NCBI RefSeq assembly: GCF_000186345.1
Contig: NC_014962.1
Span: forward strand, 2,694,450 to 2,758,449
Direction of reading: 5' to 3'
Origin: Isosphaera pallida ATCC 43644
GTDB taxonomy: Bacteria; Planctomycetota; Planctomycetia; Isosphaerales; Isosphaeraceae
Length of the DNA: 64,000 nt
Below the pieces are notes generated by a model, which was not told the DNA's origin, did no database searches, and saw only the letters and a program-made list of their open reading frames with translations. Shown here piece by piece: positions 1 to 64,000 of this stretch. The position numbers and the translations under genes were made by a program. Each line of letters begins with the position of its first letter. Positions within the stretch are counted from its first letter, which is position 1.

Positions 1-1
1 T

Positions 2-592
2 TCACCGGGCTTGACCGAAGGGGAAGCCCGTGAAATCGCCACCACTGCGCCCTCGCACGATAGTCTCATTGTGGACGCCAACAACACGGTCTCGGTCAAT
101 TTCCAATTCCTGGCCAGTCAACGCTACGCGCTGTCACGCACCTGTCAAGGCCATCCGGAGTACTCCGGACGCGGGGGTCGCCAACTCTATACCCACTTCC
201 TGATTTTTTCTCCCGACGTGTTAAGATACGTTCACTTTCAACCGTTTCATCTTTATCGCGACGCCTTGACCCGAGGGTTGCTGCACTACCGACCTCATCC
301 TTCGCAACAATTACCCCGGATTCAATTTTCGAGTCTGTACCCGCTGCCCACCGCCACCTTTTGGGAAGAACGGGCTCGTGCCCTGGGGTTGGGCGACCTG
401 CATCGCCTGGCCCGCGAGATCCGCGCGGTGCGGCGTCCGCTGGTGGTCCCGTTTGGCGGCAATCGCTCTGACTTGGTCGAGTGTCTTTTGGGAATGCTCG
501 ACGGCCCTTTGGTGGGAGCGCTGAGTTTCTCAACCAGCCTCAAACCATCCAACGTGCGGCCTTATCGCCTGTGCGTGGTGGGGGAGTCTTGA
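2..592 (+). CDS. Conserved planctomycete protein, 5' end cut by window (GAP1-N-like)
   Basis: The frame is already open at the first base, so the N-terminus lies outside the window; about 196 residues are visible, ending in a TGA at 590-592. The visible part starts within a segment reading SPGLTEGEAREI, followed by SVNFQFL, ALSRT and EYSGRGGRQLYTH. From memory this combination (APSHD, SVNF, SRT, YSGRGG, YTH) marks a planctomycete family resembling the GAP1-N domain of GTPase-associated proteins; I cannot confirm this by search. No signal peptide or membrane segment is visible in the part present. Function unknown. The internal TTG at 11 is not needed as a start. Confidence 0.6.
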   Translation, partial: SPGLTEGEAREIATTAPSHDSLIVDANNTVSVNFQFLASQRYALSRTCQGHPEYSGRGGRQLYTHFLIFSPDVLRYVHFQPFHLYRDALTRGLLHYRPHPSQQLPRIQFSSLYPLPTATFWEERARALGLGDLHRLAREIRAVRRPLVVPFGGNRSDLVECLLGMLDGPLVGALSFSTSLKPSNVRPYRLCVVGES

Positions 593-645
593 CCGCCGCC
601 ACCCGTTGACCTCGCCTCGACCGATCACCCGAGTGCGAGTCCAGC

Positions 646-1167
646 TCAGCACTGAGGCTCCTGACCGGATAAAAGCGCTTCCAATCGACATTCGATTCGG
701 CGTTTGTTCACATCGATTACTTCGAGAATACGATGAATTTGGTCCATCGGTTGGCCGCACTCAAGCGCCCAGAGGATGACGTCGAGGTTCTCATACCCCT
801 GCTTGATCATCTCGAAGACTGGTGCGAACAGGGGTTCGTCGCGCAGTTCGCGGTTGAGCAGACCGAAATCGTTGGGATCCAGTTCGATCCAGAAGTAACG
901 GCCTTCCAAATGTTCCAGCCAGCGCCAGCGGAGGAACGTATTCCAATGGGTTCCAATCCAATCGCGGATGGCGGTGGGACCCAGGTCGCGGTTGGCTTTC
1001 TCGCTCACGATCCATTTGTGAGTCATCGCCTCGGCGACGCTGCGTTCGTAGATGCTTCGGCGCGTCACGATCGCGGTGGCCGCCTCTGGTGGTGGATCAA
1101 CGGAGCCGGACCGCGATTCGCCGGACGCCTCGCCGACCGACTCGATCGTACTCAACGGCTTGGACAT
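646..1167 (-). CDS. Conserved hypothetical protein
   Basis: About 173 residues from the ATG at 1167; a second ATG four codons upstream (1179) is equally possible, and neither has a strong ribosome site. The frame stays open to 1284, but that part looks non-coding. The N-terminal 40 residues are Ser/Glu/Pro-rich and probably disordered. The rest is a compact, mostly helical domain with aromatic clusters (THWNTFLRWRW, RYFWIELDPNDFG) and a helical C-terminus (DQIHRILEVIDVNKRRIE). There are no membrane segments and no catalytic motif that I recognise. It converges on the partial gene at 2-592 with a gap of about 50 bases. Confidence 0.6.
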   Translation of the reverse strand: MSKPLSTIESVGEASGESRSGSVDPPPEAATAIVTRRSIYERSVAEAMTHKWIVSEKANRDLGPTAIRDWIGTHWNTFLRWRWLEHLEGRYFWIELDPNDFGLLNRELRDEPLFAPVFEMIKQGYENLDVILWALECGQPMDQIHRILEVIDVNKRRIECRLEALLSGQEPQC

Positions 1168-2000
1168 CGAACAACCCATCCCTCGTTCGACCTCGATGAG
1201 CGGTGGGGAGGGAACCCTGAGCCGATCATGTTTCACCAGCCGACACCCAGGCTGGCGAGACATGACGCGCCAAAGGGATCCCACCGAGACCGACCCGCGG
1301 ACCAGCGTGAGTCGCGCTGCAAGCGTTTGTCGGTGCCCGGGCGGAAAGAAAACGCCGTCGATTCTGCCCCCGCGAAGGAAGACGATCCATCAAAACCGGT
1401 GTGGGAACCCCTTCGTGTTCCCTCCTCTTGCAACGATCCAACCAGGGAGAAACACCGTAGCGGTTGGCCCCGCTCACTCCTCCACGAGACGCCCTCATGC
1501 ATCACCATAAGGACGCGACCCGCCTCAACCCATGCTGCGTGGTCAATCCGCTCCTTCATCGAAACATCAAAGGGCGAATCGCGTTCCCACAGAAACGGGA
1601 ACGGCTCGCACTGCAACATGTTCCACAAATGCGACGAAACCGCATCTGCGACACCACACCGTCCCCGTTCTCCTAATCTAACTCATCGCGGGGTAGATTC
1701 ACAAGGCCTCCCAGATCACAGAGTCCGCAGAGGAGCTTGGTCGAGGGATTCCAACCGAAAAGGCCAATCCTAAACCCCTTCTCCAACCGATCCCGAACCA
1801 GGTTTGATGGGCTGGGTTAACCGCCAAGCCACGCCCTCCGGTCTCCCCAGCCCCATTCGGAAGGTCGTCCGCCGAAAGACCAGCGAGGGGGGAACCCTTA
1901 CGATCGGTCTTTCTCGGGGCCGCCCCCGCCACTATGATAACCCGGCGGGTACGTCGTGATCCTGAATGTCGCGCCGCTCCAGGTCAAGGGAGACGTCGTC
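1168..2000. other. Long non-coding stretch upstream of histidine kinase
   Basis: About 830 bases without a convincing gene. Several open frames exist on both strands, but they have Arg/Pro/Ser-rich shadow composition, no recognisable domain and no good ribosome site. The stretch separates the divergent starts of the unknown gene (1167) and the histidine kinase (2001), so promoters for both are expected here. I see no clear -35/-10 pair, hairpin or repeat. Confidence 0.5.
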
Positions 2001-3869
2001 ATGTCCTACCGGACCTTCAAGCACCTGCTGGGCGAAACCAGCCTGGAGCGGAAGTGTCGGTTCATCTTCGGCGGCGGCATTCTGATTTTGGTGACCGTCA
2101 GTTTTTACCTCTACGGCCACAAAACCGAAACCCTCGTGATCGGCCAAAGCACCGAGGCCGCCCGGATGCTGGTGGACCCCCTGATGAGCCAACTTCACAT
2201 CCGAGCCCATCAGGACCACGACCTCAACCGCCTGGCCGACGAGATCATTGGCGTCCATTCCATCGGCAACCAGCCTCCCAAGGTCTCCTACCGCTTTTTG
2301 CCCGCCCCCAACGTCGCCTCCAACGTCCCGATGGACGACTTCGAACGCGAGACCCTCGAACGATTCTTCCAGGCCGCCGAGGCCGATAAGGAATATGCCA
2401 AGGCCGGCGACCCCAACACCCGCCCCTACGTCTTCGCCAACGGCACCGAAAAGTTCCGGGTCGATCTCCACGGCAAACCCAACGCCTATCGCTATATCCA
2501 GGCGATTCAATACAAAACCGACTGCATGAGCTGCCACTCCTTCCGACCCAACGGCGACGGCACCTACACCACGGCCTCCGTCGGCGAACTCTTCGGGGCC
2601 ATCGTCATCGAATTGCCGATGGATCGGGTCAAAAAAGCAATCCACCAAAACCGCGCCATCCTCATCTCCGCCGCCCTGGTCACCGCCATTTTGGCGATGG
2701 TCGGCTCCTACATCATCGTCCGTTACGTGATCGTCAAGCCGGTCCAGCATCTCCGCGACGTCTCTGACGCCATCGGCGCGGGCAACCTCTCGATCCGGGC
2801 CAACATTCACACCGGCGACGAATTCGAAGAACTCTCGCATGCCTTCAACCGCATGTTGCACAACCTGATGGCCTATCAACAGGAGTTGCGCGACGTCAAC
2901 GCCGACCTCGATCGGAAGGTGGACGAACTGGCCCAGGCTAACCTGGCGCTCTACGAGATGAACCGGCTCAAAAGTGACTTCCTGGCGACGATGAGCCACG
3001 AGCTCCGCACCCCGCTCAACTCGATCCTGGGATTCTCGGAGGTTTTGGCCGGCAGCGATCAGTTGTCCGAGAAGCATCGACGCTTCGCCAACAACATCAT
3101 GACCTCCGGGCGGATGCTGCTGACGATGATCAACGACATCCTCGACCTGGCCAAGATCGAAAGCGGCAAGATGGAGGTCCGCATCGAGAATTGCTCGGCC
3201 CGCGACCTGTGCGAATCACTGGCCGCAGTGATGCGCGACGCCTTCGAGGCCAAAAACATCGACCTGAAATGCGTGATCGACGATCAGTTGCCCCTGATCC
3301 GCCAGGACCCCGGCAAGGTCAAACGCATCGTCTCCAACCTGCTGTCCAACGCTGTCAAGTTCACCCCCGAAGGAGGACGAGTCGAGTTGCGGGTCTTCGC
3401 CGAGGGACGCTTCCTCGTCATCCAGGTCGAGGATACCGGCATCGGCATCGCGCCCGAGGATCAAGAGGCGATTTTCGAGAAGTTCCGTCAACTTGCCCAG
3501 CCCCAACGCGATGACGCCGTGTTGACCCGCGAACATCAGGGGACCGGTCTGGGACTGTCGATCGTGCGCGAACTGTGCCGCCTGCTCGAAGGCGACATCA
3601 AACTCGTTAGCCAACCAGGACTCGGCAGCATCTTCACCGTCAGACTGCCCTTGAATCTCTCGCCCCGAGGGCATTTCGAGGTCAACCTCGGCGACGGCTC
3701 CGTGGATCTGTCCAAAGCCCGTTATGTTGATCCCCGCATCCCCACGCCAGTCTCCCACGCCCCAACACCCACCGCGTCTCCCGCAACCCACACCCCAGCG
3801 CGGACTCCCCACGCTGCCTTGGTCACCCGTAATCTCGTCTCCCCACCCCCCCTTCAAGAAACCAGCTAA
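2001..3869 (+). CDS. Membrane sensor histidine kinase with haem-binding Tll0287-like (DUF3365) sensor
   Basis: A 622-residue kinase. The ATG at 2001 is chosen because AGGGAG lies 8 bases upstream; an in-frame start at 1956 has no such site. Membrane helix 1 is at about residues 21-38. An extracytoplasmic domain follows, with a single c-type haem motif C-M-S-C-H at about 175-179, typical of DUF3365/Tll0287-like sensors. Helix 2 (about 219-243) and a HAMP linker come next. The HisKA box SHELRTPLN has its phospho-acceptor His near 332, and the ATPase shows N (NLLSNAVKF), G1 (DTGIGI) and G2 (GTGLGLSI) boxes. The last 60 residues are Pro/Thr-rich. A redox or gas (NO/O2) sensing role is inferred from the haem site. 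No response regulator is adjacent, so the partner is unknown. Confidence 0.92.
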   Translation: MSYRTFKHLLGETSLERKCRFIFGGGILILVTVSFYLYGHKTETLVIGQSTEAARMLVDPLMSQLHIRAHQDHDLNRLADEIIGVHSIGNQPPKVSYRFLPAPNVASNVPMDDFERETLERFFQAAEADKEYAKAGDPNTRPYVFANGTEKFRVDLHGKPNAYRYIQAIQYKTDCMSCHSFRPNGDGTYTTASVGELFGAIVIELPMDRVKKAIHQNRAILISAALVTAILAMVGSYIIVRYVIVKPVQHLRDVSDAIGAGNLSIRANIHTGDEFEELSHAFNRMLHNLMAYQQELRDVNADLDRKVDELAQANLALYEMNRLKSDFLATMSHELRTPLNSILGFSEVLAGSDQLSEKHRRFANNIMTSGRMLLTMINDILDLAKIESGKMEVRIENCSARDLCESLAAVMRDAFEAKNIDLKCVIDDQLPLIRQDPGKVKRIVSNLLSNAVKFTPEGGRVELRVFAEGRFLVIQVEDTGIGIAPEDQEAIFEKFRQLAQPQRDDAVLTREHQGTGLGLSIVRELCRLLEGDIKLVSQPGLGSIFTVRLPLNLSPRGHFEVNLGDGSVDLSKARYVDPRIPTPVSHAPTPTASPATHTPARTPHAALVTRNLVSPPPLQETS

Positions 3870-4443
3870 ATAGATGAAGCCAATCACACCCAACTCAAAC
3901 GATTATGCCGATTCTCGCGATTAAGCGAATTCATCCATCAAAATCATGGCCTCTGCTTGTACTGAATCAATCGGTCGTGAGGATTAACTATAGTGGACGG
4001 AAGTCAATTGCTGTCCGCAAAATCAGTGCCCAAAACCACACGAGGCGGGGAATTTTTTGGCGAAAAAGGTGGGGAAACGCATCGAGTACCGTCTTCGCCG
4101 GTTTTGCGATGTACAATTCGGGTGAAGTGAATAAGGGTCGCGCCTGACGCGGCACTTCCTCCGATTCGTCATGGAGTAAGGCTGTCCTAGGACATGAATC
4201 GGCGGCTGGCGGTCGGGGAGGGTGTCCTTCTCGGGACCGGGACGACGACAGGGGGGAGCCTCCTTATTCGCACGCGCGTTCAACCACATGGTATCGACTT
4301 GAGACCATCCTCGCGTTTTTCGACCCTATGACGACCGGACGACTCGTGGTGGGCGGATGCGCTCCCGAGATTCGACCGATCGGCTTGGCATCCATCCAAT
4401 GTCACCACTTGATTCGACATCGCTTCGCTCAGGAGCCTGCACG
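3870..4443. other. Intergenic, AT-richer stretch, no gene seen
   Basis: 570 bases between the kinase stop and the lipoprotein start. Bases 3895-4110 are visibly AT-richer than the surroundings, which fits a promoter region for the downstream lipoprotein. An 80-codon open frame (3905-4147) has no ribosome site or recognisable content and was not accepted. Confidence 0.45.
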
Positions 4444-5058
4444 ATGAATCCCGCTTCGTCTTCAGTGTTCCCCCAGTTGGCGATCCGCCGGCCTGGCCGT
4501 CGCGGCCTCGCGTTGGCCTTGGTAGGTCTCGTTTTGCCCCTGGTTGGTCTGGGCTGCCGCAACAACGCCTGCATGACCTGCGGTGGCGGAGGCCTCTTTT
4601 CCCGACAACGCCCGATCTTCCTCGACGGCGGCAGCGTCATCCGCGGCGGGACGATCGGCGAGAGCCTCAGCGTGCCAGGTTCGTCCGGCTCCTCGGTGAT
4701 CTCCGAGCCGGCGCTCGATCCCTCGACCACTTCCTCGAGCAGCTACAGTTCGGCGACGCCTTCGACTAAGTCCACCCCAACGTTGCCTTCACGCGACGAG
4801 GAAATCGAACTCAAGCCGCTTGACGAGGACGAGACCCCGCCGATCCCCGACGAACTCCCGAGCTTCGACGACCTCAAGTCGCGCTCCGGCGGTGAACCGT
4901 CGTTGAATCCCAACCGGGTTAATGGAACCACCTCGCGATCCAGCTCCAACTCCAACTCCAACTCCAACTCCAATCGGCGTCCCACCGAGTACCGCCAGCC
5001 GACCGCTTCGGCGACCGTTCCCAGCAGTTCGTTCCGCTTCGCCTCGCAACGCGACTGA
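4444..5058 (+). CDS. Small Ser/Thr-rich lipoprotein, function unknown
   Basis: 204 residues from the ATG at 4444, preceded by AGGAG at a spacing of about 8; the frame opens upstream at 4357 but that start has no site. The N-terminus has a basic stretch (RRPGRRG), a hydrophobic run and a lipobox (VGLG followed by Cys), so it is probably lipid-anchored after signal peptidase II cleavage. A second Cys pair (CMTC) follows closely. The rest is Ser/Thr/Pro/Glu-rich and low complexity. Near 4945-4973 the hexamer TCCAAC repeats nearly five times and encodes Ser-Asn dipeptides. No enzymatic domain is visible; an envelope role is inference. Confidence 0.75.
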   Translation: MNPASSSVFPQLAIRRPGRRGLALALVGLVLPLVGLGCRNNACMTCGGGGLFSRQRPIFLDGGSVIRGGTIGESLSVPGSSGSSVISEPALDPSTTSSSSYSSATPSTKSTPTLPSRDEEIELKPLDEDETPPIPDELPSFDDLKSRSGGEPSLNPNRVNGTTSRSSSNSNSNSNSNRRPTEYRQPTASATVPSSSFRFASQRD

Positions 5059-5392
5059 TCGCCGCTTGTCGCCCCGTTGGCTTCATCGCCAGGCTCGATC
5101 CCGCGTGAACCCCTCCGGAACTTGCCCCGGAGCGGTTCGCCACCAGATTCGAGCCTGTCGCCAAGAGTTGACGAATCCCAACGAAGGTCGGCGCGCGGCA
5201 ATTCGACCGTTGGGTGATTTGACGGGATCGCGTCACGACGGGATCAGCCCAGGCATGACTCTTCAATGTCGATGGCAATGTCGAGGTTGGGGAGGCGATC
5301 GAGACCGTCACTCCGCGACGACCCACACGTGAGCGTCGCGCTAAGGAACGATCCGGTCCGATCAATCCGGTTGATCCATGCGGGAGGCAACA
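5059..5392. other. Intergenic, no gene seen
   Basis: 334 bases between the lipoprotein and the membrane-protein gene. Possible promoter region for the gene pair that follows. I see no hairpin, repeat or credible small ORF. Confidence 0.45.
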
Positions 5393-5914
5393 ATGGGGCC
5401 GATTGAACAAGCGGTCGAATTGCTTCGGCAAGCGGTGGAAAATCTGATCACCGCGTTTCTGGGCGGTTTGTTGGGGGTACTGGTTTCCAAACCCGTTCTG
5501 ACCCGCTGGATGCAATGGCGTTGGGGGGGGTGGGAAGTGGAGGTGACCCAACAGGGCGAGTTGCTGACGCGGGAGCCGCTCACTCCCGAGGAGGCGCGGA
5601 TGGTGGTCTCCCCTGGTGGTTCGCGGCGTCGTAAATCGGTTCACCTCAAGGGGGTGATCTCGGGAATCGGCCATCGGATTGGCGAGGATCCGGCCTCCGA
5701 TCGGGCCCACGAGGTCGGGTTGACAGTGATCAACCATGCCAGTCGTCGGGTTCAAATCAACCTGGACCGCGATCCCGGCCCCCATCGTCGCGGTTCTCAC
5801 ACCGAGACGATCGTCGCGACACGCAGGGCACCAGCGCCCGGCCCTCTCCCAACGGGGGACCAACCCCAACCGCCCGCCGAAAACGGAGTGGAAGCCGCTG
5901 GACCAAGCCGATAA
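5393..5914 (+). CDS. Membrane-anchored hypothetical protein upstream of Hsp70, possible 3' frameshift
   Basis: 173 residues from the ATG at 5393, which has GGGAGG five bases upstream; an in-frame ATG at 5378 is less well placed. Residues 1-40 hold an amphipathic helix and one membrane segment (ITAFLGGLLGVLVS). A soluble basic domain with WGGWEVEVTQQGELL and LKGVISGIG follows. The last third looks wrong: the annotated frame becomes Pro/Gly-rich with low third-position GC. The overlapping frame ending at 5954 regains high third-position GC and reads TEWKPLDQADKVKGKAEAKRR. A single-base indel near 5790-5840 would explain this. It lies 70 bases upstream of an Hsp70-family gene and is probably co-transcribed with it. 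No known family recognised. Confidence 0.65.
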   Translation: MGPIEQAVELLRQAVENLITAFLGGLLGVLVSKPVLTRWMQWRWGGWEVEVTQQGELLTREPLTPEEARMVVSPGGSRRRKSVHLKGVISGIGHRIGEDPASDRAHEVGLTVINHASRRVQINLDRDPGPHRRGSHTETIVATRRAPAPGPLPTGDQPQPPAENGVEAAGPSR

Positions 5915-5983
5915 GGTGAAGGGGAAAGCGGAGGCGAAGCGTCGCGCGGCCTGACGCAACGGCGCGTCTTGCAAGGAGACCAC

Positions 5984-8932
5984 GTGGATCGGATCGAGTC
6001 GAGTGCGGAGAGGGCAGGGAGCGCGCCAACCATGTCGGAACGGTCGCGGTTTCTGGTGGGCATCGACCTGGGCACGACCAACTGCGCTCTGGCGTATGTG
6101 GACACCAAGGGCAAGGAGAGACCGTCGGCCGATTTGAAGGTGTTCGAGATTCCTCAATTGGTCGCGCCGGGGGAATCGGCCCCACGCTCGATGCTGCCGT
6201 CGTTTTTGTACTTGCCGGGGACGCTGGAACTGCCTCCCGAAGCAGCGCGTCTGCCCTGGACCCCGCCCGAGGGACCAATTCCCAGTCGAATCGTGGGCGA
6301 GTTCGCCCGGATTCAAGGGGCGCGGGTGCCGTCCCGCTTGGTTGGTTCGGCCAAGAGTTGGCTCTGCCACGCCGGAGTCGATCGAGAAGACCCCATCCTT
6401 CCTTGGGGCGCGCCGAGCGAGGTACCCAAGGTCTCGCCAGTCGAGGCGTCGGCTGAGTATCTCCGTCACCTGCGCGACGCCTGGAACGCTCGGTTCGACC
6501 CCCACGCCCAGGACACCACGGCCCGCCTGGAACACCAGGAGATTGTCTTGACCGTGCCGGCCTCGTTCGACGAGGCGGCCCGCGAATTGACCCTCAAAGC
6601 CGCCCGCGCTGCCGGTCTTGAACGGGTCGTCCTGCTGGAGGAACCCCAAGCCGCCTTCTACTGTTGGATCGTCTCCCACCAGGAAGGCTGGCAGCGTCAA
6701 CTCCGCGCCGGGGAGGTGGTTCTCGTAATCGATGTCGGCGGCGGCACCACCGACTTCAGTCTGATCACGGTGGTCGAGACGCCCGAAGGCCCCGGCTTCC
6801 GACGAGTTGCAGTGGGCGATCATTTGATGCTCGGTGGCGACAACATCGACCTCGCTTTGGCCCACCACGTTGAACAAGGTTGGGGCCATGTCCGCCTCGA
6901 CGCCGATCAATGGTCGGCGCTTCGAGCCGCCTGCCGCACTGCCAAGGAGAAGCTGCTGGCCGACGACCCGCCGGAGTCGTGGCCGGTGACGATCGCCGGT
7001 CGCGGCTCCAAAGTCATCGGCGGTAGCCTCCAGGGGCGTCTGTGCCGCGAAGAGGTGGTTCGTCTCGTTGTGGACGGTTACTTCCCGCTTACCCCACGCG
7101 ACGAGTTGCCCGAGCGCGGTGGCCGCTCGGCCCTGGTCGAGTTCGGCCTGCCTTATGTGGCCGACCCCGCCCTCTCTCGCCACCTCGCCGCCTTCCTCAA
7201 GCGTCACGCCCACGACACCAAGCGCGACGAGGACCGCGACCGCGGCATGGTCCGGCCCGACGCCGTGTTGTTCAACGGAGGCGCGCTGACCCCCGCGATC
7301 CTCCGCGAACGCCTCGGTGAACTGCTGGCCTCCTGGTTCGATCAACCCTGTCGAGTTCTGACCAACGACTCGCTCGACCTGGCCGTGGCGCTGGGCGCGG
7401 CCTATCGTGGGGTGGTGCGTCGCGGCGGCGGCATCCGCATCGGCGGCGGCACGGCGCGGGGGATCTACCTGGGTTTGGCCTCGGGCGAAACCACTTCTCC
7501 AACCGGCTCCAATCCAGCGACCTGGATGTGCGTGGTGCCCCGCGACGCTCAGGAAGGGGATGAGATCGCCATCAAAGGGCGCGACTTCGAGTTGGTCGTG
7601 GGACGCCCCGTCGCCTTCCCCCTGGCCGGAAGCACGGTGAGGGCCGGCGACAAGCCAGGCGACCTCCTGCCCCACGACCCCGACACCCTCTCCCCCCTGC
7701 CCCCTCTGACCAGCCTTATGAAGGTCGGCCGCAAGGCCAAAGCCGAGACGGTGCGCGTCAGTCTGGGAGCCCGGGTCACCGAGATCGGCACCGTCGAACT
7801 GTGGTGCCGCTCCCGCGACGACGACCGCCGTTGGGATCTTCAAATCCAGATTCGTTCGGCTAACCGCGTGGTCAGTTCGGTGGACGGCGTCGCGCAGAGC
7901 GATCACGTGGTTTTGGAGAAGGCAGTGCTGGATCAAGCCGCGCGGGCGGTGCGCGACGCCTTCGCCCCCCACTCCGACCCCGACGCCGCCTCCCGTTTGG
8001 TCAAACGTCTGGAGGAGATTTTCGAGTCCCCCCGCGATCAGTGGCCGATTTCGGCACTGAGATCGTTGTGGGACCCTCTGCGCGAGGTGATGGACCGCCG
8101 TGGCCTGACGCCCCGCCACGAGGGGCGTTGGTGCAACTTGGCGGGCTTCGCCCTGCGTCCGGGGACCGGCTTCCCGCTCGACGAGGCACGGGTCAAAGCG
8201 CTGTGGCCGCTGTTTCATCAAGGTCCGAAACACCCCAAGGATCAAACGGTTTGGAACGAGTGGTGGGTGATGTGGCGTCGGGTCGCCGCTGGTCTCAACC
8301 GCCGTCAGCAAGACGAATTTCATCGCAAAGTCGCCCCTCTGGTGTTGCCCGCCAAGCCGGGAGCCGCCGGAGCCCGCAAGTTGGGTCGGGCCAAGCCGGA
8401 GGGTCAGGAGGCAGTGGAACTGTGGCGCTGCCTCGCCTCGCTGGAACGATTGGCTCCTTCGCAGAAAGAAACCCTTGGAGAGGTGTTGATCCGGGATCTC
8501 GCTCGACCCAAGCCGGGGCCGGCCTCATTATGGGCCCTTGGACGCCTCGGAGCGCGGAACCTCGTGGCCGGACCGGCCAACGCGGTGGTTCCCCCCACCG
8601 TCGCCGCCCACTGGTTGGCCCCGCTGTTGAACCGCGAACCGACCGACCCCCGCGATTGCGCCGCCCTGGCTCTGACGATCGCCTGGTTGATCCAGTTCAC
8701 CGGCGATCGAGCCCGCGACCTGGAACCCGATCTCCGCGACCGCGGCCGCGCCGCTTTGGAACGCCTAGGTTGCGCTCCTGAGCTGATCGACGCGGTCCAG
8801 CGCCCACCTCACGACGACATTGATCGGACCCGCGCAGCCGCGGTTCTGGGCGACTCTCTTCCCATCGGCTTGCGGCTCACCCACGCCGCTGAGTTCGAGT
8901 CCGAGCCTGAACCAGAGGAACCACCATCCTAA
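5984..8932 (+). CDS. Hsp70-family protein with DUF3731-type C-terminal region
   Basis: About 982 residues. The GTG at 5984 is chosen because AAGGAG lies five bases upstream; an ATG at 6032 (MSERSRF) is the alternative. The N-terminal half is an actin-fold ATPase: phosphate-1 loop GIDLGTTNCALAY near residue 25, LLEEPQAAFY in the connecting region, phosphate-2 loop VIDVGGGTTDFSLI near 248, and an adenosine-site NGGAL near 430. The C-terminal half is not the usual DnaK substrate-binding domain. It is a long, Trp- and Arg-rich region of the kind annotated DUF3731 in Hsp70-like proteins, and it makes the protein about 350 residues longer than DnaK. No grpE or dnaJ is nearby. A chaperone or cell-envelope role is inferred, not shown. 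Confidence 0.9.
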   Translation: MDRIESSAERAGSAPTMSERSRFLVGIDLGTTNCALAYVDTKGKERPSADLKVFEIPQLVAPGESAPRSMLPSFLYLPGTLELPPEAARLPWTPPEGPIPSRIVGEFARIQGARVPSRLVGSAKSWLCHAGVDREDPILPWGAPSEVPKVSPVEASAEYLRHLRDAWNARFDPHAQDTTARLEHQEIVLTVPASFDEAARELTLKAARAAGLERVVLLEEPQAAFYCWIVSHQEGWQRQLRAGEVVLVIDVGGGTTDFSLITVVETPEGPGFRRVAVGDHLMLGGDNIDLALAHHVEQGWGHVRLDADQWSALRAACRTAKEKLLADDPPESWPVTIAGRGSKVIGGSLQGRLCREEVVRLVVDGYFPLTPRDELPERGGRSALVEFGLPYVADPALSRHLAAFLKRHAHDTKRDEDRDRGMVRPDAVLFNGGALTPAILRERLGELLASWFDQPCRVLTNDSLDLAVALGAAYRGVVRRGGGIRIGGGTARGIYLGLASGETTSPTGSNPATWMCVVPRDAQEGDEIAIKGRDFELVVGRPVAFPLAGSTVRAGDKPGDLLPHDPDTLSPLPPLTSLMKVGRKAKAETVRVSLGARVTEIGTVELWCRSRDDDRRWDLQIQIRSANRVVSSVDGVAQSDHVVLEKAVLDQAARAVRDAFAPHSDPDAASRLVKRLEEIFESPRDQWPISALRSLWDPLREVMDRRGLTPRHEGRWCNLAGFALRPGTGFPLDEARVKALWPLFHQGPKHPKDQTVWNEWWVMWRRVAAGLNRRQQDEFHRKVAPLVLPAKPGAAGARKLGRAKPEGQEAVELWRCLASLERLAPSQKETLGEVLIRDLARPKPGPASLWALGRLGARNLVAGPANAVVPPTVAAHWLAPLLNREPTDPRDCAALALTIAWLIQFTGDRARDLEPDLRDRGRAALERLGCAPELIDAVQRPPHDDIDRTRAAAVLGDSLPIGLRLTHAAEFESEPEPEEPPS

Positions 8933-8989
8933 GTCTGTTCTCCCACTTCCCTGGCGCGCGTCTTGGGTTGACGGACCAACGCAGTCCAC

Positions 8990-9991
8990 TCAACTGATCA
9001 GCACCATTTGACCAACCTGACGGGCCGATTGCAGCAAAGCGTCCAACACCTTCATTTGCTCAACGCCGTTTTCGGCTGGTTCAATCAGCTTATTCTGATC
9101 CAAAGAGACATGGAACGACTCGGCCATCAGACCGTATTGGTTGCGGTTGTCGAAGGTCAGCTCGGTGGGAATCTCCCGCTCAACCGCGCGTAGTAACGCC
9201 AAGGACTTGTCGCGGGGCAAAAATGCGTCCGGCACCTCCAACGACCCCTTGGTGCCGACCAGTTCGTAGCGACATCGGTAGGGTTGTTCAAACGAGCAGT
9301 CAATTTGAGCAACCACCTGGTTAGGGAAGGCGAGGGTGGCGGCGAGGGTTAGGTCCACGCCGTGAAGCGGCTTGGACCAAACGGCGCGGGCGTGAACCGC
9401 ATGGGGTTCGCAGCCGGCGAAGAGACGGGCGCAATTGACTCCGTAGCAGCCCACGTCCCAAAGCGCGCCGCCACCTTTGGTGGGGTCGAGACGCCAGTCG
9501 TTGGGGTCGATTGGGAAGGAGAACGAGGCGTTGACCAACCGCAGGTCGCCGAGTTTGCCGCCGCGCACCAGGCGGAGCAGTTCCAGGGTGCGGGGTTGGT
9601 GACGCCACATGAACGCCTCCATCAGCAACACGCCGCGCTGGGCGCAATGCTCGGCCATCGCTTCGGCCTGCTCGGTGTGAAGCGCTAGGGGCTTCTCACA
9701 GAGGATCGACTTACCCGCGTCGGCCGCGGCCATCACCCAGGGAAGGTGTTCGTCGTTGGCCAGCGGCACGTAAACCACGTCGATCTCGGGGTCGTCGATC
9801 AGTTCGCGGTAGGAACCATAGGCGCGGGGGATCCCAAACTCCAACGCCCAACTACGGGCCACGCCAGGCCGTTTGCTGGCCAAGGCGTGCAGGAGGCCAC
9901 GATGGGTTTCGCGGATGCCCGGAATTAAACCCCGGCGGGAAATACGGGCCGCGCCCAAAATGCCCCAGCGGTAGATGCGGGTCGATTCCAT
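8990..9991 (-). CDS. Gfo/Idh/MocA-family oxidoreductase (cytoplasmic)
   Basis: 333 residues from the ATG at 9991; the frame continues upstream to 10153 but that part is Arg/Pro-rich and lacks family similarity. The N-terminal Rossmann fold shows GILGAARISRRGLIPG. The catalytic-region motif EKPLALHTEQAEAM is near residue 95, and a typical Gfo/Idh beta-sheet domain follows (WDVGCYGVNCARLF). The family uses NAD(P) to oxidise or reduce sugars, inositols or related compounds; the substrate cannot be read from the sequence. No signal peptide, in contrast to the second family member at 52793-54118. It converges on the Hsp70 gene. Confidence 0.88.
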   Translation of the reverse strand: MESTRIYRWGILGAARISRRGLIPGIRETHRGLLHALASKRPGVARSWALEFGIPRAYGSYRELIDDPEIDVVYVPLANDEHLPWVMAAADAGKSILCEKPLALHTEQAEAMAEHCAQRGVLLMEAFMWRHQPRTLELLRLVRGGKLGDLRLVNASFSFPIDPNDWRLDPTKGGGALWDVGCYGVNCARLFAGCEPHAVHARAVWSKPLHGVDLTLAATLAFPNQVVAQIDCSFEQPYRCRYELVGTKGSLEVPDAFLPRDKSLALLRAVEREIPTELTFDNRNQYGLMAESFHVSLDQNKLIEPAENGVEQMKVLDALLQSARQVGQMVLIS

Positions 9992-10691
9992 AGTGAGTTG
10001 TTCGACGTTCCAAGGAAGGATGAGGGGAAGAACAGAAGAGAGGCGAGATGCTCCGTTCTGTCGAGGTCTCCCCAACCGTCGCGCCCGAGGGGGCGGGGTT
10101 TCGTGGGAGCGGTGGCTTCTTCTTCGCAAGCCGGCGGGAGAGGACCGCGACAATCACAATTGATCGGTCCGGGGGCGTGTCCCGGGGCCGGGGTTGGCCT
10201 GGTCCGGAAGTCGATCTCAATGGAGCGTCGGACCACTTGATCCAGGTCGAACGCGGTTGAACAGGGCGAATTTCGGGGTCGAACGCGATGGAGGCGGGGA
10301 GGTCATGGCGGTGGCCTGTTGAGACAGGGAGCGAAACGCATTGCAAACACGATCGGCGACGACCCGAGACGATTCAAGAGGGAGGATTCCGCTCAAGCTC
10401 GTCCGAAACGGGTCGAATCCCGACCGATGAATACACTCCGGTCCCATTTTTTTCCACCGCCGTCCAAAACAGGGACTAGGCTGGGAATGTTCCGCCGCGT
10501 TGGAAGTTGGAAACCACACTCGAAACATAAGAAGAGAAGAGACGCGGACTCGCTCAACCAATCGAGCCGCGGCGTTGGCCTCCGATGCGGGTTTGATGAG
10601 TTCGCCTGGGAGAGGGATTGGCCTCTCCGTCCGCCCCGCGAACCGAGGATGGGAACGGGATCACCACTGGACCGGATTGGGGACGTGTTCC
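9992..10691. other. Intergenic, no gene seen
   Basis: 700 bases between two divergent starts. Open frames on both strands are short, Arg/Ser/Pro-rich and unsupported. A small perfect hairpin (CGGG-loop-CCCG, about 10408-10421) lies 25 bases before a run of T at 10447-10452. It is too short to call and no tRNA cloverleaf forms around it. Confidence 0.4.
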
Positions 10692-10928
10692 ATGACGATG
10701 AGCGCGAACGAGGTTGGTCACGAGATTTATCCGCCTGCTTGCCCGTCCGGGATTGACCAGGGGGAAGCGTCGGCGAGGGCGACCGTCGATCCGTCAGAGC
10801 GTGGTTCGTCAAGCCTGAAGCGGTGGGCAGCGCGGGCGGGGGTGGCGGGATTCGGCTTCTTTCTCATCAAGGGGTTGGTCTGGTTGGCCTTCTTCGCAGC
10901 GGTGGCGACCGGCCTGGCCAGTCGTTAA
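10692..10928 (+). CDS. Small single-span membrane protein, unknown
   Basis: 78 residues from the ATG at 10692 (a second Met follows two codons later). The N-terminal half is polar and unremarkable. The C-terminal half has a basic patch (LKRWAARAG) and one strong hydrophobic helix (FGFFLIKGLVWLAFFAAVATGLA), ending three residues later. Short membrane peptides of this design occur in many planctomycete genomes; no function is known. Third-position GC is high in the helix. It sits upstream of, and converges on, the VOC gene 26 bases away. Confidence 0.55.
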   Translation: MTMSANEVGHEIYPPACPSGIDQGEASARATVDPSERGSSSLKRWAARAGVAGFGFFLIKGLVWLAFFAAVATGLASR

Positions 10929-10954
10929 GAATCGGCTTGGAGTTGACGAACGAT

Positions 10955-11344
10955 TCAGACTAGGGGATTGCGACGCCAGACGATCTGGATCCGGTTACCC
11001 GCAGGGTCGAAGAAGAAAAAGGTTTTCATGGCGTCGGTGTCCACCTCGGTTCCCTCCTCGAATTGCAGCCCGTCGTCACGGAGTTGCCGACGGCTGGGTT
11101 CGTAATCTTCCAAAGCGACGCGGAAGGCGAGGTGACAGACGTAACGGGGATTGACCGGTTCCACACCGGGAGGCTTGCCGATGATCTCAATGGCCTGGCC
11201 TTGGTCGTCGGCCAGGAAGTAGCCGGGCGGATCGCCAGGGTGTTCCAAAACGGTCCGCATTCCAAACCGCGTTTCGTAGAACGCGCGGAGGGCGGGCGCA
11301 TCGTCGGCGAACAACGCGACGTGCTCGATGCGCGACGGGATCAT
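10955..11344 (-). CDS. VOC-family (glyoxalase/dioxygenase-like) protein
   Basis: 129 residues from the ATG at 11344, preceded by GGGAG at a spacing of nine. It is a single vicinal-oxygen-chelate domain with the expected two beta-alpha-beta-beta-beta halves. It begins IEHVALFADDAPALRAFYETRFGM and ends FFFDPAGNRIQIVWR. Candidate metal ligands are His8, a mid-domain His (VCHLAF) and the Glu/Gln pair near EIIG and QIV. Members are glyoxalases, dioxygenases, isomerases or antibiotic-binding proteins; nothing here fixes the substrate. The gene stands alone. Confidence 0.85.
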   Translation of the reverse strand: MIPSRIEHVALFADDAPALRAFYETRFGMRTVLEHPGDPPGYFLADDQGQAIEIIGKPPGVEPVNPRYVCHLAFRVALEDYEPSRRQLRDDGLQFEEGTEVDTDAMKTFFFFDPAGNRIQIVWRRNPLV

Positions 11345-11598
11345 GGCGGGAATCTCCCGAGATCGGATCCGACCAAACCACCGAAATCAGGGTGGCGCGG
11401 CATGACGGAGGACGGTCGGCTTGGCGTGGTTGCCGACGCCGGTGGTTCCGCGATGACCGCGGGCCGCGCTGGAACGCAAGCCAGGAAGACATGTCCCGGG
11501 ATCAGAGCGGGCCGCGGCGGTGATTCGGGGCGACCCACGCCGTGCGTGTTGGAATTAAGGCCGACGCAAACCGGCTTAGCTAGCTGGTTGGGGTTTGG

Positions 11599-11904
11599 TC
11601 AGCTCTGAGCGTCGGCGGTTTCAGCCTTGGCTTTGCCTTTGCGGCCGTAACCAGTTGCGCTAGCGCGACCAAACTTCTGGCGGAACTTCTCGACCCGTCC
11701 GGCGGCGTCCACGAACTTCTGCTGGCCGGTGAAGAAGGGGTGGGAGGCCGCGGAGACGTCCACGGTCACCAAGGGGTATTCCTGACCATCCTCCCAGACC
11801 GTCTTTTGATTGGTTTTGACCGTCGAGCGGGTCAAAAATCGGAAGCCGCTGGAGGCGTCGTGGAACACCACTTCTCGATAGTTAGGGTGGATGTCCTTCT
11901 TCAT
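11599..11904 (-). CDS. rpmE2: 50S ribosomal protein L31, cysteine-free (type B-like)
   Basis: 101 residues from the ATG at 11904 (an ATG five codons upstream at 11919 is less likely because L31 begins MK-DIHP). Signature segments are [30 protein letters not shown] and [12 protein letters not shown]. The positions that carry zinc-binding cysteines in classical L31 are Ser/Ala here, so it is the zinc-independent form. The C-terminal tail ([22 protein letters not shown]) is basic and longer than in short L31 proteins. It is a structural protein of the large ribosomal subunit and stands alone on the minus strand. Confidence 0.93.
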
Positions 11905-12207
11905 CGTGGTGGGATCCAATTGATTCGGGGGACAAACATACGGGGGGCACCGGGCGGTTCGGGTCCGCCTCCGAATAAAAGCCCCTCCCTCAGAGAAAGG
12001 TCAAATCGTAGCCGACCACCCCCCTGAAATCAAGGTCCGACCAAGGGAGACAAAGGTTCCTCCCGAGGTTCCGAGGTTGACCATCGCCGCAAATTTGGCT
12101 CAGATGGAACCTGGTTCCTAACTCGGGCGTCCCACGTTTCGGGTGGTGACCAGCGATTATTGGATTTGATGTCAGGTCGTAGTTGCAGGTGGGAGCCGGA
12201 TGCCGTG

Positions 12208-14055
12208 ATGATCTCGTTGCCGACCGTGACAACGCTTTGTTGGTGGTGCCTGGCGGGTTATTCCACCGGGGTGGTCGATCCCACATCCAGCGGAATCGCC
12301 CCGCGACCCGCCCCCGCCGAGGTCGGGAACGTGGTCCAACCGGCCCAAGGCGGGACCGACCCCAGATCCCTGGTCGATCTGATGTTGACGGCGGTTCCCA
12401 ACGACACTCACCTCATTGGGCGGTTGTCCGACGTGAAGCGGACGATGGGCAAGTTTTTCGACATGCTCAAAGCCATGAGTCCCGCGCTAGGGCAGGAACT
12501 GGGGCCGGTCGAGAAGTCGATCGTCGCCCAGTTCGATGCTCTGACCGGGCCAGGTGCCTCGGCGGACAACCCGGTGTTGGTCGTAGTCCGGTTCGATCCG
12601 GCGGCCAAGGCGTCCGACGGTCTGAAGCTGGCGGTGTTGGTGCCGACGACCCGCCCACGCGACTTCTTCAAGGCGATGGGGGGGGAGGCAGTTACGGTGC
12701 CAACACGCCGAGGGGAGGCGGTTCGGGTCTTCATCGAGGAGGCCGAAACCCACGCCTACGCCGCAGTGGGATCGGGCTACGGCGTGGTAGGCAACGATCA
12801 AGCCCAGGTCGCGGCGATCGCCCTAGCGCGACCCGAGACCCGGCTGGTTCTCGCCGAGGCGTCCCGTCACCATCTGGAACGAGGCGACCTGGCGGTTTAC
12901 GTCAACGCCCTAGAAATGGTGCGGCGGTTCCAGCCTGACCTGGATCAAATCCGGGCGGACTTTCTGGACGAACTGCGCAAACACGCTCCCGAAGACCGTG
13001 TCGAGGGGGCAAAGGCGGCTGTCGAGCCAGTGTTGGAAGGACTCAAGCAGATCCGCTCAGTGGTCGTCAACTTCAACTTCGCGTCTCAAGGTTTGTTGGT
13101 GTACGGCGTGGCATCGCTTGAACCGGACGCCAACCCCGACGGTCCCAGCCAAGTGGATCTGAAACCGCTGTTGGGTCGTCTGCCAGCGCGGATGGCCTTC
13201 CACTTGAGCCAGACCGACCGGACGATTGGTCGCTCGGGCGACGCGGGGCGGCAGATCTTGGCCCAACTGGGGGTGCCAGTCCTCACCGAGATTCTGGCGC
13301 GCAACCTCGACGCCCTCAAGCAATCCGGCCACATCGCCACCGCCTCGGCTTTGGATCTGGAGAACGGCCTCAAAAGTCTGGTGATCCGCCAAACCCGCGA
13401 CCCCCAGGCGTTGTTGAAGGCCACCCTCGAAAGCTTCCAGATCGAACGGCTCGATCCTCAAGTCGCTCGGGCGATCAAGTCGATTCGCCGTCTGGAGAAG
13501 CCGCAGACCCATCGCGGTTACACCTTCAATGTCATCGAAATGACGTTGGATTACGACGCAATCCTCAAGAACCAACCCGAGGCTGATCGGGCGGTCGTGC
13601 GCAAAAATTTGGACACGCTGATTGGGTCTGAAGGACGAATTCTGATTTTTGTGGGAGCTGATGATCAAGTCGTACTCAGCGTGAGCGCGCGGGACTGGGA
13701 ATCGGCGCGTTCGATCTTGGACGCCTCACTGGACCCGACGGCTAACCTCCAAGGCAACCCGGGGTTCAAAGCGATGGCCAACGCCCTCCCCCGAACCTCC
13801 GAGACGCTGTTTGCGCTGTCGGGCCGAGGACTGTTGCGGGTCGTCTCGATCCTAACCGGCGAGCCGATCGCCTTGCAACTCAAGCAATCGGTGTTCGTGG
13901 GCTTCAGCCTGGCCAACCAGGTCAACGGGGTGGAGTTTCGGCTCATCGTCCCTTCAGCGATGGGAACGGTGATCGAGAACGGGGTGATTCCCGCTTTGGG
14001 CCGGGTCACCAACCAGGCCGCGCCCCCGGCGCGTCAGCCGCTGGGTGGTCCCTAA
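12208..14055 (+). CDS. Large secreted hypothetical protein
   Basis: 615 residues from the ATG at 12208; in-frame starts at 12160 and 12169 cannot be excluded. The N-terminus has a hydrophobic stretch with Cys and Trp (LPTVTTLCWWCLAGYSTG) that probably acts as a signal peptide. The mature part is an all-alpha/beta sequence with repeated helical segments and a Gln/Pro tail. It contains VPNDTHLIGRLSDVKRTMGKFFDML, a feature of planctomycete exported proteins of unknown function, and no catalytic triad, metal motif or membrane segment. The ribosome site is weak (GGAG about 12 bases upstream). No operon partner is evident. Confidence 0.7.
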   Translation: MISLPTVTTLCWWCLAGYSTGVVDPTSSGIAPRPAPAEVGNVVQPAQGGTDPRSLVDLMLTAVPNDTHLIGRLSDVKRTMGKFFDMLKAMSPALGQELGPVEKSIVAQFDALTGPGASADNPVLVVVRFDPAAKASDGLKLAVLVPTTRPRDFFKAMGGEAVTVPTRRGEAVRVFIEEAETHAYAAVGSGYGVVGNDQAQVAAIALARPETRLVLAEASRHHLERGDLAVYVNALEMVRRFQPDLDQIRADFLDELRKHAPEDRVEGAKAAVEPVLEGLKQIRSVVVNFNFASQGLLVYGVASLEPDANPDGPSQVDLKPLLGRLPARMAFHLSQTDRTIGRSGDAGRQILAQLGVPVLTEILARNLDALKQSGHIATASALDLENGLKSLVIRQTRDPQALLKATLESFQIERLDPQVARAIKSIRRLEKPQTHRGYTFNVIEMTLDYDAILKNQPEADRAVVRKNLDTLIGSEGRILIFVGADDQVVLSVSARDWESARSILDASLDPTANLQGNPGFKAMANALPRTSETLFALSGRGLLRVVSILTGEPIALQLKQSVFVGFSLANQVNGVEFRLIVPSAMGTVIENGVIPALGRVTNQAAPPARQPLGGP

Positions 14056-14133
14056 CCCCGATCGACCTGCCTCTGCCAACTCGAAGCCGATCGAGCAGTG
14101 GTGGGGTTGGCGGCGGCCGGCCCGAAGCAACCG

Positions 14134-16887
14134 TCAAGGTGACTGGGGCGGAGTTGGGAAGGCGAATCGTCCGGTCTCCACGCTCCAGTCCTCGCCGAAG
14201 AAGCCCGCGGCCCGCACCGCGCTGAGACCGTCGCGCCACGACTCAGGACCGATCGCCAGCAGGTCGGGCGGTTGAACGCCGGAGATGAAGACCGGGAGGC
14301 GGTCCAGCGCCCTCATGCCGGGTAGGCCGGTGCCCGCGACCACCCCGACCAGACCTCGGGAGCCTCCCCGTCGTGGCAGCACCGCTAGCACGCCGAAGTC
14401 GTCACCGCGCCAGCGATTGCGGCCCAGACTCCAACCGCCCCGCTCGACCCTAAGCGGAGCCTCAGGGCCGAGCACCGCGTTCCACGCGGCGTTGAGGTCG
14501 GCCCCGCCATAAAGGACTACGTTGCGGTCGGGATGCTCCCCGGCGCGGAAGGCCACGTCGGCGATCACGTCCAGCGAGCCGTTGCCGCGGTACCAGAAGG
14601 TCTCGGCGTCGTAACGGGCTTTGGCCAGCGCCCAGGCGTTGGCTTCGGGCGTGCCTTGGGTGCCGTAGACCAGGATTGCCCGGTTCGTGAACGCCTGCTT
14701 GAAACCGCCCTGCCGCTCCGGATTTTTCAGTTCCGGCCCCGGTTGGGGAATCACTTGCCAGCCGCCGGGCGTGCCATTCGGACTCTGGAGCCGGCGAGCC
14801 AGCCACATCCGTTGCGCTGGGGGACGATCCGGTCCCCGATCAGGGTCCAAACGCAAGGTCGTCCCATCGAGTTCGACGGTGAGGGGGGCGATTCGGCCGC
14901 TGGTGGACAACGCCAAGCCTCCCAGCTCGATCCGCAACCGCGACACGTTGGCCGTGGTCCCCACGATCTTGCGCTCGATCGGGTCCAGCGTCAGGTCGAT
15001 CGCGCTGAGCTGATACGGTTCGTTTTGCGCTTCGATGAATCCCCAACCGGTCCCGGAGCCGACCGCGGGGGAATAGGTGGCGTAACGGATCCGACGAGTC
15101 TCGGACGGGTCGGGACGCCGCCGCCGCGCAAACAGATCGAACATCGGCGTCCAGTCCACGCAGGCGACTCCCGCCCCCTCGACATCCCACCAGTGGCCCG
15201 CGCCCGGTTGTTCGTGGATCGTCCAATCGCGGTGAAACTCCCGCAGGCGTTCCGCCATCCGCCGCGATTCGTTGACTGACACATTGTCGTCAGCGTCACC
15301 GTGCAAGCCGTAGATCGCCCGATCGGTGAGGTTGGTCGCCAGGGTCAGGGTGTCCGAGGGGTTGGAACCCCGCACGACGAACTCGGCCGCCCGTCGGGTT
15401 TCCTCCGGCCAGGCGGGATCGATCAAACGCTCCGCCAATCCTCCCTCGGGCACCAACGCCAGCCAACCGGCGCTGGGGCCGATCGCGGCGAAGCGGTCCA
15501 CCGCGTGAACTCCCAGGTGCCACGTGCCGTGTCCGCCCATCGAGTGCCCGGTCAGATAAACCCGCGCCGGGTCGGTGGGAAAGCGTCGTTGAGCCTCGTC
15601 AAGCACCTCCAGGGCGTCCAGACGGCCCCAGTCCTCCCAATCGAATCCATAGGGACGGCGGTTAGTCGGCGCGATCAAGCGACACCAGGTTTTCGGAGCG
15701 TAGGACCGCGCCTGGTCAATCGCCTCGACCGACGCGCCGTGAAGACTCAGGACCATCGCCGCAGGCAGCTCCGTTCCTTGACGCTTGCTCAGATCGCCTA
15801 GCGAGCGGACCGGCGGCACCACGCCATAATATTGCACCGATCCATCAAGGTTACTGATAAAGGTTCGCTTGTGCGTTTGGTCGGGGGAAACTGCCTGGAG
15901 CGTCAGCATCAAGCGGGTGGGGTCATTGGCCTGGCTGAGCGTGGTTGCGCCCTCCAGCGCTGGGTCGCGGCCTCGGATCAGTTCGACCGTGAGCTTGACG
16001 GGGCCGGGACGGTCGGGAAACGGGCCGTCGATTCGGAAGCCAACTTTGCGGAAACTCAGAGGGGGCAACGAGGGCAGTTCGGTCAAACTGGAACGCGCGC
16101 CGGGCCAATCGCCCCGGACTCGAAGACTTTGGCCGTCGCGGGTCTCGTGACTGGCGTTGATGACGATCACCGCCGCGTGGGTCGGTTCAGTCGACCCCAC
16201 GATCAGGTCGGGCGTGGTCGGATCGCGGGGATCGAGGAAGACCGGAGCCGGCGGTCTCCTCAGACGCACCGAAAGCGGCCCCCCCCGCCGCTGGACGACC
16301 AGCCAGGAGCGGCCTGCCGGCAGGGCGATCGGCGGCGACGACCCCAAGGTGCCGTAGATGTCGCCGACATGAGACTCGCCATTGACCATCGTGGCGAGAT
16401 GTCCCTCAATGTCCAACAGGCGAATCTCGGGAGTGTCACGGGTCAAGGTCATGAGTGCCAACGAACCTCGGCGGTCGTTGGGAAACCGACCCTCCTCGTC
16501 GGCCCTCACCCGGGTCCAGGCGCGTTCCCGACCCTCCAAATCGGTGAAACCCTGATCGGGACGCTCCGGCGACCACGCTCCAGTGATCCAGGCATGAATC
16601 CAAGCGTCGGTGGGCAACGGCGCACGGCCCGTGTTGCCCGTGGTCGGCGGCATGGTCCAGGCCTCCCGCGCCACCAAGTCGGCGGGTTCCTCGTCAAGCT
16701 GATCCTGAGCGTACCCCTTGGGCCACCCCAAGATCCACGCCAGCATCACCAGCGCCAGGCCCAGCCCCCCGCTTCCACGCCATGATGGTTTGCCCACTCC
16801 CGTCCCCCACCTCGAATCGTTCACACCGCCCGGCCCCCAAAAACGGCCGCCGGACCCTACCCAATCCAATCCACTGAACCCACCCAC
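14134..16887 (-). CDS. Secreted alpha/beta-hydrolase (peptidase/esterase-like)
   Basis: Up to 917 residues. The longest frame starts with GTG at 16887, but a GTG at 16797 preceded by GGGGGA, just before the signal sequence, is at least as likely. A signal peptide (GLGLALVMLAWILGWPKGYAQ) precedes a long N-terminal beta-rich region. The hydrolase core follows: nucleophile motif GHSMGGHGTWHLG near residue 450, HGDADDNVSVNESRRM near 530 (acid), and PGAGHWWDVEG near 565 (His). About 300 further residues follow, with a second short alpha/beta stretch (NVVLYGGADLNAAWNAVLG). This layout resembles secreted prolyl-oligopeptidase-like or PHB-depolymerase-like esterases; the substrate is unknown. It stands alone on the minus strand. 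Confidence 0.85.
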   Translation of the reverse strand: MGGFSGLDWVGSGGRFWGPGGVNDSRWGTGVGKPSWRGSGGLGLALVMLAWILGWPKGYAQDQLDEEPADLVAREAWTMPPTTGNTGRAPLPTDAWIHAWITGAWSPERPDQGFTDLEGRERAWTRVRADEEGRFPNDRRGSLALMTLTRDTPEIRLLDIEGHLATMVNGESHVGDIYGTLGSSPPIALPAGRSWLVVQRRGGPLSVRLRRPPAPVFLDPRDPTTPDLIVGSTEPTHAAVIVINASHETRDGQSLRVRGDWPGARSSLTELPSLPPLSFRKVGFRIDGPFPDRPGPVKLTVELIRGRDPALEGATTLSQANDPTRLMLTLQAVSPDQTHKRTFISNLDGSVQYYGVVPPVRSLGDLSKRQGTELPAAMVLSLHGASVEAIDQARSYAPKTWCRLIAPTNRRPYGFDWEDWGRLDALEVLDEAQRRFPTDPARVYLTGHSMGGHGTWHLGVHAVDRFAAIGPSAGWLALVPEGGLAERLIDPAWPEETRRAAEFVVRGSNPSDTLTLATNLTDRAIYGLHGDADDNVSVNESRRMAERLREFHRDWTIHEQPGAGHWWDVEGAGVACVDWTPMFDLFARRRRPDPSETRRIRYATYSPAVGSGTGWGFIEAQNEPYQLSAIDLTLDPIERKIVGTTANVSRLRIELGGLALSTSGRIAPLTVELDGTTLRLDPDRGPDRPPAQRMWLARRLQSPNGTPGGWQVIPQPGPELKNPERQGGFKQAFTNRAILVYGTQGTPEANAWALAKARYDAETFWYRGNGSLDVIADVAFRAGEHPDRNVVLYGGADLNAAWNAVLGPEAPLRVERGGWSLGRNRWRGDDFGVLAVLPRRGGSRGLVGVVAGTGLPGMRALDRLPVFISGVQPPDLLAIGPESWRDGLSAVRAAGFFGEDWSVETGRFAFPTPPQSP

Positions 16888-17065
16888 CCTGCCAACGAGA
16901 CATCAGAGCCTGGATCATCTCCACGGCCTTTGCCCTCATCGGGTCAGTCTGCCAAACTCCACGCCGCGTCGGTAGGGGGCGGTCGGAGGTCGGACCGCTT
17001 CTCTCTTCCAAGAGGTGGATTGATTCCCCCGCGAGTTCCACCTAGAATAAAGGGTCTCGACTACT

Positions 17066-17083
17066 TTGAGATTGAGTCTCAAT
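17066..17083. promoter_or_regulatory. Fur-like operator upstream of feoA
   Basis: The 18-base sequence TTGAGATTGAGTCTCAAT reads as three hexamers (two direct, one inverted), the arrangement of a Fur box. The core ATTGAG-T-CTCAAT (17071-17083) is a perfect palindrome. The identical 18 bases occur once more in this window, upstream of feoB. It lies about 50 bases before the feoA start. Iron-dependent repression by a Fur/DtxR-type regulator is inferred. Confidence 0.75.
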
Positions 17084-17131
17084 CCAACCGGATTTTTCGG
17101 TTTGAGACACACGAGTCCCACGAGGTGTTTC

Positions 17132-17455
17132 ATGGCGACGGCGGAATGGAGCGACCCGGCGGCGTTGGCGGTTCCTGATGCGTTGGAAGCACGGGGGACG
17201 ATCGACGCGCTGATGCCGTTGCCGATGATTCCGGTCGGGACCACGGCGCGGGTGGTGGAAGTGGTGGGTGGTTGCGCCACCACGCAGCGGCTGCGGGAAC
17301 TGGGCCTTTGCCGTGGGGCGCGGGTGCGTTTGGTCTCCACCGAAGGGGGATGCGGCGGCTGTCTGGTGGCGGTGGGCCATCGCAAACTGGGCTTCCGCAC
17401 GGGCGAGTTGACCTCGGTGCTAGTTCAGCCCGATCAGGCGGAGCCGGTTCAATGA
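17132..17455 (+). CDS. feoA: FeoA-domain ferrous iron transport protein, first copy
   Basis: 107 residues from the ATG at 17132, preceded by GAGGTG at a spacing of five. A short N-terminal extension precedes an SH3-like FeoA domain (VGTTARVVEVVGGCATTQRLRELGLCRGARVRLV, then LGFRTGELTSVLV). FeoA is a small cytoplasmic partner of the FeoB Fe(II) transporter. Four Cys in the central part (GGCATT, GLCRG, GGCGGC) are more than usual for FeoA. Its stop overlaps the start of the second feoA by four bases (ATGA), indicating translational coupling. A Fur-like operator lies upstream. Confidence 0.9.
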   Translation: MATAEWSDPAALAVPDALEARGTIDALMPLPMIPVGTTARVVEVVGGCATTQRLRELGLCRGARVRLVSTEGGCGGCLVAVGHRKLGFRTGELTSVLVQPDQAEPVQ

Positions 17456-17718
17456 CGGATCACCCGCCCGAGACACCCCCTGGTTGGTCTTTGTCCCGCT
17501 TGTCTCCCGGCCAAACTGGCCGAGTGTTGGAGATCGTGGGAGACGACCCAATCTCCTGCCGGGTTCTCGAGATGGGCATGACGCCCGGCGTCGTGGTCAA
17601 AATGGTGGGTCGGGCTCCGTTGGGCGATCCGCTTGAATTCGAGCTGCGCGGTTACCGCCTCAGCCTGCGCCGCGACGAGGCCGAGCGGGTGCGAATCGAG
17701 CCGCCCGCCATCGGGTGA
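17452..17718 (+). CDS. feoA: FeoA-domain ferrous iron transport protein, second copy
   Basis: 88 residues from the ATG at 17452, sharing ATGA with the end of the first feoA. It is a single FeoA domain: SLSRLSPGQTGRVLEIVGDD, then CRVLEMGMTPGVVVKMVGRAPLGDPLEFELRGYRLSLRRDEA. It lacks the extra cysteines of the first copy and has the classical GDPLEF and RGYRLSLR motifs. Tandem FeoA genes before feoB occur in several phyla. Here feoB is not immediately downstream but 1.3 kb away, past an opposite-strand gene. Confidence 0.92.
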   Translation: MTDHPPETPPGWSLSRLSPGQTGRVLEIVGDDPISCRVLEMGMTPGVVVKMVGRAPLGDPLEFELRGYRLSLRRDEAERVRIEPPAIG

Positions 17719-17728
17719 CCATCTGGCA

Positions 17729-17751
17729 GCCCATGATGTGGGCGACGTTTT
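17729..17751 (+). terminator. Weak hairpin with T run after feoA pair
   Basis: GCCCA (17729-17733) pairs with TGGGC (17739-17743) across a five-base loop, followed after four bases by TTTT. It lies in the 36-base gap between the converging feoA pair and the minus-strand membrane gene. The stem is only five pairs, so this is tentative. Confidence 0.3.
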
Positions 17752-17754
17752 GGT

Positions 17755-18441
17755 TCATCGGAAAAACCGCTCGATGATCCAGATGATGGAAAAGGCGCTC
17801 AGACCGAACACGATCACGAGCTTGGCTCCCAGTTCCAGCGGCTTCACCCGATGACCGGGGGGCGGCAACAGATCCTTCTCAAAACTCAACACCCATTGGA
17901 AGGGACGGATCACAGTGGAACCGGTCGCGAGCAACATGTCTCCAACCTCGTCCCGATGACTTATAATCAACGCTGACACAATTGCAATGAGAGCGATGAG
18001 GACCAAACCCAGGATGACGTATTTCACGGTGCCTTGGGCGCTCACGTTCTGGATGAAATGTTCGACCGCCTCTTGAAGGATCATGTAACGAATGGTCCCG
18101 ATGATGGCGAGCGTGGCCACCGCGATCAGCACGAAGAGTTTGGTGAGGAACTCCACAGGGTTGACGTCGTGATCGGCGTCGGCTTTCAAGTCGTTGAAGC
18201 AACTCAGCGCCCACGAAATCAAGAGGGTCACCAGAGCAATCGCTCCAGCGGCAACTCCAATGAAAGCAACGGCCAAGAGGATGTAAAAGATCCCCAGCAA
18301 CACCTTGGAAACCAGAAACACCACCAGTTTGAACAAGGCGAGGATCAGCGGCCAAACCACTTCGACTACGAAAACAAATAGGATGATCATCCCAACCAAG
18401 AAGGCGCAACCACCACAACCAGAGTCTTCGTCTCTTCTCAT
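17755..18441 (-). CDS. Polytopic membrane protein between feoA and feoB, unknown
   Basis: 228 residues from the ATG at 18441, which has a perfect GGAGG site at a spacing of seven. The N-terminus is short and cytoplasm-like with a Cys motif (DSGCGGCAF). A dense array of hydrophobic segments follows: about residues 14-75 (two or three helices), 98-122, 140-162 and 205-228, separated by short acidic loops (NDLKADADHDVNPVE). No transporter motif is recognised. It lies on the opposite strand to the feo genes it separates, so co-regulation with them is not implied. Confidence 0.7.
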   Translation of the reverse strand: MRRDEDSGCGGCAFLVGMIILFVFVVEVVWPLILALFKLVVFLVSKVLLGIFYILLAVAFIGVAAGAIALVTLLISWALSCFNDLKADADHDVNPVEFLTKLFVLIAVATLAIIGTIRYMILQEAVEHFIQNVSAQGTVKYVILGLVLIALIAIVSALIISHRDEVGDMLLATGSTVIRPFQWVLSFEKDLLPPPGHRVKPLELGAKLVIVFGLSAFSIIWIIERFFR

Positions 18442-19005
18442 CTGAGAACCTCCGCACGATCGAAAACTCGGGTTTCTTGTTCAGTTTTTCAAAAGAACCT
18501 ATCCCATTTCGTTTTGGGAAGCGATAGAACTCGCTCGGTCACGTTGTTGATCCACTCCAAGGGCCTCCACAACCACGTCGGCCCGCCGCGCCGCGCGACC
18601 TCGGGACGAACGGAGTGGAGGGGTGGCGCGATGGCGGGGACGGGTCGGCCAAAACCGTTCTTCGGACGGCTCACCAAAGTGGATGGTGAACCTCCTCCTC
18701 ATCGGAAATGGTGTTGTGGTCTTTCGCGTGATCGGTTTCTTTCACACCGGTTCTCCAAGTCGCTACCCTAACCTAACCCCACAAGACCTCTCGCCAGTGG
18801 ATTGATTCCCTAACCGCCGATCTCTACAATGGGAACACTCACGCCAAGTTGAGATTGAGTCTCAATTTGGCCGCACCAAGACTGGAAGAATCGGTTTGGC
18901 GTGAGGGTCGTCTTCACGTCACGGGGTTGGACGATCCACGACGTCGATGGTTTTGCGTTCCCCGCCCGCTCCCGGCTTTCCACCACCAACCACCCACCGC
19001 TCCCG
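18442..19005. other. Divergent intergenic region holding the feoB operator
   Basis: 564 bases between the minus-strand membrane gene and feoB. The only clear element is the Fur-like operator at 18849-18866. Open frames on both strands (18489-18805) are unsupported. Confidence 0.5.
18849..18866. promoter_or_regulatory. Fur-like operator upstream of feoB
   Basis: The same 18 bases as at 17066-17083 (TTGAGATTGAGTCTCAAT), with palindromic core 18854-18866. It lies about 140 bases before the feoB start. The flanks differ from those of the first site, so the identity is confined to the operator itself, as expected for selection on a binding site. Confidence 0.75.
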
Positions 19006-21330
19006 ATGAACAGCACGACCACTCCGACCTCGTCGATGGGTTCTCCGGCTCGCTCCGGGATCCCGTTGCGGACGCGCCCCCTTTCCATCGCGTTGGTGGG
19101 CAACCCCAACACCGGCAAATCGACGCTGTTCAACGCGCTGGCGGGGACTCGTCAGAAGGTGGGGAATTATCCGGGGGTCACGGTCGAGAAGAAGACGGGC
19201 AAGACCCGTCTGGCCGATGGTCGGGAGGTGGAACTCATCGACCTTCCCGGCACGTACAGCTTGGCCCCGCGTTCGCCCGATGAGATGGTGGCGGTCGATG
19301 TGCTGCTGGGACGTGAGCCAGGTGAGCCCCGTCCCGATTTGGTGATCTGCATCCTGGACGCCTCCAACCTGGCCCGCAATCTCTATCTCTTCAGTCAGGT
19401 CCGCGAGTTGGGTCTGCCGGTGGTCGTGGCGCTCAACATGATTGACCTGGCTCAGCGTCGCGGAATCGGCGTCGAGATCGCCGAACTGGAGCGACGGCTG
19501 GGGGTGCCGGTGGTGGCGATCCAGGCCAACAAGGGCAAAGGGATCGACGCCCTCAAGGCACGTCTGGCCACCGCGCTCGATCACCGCGACACCCAGGCAA
19601 CGGCCCTCCCGCCGTTGGAGGTGTTGCCCACCGAGGTGCGTGCCGAGGTCGAGGGAGTGGTTCGGGCCCTCGACCAAGTTGGGCATCCCCTGCCCCGCTA
19701 CTTGGCTGAGCGGTTGCTGCTCGACCCCCACGGCCAGGTGCAGCGCGAACTCCTCGAACAGGGCGAGCCGCTGGCCGGGGTGCTTGAGCAGGTCCACCAG
19801 GCTCGCGAGCGTCTCAAGCAAGTCGGTAAGCCGGTGCCGGCGATCGAGGCCATGGCGCGTTATGAATGGATTGGCCGCGTACTCGACGGCGTGGTGGTCT
19901 CGACCACGCCGGCATCCGAACCACCTGCCGACGCCCAAACCACGGCGAAGGTGGACTGGTCAGATCGTCTGGACCGGGTGCTGACCCACCGTGTTTGGGG
20001 CTCCCTGGTCTTCCTCTTGTTGATGGCGGTGATGTTTTACGCGATTTTCCAATTCGCCGTGGTGCCGATGGACGCGATCGACTCCGGCTTCGCTTGGTTG
20101 GGCGATCGGTTCGAGGAAAGTTTGCCCGACGGAGCGCTCAAGGGGCTGGCGATCGACGGCGTGCTGGGTGGGGTGGGCGGCGTGGTTGTCTTCCTGCCTC
20201 AAATTATGATCCTCTTCATGTTTCTTACGATTTTAGAAGACTGCGGCTACCTCGCCCGCGCGGCCTATCTGGCCGATCGGTTGCTCAAGGCGATCGGTCT
20301 GAGCGGCAAGTCGTTCATTCCGTTGCTCTCGGCCCACGCCTGCGCGATCCCGGCGGTTATGGCCTCGCGGGTGATCGAGGAGCGCCGCGACCGTCTGGCA
20401 ACGATTCTAGTAACGCCGTTGATGTCGTGCAGCGCCCGGTTGCCGGTCTATTTCCTCATGGCCGGGGCATTCTTGCCGCGCGAGGGCTGGAATGGCTGGC
20501 TGCAACCGCTGGCGATCTTCTCGATGTACGCGATCGGCTGGGGCGTGGCGATCGCGGCGGCGCTGATTTTCAAGCGCAGCCTGCTCAAGGGGCCGACGCC
20601 GCCGTTCGTCATGGAGTTGCCCACCTACAAATGGCCCTCGCCGGTTCATGTTGTCCGCCGGATGATCGAGGAGGGGCTGCGGTTTCTGCGACGGGCGGGC
20701 ACGCTGATTCTGGCGGTGTCAATCGTCGTTTGGGCGTTGCTCTACTTCCCACGCGACGCCGCGACGGTCGAAGCGGCGTATCGAACCGAAATCGCCATGC
20801 TTGAGCAGGCGTTGGAAACGCTCCCAGAAAACGATCCCCAACGCGCGTCGCTCCAGGAACGTCGGGAGGAGTTGGACACGATCATCGAGGGGGATTATCA
20901 GCGTTCCAGCGTGTTGGGTCGGTTTGGCCGGGCGATCGAGCCAGTGGTCAAGCCGTTGGGTTGGGACTGGCGGATCGGCGTGGCGGCCCTCGCATCGTTT
21001 CCGGCCCGCGAGGTGGTCGTCGGGGTCTTGGGCGTCATGTTCGACGCCGGCGAGGTGGACGCCGGCGACGAGGTCGAACGAGTCCGCCTCGGCGAATCGC
21101 TCCGCCAAGCCCAGTGGCCTGACGGCTCACCGCTGTTCACCGTGCCGGTGGCGCTCTCGATCATGGTCTTCTTCGCCCTCTGCTCCCAGTGCGCCGCCAC
21201 TCTGGTGGTCATCCGCAAGGAGACCGGAGGCTGGAAATGGGCCGGTTTGACCTTCGCTTATATGACTGGACTTGCTTATCTCGGCGCACTGATCACCTAT
21301 CAGGTCGGCACTTATGGATTCGGCGGTTGA
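19006..21330 (+). CDS. feoB: Ferrous iron transporter FeoB
   Basis: 774 residues from the ATG at 19006; the frame opens earlier (18901) but that part is unlike FeoB. The N-terminal G domain has G1 GNPNTGKSTLFNAL near residue 31, EKKTGK, G3 DLPGTYSL near 79 and G4 NMID near 143. A helical regulatory region follows, then the membrane core with two Gate-like segments: LEDCGYLARAAYLAD followed by GLSGKSFIPLLSAHACAIPAVMASR, and a later FPAREVVVGVLGVMF. The family takes up Fe(II) across the inner membrane. The adjacent Cys-rich gene follows after 78 bases and is probably co-transcribed. Confidence 0.96.
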   Translation: MNSTTTPTSSMGSPARSGIPLRTRPLSIALVGNPNTGKSTLFNALAGTRQKVGNYPGVTVEKKTGKTRLADGREVELIDLPGTYSLAPRSPDEMVAVDVLLGREPGEPRPDLVICILDASNLARNLYLFSQVRELGLPVVVALNMIDLAQRRGIGVEIAELERRLGVPVVAIQANKGKGIDALKARLATALDHRDTQATALPPLEVLPTEVRAEVEGVVRALDQVGHPLPRYLAERLLLDPHGQVQRELLEQGEPLAGVLEQVHQARERLKQVGKPVPAIEAMARYEWIGRVLDGVVVSTTPASEPPADAQTTAKVDWSDRLDRVLTHRVWGSLVFLLLMAVMFYAIFQFAVVPMDAIDSGFAWLGDRFEESLPDGALKGLAIDGVLGGVGGVVVFLPQIMILFMFLTILEDCGYLARAAYLADRLLKAIGLSGKSFIPLLSAHACAIPAVMASRVIEERRDRLATILVTPLMSCSARLPVYFLMAGAFLPREGWNGWLQPLAIFSMYAIGWGVAIAAALIFKRSLLKGPTPPFVMELPTYKWPSPVHVVRRMIEEGLRFLRRAGTLILAVSIVVWALLYFPRDAATVEAAYRTEIAMLEQALETLPENDPQRASLQERREELDTIIEGDYQRSSVLGRFGRAIEPVVKPLGWDWRIGVAALASFPAREVVVGVLGVMFDAGEVDAGDEVERVRLGESLRQAQWPDGSPLFTVPVALSIMVFFALCSQCAATLVVIRKETGGWKWAGLTFAYMTGLAYLGALITYQVGTYGFGG

Positions 21331-21408
21331 AACCGAATCGTGTTCCTCCATCCCTGCCCGCCCGTGTCGGTGGGGCGGGGACGATCCCATCGAGAAGGCT
21401 AAGGCGTC

Positions 21409-21741
21409 ATGTTTGACCCACGCTTGCATTTTCCGATGTGGGCGGTGATCGCCGACATGCAGGAAGCCGTCGCCTTGATGATCGCGTTGACCGCGGGTCT
21501 CTACTTGGCGAAGGTTTGGCTGCTCCCGCTGGGCCGTCTCCTAGACCGCGATTCCAACAACCTCGAAGGTTCCCAGCCGGGACAGGGTGGCTGCGGCTCG
21601 GGGGGGTGTGGACATTGCGCCCGTCACCCGCGGACCTCGGCCACCGCCGCGTCGGAACCGCAACCCATCGTGTTAGGACCGCCCACGCGGTTGAACCGTC
21701 CCTTCTCGGCCAAGGGCGCGGGGCAGTCCTCTGGTTCGTGA
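21409..21741 (+). CDS. FeoB-associated Cys-rich membrane protein
   Basis: 110 residues from the ATG at 21409. One N-terminal membrane helix (about residues 17-40, including AVALMIALTAGLYLAKVWLLPLG) is followed by a Cys cluster GGCGSGGCGHC near residue 61-71 and a polar, Pro/Ser-rich tail. This is the layout of the small FeoB-associated Cys-rich membrane proteins encoded right after feoB, which may bind or hand over iron. The position immediately downstream of feoB supports the call. Confidence 0.85.
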   Translation: MFDPRLHFPMWAVIADMQEAVALMIALTAGLYLAKVWLLPLGRLLDRDSNNLEGSQPGQGGCGSGGCGHCARHPRTSATAASEPQPIVLGPPTRLNRPFSAKGAGQSSGS

Positions 21742-21896
21742 GCGTTGATCGAGCGGTGGAGAGAGCGCCAGCCTGGAGGACTGTCGCCGCGCGGCGTTCA
21801 ATCCTGGTAAGATGGGCTGCGCGGTGGAGACGACCTCTCACCGAGACATCGTTACTTTATTGGACGGGCGATGAGCCGCGCAATGGTGGCGAACTC

Positions 21897-22880
21897 ATGA
21901 GTGAGCATCAAACGAAGCTGGAACATCGACGAACCTGGATCAAGGGAGCCATAGTCGCCGCGGCCGGTTTGACGGCAGGCGGTCTCGAATCGCGGGAGGC
22001 GGCGGGTTCCCAGGTTCCAACGGCTCACCCTTCGTTCGCAACGCGACCCTCGGCCCGGTTCTGCCTCAACACCAGTACGATCCGCGAGGCCAAACTCGGG
22101 TTGGAGGCGATGGTTGACCTGGCAGCGCGGGTGGGGTACGACGCGATCGAACCGTGGATCAATGAGATCGACGCCTATCGTCAATCCGGCGGCTCGTTGA
22201 CCGATCTGCGCAAGCGAATCGAAGATGCCGGCCTGAGCATCCCCAGCGCGATTGGATTTTTCGACTATCTGTCAGACGATCCCGCCCTACGCCGCGAGGG
22301 GCTGGAGACGGCTAAACGCTCGATGGAGTTGGTGGCGGCTCTAGGGGGAACTCGGATTGCTGCTCCGCCGTTCCGCAACACCGAGCGCGATGATCTCTCG
22401 CCGCTGGCCGCCGCCGAACGATACGCAGCGTTGTTGGAGGTGGGCCGGGGACTGGGCGTCACGCCGATGCTGGAGATCTGGGGCTTCTCTCGCACCTTCA
22501 AGCGTCTGGGCGAAGCGGCGCACGCGGCGATGGAGACCGGTCATCCCGACGCCTGCATTCTGGCCGACGTGTACCATCTGCGCAAAGGTGGCTCGCCATT
22601 TTCGACCCTAGGATGGTTGAACGGCTCCCGACTACCGCACTTTCACATCAACGACTATCCCGCCCAACCTGGTCCCGAGGGTCTGGCCGACAAGGACCGG
22701 GTCTTCCCCGGCGACGGCGTGGCCCCTCTGGGCGAGATTGTTCGGCTCCTGACCGCCAACGGCTTCAACGGATTCTGGTCGCTAGAGTTATTCAACCCCG
22801 AATATTGGCGGCGCGATCCCGAAGCGGTGGCCCGCGAAGGGTTGGAGAAGACCCGCAAGGCGGTCCTGGGGACAGTTTGA
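21897..22880 (+). CDS. Exported sugar phosphate isomerase/epimerase-like TIM-barrel protein
   Basis: 327 residues from the ATG at 21897. The N-terminus carries RRTWIKGAIVAAAGLTAGGLE, a plausible Tat signal. The rest is an AP-endonuclease-2-type TIM barrel: RFCLNTSTIREAKLGLEAMVDLA, YDAIEPWINEIDAYRQSG, TPMLEIWGF, CILADVYHLRKGG, PHFHINDYPAQPG and GFWSLELFNPEYW. The Glu/Asp/His positions in these blocks match the metal site of xylose-isomerase-like epimerases. The substrate is unknown; planctomycetes have many such paralogues. A nine-codon ORF (21871-21900) ends on the ATGA of this start. Confidence 0.88.
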   Translation: MSEHQTKLEHRRTWIKGAIVAAAGLTAGGLESREAAGSQVPTAHPSFATRPSARFCLNTSTIREAKLGLEAMVDLAARVGYDAIEPWINEIDAYRQSGGSLTDLRKRIEDAGLSIPSAIGFFDYLSDDPALRREGLETAKRSMELVAALGGTRIAAPPFRNTERDDLSPLAAAERYAALLEVGRGLGVTPMLEIWGFSRTFKRLGEAAHAAMETGHPDACILADVYHLRKGGSPFSTLGWLNGSRLPHFHINDYPAQPGPEGLADKDRVFPGDGVAPLGEIVRLLTANGFNGFWSLELFNPEYWRRDPEAVAREGLEKTRKAVLGTV

Positions 22881-23081
22881 GGGTGGGGTGTGGCGGAATC
22901 GGGGGAAAGAGTCAGGCAGTGGGAAGCCGGATTCTGGGAGGGACGGGGAGGAGTTGGTGGAACCAGAGGGGACGAGTCGGAAGTGAAAGTGAGTGCGGTC
23001 AGGTGGGAAGATGACGCCGCCTAAGCTTAAGTCAGCTTATTGCTCAAATGGTCTTAGTGATTCTCAGATTAGCAGAAGTGG

Positions 23082-23933
23082 TTATGATCTCATCTCAAAG
23101 CTCTCCTCGGGTCCGGGAAAGGTGCGTTGAGCGACTTCGGCGGCGAAGCGGCGGGCGGCGTCGGTCATGCGGCTGGCGAAGTCGTCGTAACGCCGCGCGA
23201 ACTTGGGTTGGAAGCCGTCGGTGGAGCCGAGCAGGTCGTGAATGACCAGCACCTGACCGTCGCAGTGGGGACCGGCTCCGATGCCGATGGTGGGGATTGT
23301 CAACGCGGCGGTGACGGCCGCGGCTGCGGATGCTGGCACGCATTCCAACACAACCGCGAACGCCCCGGCCTGGGCGACGGCGTGGGCGTCTTCCAAAAGA
23401 CGCTCCTCGTCGCGCTGAATTTTGTAGCCGCCGAGTTGGTGAACCGCTTGCGGGGTCAGACCGATGTGGGCCATCACCGGAATCCCCGCCGACGTGAGGG
23501 CAGCGATGGTTGACGCCATCGTTCGCCCACCCTCCAGCTTGACCGCCTTGGCGCGGGTCTCCTTGAGGCAGCGGACCGCCGAATCGATCGCTTGAGCCAC
23601 CGAGGTCTGATAGGAACCAAACGGGAGGTCGATGACCACCAAGGCGCGTCGCGCTACGCGGGCGACGATTTCTCCGTGGTAGATCATCTGGTCAAGCGTG
23701 ACGGACAAGGTGGTTTCGCGTCCCTGGACGGTCATGGCCACCGAGTCGCCCACCAGCAGACAGTCGATGCCAGCGCGGTCCAGGGCGCGGGCGGTGGGGG
23801 CGTCGTAGGCGGTGAGCATGGTGATGAGGCGTCCCCGCGATTTGTAGCGGATTAGGTCCGGGGGCTGGACTGCTGGTCCGCTGCTGTCCTGGGGCGTGGC
23901 GGCGGAGGGGGACGAGGAGCAGGACGGCGGCAT
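23082..23933 (-). CDS. panB: 3-methyl-2-oxobutanoate hydroxymethyltransferase
   Basis: 283 residues from the ATG at 23933; the frame opens at 24086 but the extension has no family similarity. The first 25 residues are Ser/Pro-rich and extra to the family core. The core shows LTAYDAPTARALDRAGIDCLLVGDSVAM (metal Asp), VIDLPFGSYQ, KLEGG, GHIGLTPQ-like MAHIGLTPQAVHQLGG, VLECVPA (catalytic Glu region) and IGIGAGPHCDGQVLVIHDLLG. PanB converts ketoisovalerate and methylene-tetrahydrofolate to ketopantoate in pantothenate and CoA synthesis. No panC is adjacent. It follows glcD on the same strand with a 74-base gap. Confidence 0.95.
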   Translation of the reverse strand: MPPSCSSSPSAATPQDSSGPAVQPPDLIRYKSRGRLITMLTAYDAPTARALDRAGIDCLLVGDSVAMTVQGRETTLSVTLDQMIYHGEIVARVARRALVVIDLPFGSYQTSVAQAIDSAVRCLKETRAKAVKLEGGRTMASTIAALTSAGIPVMAHIGLTPQAVHQLGGYKIQRDEERLLEDAHAVAQAGAFAVVLECVPASAAAAVTAALTIPTIGIGAGPHCDGQVLVIHDLLGSTDGFQPKFARRYDDFASRMTDAARRFAAEVAQRTFPGPEESFEMRS

Positions 23934-24007
23934 GGGCAGGTGAGCTCCGTTGCGATCAGGCTCCAAGGGCGTGATGAGGCGGGGATGAGAGACCAACCCC
24001 AAACCAA

Positions 24008-25501
24008 TCAGGCCGCGCCCCGACGGCCGGGGTGGGTACGTTCGACGCAGCCGCAGCCGATCGGCACGAGTTTGTTGGGCGAGCAAAGCCCCTTCGGATT
24101 CAGCGCGTCGCGCACCGCGGCCATCACTTCCAGATCATCGTGGGTGAAGAGTTTAGACATAAATTCAAGTTTTTCGACGCCGATACCATGTTCGCCGCTG
24201 ACGCTACCGCCGACCTTGATGCACTCCTCCAACAAGGCGCGGCTGGCCGAGAGGGCGCGGCGGACCTGGTCGGGATCGCGCTCGTCGAAGAGGACGATGG
24301 GATGGATGTTGCCGTCTCCGGCGTGGAAGACGTTGGCGATGCGGAGGTCGTGGTCCTGGGCGATTCGGTTGATCTCGCGGAGGATGTGGGGCAGCTGGGT
24401 GCGGGGTACCACGCCGTCCTGGGTGCAGTAGGTGGGGCTGATGCGTCCAATCGCGCCGAAGGCCGATTTGCGGGCTTTCCAGATTGCCTTGTACTCTGGC
24501 TCCTGGCGGGTGCGGAACGCGACCGATTTATGCAACTGGCCGCCGTGTTGGGCCACGATCGCCTCAACGGCGCGGGCTTCGCGGTCCATGCCGGCCTCCA
24601 GACCATCGAGTTCAATGATGAGCAGGGATTGGGCGTTGGTGGGGAAGCCCATTTTGAAGGCGCGCTCGACGGCGTTGATCATAAGGTTGTCGAGCATCTC
24701 CAGCGCTGCGGGGACGATGCCCGAAGCGATCAGTCCGGAGATGGTTTGAGCGCAGGCGTCGATCGAGTCAAAGACAACGAGGAAGGTGCGTCCAGCCTCG
24801 GGGTCGCGGGCGAGGTTGACGATGGCCTGGGTGCAGATGCCGAAGGTGCCTTCGTTGCCAACCATCAGGCCGGTCAAGTCGTAGCCGGGATTGTCGCGGG
24901 TTGGGCCGCCGAACCAGACGATCGATCCGTCGGGCATGACCATCTCGACGCCCAGCACATGATTGACCGTCACGCCGTATTTGAGGGTGTGGGGCCCGCC
25001 CGAGTTGGTGCCGACGTTGCCGCCAATGGTGCAGGAGGTTTGGCTGGAGGGGTCGGGGGCGTAGTGCAGTCCCGTTCCGGCCAGGGCGCGGGTCAGCCAG
25101 ACGTTGACCACGCCGGCCTCGACGATGGCGTAGCGGTCGCGGTGGTTGATCTCGACAATCCGGCGCATCCGGGTCAGGCAGATCATGACCCCGCCGCCGA
25201 CGGCTAGGGTGCCGCCCGCCAAACTGGTGCCGGCCCCTCGGGGCACAAACGGCACGCCCAGCTCGTTACAAAGCTTGACCACGGCCGCGACTTGTTCGGT
25301 ACACGTGGGAAACACCACCACGTCGGGCAGAGTCCGCTCTAACATGTAGCCGTCGCACTCGTACACCAGCAACTCGTCGCGGTTGGCCAAAATGTTGGAG
25401 GAACCGACGATCGCGGTCAAACGGTCAATCAACGCCAACCCCGGATGCGATCGAGGACGTGACGGCGTTGCGGGCGACGTTGTGGTGATGGAGGACGACA
25501 T
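24008..25501 (-). CDS. glcD: Glycolate oxidase subunit GlcD / FAD-linked D-lactate-type dehydrogenase
   Basis: 497 residues from the ATG at 25501 (AAGGAG at a spacing of nine); a Met seven codons upstream is less well placed. The FAD-binding (PCMH) domain shows FVPRGAGTSLAGGTLAV, the pyrophosphate segment DPSSQTSCTIGGNVGTNSGGPH and VVFGGPT-like VWFGGPTRDNPGYDLTGLMVGNEGTFGI. The C-terminal FAD-oxidase domain shows VFHAGDGNIHP and GSVSGEHGIGVEK. The family oxidises glycolate or D-2-hydroxy acids; glcE and glcF are not next to it. It is followed by panB. Confidence 0.92.
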   Translation of the reverse strand: MSSSITTTSPATPSRPRSHPGLALIDRLTAIVGSSNILANRDELLVYECDGYMLERTLPDVVVFPTCTEQVAAVVKLCNELGVPFVPRGAGTSLAGGTLAVGGGVMICLTRMRRIVEINHRDRYAIVEAGVVNVWLTRALAGTGLHYAPDPSSQTSCTIGGNVGTNSGGPHTLKYGVTVNHVLGVEMVMPDGSIVWFGGPTRDNPGYDLTGLMVGNEGTFGICTQAIVNLARDPEAGRTFLVVFDSIDACAQTISGLIASGIVPAALEMLDNLMINAVERAFKMGFPTNAQSLLIIELDGLEAGMDREARAVEAIVAQHGGQLHKSVAFRTRQEPEYKAIWKARKSAFGAIGRISPTYCTQDGVVPRTQLPHILREINRIAQDHDLRIANVFHAGDGNIHPIVLFDERDPDQVRRALSASRALLEECIKVGGSVSGEHGIGVEKLEFMSKLFTHDDLEVMAAVRDALNPKGLCSPNKLVPIGCGCVERTHPGRRGAA

Positions 25502-25830
25502 AACCTGGGGCTCCTTATGCAATCGATATCAACCGACGCGGCGCAATCAAACTCGAGACCACCGTGATCGGTTCGCTTATCCTCGAACCCACCTCATCAC
25601 GTTAGGCCGCGTGCTGGACAAACTCAAGAGCGGAGCCGCTTGAACAAAATCCTGCTTGAACGAAATCCTTCCTTAAACGAAATCCTTCAGTGGAGCGCCT
25701 CTTCCCGGACGCCCCGATGGTCGATTAGGATGACCTCATGCGGGTCAAGCGTGATCAAGGGTTGGGAGGGCGGCGCAACCCATCCACGTCCAAAAGGCGC
25801 GGTGGAATTCTGGCGAGGGGATTGGATGCG
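25502..25830. other. Divergent intergenic region between glcD and ABC operon
   Basis: 329 bases separating oppositely oriented starts, so it should carry both promoters. Its one visible element is the set of three imperfect direct repeats at 25640-25690. Confidence 0.5.
25640..25690 (+). repeat. Three imperfect 16-18 bp direct repeats
   Basis: Copies TTGAACAAAATCCTGC, TTGAACGAAATCCTTCC and TTAAACGAAATCCTTCAG follow each other without gaps (25640-25655, 25656-25672, 25673-25690). They lie in the shared upstream region of glcD and the ABC operon, and the period is about 1.5 helical turns. They could be a regulator-binding array or a decayed tandem repeat. Confidence 0.6.
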
Positions 25831-28710
25831 ATGAGGCTCGACCAAGGCGGCGATCGGCTCGCCCAGCCGAATCCTAGAGGATCGCGGACGGGCGAACCGC
25901 TTCGATTCCACGCCGGTTTTGCGAGACGAGACGGAAGGCGGCTGGGTTGGGTTCTTGGAGTGGTCTTGTGGTTGTGCCAACCAGCCACGGTGAACGGACA
26001 ACCCCCAGAGGGAGAGGGGAACGAACTTCAGCAAGTCACGGAGACCTTGGCCGAGCGTGAGAAGCGTCTGGAGGCGATCCGCAAGCGGATCGAGGACCGC
26101 GACCCATTGGAGTTCATCCGCTCGCGGATTTATCCGAGCGAGGTCATTCCTTACATCAAACCGGGTCACTGGGGTTGGCTGAGCCTGGAACTGCGGTCCA
26201 ACCCCCAGGATTACGAGGGCGTGGTGGAGTCGGACCCGGTGGCTCTGGAAGGCTTGGGCCAAGCAGTCGTCCATCGCCGCGACGTGGCGCTGCCGCGTCT
26301 GGAACTCAGTCAAAACGGGCTGCCGCTGTTCGTGCCCGACAACCGACTCAAGGAACTGGGATTCCGGTTGCGGCGGGCGGACCAGACCCGCCCCGATTTG
26401 GTGTTCTCGGCCAGCTTGACCCGCCTGGAAGCGCATCAGTCCCTCATTGTCGTCTTAACCGAGCGACCCGGTAACTATTCGCGTTGGAACAGCCTCAAGG
26501 CGATGTCGCCGATTCAGATTACCTCGTCCGACATTGCGCGGTTGGATCAACAGCGCTACTACCGTTTGGCGATGGGCCGGGAGGTGGAACGAATCGCCAA
26601 CGTCACCACGGTGCGGACGCTGCTCCCGCCCCACCCCTTGACCTGGACGATGACCAGTCACCTGATTTGGGACGGGGTCGCCTCCCACGAACTCAACCCG
26701 GCTCAGCAACGCGCCTTGATCGACTGGCTGCACTGGGGAGGGCAACTCGTCATCATCGCCCCTGGAGGCGGCGCGTCGATCACAGCGCTACGGGACGGCT
26801 TCCTCGCTCCTTATCTTCCGGCGTTGCCCACCGGTTCAAATCTGGAACTGACACCCGAGGAACTCAAGGCCCTAGCCGATCACTACCGCCCGCCCCGCTT
26901 GCTCGACATCGGCACGGCAGATCGTTTCAATCCCGGCGTGGTGGTCACCGTTCCTAGCGGAGCCGACCAGGAGTTGGCCACGTTGATGGAAACGGCCGCC
27001 GCCAAGCTGGACCAGGAGGAGGGGGACGAGGTCAACTTCGACTTCCGCGACTTCGGCACGCAGATCGATCAGGCTTTGGAAAAGAACGCGGTCGATCCGG
27101 GCGTGCCGCGGTATTACAAGCCGGTCGAACTCAAAGGGTTGCGGAATCGTCCTATCTACCTGGCCGGTCTTCAACCGCGTCCCAGCGCGTCGGTCATTCC
27201 GATCGCGCCTGGATTGAGTCCGGCGCGTCCTCTGGCGGTGGAATGGCGGGTAGGGCGGGGCCGGGTCACGATCCTGGCGATCGACCCCAACGCCGGCGTC
27301 TGGATCCGTTGGCCGGGAACCGACACTTTGATCCGTCGAGTCGTGCTGCGCCGTCCCGAAGATCCGGCGTTCGTTCAGGGCAACGGTCGGACCCGGTACG
27401 GCCTCCTCAACGGGACTGACCTGAGCTGGGTGCGTTACGCGGCCCGCGACCTGGCTGGCTCCGTGGCGATCGGGTCCGACGCGGCGAACCTAGGACGAGA
27501 CACGGGAACGTTCTCTAACACGACGCCATCCAGGTTCGTTATGGGAACCTTCGCCGGAAGCCAACCCGACTTCGAATTCGACACGGTACCCTCCAATCCC
27601 GCCGGCGCAGTCTGGAGTGACGAGGCGTTGGTGCCCCGAATCGCCCGCGACCTGCTGATCGAGGCTTCGGGGATCACGATCCCCCGTTCGTCGTTCGTGC
27701 TGGGCGTGGTGGCAGTGTTTCTCGTGGTGCTCGTGCCGCTCAACTACGCCGTCTGCCGATTCGTTCTAGGTCGTCGGGAGTTGGCCTGGGTGGGAGTACC
27801 GCTGTTGGCCATCGGTTTCGCAATCGGGATCGAACGCGCAGCCGCCTTCGATCTGGGCTTCAGCCTGGCCAACGACGAAATCGCCCTGGTCGAGCTTCAA
27901 GGAGGCTACGAGCGCGCCCACCTGAGTCGCTTTGGCTCGGTGCTGTCCAACGGTCGGGCCAGCTTCGACTTTGCCCACCCCGACCACGACCGCCAGGCAA
28001 TCGTTCTTCCTCTGAATATCGGTCAGGGAGTCCGCGGCCAAGTCCGCGACCAAATCGTGTTTCAGAGCGAGCCGGTTCCCAGTCTGCTGGGGCTCAAGGT
28101 CGCTCCCCGCAGCCTCTCAACCTATCGCGCTGAGGAGATGATCAACCTGGGCGGCTCCATCCGTCTGGAACGGACAACCAACCCGCCATCCCAACCAACT
28201 TCCTTGGACGGCGACGCCGCTTTGTTGGTGGTGGTCAACGAAACCGAGCTGACCCTTCGAGATGTCCGAATCAGCGATTTCCAGCGCCAACTGGTCGCTC
28301 GGGTCGATCGCCTGGAACCCCGCGGGCGGCTTGGCTTGGCGCAACTGGAGTGGCAACCCCTGGACCCTGCCGCATCTCACGCGGGCAGCGACACGGACAA
28401 CCCAACCACGACCAACCCAGAGGCGCAGCCACCTCCTTCCACTCCAACCCCAACCGACTCGCAGGAAATTAAGGGTTTGAGAATCGAACCTCTTCTCGAC
28501 CAATTCACCCGAGTCGCTCCCAATGAATGGGAGGCGCGAGGCGAACTGCGTCTAACGGCGCGGGTCGATTGGCCCGACGGGATCGTGCCCGGCGAGCTCA
28601 TCGAACCGGAGGTTCAACGCCGTCGGGCGGTCTGTGGTGTGCTGGCGCATTTGGCTTATCCGACTTCGATCGACCCAGGCTCCTTTCCGTACAACGAGTT
28701 CGCTCCATGA
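25831..28710 (+). CDS. Large secreted/membrane auxiliary protein of ABC exporter operon
   Basis: About 959 residues from the ATG at 25831 (GAGGGG at a spacing of nine); an ATG at 25738 has no site. The N-terminal signal-anchor is RRLGWVLGVVLWLCQPATVNG, followed by a coiled-coil-like Glu/Arg stretch (residues about 65-90). A very large extracytoplasmic part has several beta/Rossmann-like segments, such as LIDWLHWGGQLVIIAPGGG. Two membrane helices lie near residues 622-680 (FVLGVVAVFLVVLVPLNYAV; VGVPLLAIGFAIGIERAAAFDLG), and a C-terminal soluble domain follows. The arrangement recalls auxiliary proteins of GldFG-like gliding-motility exporters and planctomycete DUF-type partners. Its stop overlaps the ATPase start by four bases (ATGA), so it belongs to that system. 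Exact role unknown. Confidence 0.78.
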   Translation: MRLDQGGDRLAQPNPRGSRTGEPLRFHAGFARRDGRRLGWVLGVVLWLCQPATVNGQPPEGEGNELQQVTETLAEREKRLEAIRKRIEDRDPLEFIRSRIYPSEVIPYIKPGHWGWLSLELRSNPQDYEGVVESDPVALEGLGQAVVHRRDVALPRLELSQNGLPLFVPDNRLKELGFRLRRADQTRPDLVFSASLTRLEAHQSLIVVLTERPGNYSRWNSLKAMSPIQITSSDIARLDQQRYYRLAMGREVERIANVTTVRTLLPPHPLTWTMTSHLIWDGVASHELNPAQQRALIDWLHWGGQLVIIAPGGGASITALRDGFLAPYLPALPTGSNLELTPEELKALADHYRPPRLLDIGTADRFNPGVVVTVPSGADQELATLMETAAAKLDQEEGDEVNFDFRDFGTQIDQALEKNAVDPGVPRYYKPVELKGLRNRPIYLAGLQPRPSASVIPIAPGLSPARPLAVEWRVGRGRVTILAIDPNAGVWIRWPGTDTLIRRVVLRRPEDPAFVQGNGRTRYGLLNGTDLSWVRYAARDLAGSVAIGSDAANLGRDTGTFSNTTPSRFVMGTFAGSQPDFEFDTVPSNPAGAVWSDEALVPRIARDLLIEASGITIPRSSFVLGVVAVFLVVLVPLNYAVCRFVLGRRELAWVGVPLLAIGFAIGIERAAAFDLGFSLANDEIALVELQGGYERAHLSRFGSVLSNGRASFDFAHPDHDRQAIVLPLNIGQGVRGQVRDQIVFQSEPVPSLLGLKVAPRSLSTYRAEEMINLGGSIRLERTTNPPSQPTSLDGDAALLVVVNETELTLRDVRISDFQRQLVARVDRLEPRGRLGLAQLEWQPLDPAASHAGSDTDNPTTTNPEAQPPPSTPTPTDSQEIKGLRIEPLLDQFTRVAPNEWEARGELRLTARVDWPDGIVPGELIEPEVQRRRAVCGVLAHLAYPTSIDPGSFPYNEFAP

Positions 28711-29744
28711 ATTCTCCCGTTGATTCTACCCCGACGGTGGATCCTGGCGCGGTCTTGGCGGTCCAATCGGCCCCTTATCCGGGAGCAACCACCGCCCCCA
28801 CCCGCGGCATCATCGAGGTGCGCGATTTCACCAAGTGCTACGGCGAATTCGTGGCGGTCGATCAACTCTCCTTCACTATTGGCGAAGGCGAGATTTTCGG
28901 CTTCATCGGACCCAACGGCGCGGGTAAATCAACCACGATTCGCTTCCTGGCCACCCTGCTGCGGCCCACCTCCGGTTCGGCGTTTGTGGCAGGTCACTCA
29001 GTGGTGGACGACCCGATGGGCGTGCGCCGGGTCATCGGCTTCATGCCGGACGACTTCGGCGTGTACGACGGCATGAAGGTTTGGGAATTTTTGGACTTCT
29101 TCGCCGTCGCCTACGAGATTCCCCGCGCCCGTCGTCGAACAATCATCAACGACGTGTTGAATTTGGTTGATTTGACGCATAAGCGGGATGATTTCGTCAA
29201 CGGCTTGTCCAAAGGGATGAAGCAACGGCTCTGTCTGGCCAAAACCCTGGTCCATGACCCACCGGTGCTGATCCTGGACGAACCGGCCTCCGGCCTCGAC
29301 CCCCGCGCTCGGGTCGAAATGAAGGCGCTGCTGGTGGAACTCTCGCGGATGGGCAAAACCATCCTCATCTCCAGCCACATCCTCTCGGAACTGGCCGACT
29401 TCTGCACTATGATCGGCGTCATCGAACGCGGACGTCTGCTGGCTTGTGGAGGCATTCAGCACATCCAACGTCAGATTCAAGCCCATCGGATTCTCAAAAT
29501 CCGCATCCTCGACCCCGAGCCAACCCGGGCCCGCGACCTGCTGGAGTCGCATCCGGGCCTGACTATCCTCGACTTTGCGCCCGGCCCCCGCGCCTTCACC
29601 TGCGAGTTTCAGGGGGACGATCAACAATTCGCCGATCTTCTGGAACTCCTCTTCAAAGGCGGAGTCCGGGTCCACTCATTCGCCGAGGAGGAACTGAGTC
29701 TTGAAGAGGTTTTCATGCGTATTACTAAAGGGATCGTCAATTAA
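28707..29744 (+). CDS. ABC transporter ATP-binding protein (ABC-2 exporter type)
   Basis: 345 residues from the ATG at 28707, sharing ATGA with the end of the auxiliary gene. A 34-residue extension precedes a complete nucleotide-binding domain: Walker A GPNGAGKSTTI, Q-loop-like region VIGFMPDDFGVYDGM, signature LSKGMKQRL, Walker B VLILDEPASGLDP and H-loop ISSHILSELAD. A C-terminal extension of about 90 residues is typical of ABC-2/DrrA-like exporters. It energises the two permeases encoded downstream. The substrate is unknown; association with a large envelope auxiliary protein suggests an envelope or polymer cargo. Confidence 0.93.
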   Translation: MNSPVDSTPTVDPGAVLAVQSAPYPGATTAPTRGIIEVRDFTKCYGEFVAVDQLSFTIGEGEIFGFIGPNGAGKSTTIRFLATLLRPTSGSAFVAGHSVVDDPMGVRRVIGFMPDDFGVYDGMKVWEFLDFFAVAYEIPRARRRTIINDVLNLVDLTHKRDDFVNGLSKGMKQRLCLAKTLVHDPPVLILDEPASGLDPRARVEMKALLVELSRMGKTILISSHILSELADFCTMIGVIERGRLLACGGIQHIQRQIQAHRILKIRILDPEPTRARDLLESHPGLTILDFAPGPRAFTCEFQGDDQQFADLLELLFKGGVRVHSFAEEELSLEEVFMRITKGIVN

Positions 29745-29900
29745 GCCGTCTTGGGGGTTGTCGGGCGGGCGCGCGACGGAGGTGGAGTTGAAACGAATCG
29801 AGCCGACGGCTTGGTTCCTTGTTGGTCGCGGTTGGTCCAATCAATTGGGTTGTTCTGGTTTCCCCTCATCTCCTATTTCTTGCGCGAGACTGTTCCGGCG

Positions 29901-31610
29901 ATGATCCTGCGCGACAATCCGGTGCTGACCCGCGAGTTGCTGGTCAATCTGCGTTCTAATCGCTCCTTTGTGTTGCTCGCCGTTTACGTCGGGTTTTTGG
30001 GGTTATTGGTTTGGCTGGCTTGGGGAGACACGAGTGGGAACACCGGGAGGACCGCCGCGCTCAACGCCGACGCCTCCATTCGGCTGTTCAACCTCTTTTT
30101 CGTGGGCCAATTCCTGCTGGTGACGCTGATGGCCCCCACCTTCGCCGCAGGCGCGATCACCGGCGAAAAGGAACGCAAAACCTACGAAATGCTCCTGGCC
30201 AGCCCCCTCAAACCGGGGGTCATCCTGACTGGAAAGCTACTTAGCAGCGTATCATTTCTCGTGCTACTCATCATCGCCACCTTACCTTTGACCACCCTGT
30301 GTTTTCTTCGAGGTGGATTGTTGCTGTCGGATATCGTGAGGGCTTATGTGGTCTTGACGATCTCGGCAGTGATTTTCGGAATGCTATCGCTAATCTGCTC
30401 CAGCTTTTTCACTCGCACCAGTTCCGCGCTCGTGGTCAGTTATCTCACGATTCTGCCATTGGCGTTGCTGCTGTTGGCCTCCGTTCAGTTGACCGGGCCA
30501 GAGACCCGCGAGTTCCTGAGCATCGTGGTGCTGCCGCCTTGGACCTTGGTTGGCCTGGCGCTGGTGGGTTCGGCGGTGCGCGAACGTCTGCTTCACCCGC
30601 CCGACCTGGGAAGCGAAGGCAAAGAAGTAGTGGACGAGGAGGAGGAACAACGTCACGCGATTGGAGTGGTGATCGACCGCGAAGCCTTCCCCGACCGCTT
30701 GTTCGCCCCTGCTAAACGGGTCGATCTCATGCCCGATGGCATCAACCCTGTGCTCGACAAGGAGCTCCGCAGCGAAATCTTCAGCCAAGGTACCCTGATG
30801 CTTCGAATCGTGATTCAAGTCAGCATGTTAATGTCGATCATACTGATGTTTTTGTGGTTATTCCAGTTTCCCGAACGGGCCGGATACTATGTCAGCTACG
30901 TCTTGACCTTCAACCTGCTGGTGGGGCCGGTTTTTTCGGCAGGAGCCATCACCCAGGAGCGGGAACGCAAGACGGTCGGCCTGCTGCTTACTACCCTGCT
31001 AACCCCCTGGAGGATTCTCTCGGCCAAGCTGCTGGCGGCGCTGCGAGTCTCCACCGTGTTGACCCTGTTGCTCACTGAACAAATCGTACTGGGCTATCTT
31101 CTCAACAGCGAATTTCATCCCCGCTGGTGGACCTTCTTTCTCTTTATGATGATCATTGTTCATTCGTGTATGATGACCACCTCCATCGGCCTGCTTTGCT
31201 CGTCGCTCGTCAAACGAACTACGACGGCAATGATTCTGACATACCTCTTTTTGATGTTGATCTACGTCGCGCCTATCGGAGCGTTCAACTTCATTCAGGC
31301 GTTCTTTCCTGAGGTTTCAGAGGCCAACCTGCGTTGGCTCCTGACCCTGAGTCCCTACGCCGCGGCGGTAGACATCCCGCTGGGAATCACCCCCCTGGGG
31401 GCGTTGTCCGGCCCCACGACTCCCATCCCCTTTGGAGCTGAGGAGAGCTTCGGTTGGCTAGGGCCGGGCTATGGAGACCCCCTGCCGGGGATCGGCCTGC
31501 CGGTTTGGTTGGTTCATCTCATCCTGTTTCCCTTGGTCACACCGTTGATCTGGGCGGCGGCTTACCTCGCTTTCCGCTACAATTGGTGGGTGGCAGCGCG
31601 GACCATCTGA
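29901..31610 (+). CDS. ABC-2 type permease, first subunit
   Basis: 569 residues from the ATG at 29901; the frame continues upstream to 29751 but that part is non-hydrophobic and unlike the family. It has two similar halves, each beginning with DNPVLTRELL or INPVLDKELRSEI, the conserved amphipathic entry helix of ABC-2 permeases. AGAITGEKERKTYEMLLASPL and the matching AGAITQERERKTVGLLLTTLLTP follow. About 12 hydrophobic helices are spread over the two halves, with a charged central loop (EGKEVVDEEEEQRH). The duplicated layout indicates a fused pair of half-permeases. It overlaps the next gene's earliest possible start (TGATG). Confidence 0.9.
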   Translation: MILRDNPVLTRELLVNLRSNRSFVLLAVYVGFLGLLVWLAWGDTSGNTGRTAALNADASIRLFNLFFVGQFLLVTLMAPTFAAGAITGEKERKTYEMLLASPLKPGVILTGKLLSSVSFLVLLIIATLPLTTLCFLRGGLLLSDIVRAYVVLTISAVIFGMLSLICSSFFTRTSSALVVSYLTILPLALLLLASVQLTGPETREFLSIVVLPPWTLVGLALVGSAVRERLLHPPDLGSEGKEVVDEEEEQRHAIGVVIDREAFPDRLFAPAKRVDLMPDGINPVLDKELRSEIFSQGTLMLRIVIQVSMLMSIILMFLWLFQFPERAGYYVSYVLTFNLLVGPVFSAGAITQERERKTVGLLLTTLLTPWRILSAKLLAALRVSTVLTLLLTEQIVLGYLLNSEFHPRWWTFFLFMMIIVHSCMMTTSIGLLCSSLVKRTTTAMILTYLFLMLIYVAPIGAFNFIQAFFPEVSEANLRWLLTLSPYAAAVDIPLGITPLGALSGPTTPIPFGAEESFGWLGPGYGDPLPGIGLPVWLVHLILFPLVTPLIWAAAYLAFRYNWWVAARTI

Positions 31611-31678
31611 TGGGGACCAATTCGGTCCCCTACCATCGCATGCTCAAACCCGACACGCCCCCACTGGGAGACGGTTCA

Positions 31679-33517
31679 ATGATGTCGCCCGGTCCAGTCT
31701 TCTTCTTCGAGTGTCTGCGGGTTTCCAGAAAAAAACGTCTTTTTCTTTCTCGATTTGCTTTAGGGATGATCGTCCTGGTTGTGCTTGGACTCGTCGGCTA
31801 CAACACGGTCGATGGGACATTCGACGGGGAAGATCAAATCAGCCACACCCAGGCGAGTCAACTCGCCCTAGGGTTCTTCAGCGCCATCTTCTTTCCGCTG
31901 AGCATCAGCATTCTGGCAATGACCCCCGGCACCTTCGCCAGCCTGATTCCCGAAGACCGCCAACGCAAAATCTTGTTCGCTATGCTGACCACCCCCCTGT
32001 CTGGAATCGAAATCATTCTCGGCAAGTTCCTCATTCGATACCTTGTTCTCGTTTCTTATCTCGCCATCAGTTTACCCATCGTCGCCATCCTCAACCTTTA
32101 CGGCGGCGTACCGCCAACCATTCTCGCGGCCGCCTATGGCTCAACCATCGCGGCGATCTGGCTCTACGGCGCGTTGGCGATGTGGGTCTCGGCTCGGTCG
32201 CGCAACCCGCGATCGGCCAACTCGACCGCATTCATCCTCATAGGAAGCCTTCTCTTTTTCCCGTTCCTCATCCGAAACTCGCCTCCGAATGGAACGTTTC
32301 TCGAACCCTGGTTGACGATCTATTCCGGCCTCTTTTGGATCAATTCCTTTTTGGAACCGTTCTCGCTCCTCTGCCTGGCGTTCGACGTTTCGGTGAATCT
32401 CGGTTCCAACGTCTTCGACGCGACCGGGTTCGCCACCACGTTGGGTCTGCAATTCGCCGCCGGCGCGGTGGCCCTGGGTTGGGCGGGCTTGACCCTGCGG
32501 CGCTCCAATCGCCGCCTCGAAGACACGGCCTCCAAGTGGCTCTGGTTCAAGGGGGGCTCCGACCGGCGAATCGCGCCAGTGCCGCCCGTGGGGGACGATC
32601 CTCTGTTCTGGAAAGAGGGACAACTTCAACCCCGTTGTTCCGTGGGTGCGGTGGTCAAAATGGTGGTCTTGGCCCTCGTCCTCCTCTCCTGGCTATTCGC
32701 CAATGGTTACTTCGCGTTTTGGAGAATCGGCGAGATTCTCGGTTGGTCGCCCATGGCCGGCTGGTTCATGGATTTCCACACGTTCTCGGGCGACTCCGAG
32801 CGCGACGCCTTCAACGAGTTCACGCGCTTCGTCACCGCGATCGCAATGTTCTTCTGGCTCCTAGGCGTCTCGTCGTTGACCGCGGCGACCTTGACGCTAG
32901 AGCGTGAGAAGGACACCTGGATTAGCCTCATCGCCACGCCGCTTTCAGCCCACGAGATTCTACGCGGCAAGGTGCTGGGTATCCTTTGGAAAACGCGCCT
33001 CTTTCCCATCGTCATTGTGACGCAATTGACGCTGGCGGTGCTTCTGGGCGCAGTTCATCCCCTGGGGGCCGTTCTGACGGCAATCCCGACGATGACCATG
33101 CTGACATTCGCGTGCTGCCTTGGGATCTATTTTTCCGCGGGCTACGAAAAAACCAGCTCGGCTCAGAGCGCGACCATCGCATCTCAGTTTTTCATGTACT
33201 TTGGTCTGTTCTGTTTTCTTGCTAGCATCTTTCCTTTGGGAAGATCGGATTTTCTGAGGGAGCTCCTATTGGGCGTAACAAGCCAGCCGCTCATATTCAT
33301 TTTTGCTCAGTTTGTCGAAGTCAATGAAATCGAAATCTGGTCTTCCTACTTAATTAGTGATCAAATTATACTGATATACTTGGCTTATCTGGCGATCGGG
33401 AGTTCGCTTTATGGATTCTTCAGCTTCGTGCTTTGGAAGCAGGCTTTGGCGCGATTCCTCAAGCGAGCTGATCGCCCCCGGCGTTTCGGGGTCGGTTTGC
33501 ATTCAGTTGAAGGTTAA
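31679..33517 (+). CDS. ABC-2 type permease, second subunit
   Basis: 612 residues from the ATG at 31679 (GGGAG at a spacing of eight). An upstream ATG at 31610, which overlaps the previous stop as TGATG, would add 23 residues. It has the same two-half architecture as its neighbour: a first set of helices with TPGTFASLIPEDRQRKILFAMLTTPLSG, and a second with LTAATLTLEREKDTWISLIATPLSAHEILRGKVLG. The EREKDTW/EDRQRKI motifs are the cytoplasmic coupling segments that contact the ATPase. Two permeases plus one ATPase and a large auxiliary protein form one exporter. From about 33200 to 33420 the sequence is AT-richer than the rest. Confidence 0.88.
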   Translation: MMSPGPVFFFECLRVSRKKRLFLSRFALGMIVLVVLGLVGYNTVDGTFDGEDQISHTQASQLALGFFSAIFFPLSISILAMTPGTFASLIPEDRQRKILFAMLTTPLSGIEIILGKFLIRYLVLVSYLAISLPIVAILNLYGGVPPTILAAAYGSTIAAIWLYGALAMWVSARSRNPRSANSTAFILIGSLLFFPFLIRNSPPNGTFLEPWLTIYSGLFWINSFLEPFSLLCLAFDVSVNLGSNVFDATGFATTLGLQFAAGAVALGWAGLTLRRSNRRLEDTASKWLWFKGGSDRRIAPVPPVGDDPLFWKEGQLQPRCSVGAVVKMVVLALVLLSWLFANGYFAFWRIGEILGWSPMAGWFMDFHTFSGDSERDAFNEFTRFVTAIAMFFWLLGVSSLTAATLTLEREKDTWISLIATPLSAHEILRGKVLGILWKTRLFPIVIVTQLTLAVLLGAVHPLGAVLTAIPTMTMLTFACCLGIYFSAGYEKTSSAQSATIASQFFMYFGLFCFLASIFPLGRSDFLRELLLGVTSQPLIFIFAQFVEVNEIEIWSSYLISDQIILIYLAYLAIGSSLYGFFSFVLWKQALARFLKRADRPRRFGVGLHSVEG

Positions 33518-33665
33518 GGCTGGTTGGGACCAACGCCAATGTATTGTGACGGCCAGGGCGAGGAACGCATGGTTGGAGGTCGGAATTCCGTGCCGCCACT
33601 TTTGCCGACGTTGAAACGGGGGTCGTAACACGGGATGGTGGATAAGGATTGAGGGTTCTCAGCTC

Positions 33666-34613
33666 TCAGCGTCGCTTGAGATTTTCCTCCAGGATGGCGG
33701 CGGCCTGAAACGTGGGGTCCAGGCGACGCGCTTGAGTCACCGCCTCTCTGGCCTGATCGAGTTGGTGGTTGGCCTGACGAGCCAGGGCAAGGTGATAGTG
33801 AACTTCAGGACGGTGAGGCAACCGTTGAGCGGCAAGAGTGAGATCCTCCACTGCCTCGGCGATGCGTCCGCGTTCCAGACGGATGACGCCGCGCAGGTGG
33901 TGGGCTTCGCCGTGGTCGGGGTCCAACTCAAGAACTTTGGCCAAGCGGGCCAGACTTTGTTCCAAGCGGCCCCGACGACGTTGGATCGCCGCGACCCGCC
34001 ATTGAATCTCCGGATCATCTGGCTCCCACTCCAGGGCGCGATGGAACGCCGCCAACGCCTCCTCGTCGCGCCCAAGATCGGCCAGCAAGCGCCCGCGCGC
34101 CGCGTGGGCTTTGCCGTTGGTGGGATCAAGCCGGGTGGCGGTCAACGCGCGCTCCAGAGCGATTTGGGTTCGACCGAGATCGGCGTCGAGCATGGCGAGT
34201 TCCACTAACGCCTCGCCGTAGTTAGGGTCGATCGCCAGGGCTTGATTGAGGCAGGCCCGCGCCTCCTCGGGCCGTCCGGCTTTGCGGTACAGCACACCTC
34301 GGCGATAATGGACCATTGGCGAATGGGGGTTTTGAGCCGCCAAGCGATTCAGAATCTGAGCCGCCTCGTCGAGCCGATCAGTCTCTAGAGCCGCCTGAGC
34401 GGCGCGGTGAAGCATCTCGCGCTGGGCAAACACGACATCCTCGCCAGCGGCCTCCGACGGGGCGCCCCGCAAGCCGGAACGCCCGGTTCCCGCCACGCAA
34501 CCCGAGAGGCACGCTATGACACCCACCGCCAGAACAAGCAACGCGCGACCAGCCAGCGTGACGATCGCGGCACTCGACCACGACTCGGTTTGGGAACGGC
34601 TCGCGTAGTTCAC
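33666..34613 (-). CDS. TPR-repeat lipoprotein
   Basis: 315 residues from a GTG at 34613, chosen because GGGAGG lies seven bases upstream; the frame opens at 34652 with a less suitable start. A signal sequence with lipobox (VIACLSG followed by Cys) indicates outer- or inner-membrane lipidation. The mature protein holds about six tetratricopeptide repeats with the usual pattern (for example AEAALVELAMLDADLGRTQIALERALTATRLDP-type units with G8, A20 and P32). TPRs mediate protein binding; the partner is unknown. It lies 34-2400 bases from the ABC operon on the opposite strand and just downstream of trpS on the same strand. Confidence 0.85.
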   Translation of the reverse strand: MNYASRSQTESWSSAAIVTLAGRALLVLAVGVIACLSGCVAGTGRSGLRGAPSEAAGEDVVFAQREMLHRAAQAALETDRLDEAAQILNRLAAQNPHSPMVHYRRGVLYRKAGRPEEARACLNQALAIDPNYGEALVELAMLDADLGRTQIALERALTATRLDPTNGKAHAARGRLLADLGRDEEALAAFHRALEWEPDDPEIQWRVAAIQRRRGRLEQSLARLAKVLELDPDHGEAHHLRGVIRLERGRIAEAVEDLTLAAQRLPHRPEVHYHLALARQANHQLDQAREAVTQARRLDPTFQAAAILEENLKRR

Positions 34614-34801
34614 CTCACGCCCTCCCTGACTGACGAGGCTCCATCGGTGCAACGATTGCCCGAGGAACCGCGCGGGTCAAGGTCGAGTGGTTCGAAAACG
34701 GCGCGCGTCGGCGTTGGTTGGCCGGAATCAGCCGAACCTGGCGATTCGAGCGCGGCGCCACGCGGCGCGGCAACCGCCGTTGGCAACCCATCCCCGCTTG
34801 C

Positions 34802-35785
34802 TCACGCAGGGGGGCCGACCCGACGCATCCCCACCGCCTCGCGGGCGCGATCCAACACAATTCGGGCCACCTTGCGGGCCCGTTCGGCTCCCCGACGGCG
34901 GAACTCCTCAACCCGTTCGGGATGCGCAACCCATTCGGCCCGTCGTTCCCGAGCTGGGGCCAGATGGTCGATGATCGCCTGCGCCAGACGCTGCTTCATC
35001 TCGCCGTAGCCAATCCCCCCCGCGCGGTACTTGGCCTCGGCCTCGGCCAAGGCGTCGGGGTCGGCGAAATGACGATACAGCGCCATGAGTGAACATGTGT
35101 CGGGATCTTTGGGCTCCTCGACCGTCTTGCTGTCGGTGACCATCCGCTTGACCTTCTTCAGGATGGAGGCCGGTTCCTCGAACAGGTCGATCGTGTTGGC
35201 GTAGCTCTTGGACATCTTGCGACCGTCAGTGCCGGGGATGACCGCCACGGTGGGCAGAATCCGAGGCTGGGGCAGCTTGAAGACCTCAGCGCGATAGGTT
35301 TGATTGAACCGCTCGGCTACGTCGCGGGTGATTTCGAGATGTTGCTTCTGGTCCTGACCCACCGGCACGAGGTCGGCGTCATAAATCAAAATGTCGGCCG
35401 CCTGCAAAATCGGATAGGCGAACAGGCCGTGGTCGGCCGAGAGGCCCTGGGCGACCTTGTCCTTGTAACTGACGCACTTCTCCAGCCAACTCATCGGCGT
35501 GACCGTGGTCAGCAACCAGGACAACTCGACCGTCTCGGGCACGTCCGACTGGACGAACACACAGGCTTTCTCCGGGTCCAACCCCAACGCCAATAGATCA
35601 ACCAAAACGTTGAACACGTTGGTCCGCAGGGTTTGGGCGTCGCGTACACTCGTCAGCGCGTGGTAGTCGGCCACGAAGTAGAAAGCGTCGTTGTCGTGTT
35701 GCAGGGCGAGGTATTGGCGGATCGCCCCTAAATAGTTACCGATATGAAGGGTTCCTGAAGGCTGGATGCCAGACAAAACGCGCAT
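34802..35785 (-). CDS. trpS: Tryptophan-tRNA ligase
   Basis: 327 residues from the ATG at 35785; a Met 14 codons upstream gives an atypical start. Class I synthetase signatures are present: MRVLSGIQPSGTLHIGNYLGA (HIGN form of HIGH) and GTDGRKMSKSYANTIDLF (KMSKS). YHALTSVRD, PMSWLEKCVSYKDK and ADILIYDADLVPVGQDQKQHLE are conserved Trp/ATP-site blocks. Length matches bacterial TrpRS. The enzyme charges tRNA-Trp in the cytoplasm. The TPR lipoprotein gene starts about 190 bases downstream on the same strand. Confidence 0.97.
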   Translation of the reverse strand: MRVLSGIQPSGTLHIGNYLGAIRQYLALQHDNDAFYFVADYHALTSVRDAQTLRTNVFNVLVDLLALGLDPEKACVFVQSDVPETVELSWLLTTVTPMSWLEKCVSYKDKVAQGLSADHGLFAYPILQAADILIYDADLVPVGQDQKQHLEITRDVAERFNQTYRAEVFKLPQPRILPTVAVIPGTDGRKMSKSYANTIDLFEEPASILKKVKRMVTDSKTVEEPKDPDTCSLMALYRHFADPDALAEAEAKYRAGGIGYGEMKQRLAQAIIDHLAPARERRAEWVAHPERVEEFRRRGAERARKVARIVLDRAREAVGMRRVGPPA

Positions 35786-36112
35786 GGTGGGCGATCGCTT
35801 GCGGGTTCGAAGGACCAAAGGTTGCAAAAAGGGCTAAGGCGGTCACACCCGTCCTGAGCATGATGCAATTGGAGGCGAACTCGCGGCCCCGGATTGATTC
35901 CGCATGCGGAGCGGAGGTCGCAAGGACCCCGGTGGTTCGCCCAATGAGGCGGCCCTGAGTCTATCCGGTTGCCTCGGAGGTTTCCAGTTGGCTAGGATGG
36001 TCAATCCATTCCAGTAGACTCAAGCCCTCCCGTGGATCGGTCGGGTACTCCCGAGTTTTGCCAATCTTCCCGATTTTTCGCCACGGGATCGCTTTTTCTC
36101 GGAGCCTTTGCC
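35786..36112. other. Divergent intergenic region, palindrome only
   Basis: 327 bases between the trpS and ThuA starts. It contains a perfect 12-base palindrome TCCGCATGCGGA at 35899-35910, which might be a regulator half-site pair. No other structure is evident. Confidence 0.4.
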
Positions 36113-36973
36113 ATGACGATCTCGCGACGACGCTTTCAAGCGGCGGTCCTTGGAATGGCCGGCATGGTTCTCTCCCCGTGGGGACGCCTGGGACCGACCC
36201 CGACGCGGGCGGAGGAGGACTGCGCCGATCGTCCTATCAAGGTGCTGCTCATCGGCAAGGACCGCGACCATCCTCCCGGAACCCATGAGTACATGGACGA
36301 GTGTCGAATGTTGGCCGCCTGCCTCACGAGGATCGAGGGGGTCGAGGCGGTCGTCTCCAACGGCTGGCCGACCGATCCGGCGATTCTCGACGGGGTCTCG
36401 ACAATTTTCCTGTACACCGCCGTTGGTGGCGACGTGCTGTTCAAGGATCCAGCCCGGCGCGTCGAGATGCAACGCCTGCTTGATCGTGGCTGTGGTCTGG
36501 TGTCAATCCACTGGAGTACCGGCGTGTCCGACGGTGAACCGGCCGAAGCCCAACTGGCCGCTCTGGGCGGCACTTTCGACACCAGCTACTCGAAGCTCAA
36601 GTTCGCCACGGCGATCTTGCGTAAGGTGGACCCTGACCACCCGATTGGTCGGGGCTGGAACGACTTCGAGATGCACGACGAGTTTTATCTGGAACTCAAG
36701 TACGCCCAAGGGATCCGTCCGCTGATCGCGGTCGAGCTCGACGGCGTGACCCATACCCTGGGCTGGACCCTGGAACGTCCCAACGGCGGGCGTTCGTTCG
36801 GCTTTGTCTGCGGCCACTTCCACGAAAATTTCGTCAACGACAATTATCGGGGCATTCTGCTCAACGCCATTCTTTGGACCGCTGGACGCGAAGTTCCCGC
36901 CGAGGGCGCGCCCAAGGCGGTCACGGCCGAAGAGTTGACCCTCTCTCCTGATCCCCGCCGGGGCACGAAGTGA
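36113..36973 (+). CDS. Exported ThuA-domain protein
   Basis: 286 residues from the ATG at 36113 (GGAG at a spacing of eight). A Tat signal (ISRRRFQAAVLGMAGMVLS) leads into a ThuA-like glutamine-amidotransferase fold: KVLLIGKDRDHPPGTHEYMDECRMLA, VSTIFLYT, GCGLVSIHWS, HPIGRGWNDFEMHDEFYL and GRSFGFVCGHFHENF. The family was named for trehalose utilisation; many planctomycete homologues are exported and associated with sugar or glycan degradation. The nucleophile Cys of true amidotransferases is not evident. The gene stands alone. Confidence 0.88.
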   Translation: MTISRRRFQAAVLGMAGMVLSPWGRLGPTPTRAEEDCADRPIKVLLIGKDRDHPPGTHEYMDECRMLAACLTRIEGVEAVVSNGWPTDPAILDGVSTIFLYTAVGGDVLFKDPARRVEMQRLLDRGCGLVSIHWSTGVSDGEPAEAQLAALGGTFDTSYSKLKFATAILRKVDPDHPIGRGWNDFEMHDEFYLELKYAQGIRPLIAVELDGVTHTLGWTLERPNGGRSFGFVCGHFHENFVNDNYRGILLNAILWTAGREVPAEGAPKAVTAEELTLSPDPRRGTK

Positions 36974-37129
36974 TGCTGCCTGTTGGGACAACGACAAGAA
37001 GGTAACAGAATCGCCAATCAAACTGATGTCATTATTTGCCATTCTTGTGGCGTTTGCGCGACGAGGTGTGGCGTGATGGCCGGATAGATTGTTGTCCGGC
37101 GCGGGCCGGGCAGGTCGTTTACGTTTAGG

Positions 37130-37963
37130 CTAAGCGCGCGTCTGATCGAAGCGCCACAGGCGCGCGTGAAGATGTTCGACGGTCCAAGGGGCGGCCAGGG
37201 CGGCCAAGTAGCCGGGGCGGGGGGTGAGGGAACGCAAGGTCCAGGATTCCAAAGGAGTCGTGCATCCGTCCCACCGGGTGGGACGAGGGGGATGAGGCGG
37301 TTCATTCAGAGGCACCCTCAATCGGTCCAGTGAGCCGCTGACAAGCATGCCTTCACCGGTTGCTTTGACGCAGGCTTCCTTGCGGGTCCAAAGTCGGGTG
37401 ACCAGAAGGTCGCGTTGGGGTTCGGGAGCGCATCGGAACAAAGTGGCTTCTTCGGGGTCGGCGATGCGTTGGATAAGGCCGTCCCGATGGGTGTAGGGTC
37501 TTAGAAGTTCCACGTCGATTCCCAATGGCCCCTGACTGGCCAAGGCCAGGAGAACCAGGGAGCCGCTGTGGCTGAGGTTGAACTCGATGGAGGGAGGACC
37601 ATCGAGGCAGGCCGGTTTGCCAAACCGACCGGTCTGGATGGTGAGGGCCGAGGGGGCCGGGGCCGATGGCAACATGGCGGCCAGAATCCGCCGGGTCAGA
37701 CCACGACCCACCAAGGAACTCAGACGAGTGACGGGATGACGGATCGCTTCGATTCGACGACGGTCTGAATCGTTGAGCGCGTCCCACCAGAACTGATCCT
37801 CAGAGCTGATGCGGGGATCGTCCAAATCGACCCGCCAAAGGTGGACTTCGCCGGGTCCAGGCGGCCGCGCGTCGATCTGAGGACCACCTGGAAACCAGCA
37901 AGGTTCCGGTGGGAGCGACTGCTCAGAAGCAATGCCAAAACCAGGGCCGAACGGGTCGTCCAT
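37130..37963 (-). CDS. 4'-phosphopantetheinyl transferase, Sfp-type
   Basis: 277 residues from the ATG at 37963; no strong ribosome site. Motifs run in the family order: LVGRGLTRRILA, GKPACLDGPPSIEFNLSHSGSLVLLA (P3/P1 region), GIDVELLRPYT with the Mg-binding Asp, and WTRKEACVKATGEGM (KEA motif). It moves the phosphopantetheine arm of CoA onto acyl-, peptidyl- or aryl-carrier proteins. The Sfp type is usually a broad or secondary-metabolism enzyme. It lies 60 bases downstream of rpoZ on the same strand, so it is probably at the end of that operon. Confidence 0.9.
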   Translation of the reverse strand: MDDPFGPGFGIASEQSLPPEPCWFPGGPQIDARPPGPGEVHLWRVDLDDPRISSEDQFWWDALNDSDRRRIEAIRHPVTRLSSLVGRGLTRRILAAMLPSAPAPSALTIQTGRFGKPACLDGPPSIEFNLSHSGSLVLLALASQGPLGIDVELLRPYTHRDGLIQRIADPEEATLFRCAPEPQRDLLVTRLWTRKEACVKATGEGMLVSGSLDRLRVPLNEPPHPPRPTRWDGCTTPLESWTLRSLTPRPGYLAALAAPWTVEHLHARLWRFDQTRA

Positions 37964-38023
37964 TGGACTTGGATCAGAATGTCAACAGATCGGAACGCCG
38001 GAACCGATCCCATCTGTCCTGGG

Positions 38024-38629
38024 TCAGGCCGAAGGTTCGGTCGAGGCAGCGCGGGATTCCGCGTCGTCGGTTTTGGCCTCGACAGACTCACCCTCGGCCG
38101 TTTCAGGAACGGGTTTGGTCTGGGCGGCGGAAGCGGGTTTAGTTTGGGCGGCGGCCTTAGAGCGTCCGGACGACTTCTCCTTGCGAGCCGGGGAGGGAGC
38201 GGGCGTTGCGATTGGTTCGGCTGGGGAGGACGTTGGATTCGTCTCGGGTTCGCCAGTGTCCGTGTCCGTGTCCATGTCCGCGACCGCGACCGCGTTGCTG
38301 ATCTCAGCTGGTTCTGCTTCCATCGTCACAGCAGCGGGTTCCGCGCTAAGGTCCACGGCGGGCGGAACGGGGCTGGTGAGGTCGATGGTCTCATGGTGCA
38401 ACGGCTCAGGATCTTCGGTGACGGTGGACACTCGCTCGCTGAGGTCCAGATAAATCTTATCTTGAAGAATTTCTTGGATGACGATCTCCATTTTGTTGTT
38501 GGTGCGAAGATCAACCAACGGCCGAGCTCCTTGGTTGAGGGCGATCATTCGTTTTTGAATCAGCGTGGCGAGCTTGAACTTGCCACCGACCTTGTTGGCG
38601 ATGGCGTCTTCCTTCAGTTCTTCGAGCAT
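38024..38629 (-). CDS. rpoZ: RNA polymerase omega subunit with long C-terminal tail
   Basis: 201 residues, roughly twice the usual length. The N-terminal 65 residues match omega ([38 protein letters not shown]), which helps assemble the beta-prime subunit. From about residue 75 the sequence is a disordered Ala/Pro/Glu/Thr tail. It includes DMDTDTDTG encoded by near-repeat hexamers and a duplicated AAQTKPAS segment. The position right after gmk on the same strand is the classical gmk-rpoZ pairing and supports the call. Confidence 0.9.
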
Positions 38630-38731
38630 AGCGGATCGTCTCCGGACGTGTCAGGTTGGAGGCGGGACGAGGAGTCCCAACGAGTCTCATGGAGAGAGGT
38701 TGGACGTCATCAATGATGGATCACGTTCCAA

Positions 38732-39370
38732 TTAGAAGACGGTGGGATTGTCGTCGGGAACGGGGTTGAGGATGATTTGGACGAGTCGCTCCACGGTGGG
38801 TTCGAAGAGGTCGTTGAGGATTTCGAAGTCGTAGACGTGCGCCTGGTCGATTTCCTTTTGGGCATGAGCCAAACGGCGAGCGATGGCCTCCTCGCTTTCG
38901 CTGCCGCGTCCACGCAGGCGTTGTTCCAAAATGGCCAGGTTAGGCGGGTGGACGAAGATGAGGATGGCGTCGGGGCGCGCCTTGCGGATTTGCCGGGCAC
39001 CGGCCACATCGATTTCCAGTAGGACAATGCGTCCTTGAGCCAAGCGTTGATCGACCCAATCGACCGGCGTGCCGTACCAGTTGCCAAAGACCTCGGCGGT
39101 TTCGAGGAATCGGCCTTGGTCGCGGCGTTTTTGAAACTCCTCGGGGTCGAGAAACCAATAGTCCCGGCCATTCAGTTCGCCCGGGCGCGGCGGGCGAGTG
39201 GTGGCCGAGATGGAGAGTTCGGCCCGCTCGCGCAACGCAGGATGATTGAGAGCCGCGCGGGTCAGGCTGGACTTACCCGCGCCCGAGGGGCCTGAGATCA
39301 CCACCAAACGACCCCGAGGCGGTGGTTGGACCTGGCCGGAATCATGGCCGGGAGTCGGGTTCGTGGTCAT
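38732..39370 (-). CDS. gmk: Guanylate kinase
   Basis: 212 residues from the ATG at 39370. The frame continues to 39601, but the extension is Ser/Pro-rich and has no family similarity. A short linker precedes the P-loop (LVVISGPSGAGKSSLTRAAL, residues about 22-40). SISATTRPPRPGELNGRDYWFL, GNWYGTPVDWV, VLLEIDVAGARQI and IFVHPPNLAILEQRLRGRGSESEEAIARRL follow. The enzyme phosphorylates GMP. It lies between yicC and rpoZ, the common bacterial order. A 233-base gap before gmk is unusually large for this operon and holds no gene that I recognise. Confidence 0.96.
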   Translation of the reverse strand: MTTNPTPGHDSGQVQPPPRGRLVVISGPSGAGKSSLTRAALNHPALRERAELSISATTRPPRPGELNGRDYWFLDPEEFQKRRDQGRFLETAEVFGNWYGTPVDWVDQRLAQGRIVLLEIDVAGARQIRKARPDAILIFVHPPNLAILEQRLRGRGSESEEAIARRLAHAQKEIDQAHVYDFEILNDLFEPTVERLVQIILNPVPDDNPTVF

Positions 39371-39603
39371 GGTCGCGCAACTCGCCACCGGGGAGGGGAG
39401 GAAAGAAGAGGGGGTTCGTGGGAGGCCAGCCTGCAAGCCAATCCTTGACGCGGGGAGGCGCGGGGAATGAGGCAGTGTGAAGTCGCTAAACGAACCGATC
39501 TGCCCCAACGCTTGGGACGGGAAAGCCATCCCAACCCGGTTGATTGCGCAGACGGTATAGGGAAAAAGCGGAAGACCATTGGGAAGAACGTGGTTCCTCA
39601 CGG

Positions 39604-40548
39604 TTATTCGATGTTCTGAATCAGCTCGCGGATCGATTCGAGAAGATTTTTCATCGTCAGGACGTGGCGGGTGATTTCTAAGTCGTTGGCCTTGGCTCCT
39701 AGGGTGTTGATCTCGCGTCCGATTTCCTGAACCAGGAATTCCAAAGCACGTCCGCAGGGTTCATCCCGCTCGGAGGGGTGGGTCACGAGATGGTGAAACT
39801 GGACAAGGTGGGCCCGGAGGCGGGCGAGTTCCTCGGTGATATCGCAGCGGTCCGCAAAGAGAGCCACTTCGCGGGCGATGTCGCGGAGTTCCAAGGTCAC
39901 CCCGACCTGTTCCAACCAGACGCGGGACCGTTCCAAAAGTCGGTCGCGGTAGGCGTCGGCCACTCGGGGAGCCAGCGCCACGACCTCTTCGACACGGGTG
40001 CCGATCGCCTCGGCCAGTTCGCGCAGGGCGGTTGCCATCCGCGAGCCTTCCCGGCGGCGGTCGGCCTGGAAACGCTCCAGCGCCTCGATGCAAAGCGGCT
40101 GAAACTCGTTCCAGAGGCTCGCCTCCTGCGCCTCGCCGCCATCGTGTTCATGGTGGGAAAGGTCCCCAAGCTCGGCCGCGCGTCCATCCTCCACCACACC
40201 CGGCAGACGCAAAAGACCGTCCCAAGGAACGACGAAATGGCGCGCCGTTTCCTCGTCGCGGGCGGCCAGCTGGCGGAGTTGGTCCCGATAGGAGGCCAAC
40301 GCGGTCAGGTTGAGGCGGTAATCCTCGGCCGTTTTGGGACGATCCAGCCGCACTGAGACCGTCAACGTGCCCCGCTTGACCATCGACCGGACCAGACGGT
40401 CCAATTCCGGTTCAATCGTTTCTAGAGGCGGCGGCAGTTTCATCGTCACCTTGAGATGACGGTTGTTGACCGCCCGAAGTTCGATTCGCGCGTTGCCCAG
40501 CGCCAGAACGCCTCGGGCTTCGCCGAACCCGGTCATGCTGGTCAACAC
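39604..40548 (-). CDS. yicC: YicC-family protein (RNA-processing endoribonuclease family)
   Basis: 314 residues. The GTG at 40548 is chosen because AGGAGG (40555-40560) lies six bases upstream; the ATG at 40536 (MTGFGEARG) is the alternative. The N-terminal YicC domain shows LTSMTGFGEARG, ELRAVNNRHLKVTMKLP and RGTLTVSVRLDR. The C-terminal DUF1732 part shows RCDITEELARLRAHLVQF-type, LEFLVQEIGREINTLGAKANDLEITRHVLTMKNLLESIREL and ENIE-like QNIE. YicC homologues act as endoribonucleases in E. coli. Gene order yicC-gmk-rpoZ is widespread. Confidence 0.92.
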   Translation of the reverse strand: MLTSMTGFGEARGVLALGNARIELRAVNNRHLKVTMKLPPPLETIEPELDRLVRSMVKRGTLTVSVRLDRPKTAEDYRLNLTALASYRDQLRQLAARDEETARHFVVPWDGLLRLPGVVEDGRAAELGDLSHHEHDGGEAQEASLWNEFQPLCIEALERFQADRRREGSRMATALRELAEAIGTRVEEVVALAPRVADAYRDRLLERSRVWLEQVGVTLELRDIAREVALFADRCDITEELARLRAHLVQFHHLVTHPSERDEPCGRALEFLVQEIGREINTLGAKANDLEITRHVLTMKNLLESIRELIQNIE

Positions 40549-40802
40549 GGTCACCCTCCTGAATCCAGCATCCGTCTCACCAAAGTGGGCTTCGTCGCTC
40601 TTGTTTCGTGGTTGGTTTTCATTCCACCAATTCGGCTCTTCCATTCCATCCACCGGGTTGGTTGGACACGAGTCAGATTGGGGCGGCTTTGGCTAGGCGA
40701 GGCTGGGCAGCGACGATCCGAGGCAAAACCGAGGTGACACAGACGAGGCGTCCTCCAACAAAACGTGACGGACGTTTGGAAGCAACCTGAACAGTGGGTG
40801 GT

Positions 40803-41171
40803 TCAAAGATCGTCAATGGCCGACGGCAAGCCGGACGGGGAGGCGGGTTGGGCCGGCTTGGGAGCGGTTTGCTCGCCGGGGGACGCCTCGCCGCTGGCGG
40901 CGGGTTGGTTATTCCGCACCGGCCCGGTGCCAAATCGTTCGGGCGTGGCGTTGATCCGAACCAGAATCATACACAAAACCCCCCAAACGCATGCGACGTA
41001 AATTGTGATTTTGGTGAACACGTCGCCGGTCTTGGTGCCGAAAGCGCTGACACCTCCGGATCCACCCAGCGCACCCACCAAACCACCGCCCCGGCCTCGT
41101 TGGAGCAACACCACCAGGATGAGGAACAGGGAAATCAACGTCAACAGCACGAACAAGAGATTGCTCAACAC
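40803..41171 (-). CDS. secG: Preprotein translocase subunit SecG
   Basis: 122 residues from a GTG at 41171, placed six bases after GAGGTG; the longer frame from 41408 is unlike the family. Two membrane helices (LSNLLFVLLTLISLFLILVVLLQ and TKITIYVACVWGVLCMILV) flank the conserved glycine-rich loop RGRGGGLVGALGGSGGVSAFGTKTGD. The tail is Pro/Ala/Gly-rich and ends SAIDDL. SecG is the accessory subunit of the SecYEG channel. It lies between tpiA and yicC on the same strand, an order seen widely. Confidence 0.9.
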   Translation of the reverse strand: MLSNLLFVLLTLISLFLILVVLLQRGRGGGLVGALGGSGGVSAFGTKTGDVFTKITIYVACVWGVLCMILVRINATPERFGTGPVRNNQPAASGEASPGEQTAPKPAQPASPSGLPSAIDDL

Positions 41172-41460
41172 GGCTATCACCTCGTTAAGGATCCGAGGGT
41201 CTCTCAAGTGGTTCTGAAGGTGTCGCGTCCAACTCAACGTGACGTTGAACGAGGGCGAGATCTTCGAGACTCGCGCGGTCAACTCAACGACAAGAACGAA
41301 AAGGCAGTGGGGAAATGGCTGGGGTGGCGTTCTGGGGCCGATCCGCCGTGAACGCGAATGTTTTGGGGTGGGGTACGCTAGCCGGCAACGGTGCACCGAA
41401 CCGACCAACCGGATCCGATCCCGTGCGGTTGGGGGGATCCGCCGCGGCGAATTTAGGCCC

Positions 41461-42249
41461 TCAGCCGGCCAAAACTGCTTCCGCGGCCTCGACGATCTTG
41501 AGGAAATCCTCGGCGACTAGACTCGCGCCTCCCACGAGGGCTCCGTCGATGTCGGGTTGGGCCAGGAGGTCGCGGGCGTTGTCCGGTTTGACGCTCCCCC
41601 CGTATTGGATGACGATCCGGGCGGCAATCGCCGCGCCGAACCGTTGGGCCAGCCAATCACGGATCATGGCGTGGACCTCCTGGGCTTGTTCGGGCGTGGC
41701 GGTGCGACCGGTACCGATGGCCCAGACCGGCTCATAGGCGAGGGTGACCTGCGGAGCCTGGTCCGCCTCCAGACCGGCCAGAGAGCCTTCCAGCTGACCT
41801 TTGACCACCTCCAGGGTTTGGCCGGCGTCGCGCTGGTCGAGCGTCTCGCCTACGCAGACGATCGGCAACAACGCCTGGTTGGCAAGCGCCGCGTGCAGCT
41901 TGCGGTTGATGAAAGCGTCGGTCTCGCCCAGCAGGGTCCGCCGCTCGCTGTGACCCAGAATCACGTGGGTGCAGCCAATGGCGTTGAGCATCGCCGCCGA
42001 AACCTCGCCGGTGTAAGCCCCCTTGGGTTCCGGATAGAGGTTCTGCGCTCCCAAACCGATTGGCGAGTTTTCCAACACCCGATCCAGCCGTTCCAAATAA
42101 ATCGACGGCGGACAGATTGCCACCCGTGCTGGGGAGTCCAGCCGGACCCCGTCGCGGACCTGTTGGGCCAGGGTCACGGCTTCCTCAAGGGTCGCCGGAT
42201 TCATCTTCCAATTGCCGGCGATGAAGGATGGACGGGAGGGGTGGACCAT
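41461..42249 (-). CDS. tpiA: Triosephosphate isomerase
   Basis: 262 residues from the ATG at 42249. The frame opens at 42348, but the extra part is not TPI-like. Family blocks are complete: FIAGNWKMN (catalytic Lys), LGAQNLYPEPKGAYTGEVSAAML, VILGHSERR (His), YEPVWAIGTG (Glu) and IQYGGSVKPDNA with GALVGGASL. It interconverts DHAP and glyceraldehyde-3-phosphate in glycolysis. It is the first gene of the minus-strand run tpiA-secG-yicC-gmk-rpoZ. Confidence 0.97.
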   Translation of the reverse strand: MVHPSRPSFIAGNWKMNPATLEEAVTLAQQVRDGVRLDSPARVAICPPSIYLERLDRVLENSPIGLGAQNLYPEPKGAYTGEVSAAMLNAIGCTHVILGHSERRTLLGETDAFINRKLHAALANQALLPIVCVGETLDQRDAGQTLEVVKGQLEGSLAGLEADQAPQVTLAYEPVWAIGTGRTATPEQAQEVHAMIRDWLAQRFGAAIAARIVIQYGGSVKPDNARDLLAQPDIDGALVGGASLVAEDFLKIVEAAEAVLAG

Positions 42250-42814
42250 CGTCGGGGTGGACTCCCATCGTAGGGATTCGTCAAGAGAACAATGCGAACC
42301 GAAGCCGAGCGACTCGCAAGGAAAGTTGCATTTTAGCACCATCCCCACTGCCTGGGAAGACCTTATTGCGACTCGCCAAATCGAACCAGTGGTTCCCTTC
42401 CCGGAGCGTTGCTCGAACCAACGAACGTCTCACGGAAGCGATTTTGTCCTGCAGAATGCACAACATGTCCCTATGAGTGTCTTCAAACAATCAAAGTCAA
42501 GAATAGACTTCCAATCAACCTTCGTCGGGGCGAAGCGCGTCGGATCCTCATTGAGCAAGGCGGTTCGTAGAGTCGGCGAGGCGCGAACCACCCTTCGGGT
42601 TCTTGAATGATCCCGTCACTTGCTTGAGACTCGGCGCGAATCGAGAACCATCAAGCTCATGGGCATTGACTCTCAAACCCTCAAGTCGTCTCGCGTCGGG
42701 TTGGCGAAATTCCGGCAAGGCGGCGTTTTTCATTTCGCTCCCCGAGGCTCAAGGTCATTATCTTCAGGGCACCCCTTTCGCATTCGTCACCCTCGGTTTG
42801 TGAGGTTCTCACCC
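42250..42814. other. Divergent intergenic region tpiA/kinase
   Basis: 565 bases between the tpiA and kinase starts. It is somewhat AT-richer than the flanks. Short open frames on both strands (for example 42281-42490 minus) have no ribosome site or recognisable content. Promoters for both genes should lie here, but I cannot place them. Confidence 0.4.
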
Positions 42815-45800
42815 ATGAGTGAATCAATCTCCAAGGCATCCTCGGGAGCGACCTTCTCCAACCTCGATCGGGTGGAGTCGTCGGTTCAGGACGCCTTGAA
42901 GATGACCAACCCCGACGACCAGGTTTTGTTCCACGACGGCGAATGCCGTGACCAACCCGACCTGCACGCTGCCGTCGAAACGCGGTTGAACCCACGTGAC
43001 GTCCCAATGCCCCCCACCCCAACGACGGCTTCCCAGTCGCCCAAGGGCCAGGCGTCGGCGGAGTGGGAAACCACCATCAAGCGACCCGTCGTCATCGCTC
43101 GCCCCGGAGTCTCCTGGGACGAATCGACCGTCACGGTGCCTCAACCAGGCGACTCCACCTTGGTCGAGCCGACGACATCTGGCAACCCAGTCGATGGTCT
43201 GATCGCCGACCGCTACCGGTTGCTTGAAATCCTGGGCACCGGCGGGATGGGCGAGGTCTGGAAGGCTGAACAGCTTCGCCCGGTCAGACGCATCGTCGCC
43301 CTCAAACTCGTCAAGTCCACCATTCGGACCGAAATCGTCCTCGCCCGGTTCGAGGCCGAACGCCAGGCGTTGGCCATAATGGACCACCCCCACGTCGCCA
43401 AGGTCCTCGACGCCGGCACCACCGACCAGGGCGCGCCGTTTTTCGTGATGGAGTACGTCGATGGGCTGTCGCTCACGGAGTATTGCGACTCCAGGAAGCT
43501 GTCGATTCCTCAACGTCTTGAATTGTTCGTGATGATCTGCGTGGCGGTTCAGCACGCCCATTACAAGGGGATCGTCCACCGCGATCTCAAACCGGGGAAC
43601 ATCCTCATCGCTGAATCGGACGGCAAACCGGCGGTGAAGGTGATCGACTTCGGGTTGGTCAAGGCGTTGAACGACCCCAATTTGCTGACGGACGACACGA
43701 TTCACACTCACGCGGGGGTCATGCTGGGGACGCTTCTCTACATGAGTCCCGAACAGGCGCGGGCCGTCAACCCGCACGACGTTGACACCCGAGCTGATGT
43801 TTACGCTCTGGGAGTGATCCTGTATGAACTGTTGACCGGCACGACGCCGATCGAGCGGGGCCGTTTGAATCCCCTGTCGTCAGAGGAGCGTCGTCGGATC
43901 ATCATGGAGGAGCAGCCGCCGCGTCCCAGCGCGCGGTTGCGGGAACGGGATTCATTGCACGAGGCGGCGGCATTGCGTGGGATCGAGCCGGGTCGGTTGG
44001 GTTCGATCCTCAAGGGCGATTTGGATTGGGTGGTGATGAAGGCGCTCGAAAAGGAGCGACATCGTCGTTACGAGACGGTCAATGCGTTGTCGCGCGACGT
44101 GCAGCGGTTTCTGGCCAACGAGCCTGTGGAGGCGCGTCCGCTGTCGGGGCTGTATCGTTTGCGGAAGTTCGCGCGGCGTTACCGGCTCCAGGTGACGGCG
44201 TTGGTGTTGGTGCTGGCGACGCTGGTGGTGGGGATGGCGGGAGTGATTTATGGACTGGTGGTGGAGCGTCAAGCGCGTGACGCCGAGGCGAAGCAGCGCC
44301 AGATCGCCGAACAGGAGAAAACGAACGCCAAGCGGGAGGCCGCCACCGCAGTGGCGGTCAAGGAGTTCGTTTTGAGGGACATGTTGTCCCTGGCCGAAGC
44401 CAGGGTTCAGGCTCGCGCCCGGGTGAAGGTTGATCCCGACCTGAAAGTGCGGGATGTTCTGTTGCGAGCGGCTCAAAGGATCGAAGGCAAGTTCGCGGAG
44501 CAACCCCTCGTCGAGGCCGAAGTGCGGTTAACCCTTGGAAATGCCTTGTGTGGCATTGGCCGCGCACGCGAAGCGATCGTTCAACTGGAACGCTCACATA
44601 CGATAAGGAAAGAGTTGTTAGGAGACGATCATTTGTCAACTCTAAACGCACTGAGCGATTTAGGTGTTGCCTATGAAAAAGCGGGTCAGGCATCCCAGGC
44701 AATTCCAATCTTTGAGCAAGTTCTGGAGAGACGGCGTGGCAAACTAGGCGAAAATCATCCTCAATTCATCATGTCGATAAGCAATTTGGCATGGTGTCTT
44801 GACGCTGTCGGTGACACCGCGAAGGCAATTAATTATCAGGAACAGGCTGTCACGAACATACGGCTCGAAAAAGGGAAAAATCACCCTGCAACTCTAAAAT
44901 TAATGAATAACTTAGCAGTTTTTTATAAGAATGCCGGTGATTATTCAAAAGCTCTCGATTTATTTGAACAAGTGATGATCGGGAGACGCGAGCAGCTAGG
45001 CGAAGATCATCCCGAAACCCTAGAATCGATAAACAGTCTTGCAAGCGTGTACTTGCTCAATCATCAAATTCAGAAATCGATTCTTCTTTATGAACAAGCG
45101 TTCACAATGATGCGTTCTAGGCTAGGCGAGGATCATCCCGATACGTTGAGTTCGCTCAGCGGTTTGGCAGCGGCTCACGAGTCTGCGGGTGAGGTCTTCA
45201 AGGCGATTCCTCTTCTTGAGAGGGTTTTGGAGGGAAGGCGTATCAGGTTAGGAACGGATCATCCTGATACGTTGAGATCGCTCAGTAGCCTGGCGGCGGC
45301 TTACGAGAGAGGAGGAGAAATGGCAAAAGCGCTGCCGCTTTATCAGCAAGCATTTGAGATGATGCGTGTCAAGCTCAGCGAGGATCACCCCTCCACTTTG
45401 TTGTCACTCAACAACCTCGCGTTCGCCTACAAAAAAGCGGGTGACACGGCCAAGGCAATCCCGCTTTATGAGCAATGTCTAGAGAAGCAGCGGGCCAAGC
45501 TGGGCGCGGATCATCCCGACACCTTGACTACCCTTAACAACCTGGCGTCGGCCTATGATTCGTCGGGTGACACGGCCAAGGCGATCCCACTCTATGAGCA
45601 ATGTCTAGAGAAGCAGCGGGCCAAGCTGGGCGCGGATCATCCCGACACCTTGACTACCCTTAACAACCTCGCGAGGGCTTATGAATCAGCTGGTGATGTT
45701 GGCAAGGCGATCCCGCTCTATGAGCAATGTCTGGAGCAGAGGCGGGCCAAGCTGGGCGCGGATCATTCCGACACCTTGATTTCCCTCAACAACCTAGCAA

Positions 45801-46792
45801 TAGCCTTGTTGATGCTTGATGAGATCATTCAGGCGAAATCTCTGCTCACACAAGGTTTGGAAACAAGTCGTGTCAAGCTGGGTGAGAACCATCCTATTGC
45901 CCTGACCTTTCTCAATAACCTGGCTAAAGCTTACGCTCAAACCGGTGACGCCATTCAAGCGATCCCTCTCTTCGAGCAAGTCTTGGAAACAAGTCGTGTC
46001 AAGCTGGGAGCGGACCATCCCAATACCTTGACCACGCTGAGTAACCTGGCTTTCGCACATAGTGAAGCAGGTCATATACAAATGTCGGTTTCTCTCTATG
46101 ATGAAGCCCTGCAAGGAAAGCGGACCAAGTTGGGTGAGGATCATCCTTCGACTCTCATCACTCTCAAAGGACTTGCCGGGGCTCATGCAGCCGCAGGTGC
46201 GTTGGATCAAGCCGCACTGTGCTACGAAGAAGCGTTTCGGAAGTTAGGTCAACGATTCGGGTCAGATCATCCCATGACGTTAGAGACCCTCTTGAGTCTA
46301 GCAAGGATTTATCGTCAGAGCGATCGAGTTGGCGAGGCGATTGAACTTGTCAATCCAGTCATTGAACGACTGCGTAGCGGACAACCTCGTAATCGCCGAC
46401 TTCTTGAGAACGGACTTAACACCCTGGGATGGGCTTTGCTTGAAACTGGAAAGCCCGCCGAGGCCGAACCAATCTTGCGTGAATGTCTGAAACTGAATCA
46501 AGAACTCGCTCCGGATTCCAAGTGGGTCGCGTTGACACAAACTCTCTTGGGCCAAGCGCTCCTCGATCAAGGCAAGTTGGTGGATGCCCTCCCATTGTTG
46601 ACGCAAGGGGAAGAGGGACTGAGAACCCAACGACAACCGGTCCGTTCTGGTTCGAAGTCTCAATGGGTCCAATCGGCTCGGCGTTTGGCGCGGTTGTATG
46701 AAGCGATGGAATTTCCCGAAGAGGCCGCGTTGTGGCGTGCCGAGGCCGACGCCAGACTCACGCACTTGGAAACCAACCGATCCCAGCCTTGA
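42815..46792 (+). CDS. Ser/Thr protein kinase fused to long TPR array
   Basis: 1,325 residues from the ATG at 42815; the frame is open back to 42620 with an unlikely start. A 125-residue polar leader precedes a PknB/Hanks kinase domain: Gly loop LGTGGMGEVW near residue 141, VALKLVK with the ATP-site Lys near 162, HRDLKPGN near 255, DFGLVKAL near 278, and MSPEQA activation/APE region. One membrane helix lies near 457-483. The rest is about 16 TPR units (42-residue kinesin-light-chain type, LGEDHPDTLxSLNNLA signature). Cytoplasmic kinase and extracytoplasmic TPRs are inferred. At 44590-45130 and again near 46040 the DNA is clearly AT-richer than in the kinase part, and 45441-45692 is a near-perfect duplication of 126 bases. 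Confidence 0.93.
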   Translation: MSESISKASSGATFSNLDRVESSVQDALKMTNPDDQVLFHDGECRDQPDLHAAVETRLNPRDVPMPPTPTTASQSPKGQASAEWETTIKRPVVIARPGVSWDESTVTVPQPGDSTLVEPTTSGNPVDGLIADRYRLLEILGTGGMGEVWKAEQLRPVRRIVALKLVKSTIRTEIVLARFEAERQALAIMDHPHVAKVLDAGTTDQGAPFFVMEYVDGLSLTEYCDSRKLSIPQRLELFVMICVAVQHAHYKGIVHRDLKPGNILIAESDGKPAVKVIDFGLVKALNDPNLLTDDTIHTHAGVMLGTLLYMSPEQARAVNPHDVDTRADVYALGVILYELLTGTTPIERGRLNPLSSEERRRIIMEEQPPRPSARLRERDSLHEAAALRGIEPGRLGSILKGDLDWVVMKALEKERHRRYETVNALSRDVQRFLANEPVEARPLSGLYRLRKFARRYRLQVTALVLVLATLVVGMAGVIYGLVVERQARDAEAKQRQIAEQEKTNAKREAATAVAVKEFVLRDMLSLAEARVQARARVKVDPDLKVRDVLLRAAQRIEGKFAEQPLVEAEVRLTLGNALCGIGRAREAIVQLERSHTIRKELLGDDHLSTLNALSDLGVAYEKAGQASQAIPIFEQVLERRRGKLGENHPQFIMSISNLAWCLDAVGDTAKAINYQEQAVTNIRLEKGKNHPATLKLMNNLAVFYKNAGDYSKALDLFEQVMIGRREQLGEDHPETLESINSLASVYLLNHQIQKSILLYEQAFTMMRSRLGEDHPDTLSSLSGLAAAHESAGEVFKAIPLLERVLEGRRIRLGTDHPDTLRSLSSLAAAYERGGEMAKALPLYQQAFEMMRVKLSEDHPSTLLSLNNLAFAYKKAGDTAKAIPLYEQCLEKQRAKLGADHPDTLTTLNNLASAYDSSGDTAKAIPLYEQCLEKQRAKLGADHPDTLTTLNNLARAYESAGDVGKAIPLYEQCLEQRRAKLGADHSDTLISLNNLAIALLMLDEIIQAKSLLTQGLETSRVKLGENHPIALTFLNNLAKAYAQTGDAIQAIPLFEQVLETSRVKLGADHPNTLTTLSNLAFAHSEAGHIQMSVSLYDEALQGKRTKLGEDHPSTLITLKGLAGAHAAAGALDQAALCYEEAFRKLGQRFGSDHPMTLETLLSLARIYRQSDRVGEAIELVNPVIERLRSGQPRNRRLLENGLNTLGWALLETGKPAEAEPILRECLKLNQELAPDSKWVALTQTLLGQALLDQGKLVDALPLLTQGEEGLRTQRQPVRSGSKSQWVQSARRLARLYEAMEFPEEAALWRAEADARLTHLETNRSQP
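45441..45692 (+). repeat. 126-bp tandem duplication inside TPR array
   Basis: Units 45441-45566 and 45567-45692 encode one 42-residue TPR each. A stretch of 77 bases (45467-45543 versus 45593-45669) is identical, and a third unit (45693-45818) is similar but diverged. Such high DNA identity among otherwise divergent TPRs points to recent duplication or gene conversion. Confidence 0.8.
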
Positions 46793-46985
46793 GACATCGC
46801 AACCCCCTCCTACCAATGGCGACGCCAGCGCGGGTCGTCTAGCATGGAGCGTCCCGCGCGTCGGGTCGCCGCCACGCCGTTCAAGGTTGCCGACGTCGCG
46901 GGTTTGGTCAGTTCCGCCTTGTTCCTCGGTTTTTGGGAGTACGATCCTCGTGACATTCATCCGTTCGTCCGTATTGCGATCGTTC

Positions 46986-48545
46986 ATGTTCAACGGTGGT
47001 TCGTGGAGATCAAGCGGTCAAGGCGCGCTGCTGGCCGCGTGGGTCGCGGTCAGTTCGGCGGCCTGGGGACAGGAGGCGGCTCCCGAGGTGCCGCCGCCCG
47101 ACGCGCCGCCGCCCGCGGCGGTGCTCCATGAGATCACCGCCCGCGAACTCAAGGCCCATGTCGCCTTCCTCGCCTCCGACCTCTTGAAAGGTCGGGACAC
47201 CGCCACGCCGGAAAGCCGTCTCGCCGCCGAGTATCTCGCGGCCCAATTGCTGGGCCACGGCGCGACTCCCGGCGGCGACATTTTGGAGGACGGCCAAGCC
47301 TCGTACCTCCAGAAGTTCCCCCTGGCCCGCGTCGCGCCCGACCCCGAAACGACTACCCTAGAGGTGATCGTTGAAACCCCCGCCGAGGAGGAGGGCGGCC
47401 AACCCGTCCGAAAGACCGCCACCTATCGCATGGGCCGCGACTTCCAACTCCTTGGCGTGGGAACCCAAACCGAAACCCGCTCCGGCGCGGTGGTCTTCGC
47501 CGGTCGTCCCACTGAGGCGGCTCCTGCCGTTGACGAGGCCGGGGTCTTCGTGATCCGCGACCCCTCCGCACCCTCCCGACGCCTCCAGCGCCAAGCCGAG
47601 GGAGCCGATGCCCCCAAGCCGCCACTGGCCACCCTGCTCTATCGAGGCGCGGGCTTCGACCCGTCTCAGGGCCGGGTTCGCTCTTCGCTGACCCTGCTCG
47701 AAGCCGAACGCCCCGCCGATCCCACCCTAATCCTGCCCGAGTCGGCCCGCGAACTCCTCGGCTTCGACCCCAACGACACCACCCCCCGCGCCCTGCCCCA
47801 GGTCCAGATGACCCTCAACCTCGGCGTCACGCGCGAAGACCTGTTCGATCACAATGTCGTCGGCTTCTTCCCCGGTTCTGACCCCGAACGAACCCGCGAG
47901 GTGATCATCCTTAGCGCCCACTACGACCACATCGGCGTCGCGCCCAACGGCGAGGTGTTCAACGGGGCCGACGACAACGCCTCGGGTACCGCCGGACTGC
48001 TCGAAGTGCTGGAGGCGCTGGCGAGCGGTCCGCGACCAGCCCGCACGGTCGCGTTTCTGTGGGTCTCGGGCGAGGAAAAGGGGCTGTTGGGCAGCCGCTG
48101 GTTCGCCAACCACGTCAGCCTGCCGGAAGGCTACGAGATCGTCGGCAACGTCAATATGGACATGATTAGCCGCAACGATCCACTGGCCATCAGCTTGACC
48201 CCCTCCGACAAGCACCCGAGTCATAACACCATCGTGGCCCACGCCGTGGCCGCCTGTCAGGCCGAAGGGATCGAAGCACGGTTCGACGCCGACCAATATT
48301 TCTTCCGCACCGACAGCGCTAACTTCGCCCGCAAGGGGATTCCGGTCGTCTTCTTCTTCTGCGGCATCCATCCCGATTACCACCGCGTCAGTGACGATGT
48401 AGACAAGGGCGACTTCGACAAGGCCGCCAAGGTCACCCGCGCGGTGTATCGCCTGGTCTGGTCGCTGGCCAACGCCACGGATCGCCCCCGCGTCACCGCC
48501 GAGGCCGAGACCAAGACCGATCCCAACATCGGTTCAACCGATTGA
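46986..48545 (+). CDS. Secreted M28-family zinc aminopeptidase
   Basis: 519 residues from the ATG at 46986. The frame is open upstream to 46698, and a GTG at 46950 could add 12 residues. The signal peptide (GALLAAWVAVSSAAWGQ) ends near residue 30. A middle PA-type insert (about residues 120-270) precedes the peptidase core: SAHYDHIG (His and Asp ligands), GADDNASGTAGLLE (bridging Asp), SGEEKGLLGSRW (catalytic Glu pair), NVNMDMISR (Asp) and HPDYHRVSDDVDK (His). All five zinc-ligand regions are present, so it is probably an active co-catalytic zinc aminopeptidase acting in the periplasm or outside. Confidence 0.93.
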   Translation: MFNGGSWRSSGQGALLAAWVAVSSAAWGQEAAPEVPPPDAPPPAAVLHEITARELKAHVAFLASDLLKGRDTATPESRLAAEYLAAQLLGHGATPGGDILEDGQASYLQKFPLARVAPDPETTTLEVIVETPAEEEGGQPVRKTATYRMGRDFQLLGVGTQTETRSGAVVFAGRPTEAAPAVDEAGVFVIRDPSAPSRRLQRQAEGADAPKPPLATLLYRGAGFDPSQGRVRSSLTLLEAERPADPTLILPESARELLGFDPNDTTPRALPQVQMTLNLGVTREDLFDHNVVGFFPGSDPERTREVIILSAHYDHIGVAPNGEVFNGADDNASGTAGLLEVLEALASGPRPARTVAFLWVSGEEKGLLGSRWFANHVSLPEGYEIVGNVNMDMISRNDPLAISLTPSDKHPSHNTIVAHAVAACQAEGIEARFDADQYFFRTDSANFARKGIPVVFFFCGIHPDYHRVSDDVDKGDFDKAAKVTRAVYRLVWSLANATDRPRVTAEAETKTDPNIGSTD

Positions 48546-48587
48546 AACCGTGTCGAGACCGCGCGACCGTAGAGCCATCCTGTCTCT

Positions 48588-48628
48588 AAGACGCGGAGGC
48601 GCGGGTAAACTCGCCGCTTCCGCGTCTT
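48588..48628 (+). terminator. Strong hairpin after M28 peptidase gene
   Basis: AAGACGCGGA (48588-48597) pairs perfectly with TCCGCGTCTT (48619-48628), with further GC pairing inside. It starts 43 bases after the stop codon. There is no long T run downstream, so it may be a factor-dependent or mRNA-stabilising hairpin. Confidence 0.45.
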
Positions 48629-48735
48629 CCACCACTCGTTGGGAGCAGCGTCGGGCCGCGACCTGTCGCAAACGATTCCTAGCCAACGGAAGGCGGCCCG
48701 GCTTGTGAAGACGATGAAACGACCAAGGTGACTGC

Positions 48736-49362
48736 ATGATCGTCATTGTCGATTACGGCATGGGGAACCTGCGAAGCGTGCAGAAGGCGTTCGAGGCGGT
48801 GGGTGCCCAAGCGTCGATCAGTTCGGACCCGGCGGCGGTCGCCAAGGCCGAGCGGGTGGTGCTGCCTGGCGTGGGGGCCTTCGCCGACGCCATCGCCGAA
48901 CTGAGGCGAACCGGACTGGATCGGGCGTTCATCGAGGCAGTCCACGCGGGCAAGCCGTGTTTGGGCGTCTGTCTGGGAATGCAACTGCTCTTCGAAGTCA
49001 GCGAGGAGGACGGCCTCCACCAAGGCCTGGGATTGTTGCCCGGACGAGTCGTCCGCTTCACCTCCCGACCCGGCTTGAAAATCCCCCATATGGGTTGGAA
49101 CACCTTGACCTTCAACCCCATCAATCCCTGTCCTCTTTTTGTAGATCAACCTGAACATCCCTCGGTCTACTTTGTTCATTCCTACTTCGTTCAACCCGCG
49201 CGGCCCGAGGATGTCGCGGCGACCGCCGACCACCCCGAGCCGTTCACCGCGGCTGTGGCCCGGGGTAACTTGTTCGGCTGCCAGTTCCATCCCGAGAAAA
49301 GTCAAACCGTCGGCTTGAAGATCTATCGTGCCTTCACCCAACTTCCGCTCCAGGTCTCTTGA
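48736..49362 (+). CDS. hisH: Imidazole glycerol phosphate synthase subunit HisH
   Basis: 208 residues from the ATG at 48736 (AAGGTG at a spacing of six). It is a class I glutamine amidotransferase: MIVIVDYGMGNLRSVQKAF, LPGVGAF, nucleophile in KPCLGVCLGMQLLFE (Cys79), HMGWN, YFVHSYF and the catalytic His/Glu in GCQFHPEKSQ. It supplies ammonia to HisF in histidine synthesis. hisF is not seen here; hisA follows 190 bases downstream on the same strand. Confidence 0.96.
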   Translation: MIVIVDYGMGNLRSVQKAFEAVGAQASISSDPAAVAKAERVVLPGVGAFADAIAELRRTGLDRAFIEAVHAGKPCLGVCLGMQLLFEVSEEDGLHQGLGLLPGRVVRFTSRPGLKIPHMGWNTLTFNPINPCPLFVDQPEHPSVYFVHSYFVQPARPEDVAATADHPEPFTAAVARGNLFGCQFHPEKSQTVGLKIYRAFTQLPLQVS

Positions 49363-49553
49363 GCGTGTGAACCCCAAAGGTGAAGGCGAGGCGATCAACG
49401 TCGTCCTCCCTTCTCTGGTCGTCATTGCGGTGGTCATTGTCGTGGAACCGTGTTGGCCTCGAATTGGACACAAGAGGTCGCTTGCGGATCGGTTGCCGGG
49501 TCGCTAGAGTGGCCGTCGTGGGATGAAGGAATGGGTCGGACGAGGTGAAGATC

Positions 49554-50282
49554 ATGCGAATTTTGCCGGCGATCGACCTCAAGGGGGGTCGGGTCGTGCG
49601 TCTGCGTCAGGGGGATTACGGCCGGGAGACGGTCTACGGCGACGACCCGGTTGCCTGGGCGTCGCATTGGCGCGACGAGGGCGCTCAAGAGCTTCACTTA
49701 GTCGATCTGGACGGAGCCAAGGACGGTCATCCGGTGAATTTCGCCGCGGTTCGGGCGATCCTGGAGCGGGTTGGCCTCCCGTGTCAGTTGGGCGGCGGGG
49801 TTCGGGATGCGGCCACGGTCGCCTCCTGGCTGGAGGCGGGAGTCGCGCGGGTGATTGTTGGAACGTTAGCGCTCACTCAACCGGAGCTGGTCCGCGATCT
49901 GATCGCCGCGCACCCTGGGCGTGTTGTGCTGGGGATCGACGCCCGTGACGGCAAGGTGGCGGCCCGCGGCTGGTTGGATCTTTCCGACGTGACCGCGCGT
50001 GACCTGGCCGCCCGGTTCGAGGATCTGCCCCTGGCGGCGATCGTCTTCACCGACATCGCCCGCGACGGCACCCTCGAAGGCCCCAACTTCGAGACCACGT
50101 TCGACTTGGCCCGCGGCACTCGTCATCCGGTCATCGCCTCCGGTGGGGTCTCCTCGCTGGAGGATCTGCGTCGTTTGGCCCAGGCCGAGGTCCAGGTCGC
50201 CGGTTGCATCGTCGGTCGTGCCCTTTATGATGGGTGTTTCACGTTGGCTCAGGCGCTCGAGGCGGCGCGGACCGGCTCCTGA
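49554..50282 (+). CDS. hisA: ProFAR isomerase HisA
   Basis: 242 residues from the ATG at 49554, preceded by GAGGTG at a spacing of six; a GTG at 49545 overlaps that site and is less likely. TIM-barrel blocks are complete: ILPAIDLKGGRVVRL (catalytic Asp), ELHLVDLDGAKDG, CQLGGGVRD, GIDARDGKVAARGW (second Asp), FTDIARDGTLEGPN and VIASGGVSSLEDL. It isomerises ProFAR to PRFAR, the substrate of HisH/HisF, and it follows hisH. Confidence 0.96.
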   Translation: MRILPAIDLKGGRVVRLRQGDYGRETVYGDDPVAWASHWRDEGAQELHLVDLDGAKDGHPVNFAAVRAILERVGLPCQLGGGVRDAATVASWLEAGVARVIVGTLALTQPELVRDLIAAHPGRVVLGIDARDGKVAARGWLDLSDVTARDLAARFEDLPLAAIVFTDIARDGTLEGPNFETTFDLARGTRHPVIASGGVSSLEDLRRLAQAEVQVAGCIVGRALYDGCFTLAQALEAARTGS

Positions 50283-50417
50283 CTCCGTTTGATTCCGTTC
50301 CGTCCTCTTTCATGGCCGATTGGCCCCGCCACCCGTGTCAGCGGCCCTTCTTTCTCCCTCTCCACGCAAATCGAGCCGCTTTGGCTCGCTTCCCCATCAC
50401 ACTTCGGGGGTGTCGTC

Positions 50418-52481
50418 ATGACCACCTATCACCTCGCCGACATTCGGAACATCGCCCTGGTGGGTCATGGGGCGTCGGGCAAGACGAGCTTGGCCGACGC
50501 CCTGCTCTTCGTGGCGGGGGCCACGTCCCGCAAAGGGTCGGTGGACGACGGTTCCAGTCTGGGCGACATCGACGAGGAGGAAAAGCGGCGGCATTTCTCG
50601 ATCGACTGCCACCTAAGCCACTGCGTCTGGAACAACAAGCAACTCCACTTCATCGACGCGCCGGGCTACCCCGACTTCATTGGTGGCGCGCTGGCGGCCT
50701 TGGCGGCTGTCGAGAACGTGATTCTGGCCGTCTCGGCCACCGATGGGCCAGGACTCAACAGCCGTCGTCTCTTTCTGGAGGCCACCAAGCTGGGCTTGGG
50801 CCGGATTATCGTCCTGACCAAGATGGACGGCGAACACGTCGATTACAACGCCGCCCTTGCCAAGATCCGCCAAACCTTCGGCACCATGTGCGTCCCCTAT
50901 AACGTGCCGATCGGCCAGGGACCGGACTTCCGTGGCGTCGTCAATGTGATTGACTCCCACGACCACACTCCCGAAGGTTGTCCGCTGGCCCCGCCCGAAG
51001 CCTACAAGATGCTCGTCGAGCAAATCGTCGAGTCGCGTGAAGACCTAATGGAGCGCTACCTCGAAGGCGAGGAGATCGACCCTGAAACCCTCCGCGACGC
51101 GCTCCATGACGAGATCGCCCAGGGGGTGATCGTACCGGTGTTGTGCGTCTGCGTCAAAAAGGACCTGGGACTCTCCGAACTGCTCGACCTGGTGGCCCGC
51201 TGCGGACTCAACCCCGGCGACGTCAAACATCATGGCTTCCGCGCCGAGGACGCGACCCACACCGACCTTGAAATCGAACCTTCTGAGGACGGCGAACTCG
51301 TCGCGCAGGTTTTCAAAACGGTCAACGACCCGTTCATGGGCAAGTTGAGCTATTTGCGGATTCTCTCAGGACGCATCACCAAAGATGGCACGCTGTACAA
51401 CTTGCGCACCGGCAAGTCGGCCAAGCCCGGCCACTTGTTCATGATTCAGGGAGGTCAGAAGGAGGAGGTTGCTGAGGCGATCGCCGGCGACATGGTGGCG
51501 GTGGCCAAGTTCGACGATCTCCACGTCTCCGACACCGTGTCCAGCACCCCCAACCTGCCGTTGCGGGTCAACCCGATCGCCTTCCCGCCGCCGATGGTCC
51601 CGCGCGCTGTCGAGGCCAAGACCCGCGAGGACGAAACCAAGCTTTCGGCCAGCTTCGCCAAGATCGCCGACGAAGATCCCACCTTCCAGGTCAAGCGCGA
51701 TCCCCAAACCCATGAACTCGTCATCTCAGGCATGAGCGAGTTGCATCTAGAGGTGTTGCAAAACAGACTCAAGCATCGTTACAAACTTGAATTCCTCACT
51801 CACGTTCCCCAAGTTCCCTACCTGGAGACCATCGCTGGCTCATCCGAAGCCCAACACCGCCACAAAAAACAAACCGGTGGCCGCGGCCAGTTCGCCGAGG
51901 TTCACATCAAGCTGCGTCCCCTGCCCCGCGGCGAAGGCTTCCGCTTCATCGACGCTATCAAAGGCGGCGTGATCCCCAACCAATACATTCCCGCCGTGGA
52001 AAAAGGAATCCGTGAACAACTTGAAGCCGGGGTGATTTCGGGCAATCAGGTGGTCGATGTCGAAGTGGAACTCTTCTTCGGCAATTACCACGACGTGGAC
52101 AGCTCCGAACAGGCATTCAAAACCGCCGCGCGGAACGCCTTCCGCAAAGCGTTCGAGGCGGCTCAGCCGTTCCTTTTGGAGCCGACAGTGGTTCTCCACG
52201 TGGTTGTTCCCAGCGACTATTTCGGCGCGATCACCGCAGATCTCTCCACCCGTCGCGGTCAGATCACCGGCATGGAGAGCCTCGACGGCAATCAACAGAT
52301 GATCAACGCCATTGTGCCACTGGCTGAAGTCCTCACTTACTCGACCCAACTCAAGTCGATCACCGGAGGTCAGGGCACCTACACTTTGGAACTCCACGGC
52401 TACGATCAAGTGCCCGCCAACCTGCAACATAAGATCGTCGAAAAATATCAAAAGAGTCGCGCGGGCATCGAGGAGGATTGA
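50418..52481 (+). CDS. fusA: Elongation factor G-like GTPase, divergent (FusA2-type)
   Basis: 687 residues from the ATG at 50418 (GGGGG at a spacing of seven); the frame opens earlier at 50289. The G domain has GHGASGKTSLADALLF (G1), DAPGYPDFIGG (G3, normally DTPGH) and VLTKMDG (G4, normally NKMD). The usual RGITI switch segment is replaced by RRHFSID. Domains II-V follow as in EF-G: GKLSYLRILSGRITKDGTLYN, MSELHLEVLQNRLK, GRGQFAEVHIKLRPL, DSSEQAFKTAARNAFRKAF and GQITGMESLDGNQQMINAIVPLAEVLTYSTQLKSITGGQGTYTLE. The divergent G motifs place it with EF-G paralogues rather than the main translocase, whose gene should be elsewhere. Confidence 0.9.
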   Translation: MTTYHLADIRNIALVGHGASGKTSLADALLFVAGATSRKGSVDDGSSLGDIDEEEKRRHFSIDCHLSHCVWNNKQLHFIDAPGYPDFIGGALAALAAVENVILAVSATDGPGLNSRRLFLEATKLGLGRIIVLTKMDGEHVDYNAALAKIRQTFGTMCVPYNVPIGQGPDFRGVVNVIDSHDHTPEGCPLAPPEAYKMLVEQIVESREDLMERYLEGEEIDPETLRDALHDEIAQGVIVPVLCVCVKKDLGLSELLDLVARCGLNPGDVKHHGFRAEDATHTDLEIEPSEDGELVAQVFKTVNDPFMGKLSYLRILSGRITKDGTLYNLRTGKSAKPGHLFMIQGGQKEEVAEAIAGDMVAVAKFDDLHVSDTVSSTPNLPLRVNPIAFPPPMVPRAVEAKTREDETKLSASFAKIADEDPTFQVKRDPQTHELVISGMSELHLEVLQNRLKHRYKLEFLTHVPQVPYLETIAGSSEAQHRHKKQTGGRGQFAEVHIKLRPLPRGEGFRFIDAIKGGVIPNQYIPAVEKGIREQLEAGVISGNQVVDVEVELFFGNYHDVDSSEQAFKTAARNAFRKAFEAAQPFLLEPTVVLHVVVPSDYFGAITADLSTRRGQITGMESLDGNQQMINAIVPLAEVLTYSTQLKSITGGQGTYTLELHGYDQVPANLQHKIVEKYQKSRAGIEED

Positions 52482-52792
52482 ACCGCATCAGCCGGAGGGA
52501 AATGGCCGGACGAAGCGTGCCTCACGAATCAGAGAGGTCCTCTTCGTCCGCCCGGATTCTTACAGAACCACCATGATCCGATCGCTTCAAGCCCGTGGTG
52601 GTTGGACTTGGAGGACCAGCACGTCACCGTCGCGCGGTTTCACCCTGCGGGCTTGGCGTTCGCGTCCCAACCGAACACCTGCCACCAATGCCAACAACCA
52701 ATGTTGGGAACCGAGGTTCCAACCAAGCTTGACTTGAGGAATCGAAACAACTGGGTGGGTTCGGTTGGCGATCCGCTTCCTAACTGACCGGG
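52482..52792. other. Convergent intergenic region
   Basis: 311 bases between the EF-G stop and the end of the minus-strand Gfo/Idh gene. It holds one hairpin (52507-52550). A short plus-strand frame with CHQCQQPM (52602-52787) and a minus-strand frame (52587-52796) were not accepted as genes. Confidence 0.45.
52507..52550 (+). terminator. Hairpin after EF-G gene
   Basis: CGGACGAAG (52507-52515) pairs with CTTCGTCCG (52542-52550) across a 26-base loop, about 26 bases after the EF-G stop. A short T-rich run follows (52557-52562). Terminator function is plausible but not certain. Confidence 0.4.
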
Positions 52793-54118
52793 TCAAGCCG
52801 TGGCGAGGACCGGCGAGGCGCTGGAGCGGGCCACTTCGTCCCAGGTGACGATGCGTCGTTCGTCCACGGCGCGACGGACCAGAAGACCAATTGCGGTAGC
52901 GATCCGGGCCTCTTCGAGCGTGAGGGGGGGCGGAACCCGGCCGGGTGAATCGCTTCGCAAGGCAGCGACGAAGGCCTCGAGAGCCAAACGCGTGTCGGGA
53001 AGCGGGCCAGGATGAAGGACGCGGCGGGGTTGGGAGCGGTCACGGAAGGTGAGGCGTCCCGAGGCGAGGTCAAGTCCGCCGCGTTCGCCGACGATTTGGA
53101 GGGTGACGCCAGTGAAGGCGTCGTCGGCGGGGTCGATCCAGCTTTGACGGAATTCCAGGCGGAAGCCGTCGGCCCATTCGAGGATGGCGGTGTACTCGTC
53201 GGTCACGTCGCGTTCGGGCCGGGTGGCGGCGAACAGGTCGCGCCGGCCCACGCCGAAGGCCCGCGACGGCGGACATCCTTTGAACCAGTGGACCACATCC
53301 CAGACGTGGACAGCCTGTTCTACCATCCAATCACCCGAACGCGCGCGCTGCCCGAGCCAGCCGCCGTGGCCATTCAGCGGGCCGTTGCTGCTAATCCAAG
53401 CGCCGCGAGCGGCGAGCAAGCGACCAAGCTCGCCTCGCTCCAGCACGATTTTGGCCTCGCGGTAGCGGGGGTGGGAACGGCGCTGAAAGCCGACATGGAC
53501 GGCCAAATCGGGTCGCTTGCGGGACTCGGCGATCAGAGCGTCGCACTCCTCCAGGGTTGGAGCCAGTGGTTTTTCGAGATACACCGAGCGACCGCTCCGC
53601 AGCGCCTTCAAGGCGACCGGAACGTGGAGGTCGCAGGGAAGGGCCACAATCACCCCGTCGAGCCGATCGGCGGACGATTCCAGCAGAGCGTCGGCCGTGG
53701 CGAAGCCGATTGGTTCCACGCCGCGCCCCTTGCGGATCACCGCGCAGGCGCGCTCGCCGTGTCGTTCTTCGACGTCGGCCACAGCGACCAGGTCGATCCC
53801 GTCCAGTTCCAGAAGGGTTCGCGCGAGATTGAGGCCCCGGTTGCCCGCGCCGATCAAACCCAACCGCAGGCGACGGGCCGACGCGCTGGTCGCGGCGTCC
53901 GCAGTGCCTTGAGCCGCCAAACTCAGCGCGGTCGTGGCGGCCATTGCCGCGATATTGCCAATCGCCGAGTGACCCACTGCCAACCCCGCCACGGCGGACC
54001 GTCCCAGAAACCGCCGGCGGTTGATCGGCGGGGGAAGAGGTGGCGGCGCGTCTGGCACCAAGGGAGACTCGGAACCATCGGCGTCGTGGGAGGTTCGGGG
54101 CGGATGCGATTGCGTCAT
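52793..54118 (-). CDS. Tat-exported Gfo/Idh/MocA-family oxidoreductase
   Basis: 441 residues from the ATG at 54118; the frame opens at 54328 but that part is Arg/Gly-rich and unlike the family. A Pro-rich leader precedes a clear twin-arginine signal (NRRRFLGRSAVAGLAVGHSAIG, about residues 33-54). The Rossmann domain follows (LRLGLIGAGNRGLNLARTLLE near residue 85, VALPCDLHVPVALKAL, EKPLAPTLEECDALI), then HVGFQRRSHPRYREAK, HVWDVVHWF and a Gfo/Idh C-terminal domain. Such exported NAD-dependent sugar oxidoreductases are characteristic of planctomycetes. The substrate is unknown. Confidence 0.92.
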   Translation of the reverse strand: MTQSHPPRTSHDADGSESPLVPDAPPPLPPPINRRRFLGRSAVAGLAVGHSAIGNIAAMAATTALSLAAQGTADAATSASARRLRLGLIGAGNRGLNLARTLLELDGIDLVAVADVEERHGERACAVIRKGRGVEPIGFATADALLESSADRLDGVIVALPCDLHVPVALKALRSGRSVYLEKPLAPTLEECDALIAESRKRPDLAVHVGFQRRSHPRYREAKIVLERGELGRLLAARGAWISSNGPLNGHGGWLGQRARSGDWMVEQAVHVWDVVHWFKGCPPSRAFGVGRRDLFAATRPERDVTDEYTAILEWADGFRLEFRQSWIDPADDAFTGVTLQIVGERGGLDLASGRLTFRDRSQPRRVLHPGPLPDTRLALEAFVAALRSDSPGRVPPPLTLEEARIATAIGLLVRRAVDERRIVTWDEVARSSASPVLATA

Positions 54119-54514
54119 GGGTTGGTCCGCTGTCTCGGGACGCGCGCGGCGAGGCAAACCGGCGGGTCGGGGCCAAGAGAACCAACGGGATGATTGTCGC
54201 CGTCGTTCATGTCGATCCCCGCGCGGTACACAGGCCCATTGTATCCTCCCGGTCGAACCGAGAAAACCACAACGACCCACCGCAAGTTCCCCTCGGCCTC
54301 GTCGGTCGTGCTGCCGAGTTTCCCCCAACCCAAAAACCTCCCCCCATTTCGCCTGAGCGAAACGGAGGGAGGTCGGTCGTAACCGTTCGACGCTCGGGAG
54401 GGTCAGACAACGCGAATCCAGTCATGGTCTCGAACACGAGATGTCAAAACCTTCTCATTCGTGAAGATCACATCACAACGCCTCTTGATCACTCGACGAA
54501 TCATCGACGATCAA
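54119..54514. other. Intergenic, contains minus-strand terminator
   Basis: 396 bases between the Gfo/Idh start and the end of the repeat-peptide gene. The hairpin at 54332-54372 is the only clear element. The upstream part (54119-54330) should hold the promoter of the Gfo/Idh gene. Confidence 0.45.
54332..54372 (-). terminator. Rho-independent-type terminator for repeat-peptide gene
   Basis: Read on the minus strand, CCTCCCTCCGTTTCGC and GCGAAATGGGGGGAGG form a long GC-rich stem with a four-base loop (CTCAG region). It is followed at once by TTTTTG (54336-54331). It lies about 140 bases after the stop of the gene at 54515-54850. Confidence 0.6.
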
Positions 54515-54850
54515 TCAATAGTAGCAGAAGGGGTCGTAGAACCCACCTCGGAACCCTCGGTGGAAGCCGGGATGGAACCCTCGGTGGAAGCCGGGATGGA
54601 ACCCTCGGTGGAAGCCGGGATGGAACCCTCGGTGGAAGCCGGGATGGAACCCTCGGTGGAAGCCGGGATGGAAGCCCTTGTTGACTCCCACCACCACGCT
54701 CTTGCCGCCGAAGCGATCGAAGCCGACGCCAACGCGGACGCTCTTGCCGAAGCCGTCGCCGTAGAAGAATGGGTCGAACACCTGAGCCTGCGCGTTTGAA
54801 GCCGAGGCCAGTGACAAGGCGGTCGTCAACGCGACGAGTCGAATCAGCAT
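54515..54850 (-). CDS. Small secreted peptide with GFHPGFHR repeats
   Basis: 111 residues from the ATG at 54850, with AAGGAG at a spacing of eight. The signal peptide (MLIRLVALTTALSLASASNAQA, cleavage AQA-Q near residue 22) is followed by VFDPFFYGDGFG and two Gly/Lys/Val-rich segments. Five perfect octapeptide repeats GFHPGFHR follow (residues about 59-98), ending RGGFYDPFCYY. The FDPFFY and FYDPFCYY blocks bracket the repeats. The mature chain is rich in Phe, Gly and His, so metal binding or self-assembly is conceivable, but nothing proves it. The gene at 55480-55716 has a similar signal peptide. Confidence 0.78.
   Translation of the reverse strand: MLIRLVALTTALSLASASNAQAQVFDPFFYGDGFGKSVRVGVGFDRFGGKSVVVGVNKGFHPGFHRGFHPGFHRGFHPGFHRGFHPGFHRGFHPGFHRGFRGGFYDPFCYY
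54551..54670. repeat. Five perfect 24-bp tandem repeats
   Basis: The unit starting GAACCCTCGGTGGAAGCCGG (24 bases) occurs five times without a mismatch at 54551, 54575, 54599, 54623 and 54647. On the minus strand it encodes GFHPGFHR. The perfect identity indicates recent expansion by slippage or strong homogenisation; copy number is likely to vary among strains. Confidence 0.95.
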
Positions 54851-55074
54851 CGCTCAATCTCCTTGAATCGACATGGTGGGTCTGTCATGAAGTTACGGGA
54901 AGGAGCGGGCTTCGAGTAGCGCGAGCCGCGCGTGACCGCCTTGTCTTTGTTAGACCAAGGAGGCCGCGGTCGAGACCAGATCGACGTTGAAATCCGACGC
55001 GATTCGATGGCAAGGAATCAAGCGTCGATTGTTTCCGCTCCGCACGTTCGGTCGGTTGGTCGGGACACGGGGCG

Positions 55075-55212
55075 TCATCGGCGTGGAACGTCCTTATCGA
55101 TGACCGCCAGGGGTGGTGGTGCGATCAGCGAACCCAAGGGGTCGTTCTCGCTGAGTTCCGCCGCCGCGTCCCGACAACCTCGGCTTCCGCAAACAGCGGC
55201 GTCTTCCGTCAC
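55075..55212 (-). CDS. Possible small GSRGCRD-motif peptide, cassette 1
   Basis: 45 residues from a GTG at 55212: VTEDAAVCGSRGCRDAAAEL, then an acidic and Pro/Leu-rich end. The motif C-G-S-R-G-C-R-D has two Cys four residues apart. A second ORF with VT...GSRGCRD starts at 55928, and 22 bases spanning the motif are identical. There is no clear ribosome site here, so it may be a remnant. It lies upstream of the secreted-peptide gene 54515-54850 on the same strand. Confidence 0.3.
   Translation of the reverse strand: MTEDAAVCGSRGCRDAAAELSENDPLGSLIAPPPLAVIDKDVPRR
55168..55189. repeat. 22-bp exact repeat, copy 1
   Basis: GTCCCGACAACCTCGGCTTC plus CG, identical to 55884-55905. It covers the GSRGCRD codons of the cassette ORFs and lies about 320 bases upstream of the 54850 start. 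Confidence 0.85.
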
Positions 55213-55302
55213 AAAATCCGCGCGATCGAACTAGATCGGTCGTCGGCTAGGACAACTCCACGTCGCCTTGGCCAACCAAGTGGAGACCACCCAACGTGAA
55301 CA

Positions 55303-55343
55303 CCTTCCTTCGATCGGCCTACGTAGGACGAAACGAAGGAAGG
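55303..55343. other. Long hairpin with palindromic loop
   Basis: CCTTCCTTCG (55303-55312) pairs perfectly with CGAAGGAAGG (55334-55343); the 21-base loop itself contains the palindrome CCTACGTAGG (55318-55327). It lies downstream of the 55480-55716 gene on the minus strand, so it may act as its terminator, although no T run follows. Confidence 0.5.
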
Positions 55344-55479
55344 AACGTCGCGTGGCCGGGTTAAAGGAGGTGGGCTGGTGAGTTGGGGGTCGATTTCAGC
55401 CGTCATCCCTGAAGCTCGTCGCGTCCCACGAATCAACTCGGCTCACACCGCGTGCTGACCTTTGACCGAAGGGGGCGTG

Positions 55480-55716
55480 CTATCTGAGAGGGTCAGTTCG
55501 AGGCAAATCGTGCCGAAGCGGATAGGTCTTGGGGAAAGACGGCGGACTGGGCCGGTGTCGCGGACCGCTCCAGTGATCAGGAGGATAGGGGTGTCGCAGT
55601 CCGTTGCAGCCGAGAAAAGACGGCGTGTCGGGAGTCGAGCAAAATTCCTGAGCTTGCGCGGTCGAAGCGAAGGCCAACGAAAGAACCGTCCCCAGCCCGA
55701 TCAGTCGAATCGTCAT
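55480..55716 (-). CDS. Small secreted peptide related to the repeat peptide (possible remnant)
   Basis: 78 residues from the ATG at 55716. The signal peptide MTIRLIGLGTVLSLAFASTAQAQ matches that of the 54515-54850 product (MLIRLVALTTALSLASASNAQAQ) at most positions. After the cleavage site it diverges completely: EFCSTPDTPSFLGCNG, then a Pro/His/Arg-rich end that looks poorly conserved and may be out of frame. Its start overlaps the end of an upstream GSRGCRD ORF by four bases (ATGA). It is probably a diverged or decayed duplicate. Confidence 0.5.
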   Translation of the reverse strand: MTIRLIGLGTVLSLAFASTAQAQEFCSTPDTPSFLGCNGLRHPYPPDHWSGPRHRPSPPSFPKTYPLRHDLPRTDPLR

Positions 55717-55928
55717 GGTGGAATCTCTTGTGTGGTGGCGTTGAAGGTCGGCTGAGAGAAACGGGTAACGAGTGAGCTTGAAAAGATTCGATCGTCAAGA
55801 GGATCTCGCGCGATCAAATCCTTCGACGGATTCCAACGACACGAAGCCTCGTCGGCGTTGCGTGTTGTGGCGATGGCTGGTGTGTCCCGACAACCTCGGC
55901 TTCCGTAACCGAACCATCGTTTCGTCAC
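55713..55928 (-). CDS. Possible small GSRGCRD-motif peptide, cassette 2
   Basis: 71 residues from a GTG at 55928 with GAGG six bases upstream: VTKRWFGYGSRGCRDTPAIA, then a polar, Ser/Thr/Arg-rich part. The longer frame to 56327 is unsupported. Its stop shares ATGA with the secreted-peptide start at 55716, which would allow coupled translation. It resembles the ORF at 55075-55212 in the motif and in its position before a secreted-peptide gene. Confidence 0.3.
   Translation of the reverse strand: MTKRWFGYGSRGCRDTPAIATTRNADEASCRWNPSKDLIARDPLDDRIFSSSLVTRFSQPTFNATTQEIPP
55884..55905. repeat. 22-bp exact repeat, copy 2
   Basis: Identical to 55168-55189. It lies about 170 bases upstream of the 55716 start. 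Around both copies, a TCGTCAC/CCGTCAC element and an ATCGAA element recur at comparable spacing, so the homology is wider than 22 bases. Confidence 0.85.
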
Positions 55929-56200
55929 GACCGACCTCAACAATCGAAACCTGCTCGATCGCAACTTCAGGACCATCGCTTCGGTTCGATTGACGGCCCC
56001 TAGGTTTGGCGTTGCGCGGAGCCGACGGTCCCCCAGGATCGCCGGAACGGATAAAATGAGGAGGCGCGACGCGAAGCGACCCCCACGTGCGGGGTCCGTG
56101 GCGTTCCCACCGCCGGTTGGTTTGGTCGTGTCGTGTCCGTGATGAACGTGGGATCGGACGAGATTGGTTTGTTCTATCTCAGCGAGGTCGCCGCCCCGCC
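55929..56200. other. Intergenic upstream of ribBA
   Basis: About 270 bases between the GSRGCRD ORF and ribBA. I looked for the conserved core of an FMN riboswitch, which often precedes riboflavin genes, and did not see it. No other element is apparent. Confidence 0.45.
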
Positions 56201-57565
56201 ATGTCGTTGACGTCGTCCCAGTCGGAATCGTCCTGGAACGCCCCAGGCGCTGCCAAGTCCGATTTCGCCAGTTCGGTCGAGTCTTGCGAGGCCGAGTTCT
56301 CGCGGATTGAGGAGGCGATCGCCGCAATCGCTCAAGGTCGTCCGGTCATCGTGGTCGATGACGAGGACCGCGAGGACGAAGGTGACTTCATCGCCGCGGC
56401 CGAGAAGGTCACGCCCGAACTCATCGAGTTCATGATCACCCACGGACGCGGCCAACTCTGTATGCCGATCCTGCCCGACCTGGCCGCCCGTCTCGAATTG
56501 CACCCGATGGTCGTCACCAACACCGCCCGGTTCGAGACCCCCTTCACCGTGCCGGTCGATCATATCAGTTGCAAAACCGGCATCAGCGCCGAGGAACGAG
56601 CCAGAACAATCCGGGCCATCGTGGACCCTGCCACCCGCCCCGGCGACCTGGTGCGTCCCGGCCATCTCTTTCCCCTGGTAGCCCGCGAGGGCGGGGTGCT
56701 GCGTCGCGCTGGTCACACCGAGGCGGCCGTCGATCTGGCGACGCTCGCCGGTCTCCAGCCTGCCGGCGTGCTGTGCGAAATCCTCGATGGTGTAAAGGTC
56801 GCCGGTCGTGCCAAGCTGCGCGAACTGTCCCAGACCTTCAACCTACCGATGATCTCGATCGAGGCGCTGATTCGCTACCGCCGCCGCACCGAACGCTTGG
56901 TCAGCCGTCTAGCCGAGGCTGAGTTGCCCACCAAGTACGGCCTGGGACGCATCATCGGCTACGGCGTCAAACATGAGCCGCTGAACAACCCCGTGGCGTT
57001 TGTCATGGGCGAACTCGACCGCGTTGAGGCTCCCTTGGTTCGGATTCATTCCTCCTGCTTCACCGGCGATTTGCTCCAATCGCTTCGTTGCGACTGCGGT
57101 GATCAGCTTCACCTGGCCCTGGAGGCCATCGGCCGCGAAGGGGTCGGGGCCTTGATCTATCTGCCCCAGGAGGGTCGGGGGATCGGCCTGATCGAGAAGT
57201 TGCGGGCCTATGCCTTGCAGGATCAGGGACTCGACACCGTGGAGGCCAACCTCGCGCTAGGACATCGGGCCGACCTACGCGACTACGGCGTGGGACTCCA
57301 AATTCTCCGCGACCTGGGACTGAAAAAGGTTCGTCTCTTGACCAACAATCCCAAAAAGGTCAATGCCTTCGTCATCAGCGGACACGGCATCGAAGTGGTT
57401 GATCAAGTGCCGATCGTGGCTGAGATGCGACCCGAGCGCCGTCGCTATCTGGAAACCAAGCGCGACAAGCTGGGGCACAAACTGCCGGGCGTCGTTCGTC
57501 CGGGCGGTTGTCCTCTGTGCACCTCAGATGGGGAATCCTCGGCGTCGGTCGATTCCACCAAGTGA
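56201..57565 (+). CDS. ribBA: Bifunctional DHBP synthase / GTP cyclohydrolase II
   Basis: 454 residues from the ATG at 56201; in-frame starts upstream to 56087 are not supported. The N-terminal RibB domain shows VIVVDDEDREDEGDFIAAAE, GRGQLCMPI, TGISAEERARTI and RRAGHTEAAVDLATLAG. The C-terminal RibA domain shows zinc ligands in HSSCFTGDLLQSLRCDCGDQLHLAL, the GTP-site LPQEGRGIGLIEKLRAYALQ and VRLLTNNPKKVNAF. It makes both precursors of riboflavin: DHBP from ribulose-5-phosphate and the pyrimidine from GTP. A short tail has a Cys pair (GGCPLC). It is monocistronic as far as can be seen. Confidence 0.96.
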   Translation: MSLTSSQSESSWNAPGAAKSDFASSVESCEAEFSRIEEAIAAIAQGRPVIVVDDEDREDEGDFIAAAEKVTPELIEFMITHGRGQLCMPILPDLAARLELHPMVVTNTARFETPFTVPVDHISCKTGISAEERARTIRAIVDPATRPGDLVRPGHLFPLVAREGGVLRRAGHTEAAVDLATLAGLQPAGVLCEILDGVKVAGRAKLRELSQTFNLPMISIEALIRYRRRTERLVSRLAEAELPTKYGLGRIIGYGVKHEPLNNPVAFVMGELDRVEAPLVRIHSSCFTGDLLQSLRCDCGDQLHLALEAIGREGVGALIYLPQEGRGIGLIEKLRAYALQDQGLDTVEANLALGHRADLRDYGVGLQILRDLGLKKVRLLTNNPKKVNAFVISGHGIEVVDQVPIVAEMRPERRRYLETKRDKLGHKLPGVVRPGGCPLCTSDGESSASVDSTK

Positions 57566-57685
57566 CCAACTCCTTTGGACTCGTTGCTCATTCGCATGGG
57601 TTACGTCGAGTTGGCCTCAAGCGACCCCTGAAGTGAGCGTGCAAATGTTTCTCTTCTGTCTTCCGTTCAATCGAGCGCGGTTTCA

Positions 57686-58618
57686 ATGACGAATCTTTGG
57701 CGCAGGGCGGCGCGTCGTTTAGCTCGGGAAGTTCGAACCCGAAGCTGGGTTTGGCGTTGCCGGCGGGGAGGCGAAGTGACAATCGCCACGCCGCAAGGAC
57801 GGTTCGTCCTACCGGCCGATCCCTACGACCCGATCAGTCATTCCCTGTACGTCCATCGCGGCTTCGAACGCCAACTCATGGCCGACGCGATGGACTTGGT
57901 TCGTCGCCTGCGGGGCTTGGCCCCCGGTCAAGGGACTGTGCTGGACCTGGGGGCCAACAACGGTGTGGTGTCGATCGGCCTGATCGTGACCGGCCAATGC
58001 GCACGGGCGATCGCGGTCGAACCCGAGCCAACCAACTACGCGCGTCTGATACGCAACATCGAACTCAACGGCCTCAAGGAGGTCGTAACGCCGATCCGTT
58101 CGGCGGTGGCTGCCCAGCGCTCGACTTTGCAGCTCGAATTGAGTCCCACCAACACCGGCGACCACCGGGCGCGTCCATGCCATCCCGAAACTGCGTGGGA
58201 CGACCGGAATTGCGCTTCGCCAATCGAGTTGTTCGACGAATCGAGCCGTCGGGTCATCGAAGTGCAAGCCGATCGGGTGGACGGCATCCTTGAAGGTCTA
58301 GAGCCGGAAGCGCGACGGGACATTGTGGTAGTCTGGGTCGATGTTCAGGGCTTCGAGGGTGAAGTGTTTCGAGGCGGTCCCGCGTTGTGGGCGACGGGCG
58401 TGCCAGTGGTCGCCGAGGTCTGGCCGTACGGTCTGCGACGGGCCGGGATGACTCGCGAGAGCTTCGCCGCACTGGTCGCCGGGATTTGGAGCGGCGTTTG
58501 GGTTCAACGTCGGGGGCGTTTCGTTCGCTATCCCATCGACATGGTTCCCTATTTCTGGGACGAACTCGGCGAAGCGGGCGACTTCGACAACGTAGTGTTC
58601 ACCCGCGACGCGGGTTGA
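57686..58618 (+). CDS. FkbM-family methyltransferase
   Basis: 310 residues from the ATG at 57686. A basic N-terminus (about 25 residues) and a beta segment (EVTIATPQGRFVLP) precede a Rossmann SAM-binding fold: motif I GTVLDLGANNGVVSIGL near residue 84, acidic-loop AIAVEPEPTNYARLIRNIELNGL (motif II), and VVVWVDVQGFEGEVFRGG, the FkbM block with an acidic pair. ERRVIEVQADRVDGIL-like RRVIEVQADRVDGIL separates them. The family O-methylates sugars and polyketides. No glycan cluster is nearby, so the substrate is unknown. Confidence 0.9.
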   Translation: MTNLWRRAARRLAREVRTRSWVWRCRRGGEVTIATPQGRFVLPADPYDPISHSLYVHRGFERQLMADAMDLVRRLRGLAPGQGTVLDLGANNGVVSIGLIVTGQCARAIAVEPEPTNYARLIRNIELNGLKEVVTPIRSAVAAQRSTLQLELSPTNTGDHRARPCHPETAWDDRNCASPIELFDESSRRVIEVQADRVDGILEGLEPEARRDIVVVWVDVQGFEGEVFRGGPALWATGVPVVAEVWPYGLRRAGMTRESFAALVAGIWSGVWVQRRGRFVRYPIDMVPYFWDELGEAGDFDNVVFTRDAG

Positions 58619-58811
58619 TGCTCTCTCGCAACCCAATCCCCCCTTCCCTACTCCCCGCGTTGGGATTGACGATGGGAACAGGTACAGGTCTGCCACCCCG
58701 GAGCGTGCGTCCCCGGAGAAGGGACGGCATACCGGGGCAAGAGCCAGACCATGATTCGACAAACGAGCGACTTGCCCGAACGCGCTGCAGAATCGCCGGA
58801 CGGGATGGGAA

Positions 58812-61016
58812 TCAAGGTTGGCTGGACCCAGACGCCGGGGCGACGATCGGAGGATACTCAATCTCCATTGGAGGCGGCGGCGCGGTCACGCCGGGGCCTT
58901 TGAGGTAATGCTCCATCCAAGCCAACGTGCGCAGATGATAATCATAACGGCTGTGGGAGCGACGGTTGCCGTGACCTTCGCCGGGGTAGAAGATGAGACG
59001 CACCGGAGCCTGCCCTAGAGTTTTGAGGATGCGGTAAAGCTCCATCGACTGGCCGGGGAAGACCCGGGAATCCTCCTTGCCGTGTAGGATCAAGAGTGGG
59101 GTTTTGCTCTTGGTGGCATGGAAGATCGGGCTGCGCTCTAACATGAAGGTCCAGTCTTCCCAGGGACGTTTGAGCGCGTGAACCAGATATTCTTCGTTGG
59201 GGATGTCGGTGGTGCCGACCTTGGACACCTTGTCGGAGATGCCCACGAACATGACTCCGGCGGCAAATCGCTCGGAGTAAAAGGTTGAACACCAGGCGGT
59301 GGCGTAACCGCCGTAGGAGCCGCCAGTGATGCCCACCTTGGTGGAATCGACCAATCCGAGGTTCACCAGATGATCGACCGCGTCCACCAGGTCGTCGAAC
59401 TCCTTGCCGGCCGCGTCGCCTTGACCCAGCTTGGAGAAGGCGACGCCCCGCCCGGTCGAGCCACGGTAGTTGGGATAAAACACCGCGAACCCCCGCGCCG
59501 CGGCCACCTGGCCGGGGTTGGCGTAACTGGTGACCCAGCCGTTGGGCACCCGCGCCTCGGGGCCGCCGTGGACCGCCAAAATGAGAGGATGCCGACCTCG
59601 GGACGGCTCGTTTTCAGTGACACCCAGCGGCTTAATCAGCACCCCGCGCAGTTTCAGGCCGTCCCGCGCGGTGAAGGTTTCGGCGGTTTGTTCGGCCAGT
59701 TCGACCGTCTTGAGCCAGGGGTTGGAGTCAGTCAAACGTCGCAGCTTGCCTTGCAGACCGGTCCCTTGATCCTGAAGTGTTCCATCCGGGGTCAGCGTCG
59801 CCACGTAAATGTCCGGAGGATGCGCTGGAGTGTCCACCACGAAAGCCAAGGTGGAGCCCACCAAGTCGAATGCGCTGACATTCACCGCTTGGTCGCTGAA
59901 CAACACGGTCTCGCTCGCGCCGGTCTGGCTCCGCCGGATCAGGCTGATTCGAGTTCCCAGATCGTCGTCAGACACGGCAATGAGATCGTTCCCGTTCCAG
60001 GCGAACGCCTTAACATGAATTGGCGCATCTGGCAGGAGATCGACGAGGGGACCGCCTTCGGCAGGCGCGACCATGAGACGTCCTTCGGAGGGGTCGTGGA
60101 CATCCTGCCCCGAGATCAGTCCCAGGGTCTTGCCGTCAGGACTCCAGGTCACCTGGCCGAGTTTGCCGGGGTTGTCCAAACGGGCGAGGACTTCCCCCTT
60201 GCCGTCGTTGGCGACGGTGTCCACCACAGTCACCTTGCGTGCCATGTAATCGTCGTCCACCGTCGGCGTGGGAGCCAGCGCCACGACCAAGCGGGAGTCA
60301 CCCGCGACCGGCGACCAGTGCAGCTCCGAAGCCGATCCGTCCAGGTCGAGATAACGGGCCTTCGCGTTGATGATGCCGTCGGGTTCCATCGTCACCACCC
60401 CTACGCGGGTAGGCAACAACCCATCTTCATAAACTTCCTGGACAAACCCCTGGTTGCGGCGATCTTCCACCTGCTTGGGGGTAGGCGTCTTGGACAAAAA
60501 GGCGAGTTGCCGACCATCGGCGGAAAAGGCGTAGCCGGACAGGTCGGTTTCCGCCTCGAAGAGCTTGCGAGCTTCGCCGCCGTCGATCGGGATCACATAA
60601 AGAGCCGTTTTGGTGTCCCCACCGCGACGGGCCAAATGGGCGATTCCCTTGCCGTCAGGAGTCCACGAAAGAGAGGAGACCGACGCCTGACCCGTGATGA
60701 AAGGCCGCGGCTTGTCGGTGCCCTGGACATCGGCGACCCAAAGGTGCGAAAAGGCCGGGCCATCCTCGTCAACTCCCGGAATCCGCGGATTGGCCAGCGA
60801 ATAGGCCACCGTGCCGCCATCGGGACTCACCACCACCCCGGTTGCCAGCTTGAGACGCGCCACCTGCTGAGGCGTCAGACCCTCGCCCCACGCCGGGAAC
60901 GTATTCCACACCCCCCCCACCAACGTCAACGCCGCTGCCAATGCGACTGTCACGACCCGCCAGCCAACTCGCTCAACTCGGAACGGGTTTTGCAATTCGA
61001 TTTTCTTTCTCAACAT
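58812..61016 (-). CDS. Secreted S9-family prolyl oligopeptidase-like peptidase
   Basis: 734 residues from the ATG at 61016 (AAGGA at a spacing of eight). The frame opens at 61139 but that part is unlike a signal sequence. The signal peptide is RVVTVALAAALTLVGGVWNTFPAWG. A beta-propeller (about residues 45-440) has repeated SPDGxxxA segments, such as VVVSPDGGTVAYSLANP and SWTPDGKGIAHLARR. The alpha/beta hydrolase catalytic domain carries the Ser in TGGSYGGYATAW near 565, the Asp in LILHGKEDSRVFPGQ near 648 and the His in YPGEGHGNRR near 677. It probably degrades peptides in the periplasm or outside. The Pro-rich C-terminus is extra. Confidence 0.93.
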   Translation of the reverse strand: MLRKKIELQNPFRVERVGWRVVTVALAAALTLVGGVWNTFPAWGEGLTPQQVARLKLATGVVVSPDGGTVAYSLANPRIPGVDEDGPAFSHLWVADVQGTDKPRPFITGQASVSSLSWTPDGKGIAHLARRGGDTKTALYVIPIDGGEARKLFEAETDLSGYAFSADGRQLAFLSKTPTPKQVEDRRNQGFVQEVYEDGLLPTRVGVVTMEPDGIINAKARYLDLDGSASELHWSPVAGDSRLVVALAPTPTVDDDYMARKVTVVDTVANDGKGEVLARLDNPGKLGQVTWSPDGKTLGLISGQDVHDPSEGRLMVAPAEGGPLVDLLPDAPIHVKAFAWNGNDLIAVSDDDLGTRISLIRRSQTGASETVLFSDQAVNVSAFDLVGSTLAFVVDTPAHPPDIYVATLTPDGTLQDQGTGLQGKLRRLTDSNPWLKTVELAEQTAETFTARDGLKLRGVLIKPLGVTENEPSRGRHPLILAVHGGPEARVPNGWVTSYANPGQVAAARGFAVFYPNYRGSTGRGVAFSKLGQGDAAGKEFDDLVDAVDHLVNLGLVDSTKVGITGGSYGGYATAWCSTFYSERFAAGVMFVGISDKVSKVGTTDIPNEEYLVHALKRPWEDWTFMLERSPIFHATKSKTPLLILHGKEDSRVFPGQSMELYRILKTLGQAPVRLIFYPGEGHGNRRSHSRYDYHLRTLAWMEHYLKGPGVTAPPPPMEIEYPPIVAPASGSSQP

Positions 61017-61293
61017 GAAGTTGGTCCTTGGTGGTCTGTCAGCGAAAAATCGGGTCGATGCGACCCGCGAGGTGTGTGATACTCCAACAGGGTGTGGAAT
61101 GCCACCAGGTCGTGGGAACGATTCAACCGCATGAGGCAATACGACCGATCGAAACGGGGTGTTACGTGGGGAAAGCGGGTGGTTTAGATGTCACGGAGGG
61201 GAAGCATTCGGGAACGGTTTGAGGGAGGACAGGCGTGTTCCGCGCCGTGGGGACCGTCGCATGGGCACGAACGTGGAGCGAGGGAGGTGGGTG

Positions 61294-61725
61294 ATGGCAG
61301 GGGGGCTCGATCCGCGAATTCCGGTCTCGGTGGGGGAACTGGTGGATAAGATGACGATCCTGGACCTCAAACGGGAGCGGATTGTCGATGCGGTCAAACT
61401 TGCCCACATCCGCGACGAACTGGCGTTGTTGCGAACCATTTTCGCCGAAGTGCTGCCCACGCCTCCCGCACGCCTAGCTGAACTGACCGCTGAACTAAGC
61501 CGGGCCAACCAGGCGATCTGGGATGTCGAGGAAGGGGTCCGCCGTTGCGAGGCGCGGGGCGACTTCGGGCCGGAGTTCATTGAGATGGCTCGGGCCGTTT
61601 ATCGCTGGAACGATCGTCGCGCTGCGCTCAAGCGGGCCATCAACGAGTTGTGCGGCTCACGCATAATCGAGGAGAAGTCGCACCCTCTGGAGTGGATCGC
61701 GCTCGATGGTCAGACGACCGCCTGA
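61294..61725 (+). CDS. DUF6165-like protein
   Basis: 143 residues from the ATG at 61294 (GGGAGG at a spacing of seven); the frame opens at 61159. A short leader precedes PVSVGELVDKMTILDLKRERIVDAVKLAHIRDELALLRTIF, which matches what I recall of the DUF6165 signature, then an all-helical region with ANQAIWDVEEGVRRCEARGDFGPEFIEMARAVYRWNDRRAALKRAINELCGS. No catalytic residues are known for the family. It converges on mqnE with a 175-base gap. Confidence 0.75.
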   Translation: MAGGLDPRIPVSVGELVDKMTILDLKRERIVDAVKLAHIRDELALLRTIFAEVLPTPPARLAELTAELSRANQAIWDVEEGVRRCEARGDFGPEFIEMARAVYRWNDRRAALKRAINELCGSRIIEEKSHPLEWIALDGQTTA

Positions 61726-61900
61726 ATCAAGTGACCAACCACACGCCGACTCCCCAAACCCTTGAACCGGTTGCCATCAGAAAGGAGGCGTCGGGTCGAA
61801 GAGTCGCAGGCGTCAGTCAAACAGATGGTAACATGAAGACATTCGCTTTGACAATCGTTTGATCCGTAGTGAATCGAATGACGATTGACCCAAGGCGTGA

Positions 61901-63058
61901 TCAAACCTGGAGGACTTCCAGGTTAGGCTTACCAACTGGAGCGGCGATGAACTGGCCGGCGGTCCAGCGCCCGTTTTGGCGTTCGATTTTGCGGTAGAGG
62001 GTATCGCGTTCGATCGGCTCGCGGCCGGCCTCGCGGATCAGCCGTTCGATTTCGGCGACATGCAATTCCTGGGGGGTTTCGGCTCCGGCCTCGTGATAAA
62101 TCTTCTCATGAACCACGGTGCCGTCCAGGTCATCGGCCCCGAACGAGAGGGCGACCTGGGCGATCTTGATGCCCAGCATGACCCAATAGGCTTTGATGTG
62201 TGGGATATTGTCCAGCATTAGCCGGGAAATGGCCATCGTCTTGAGATCCATGAAGCCGGAGGGCTTAGGAATCTCGTCCATCCGCGAGTTGTCCGGGTGG
62301 AACGCCAGAGGAATGAAGGTCTGGAAGCCGCCCGTTTCGTCCTGGAGTTCGCGGAGCCGGACCAGGTGGTCGATGCGGTGGATCGGCCGGTCGATGTGGC
62401 CGTAAAGCATGGTGCAGTTGGACCGCAGACCCAGTTGGTGGGCGGTGCGGTGGACCTCGAACCATGTGGCCGTGTCGGCCTTGGCCCCGCAGATTTGCTC
62501 GCGGACCTCAGGGTGGAAAATCTCGGCCCCGCCGCCGGGGAGACTGCCCAAGCCCGCGGCGATCAGTTCCTCTAGGACCCGCTTGATCGACAGCTTGGCA
62601 ATCTTGGCAAAGAACTCAATCTCAACGGCCGTGTATGCCTTGACATGAATTTCAGGTGCGGCCTCTTTAATCCATCGAATCACGTCGAGATAGTAGTCAA
62701 ACTTGAGTTTGTTGTGCAGTCCGCCGACGACGTGAATCTCGGTCGCGCCTCGCTCATGTGCTTGTCGCGCCCGCTCAAGGATCTGGGAGCGATCCATCGT
62801 GTAGGCTCGCGCTTCGTCGAGATCGGCGCGGAAGGCGCAAAAGTCACAGCGATAAACGCAAACATTGGTCGGGTTGAGGTGGGTGTTGATGTTATAGAAG
62901 GTGGCGTTGCCGTGGTAGCGTTCGCGCACGAGGTTGGCCATTTCACCCAGCGCGAGCAAGTCGTTGGACGCTTCCAGAATCAGACCATCCTCAACGGTCA
63001 GCCGTTCGCCTTGCTCCACTTTCCGCCGGATCGGCTCCAAATCGCACGCGGTCGTCAT
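61901..63058 (-). CDS. mqnE: Aminofutalosine synthase
   Basis: 385 residues from the ATG at 63058 (AAGGA at a spacing of eight). It is a radical-SAM enzyme: CVYRCDFC gives the CxxxCxxC [4Fe-4S] ligands at residues 67, 71 and 74, preceded by HLNPTNV. HVVGGLHNKLKFDYYLDVIRWIKE, SLPGGGAEIFHPEVREQICG and NCTMLYGHIDRPIHRIDHLVRLRELQDETGGFQTFIPLAFHP are MqnE blocks that distinguish it from the related MqnC. It makes aminofutalosine from chorismate-derived substrate and SAM in the futalosine route to menaquinone. Its start overlaps a small upstream ORF by four bases (ATGA). Confidence 0.95.
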   Translation of the reverse strand: MTTACDLEPIRRKVEQGERLTVEDGLILEASNDLLALGEMANLVRERYHGNATFYNINTHLNPTNVCVYRCDFCAFRADLDEARAYTMDRSQILERARQAHERGATEIHVVGGLHNKLKFDYYLDVIRWIKEAAPEIHVKAYTAVEIEFFAKIAKLSIKRVLEELIAAGLGSLPGGGAEIFHPEVREQICGAKADTATWFEVHRTAHQLGLRSNCTMLYGHIDRPIHRIDHLVRLRELQDETGGFQTFIPLAFHPDNSRMDEIPKPSGFMDLKTMAISRLMLDNIPHIKAYWVMLGIKIAQVALSFGADDLDGTVVHEKIYHEAGAETPQELHVAEIERLIREAGREPIERDTLYRKIERQNGRWTAGQFIAAPVGKPNLEVLQV

Positions 63059-63219
63059 GGTCGGTGTCCTTCGGCCCCGAGGGCCTTGATGCGTCGTAAC
63101 AAGCCGACGAGCTTGTCCCGCCTTTCAACTTCCAAAACCAAAACCGGCCATGATCCCAGGGACAACTGGCGGGTCGCGTCGTCGCACCAGTCAGGGCGGG
63201 GGCGGACTCCGAACGCCAT
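63055..63219 (-). CDS. Possible small protein overlapping mqnE start
   Basis: 54 residues from the ATG at 63219 (weak ribosome site), ending in a TGA that shares ATGA with the mqnE start. MAFGVRPRPDWCDDATRQLS, a hydrophobic stretch (WPVLVLEVE) and a basic helical end (DKLVGLLRRIKALGAEG). The upstream frame looks protein-like (DRPIGPVYHFGRERNLGPLP) but has no start codon before the CYTH gene's stop, so the true gene may be longer or frameshifted. No family recognised. Confidence 0.4.
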   Translation of the reverse strand: MAFGVRPRPDWCDDATRQLSLGSWPVLVLEVERRDKLVGLLRRIKALGAEGHRP

Positions 63220-63277
63220 CGGGAGCGGCCCAAGATTTCTCTCTCGACCGAAATGATAGACCGGACCGATCGGACGG

Positions 63278-63889
63278 TCAAGAACGGTCGCGTTGCGGCG
63301 GGGGATGAACCGCGGGTTGGCCCGCGGTTCGTTGGAGGACCATGCGGAGGTAGGAGCGGGGCTCCAGATGTTCTGGTTTGAGACCGAGACGGGCGGCCAG
63401 GTCGCCAACGGCGCGTTGAGCCTCGGCGAGGTCATCGGGCAGATCGGCGAAGGTTTCGACTTCCACGAACGCGCCCAGACCCTCCACCCGGTCCAGGGCG
63501 ATCTGGAACGTGCGGCTGTCGAGCCGGAGCTGGGCTTGACGGCGGGTCTTGCGGACTTCAGCGATTGGGATGAACCCCAACCGTTCCAGCATCAAAGGCA
63601 TAGCGTTGGAGGAAGCGGGGTCGGAAGCGAAGCCGATCTCGAACTCCTCGCGGGTTTTGGCGGTCCCGCCCAGCTTGGGGCCCTTGTAGGTCAGATGGTT
63701 GAGGCCGCCTTCGCATCTCATGCGAAACGCCTCCCCGCTGACGGCAAAGTCGCGGCAAGGGTGATTGTAGTAGCGATCGACATGCGAGGTGGGCGGACCC
63801 AACACCCCCCCTAATGACTCAACAGCCGTGATCGGCCAGTCGGCCTCAGTCTCGCCCACGCGGTATTTCAGTTCGATTTCGTATCCCAT
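63278..63889 (-). CDS. CYTH-domain protein (class IV adenylate cyclase-like)
   Basis: 203 residues from the ATG at 63889; an ATG 12 codons upstream is less likely. The fold starts with the CYTH signature EIELKYR, the metal-binding ExExK element. RYYNHPCRDFAVSGEAFRMRCEGG, LTYKGPKLGGTAKTREEFEIGF, RRQAQLRLDSRTFQIALDRVEGLGAFVEVETFAD and a C-terminal helical part with SYLRMVLQ complete it. CYTH proteins include class IV adenylate cyclases (CyaB) and tripolyphosphatases; the subfamily fits CyaB-like proteins. It lies 60 bases upstream of the small ORF and mqnE on the same strand. Confidence 0.9.
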   Translation of the reverse strand: MGYEIELKYRVGETEADWPITAVESLGGVLGPPTSHVDRYYNHPCRDFAVSGEAFRMRCEGGLNHLTYKGPKLGGTAKTREEFEIGFASDPASSNAMPLMLERLGFIPIAEVRKTRRQAQLRLDSRTFQIALDRVEGLGAFVEVETFADLPDDLAEAQRAVGDLAARLGLKPEHLEPRSYLRMVLQRTAGQPAVHPPPQRDRS

Positions 63890-64000
63890 GAGTGACAGCC
63901 TAACCGATCTGGGCGTCGCCTTCAACCAACCTCCAGCGCGAGGCGCGACTCAACTCGTCAACAAAACGAGACATTAATATTAGTCTAAACCTTCGGTTTT

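Follow-up and report, generated by a model that had tools for sequence, protein, structure and literature searches.

Organisation of the locus

Isosphaera pallida IS1B is described as a gliding, thermophilic planctomycete of hot-spring origin, with published replicons comprising a chromosome of 5,472,964 bases and a plasmid of 56,340 bases (PMC3072084). Within the window—the whole 64,000-base stretch of its DNA that was analysed—two minus-strand units lie in tandem, flanked by a Gfo/Idh/MocA-type gene and ribBA (Table 1). Unit B (55908 to ~55300) comes first in transcription order and unit A (55192 to 54335) follows; each is made up of a 25-mer, a signal-peptide gene, and a downstream hairpin, with order and strand alike in both. 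For the duplicated minus-strand layout of two units put forward in the original prediction, the sequence facts mostly hold.

Table 1. Features of the two units and of the flanking genes (positions are those of the window).
Feature	Position	Strand	Remarks
Gfo/Idh/MocA-type oxidoreductase gene	52796-54118 (tested)	minus	Pfam
Terminator-like hairpin downstream of gene A	54335..54374	minus	Fold and terminator scan
Gene A	54515..54850	minus	111 aa, probable secreted protein; signal peptide followed by a short Gly-rich part and Gly-Phe-His repeats
24-bp tandem repeat within gene A	54550..54678	minus	5.3 copies, 99% matches
GSRGCRD frame, unit A	55075..55212	minus	45 aa, GTG start; ambiguous as to coding
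25-mer, unit A copy	55168..55192	minus	317 bases upstream of gene A
Hairpin downstream of gene B	55300..55345 (approximate)	minus	Fold of 55290-55360, z -3.6; no T run
Gene B	55480..55716	minus	78 aa; coding-like over the signal peptide but not over the mature part (55483-55647)
GSRGCRD frame, unit B	55716..55928	minus	GTG start, runs to about the gene B start; unsupported as gene
25-mer, unit B copy	55884..55908	minus	167 bases upstream of gene B; 24/25 bases as in unit A copy
ribBA	56201-57562 (tested)	plus	Pfam

Hairpins had been claimed downstream of each unit, and both are found. The unit A structure has 18 pairs and a T tail (fold z -4.7) and is thereby of the GC-rich-hairpin and T-run type expected of a terminator, whereas its unit B counterpart is stable but absent from the terminator-scan list. 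That scan recorded three terminator-like sites in the region, where shuffled sequences give a mean of 2.5.

Sequence shared by the two units

Both copies of the 25-mer can be read as GSRGCRD, and they are identical at 24 of 25 bases (96%), with 22 bases in one exact run. Under a first-order model, ~1e-6 exact 22-mer pairs would be expected in 2.7 kb and 6e-4 in 64 kb; the 22-bp match on which the prediction was built is hence real and beyond chance. Similarity also reaches beyond these 22 bases, to a stretch containing the RBS and the signal peptide in which 89 of 135 bases are aligned alike (blastn E 1e-10). Signal peptides are present in both units, as predicted, and share 68% amino-acid identity over residues 1–25. 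Their 23 signal codons differ at six first, six second, and eight third positions, and 7/23 residues differ; dN is 0.27 and dS 0.75 for the 22 codons that follow the start, which—given so few codons—would indicate mild constraint at best.

Apart from these two shared stretches, the units show no significant likeness. The mature parts differ completely, as had been claimed (244/500 shuffles score as well), and cannot be aligned for a comparison of selection. The 'further short shared elements' of the original prediction did not survive comparison with dinucleotide shuffles, which reach the observed score in 45/500 cases for the interior, 46/500 for the downstream part, and 143/500 for the upstream part. 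A and B are thus adjacent units that share two stretches beyond chance, as a tandem paralogue pair should; the likeness does not extend along the genes beyond their starts, however, and the whole-gene similarity of paralogues is lacking. Both the 25-mer and the RBS/signal stretch support the common origin that had been proposed.

Local recombination (gene conversion) offers another route by which these two stretches, themselves unconstrained, could have been kept alike, and the sharply bounded identity would fit it. A tract of 25 bases is short for gene conversion, however, and the signal stretch is just 66% alike at the DNA level; we hold this account to be very improbable.

Coding statistics of genes A and B

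The 27 long stop-free frames in the window served to train codon usage, and scores were compared with those of 125 wrong-frame ORFs and of 540 pieces of the training frames; the test is noisy for frames as short as these, and its real-gene pieces come from its own training set.

Gene A (start 54850) is preceded by AGGAGA, and its signal peptide ends in AQA (both by eye), after which come the Gly-Phe-His repeats encoded by the 24-bp units. Because these units are near-identical, the repeat has probably expanded recently. The number of 24-bp units is likely to vary between strains. Residues 1–58 beat all 125 wrong-frame ORFs (447/540 real pieces score as low), and the score of the whole gene is reached by 12/125 wrong-frame ORFs (206/540 real pieces score as low). 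Gene A is a genuine gene with ordinary coding statistics. Its sole Pfam match up to E 1 is Mfp-3 (PF04202), at 15.8 bits against a gathering threshold of 22; with a score under the curated cut-off and a resemblance that is compositional only, membership of this family was rejected. Structure prediction of protein A without an alignment gave a mean pLDDT of 60.4 and a pTM of 0.28, values that are not interpretable.

Gene B (start 55716) is preceded by AAGAGA (by eye), and its signal peptide passes a simple signal criterion. The n-, h-, and c-regions and the AxA site were judged by eye in both signal peptides, that of gene A by eye only. Taken whole, gene B scores no higher than 69/125 wrong-frame ORFs, and 16/540 real pieces score as low. 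For its mature part these figures become 107/125 and, among the long-ORF pieces, 5/540. The frame is nonetheless open, with no stop from the signal peptide to residue 78, as in a living gene. Since the mature part carries no coding signature, the divergence of gene B can be decay; its tail looks non-coding, and this copy is doubtful as a gene and looks decayed or remade.

Alternatively, and in line with the original prediction, both genes may yield functional secreted peptides, the export part having been conserved while the mature parts behind it diverged fast or were exchanged. Such a history would explain why similarity halts at the predicted cleavage site and why signal peptides and RBS are kept in both units while the gene B frame stays open. 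It accords poorly with the lack of a coding signature in the gene B mature part and with searches of the own genome, the family, and the phylum (below), which found no further members. On balance we think it unlikely.

The shared 25-mer and the GSRGCRD frames

The identity of the 25-mer extends to every codon position and breaks off at the edges of the element, with unrelated residues on either side, and therefore points to the nucleotide level; between units A and B, moreover, the element has changed less than the coding signal stretch. Judged by this pattern, the 25-mer is more likely a putative cis element at the nucleotide level. As to its kind, we can offer only a guess: a regulatory or transcribed element such as an operator, part of a promoter, or a piece of a leader RNA.

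A small dyad, CCGA-N5-TCGG, lies inside the 25-mer (by eye), and the RNA fold around the two copies is no better than that of shuffled sequence (z -0.3 and -0.2). Rfam gave no match above the gathering threshold in 54000–56300; the single match up to E 1 was to P4, on the plus strand, with 15.1 of the 37 bits needed. A promoter scan found no sigma-70-like promoter in 54100–56300, and an ECF-type reading was dropped on spacing.

The original prediction assigned each unit a short ORF bearing GSRGCRD. The motif is indeed readable in both, but codon statistics lend the ORFs no support as genes, that of unit A being ambiguous: its score is reached by 16/125 wrong-frame ORFs (110/540 long-ORF pieces are as low), and that of the unit B frame by 51/125 (29/540 as low). 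GSRGCRD more likely reflects conservation of DNA than of protein. It could otherwise belong to a translated leader, or to a small protein acting with each secreted protein, as might be suggested by the GTG that stands in frame eight codons ahead of the motif in both units (start read by eye) and by how few wrong-frame ORFs match the unit A frame. The unit B frame scores like the wrong frames, however, and neither the even identity across codon positions, bounded by the element, nor the unrelated residues around the motif would be expected of a conserved peptide, making a leader or small protein distinctly improbable.

The 25-mer might also be read on the plus strand, as PDNLGFR, and be the remnant of a protein-coding gene; that frame is open in unit B. 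Yet the degenerate pattern D-N-x-G-F-R matches these two places of the genome alone, and in Pfam nothing up to E 10 matches the 73-aa ORF on the plus strand of unit B, so that a remnant of this sort is scarcely credible.

Searches for further copies and relatives

Searches of the organism's own genome covered 5,529,304 bases in two contigs, and neither the 20-base core, the 16-base core, protein A, nor protein B revealed a third copy. With up to two mismatches, the 20-base core occurs at two places, both at this locus, and the 16-base core at 28, against 17 for its reversed control. All but two (L072 and L085) of the 26 places of the 16-base core outside the locus lie in stop-free frames of at least 208 aa, and a 25-mer regulon is not claimed. 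At E up to 10, proteins A and B each had seven matches, none of which, besides A and B themselves, covers the start of the signal peptide. One match of protein A is better than that to B (E 0.013, residues 42–86) and falls within a 411-aa frame of another protein; the A-to-B match itself is weak (E 0.19), and a further copy consisting of the signal only might therefore escape notice.

The family set held 45 genomes including the organism's own, the 44 others all being of genera other than Isosphaera, and in these 44 no relative of gene A, gene B, or the 25-mer was accepted. In 10 other genomes the core of the 25-mer occurs at 12 places, always with two mismatches and in threefold excess over the reversed control (four places); since all 12 sit in stop-free frames of at least 269 aa, we take them for chance matches within genes. 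A shortened gene A query gave one match in each of five other genomes (E 0.007–0.02), 3/5 of them with internal stops. One candidate, L035, covers the signal peptide and first mature residues (48.6% over residues 1–35 on rerun); it opens a 213-aa frame, the remainder of which is unlike gene A, and was rejected as a chance signal-peptide match. The gene B query gave matches in nine other genomes, the best with E 0.0019, 29% identity, and an internal stop; of the 10 places, seven were judged by their match rows at most, and none of the loci inspected (L096, L097, L098, and L100) was accepted. The weak matches that were read residue by residue look like other proteins or wrong frames.

Across 392 phylum genomes, residues 1–58 of gene A matched the own genome alone at E 0.001, with none in the 391 others. 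In genome contigs, from a set that may omit the own genome, an exact 21-mer search returned no match and a protein A pattern search returned 250 pattern matches, of which none was confirmed. Among the literature titles listed on signal peptides and small secreted proteins none concerned this locus, which does not show its absence from print. The copies that the original prediction would have sought in planctomycete relatives were accordingly not accepted anywhere, whether in the 44 family genomes or, for gene A, in the 391 phylum genomes as well, and the pair is real, local, and so far restricted to the species. The prediction had further seen here a family diversifying rapidly after the signal sequence. 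With only two members in the genome, no accepted relative elsewhere, and a gene B tail that resembles non-coding DNA, this part is not supported, since a pair of copies falls short of a rapidly diversifying family.

A ribBA match is present in 40/45 family genomes, and 30 loci, the own included, were compared. The ~1.4–1.5 kb upstream of ribBA contain an accepted relative of A or B in 0/29 other genomes; in 4/29 (L044, L050, L060, and L061) an opposite-strand ORF there passes the simple signal criterion and is unmatched by A and B. One 16-residue match to the gene B tail (L055, E 6e-4) falls in a repetitive stretch. In L060 and L061—two genomes of one genus—this ORF has 160–161 aa with a signal-like start and lies ~140–190 bases upstream of the ribBA match.

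Origin and possible function

We consider an old tandem duplication the probable origin of the locus, leaving one working secreted protein, one degenerating or remade copy, and a shared element at the nucleotide level. A small secreted-protein gene would have been duplicated long ago together with its upstream region, as supported by the 25-mer shared beyond chance, the RBS/signal stretch, and the common order and strand of the units. Gene A would be the copy still at work, its product leaving the cell by the Sec pathway and being cut after AQA to release a mature protein of ~89 residues with Gly-Phe-His repeats; going by composition, an unstructured protein of the surface or matrix is the most plausible reading, and we would guess that it may bind metal via its histidines. 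Gene B would have kept its RBS and signal peptide and lost or replaced its mature part, which may no longer be under selection at the protein level. Of the upstream region, the 25-mer alone would have been retained in both units, at the level of nucleotide sequence. The good coding statistics of gene A and the poor ones of the gene B mature part support a working A and a decaying B.

Several observations weigh against duplication plus decay. The gene B frame is open, the GSRGCRD frame of unit A scores within the range of real genes, and the spacing between 25-mer and gene differs (317 versus 167 bases). No RNA fold, Rfam family, or sigma-70-like promoter explains the 25-mer, and the coding test is noisy on short frames, even the whole of gene A being reached by 12/125 wrong-frame ORFs. 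The locus might instead hold a species-specific export cassette—25-mer, RBS, and signal peptide—into which unrelated payloads were installed, with the 25-mer as a shared nucleotide-level control element; we rate this as improbable.

If both genes are used, the pair would show in minimal form how a secreted-protein gene of a bacterium keeps its export part and exchanges its payload. If they are not, it would show how the signal peptide of a decaying duplicate can persist after the remainder is lost, and that conserved DNA, not protein, may underlie a short peptide motif common to neighbouring units.

Tandem paralogue pairs of Sec-exported orphan proteins are a general bacterial pattern, and A and B conform to it in adjacency, strand, shared signal peptide, and the lack of accepted relatives outside the species. 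They depart from it in that the mature parts share nothing, one of them being without a coding signature, and in that the coding part has been preserved less well than a short element upstream. Animal antimicrobial-peptide families, for example the mussel myticalins, are multigene families with a conserved signal and a variable mature part. The combination of conserved signal and different mature part recurs here; only two copies were found, however, and one has no coding signature in its mature part. To the mussel foot protein Mfp-3, gene A is alike in its Gly-rich composition, with a sub-threshold match. Elsewhere in the window, a direct repeat at 45188–46051 with a period of 126 bases (42 codons) and copies 60%–80% alike fits a repeat protein.
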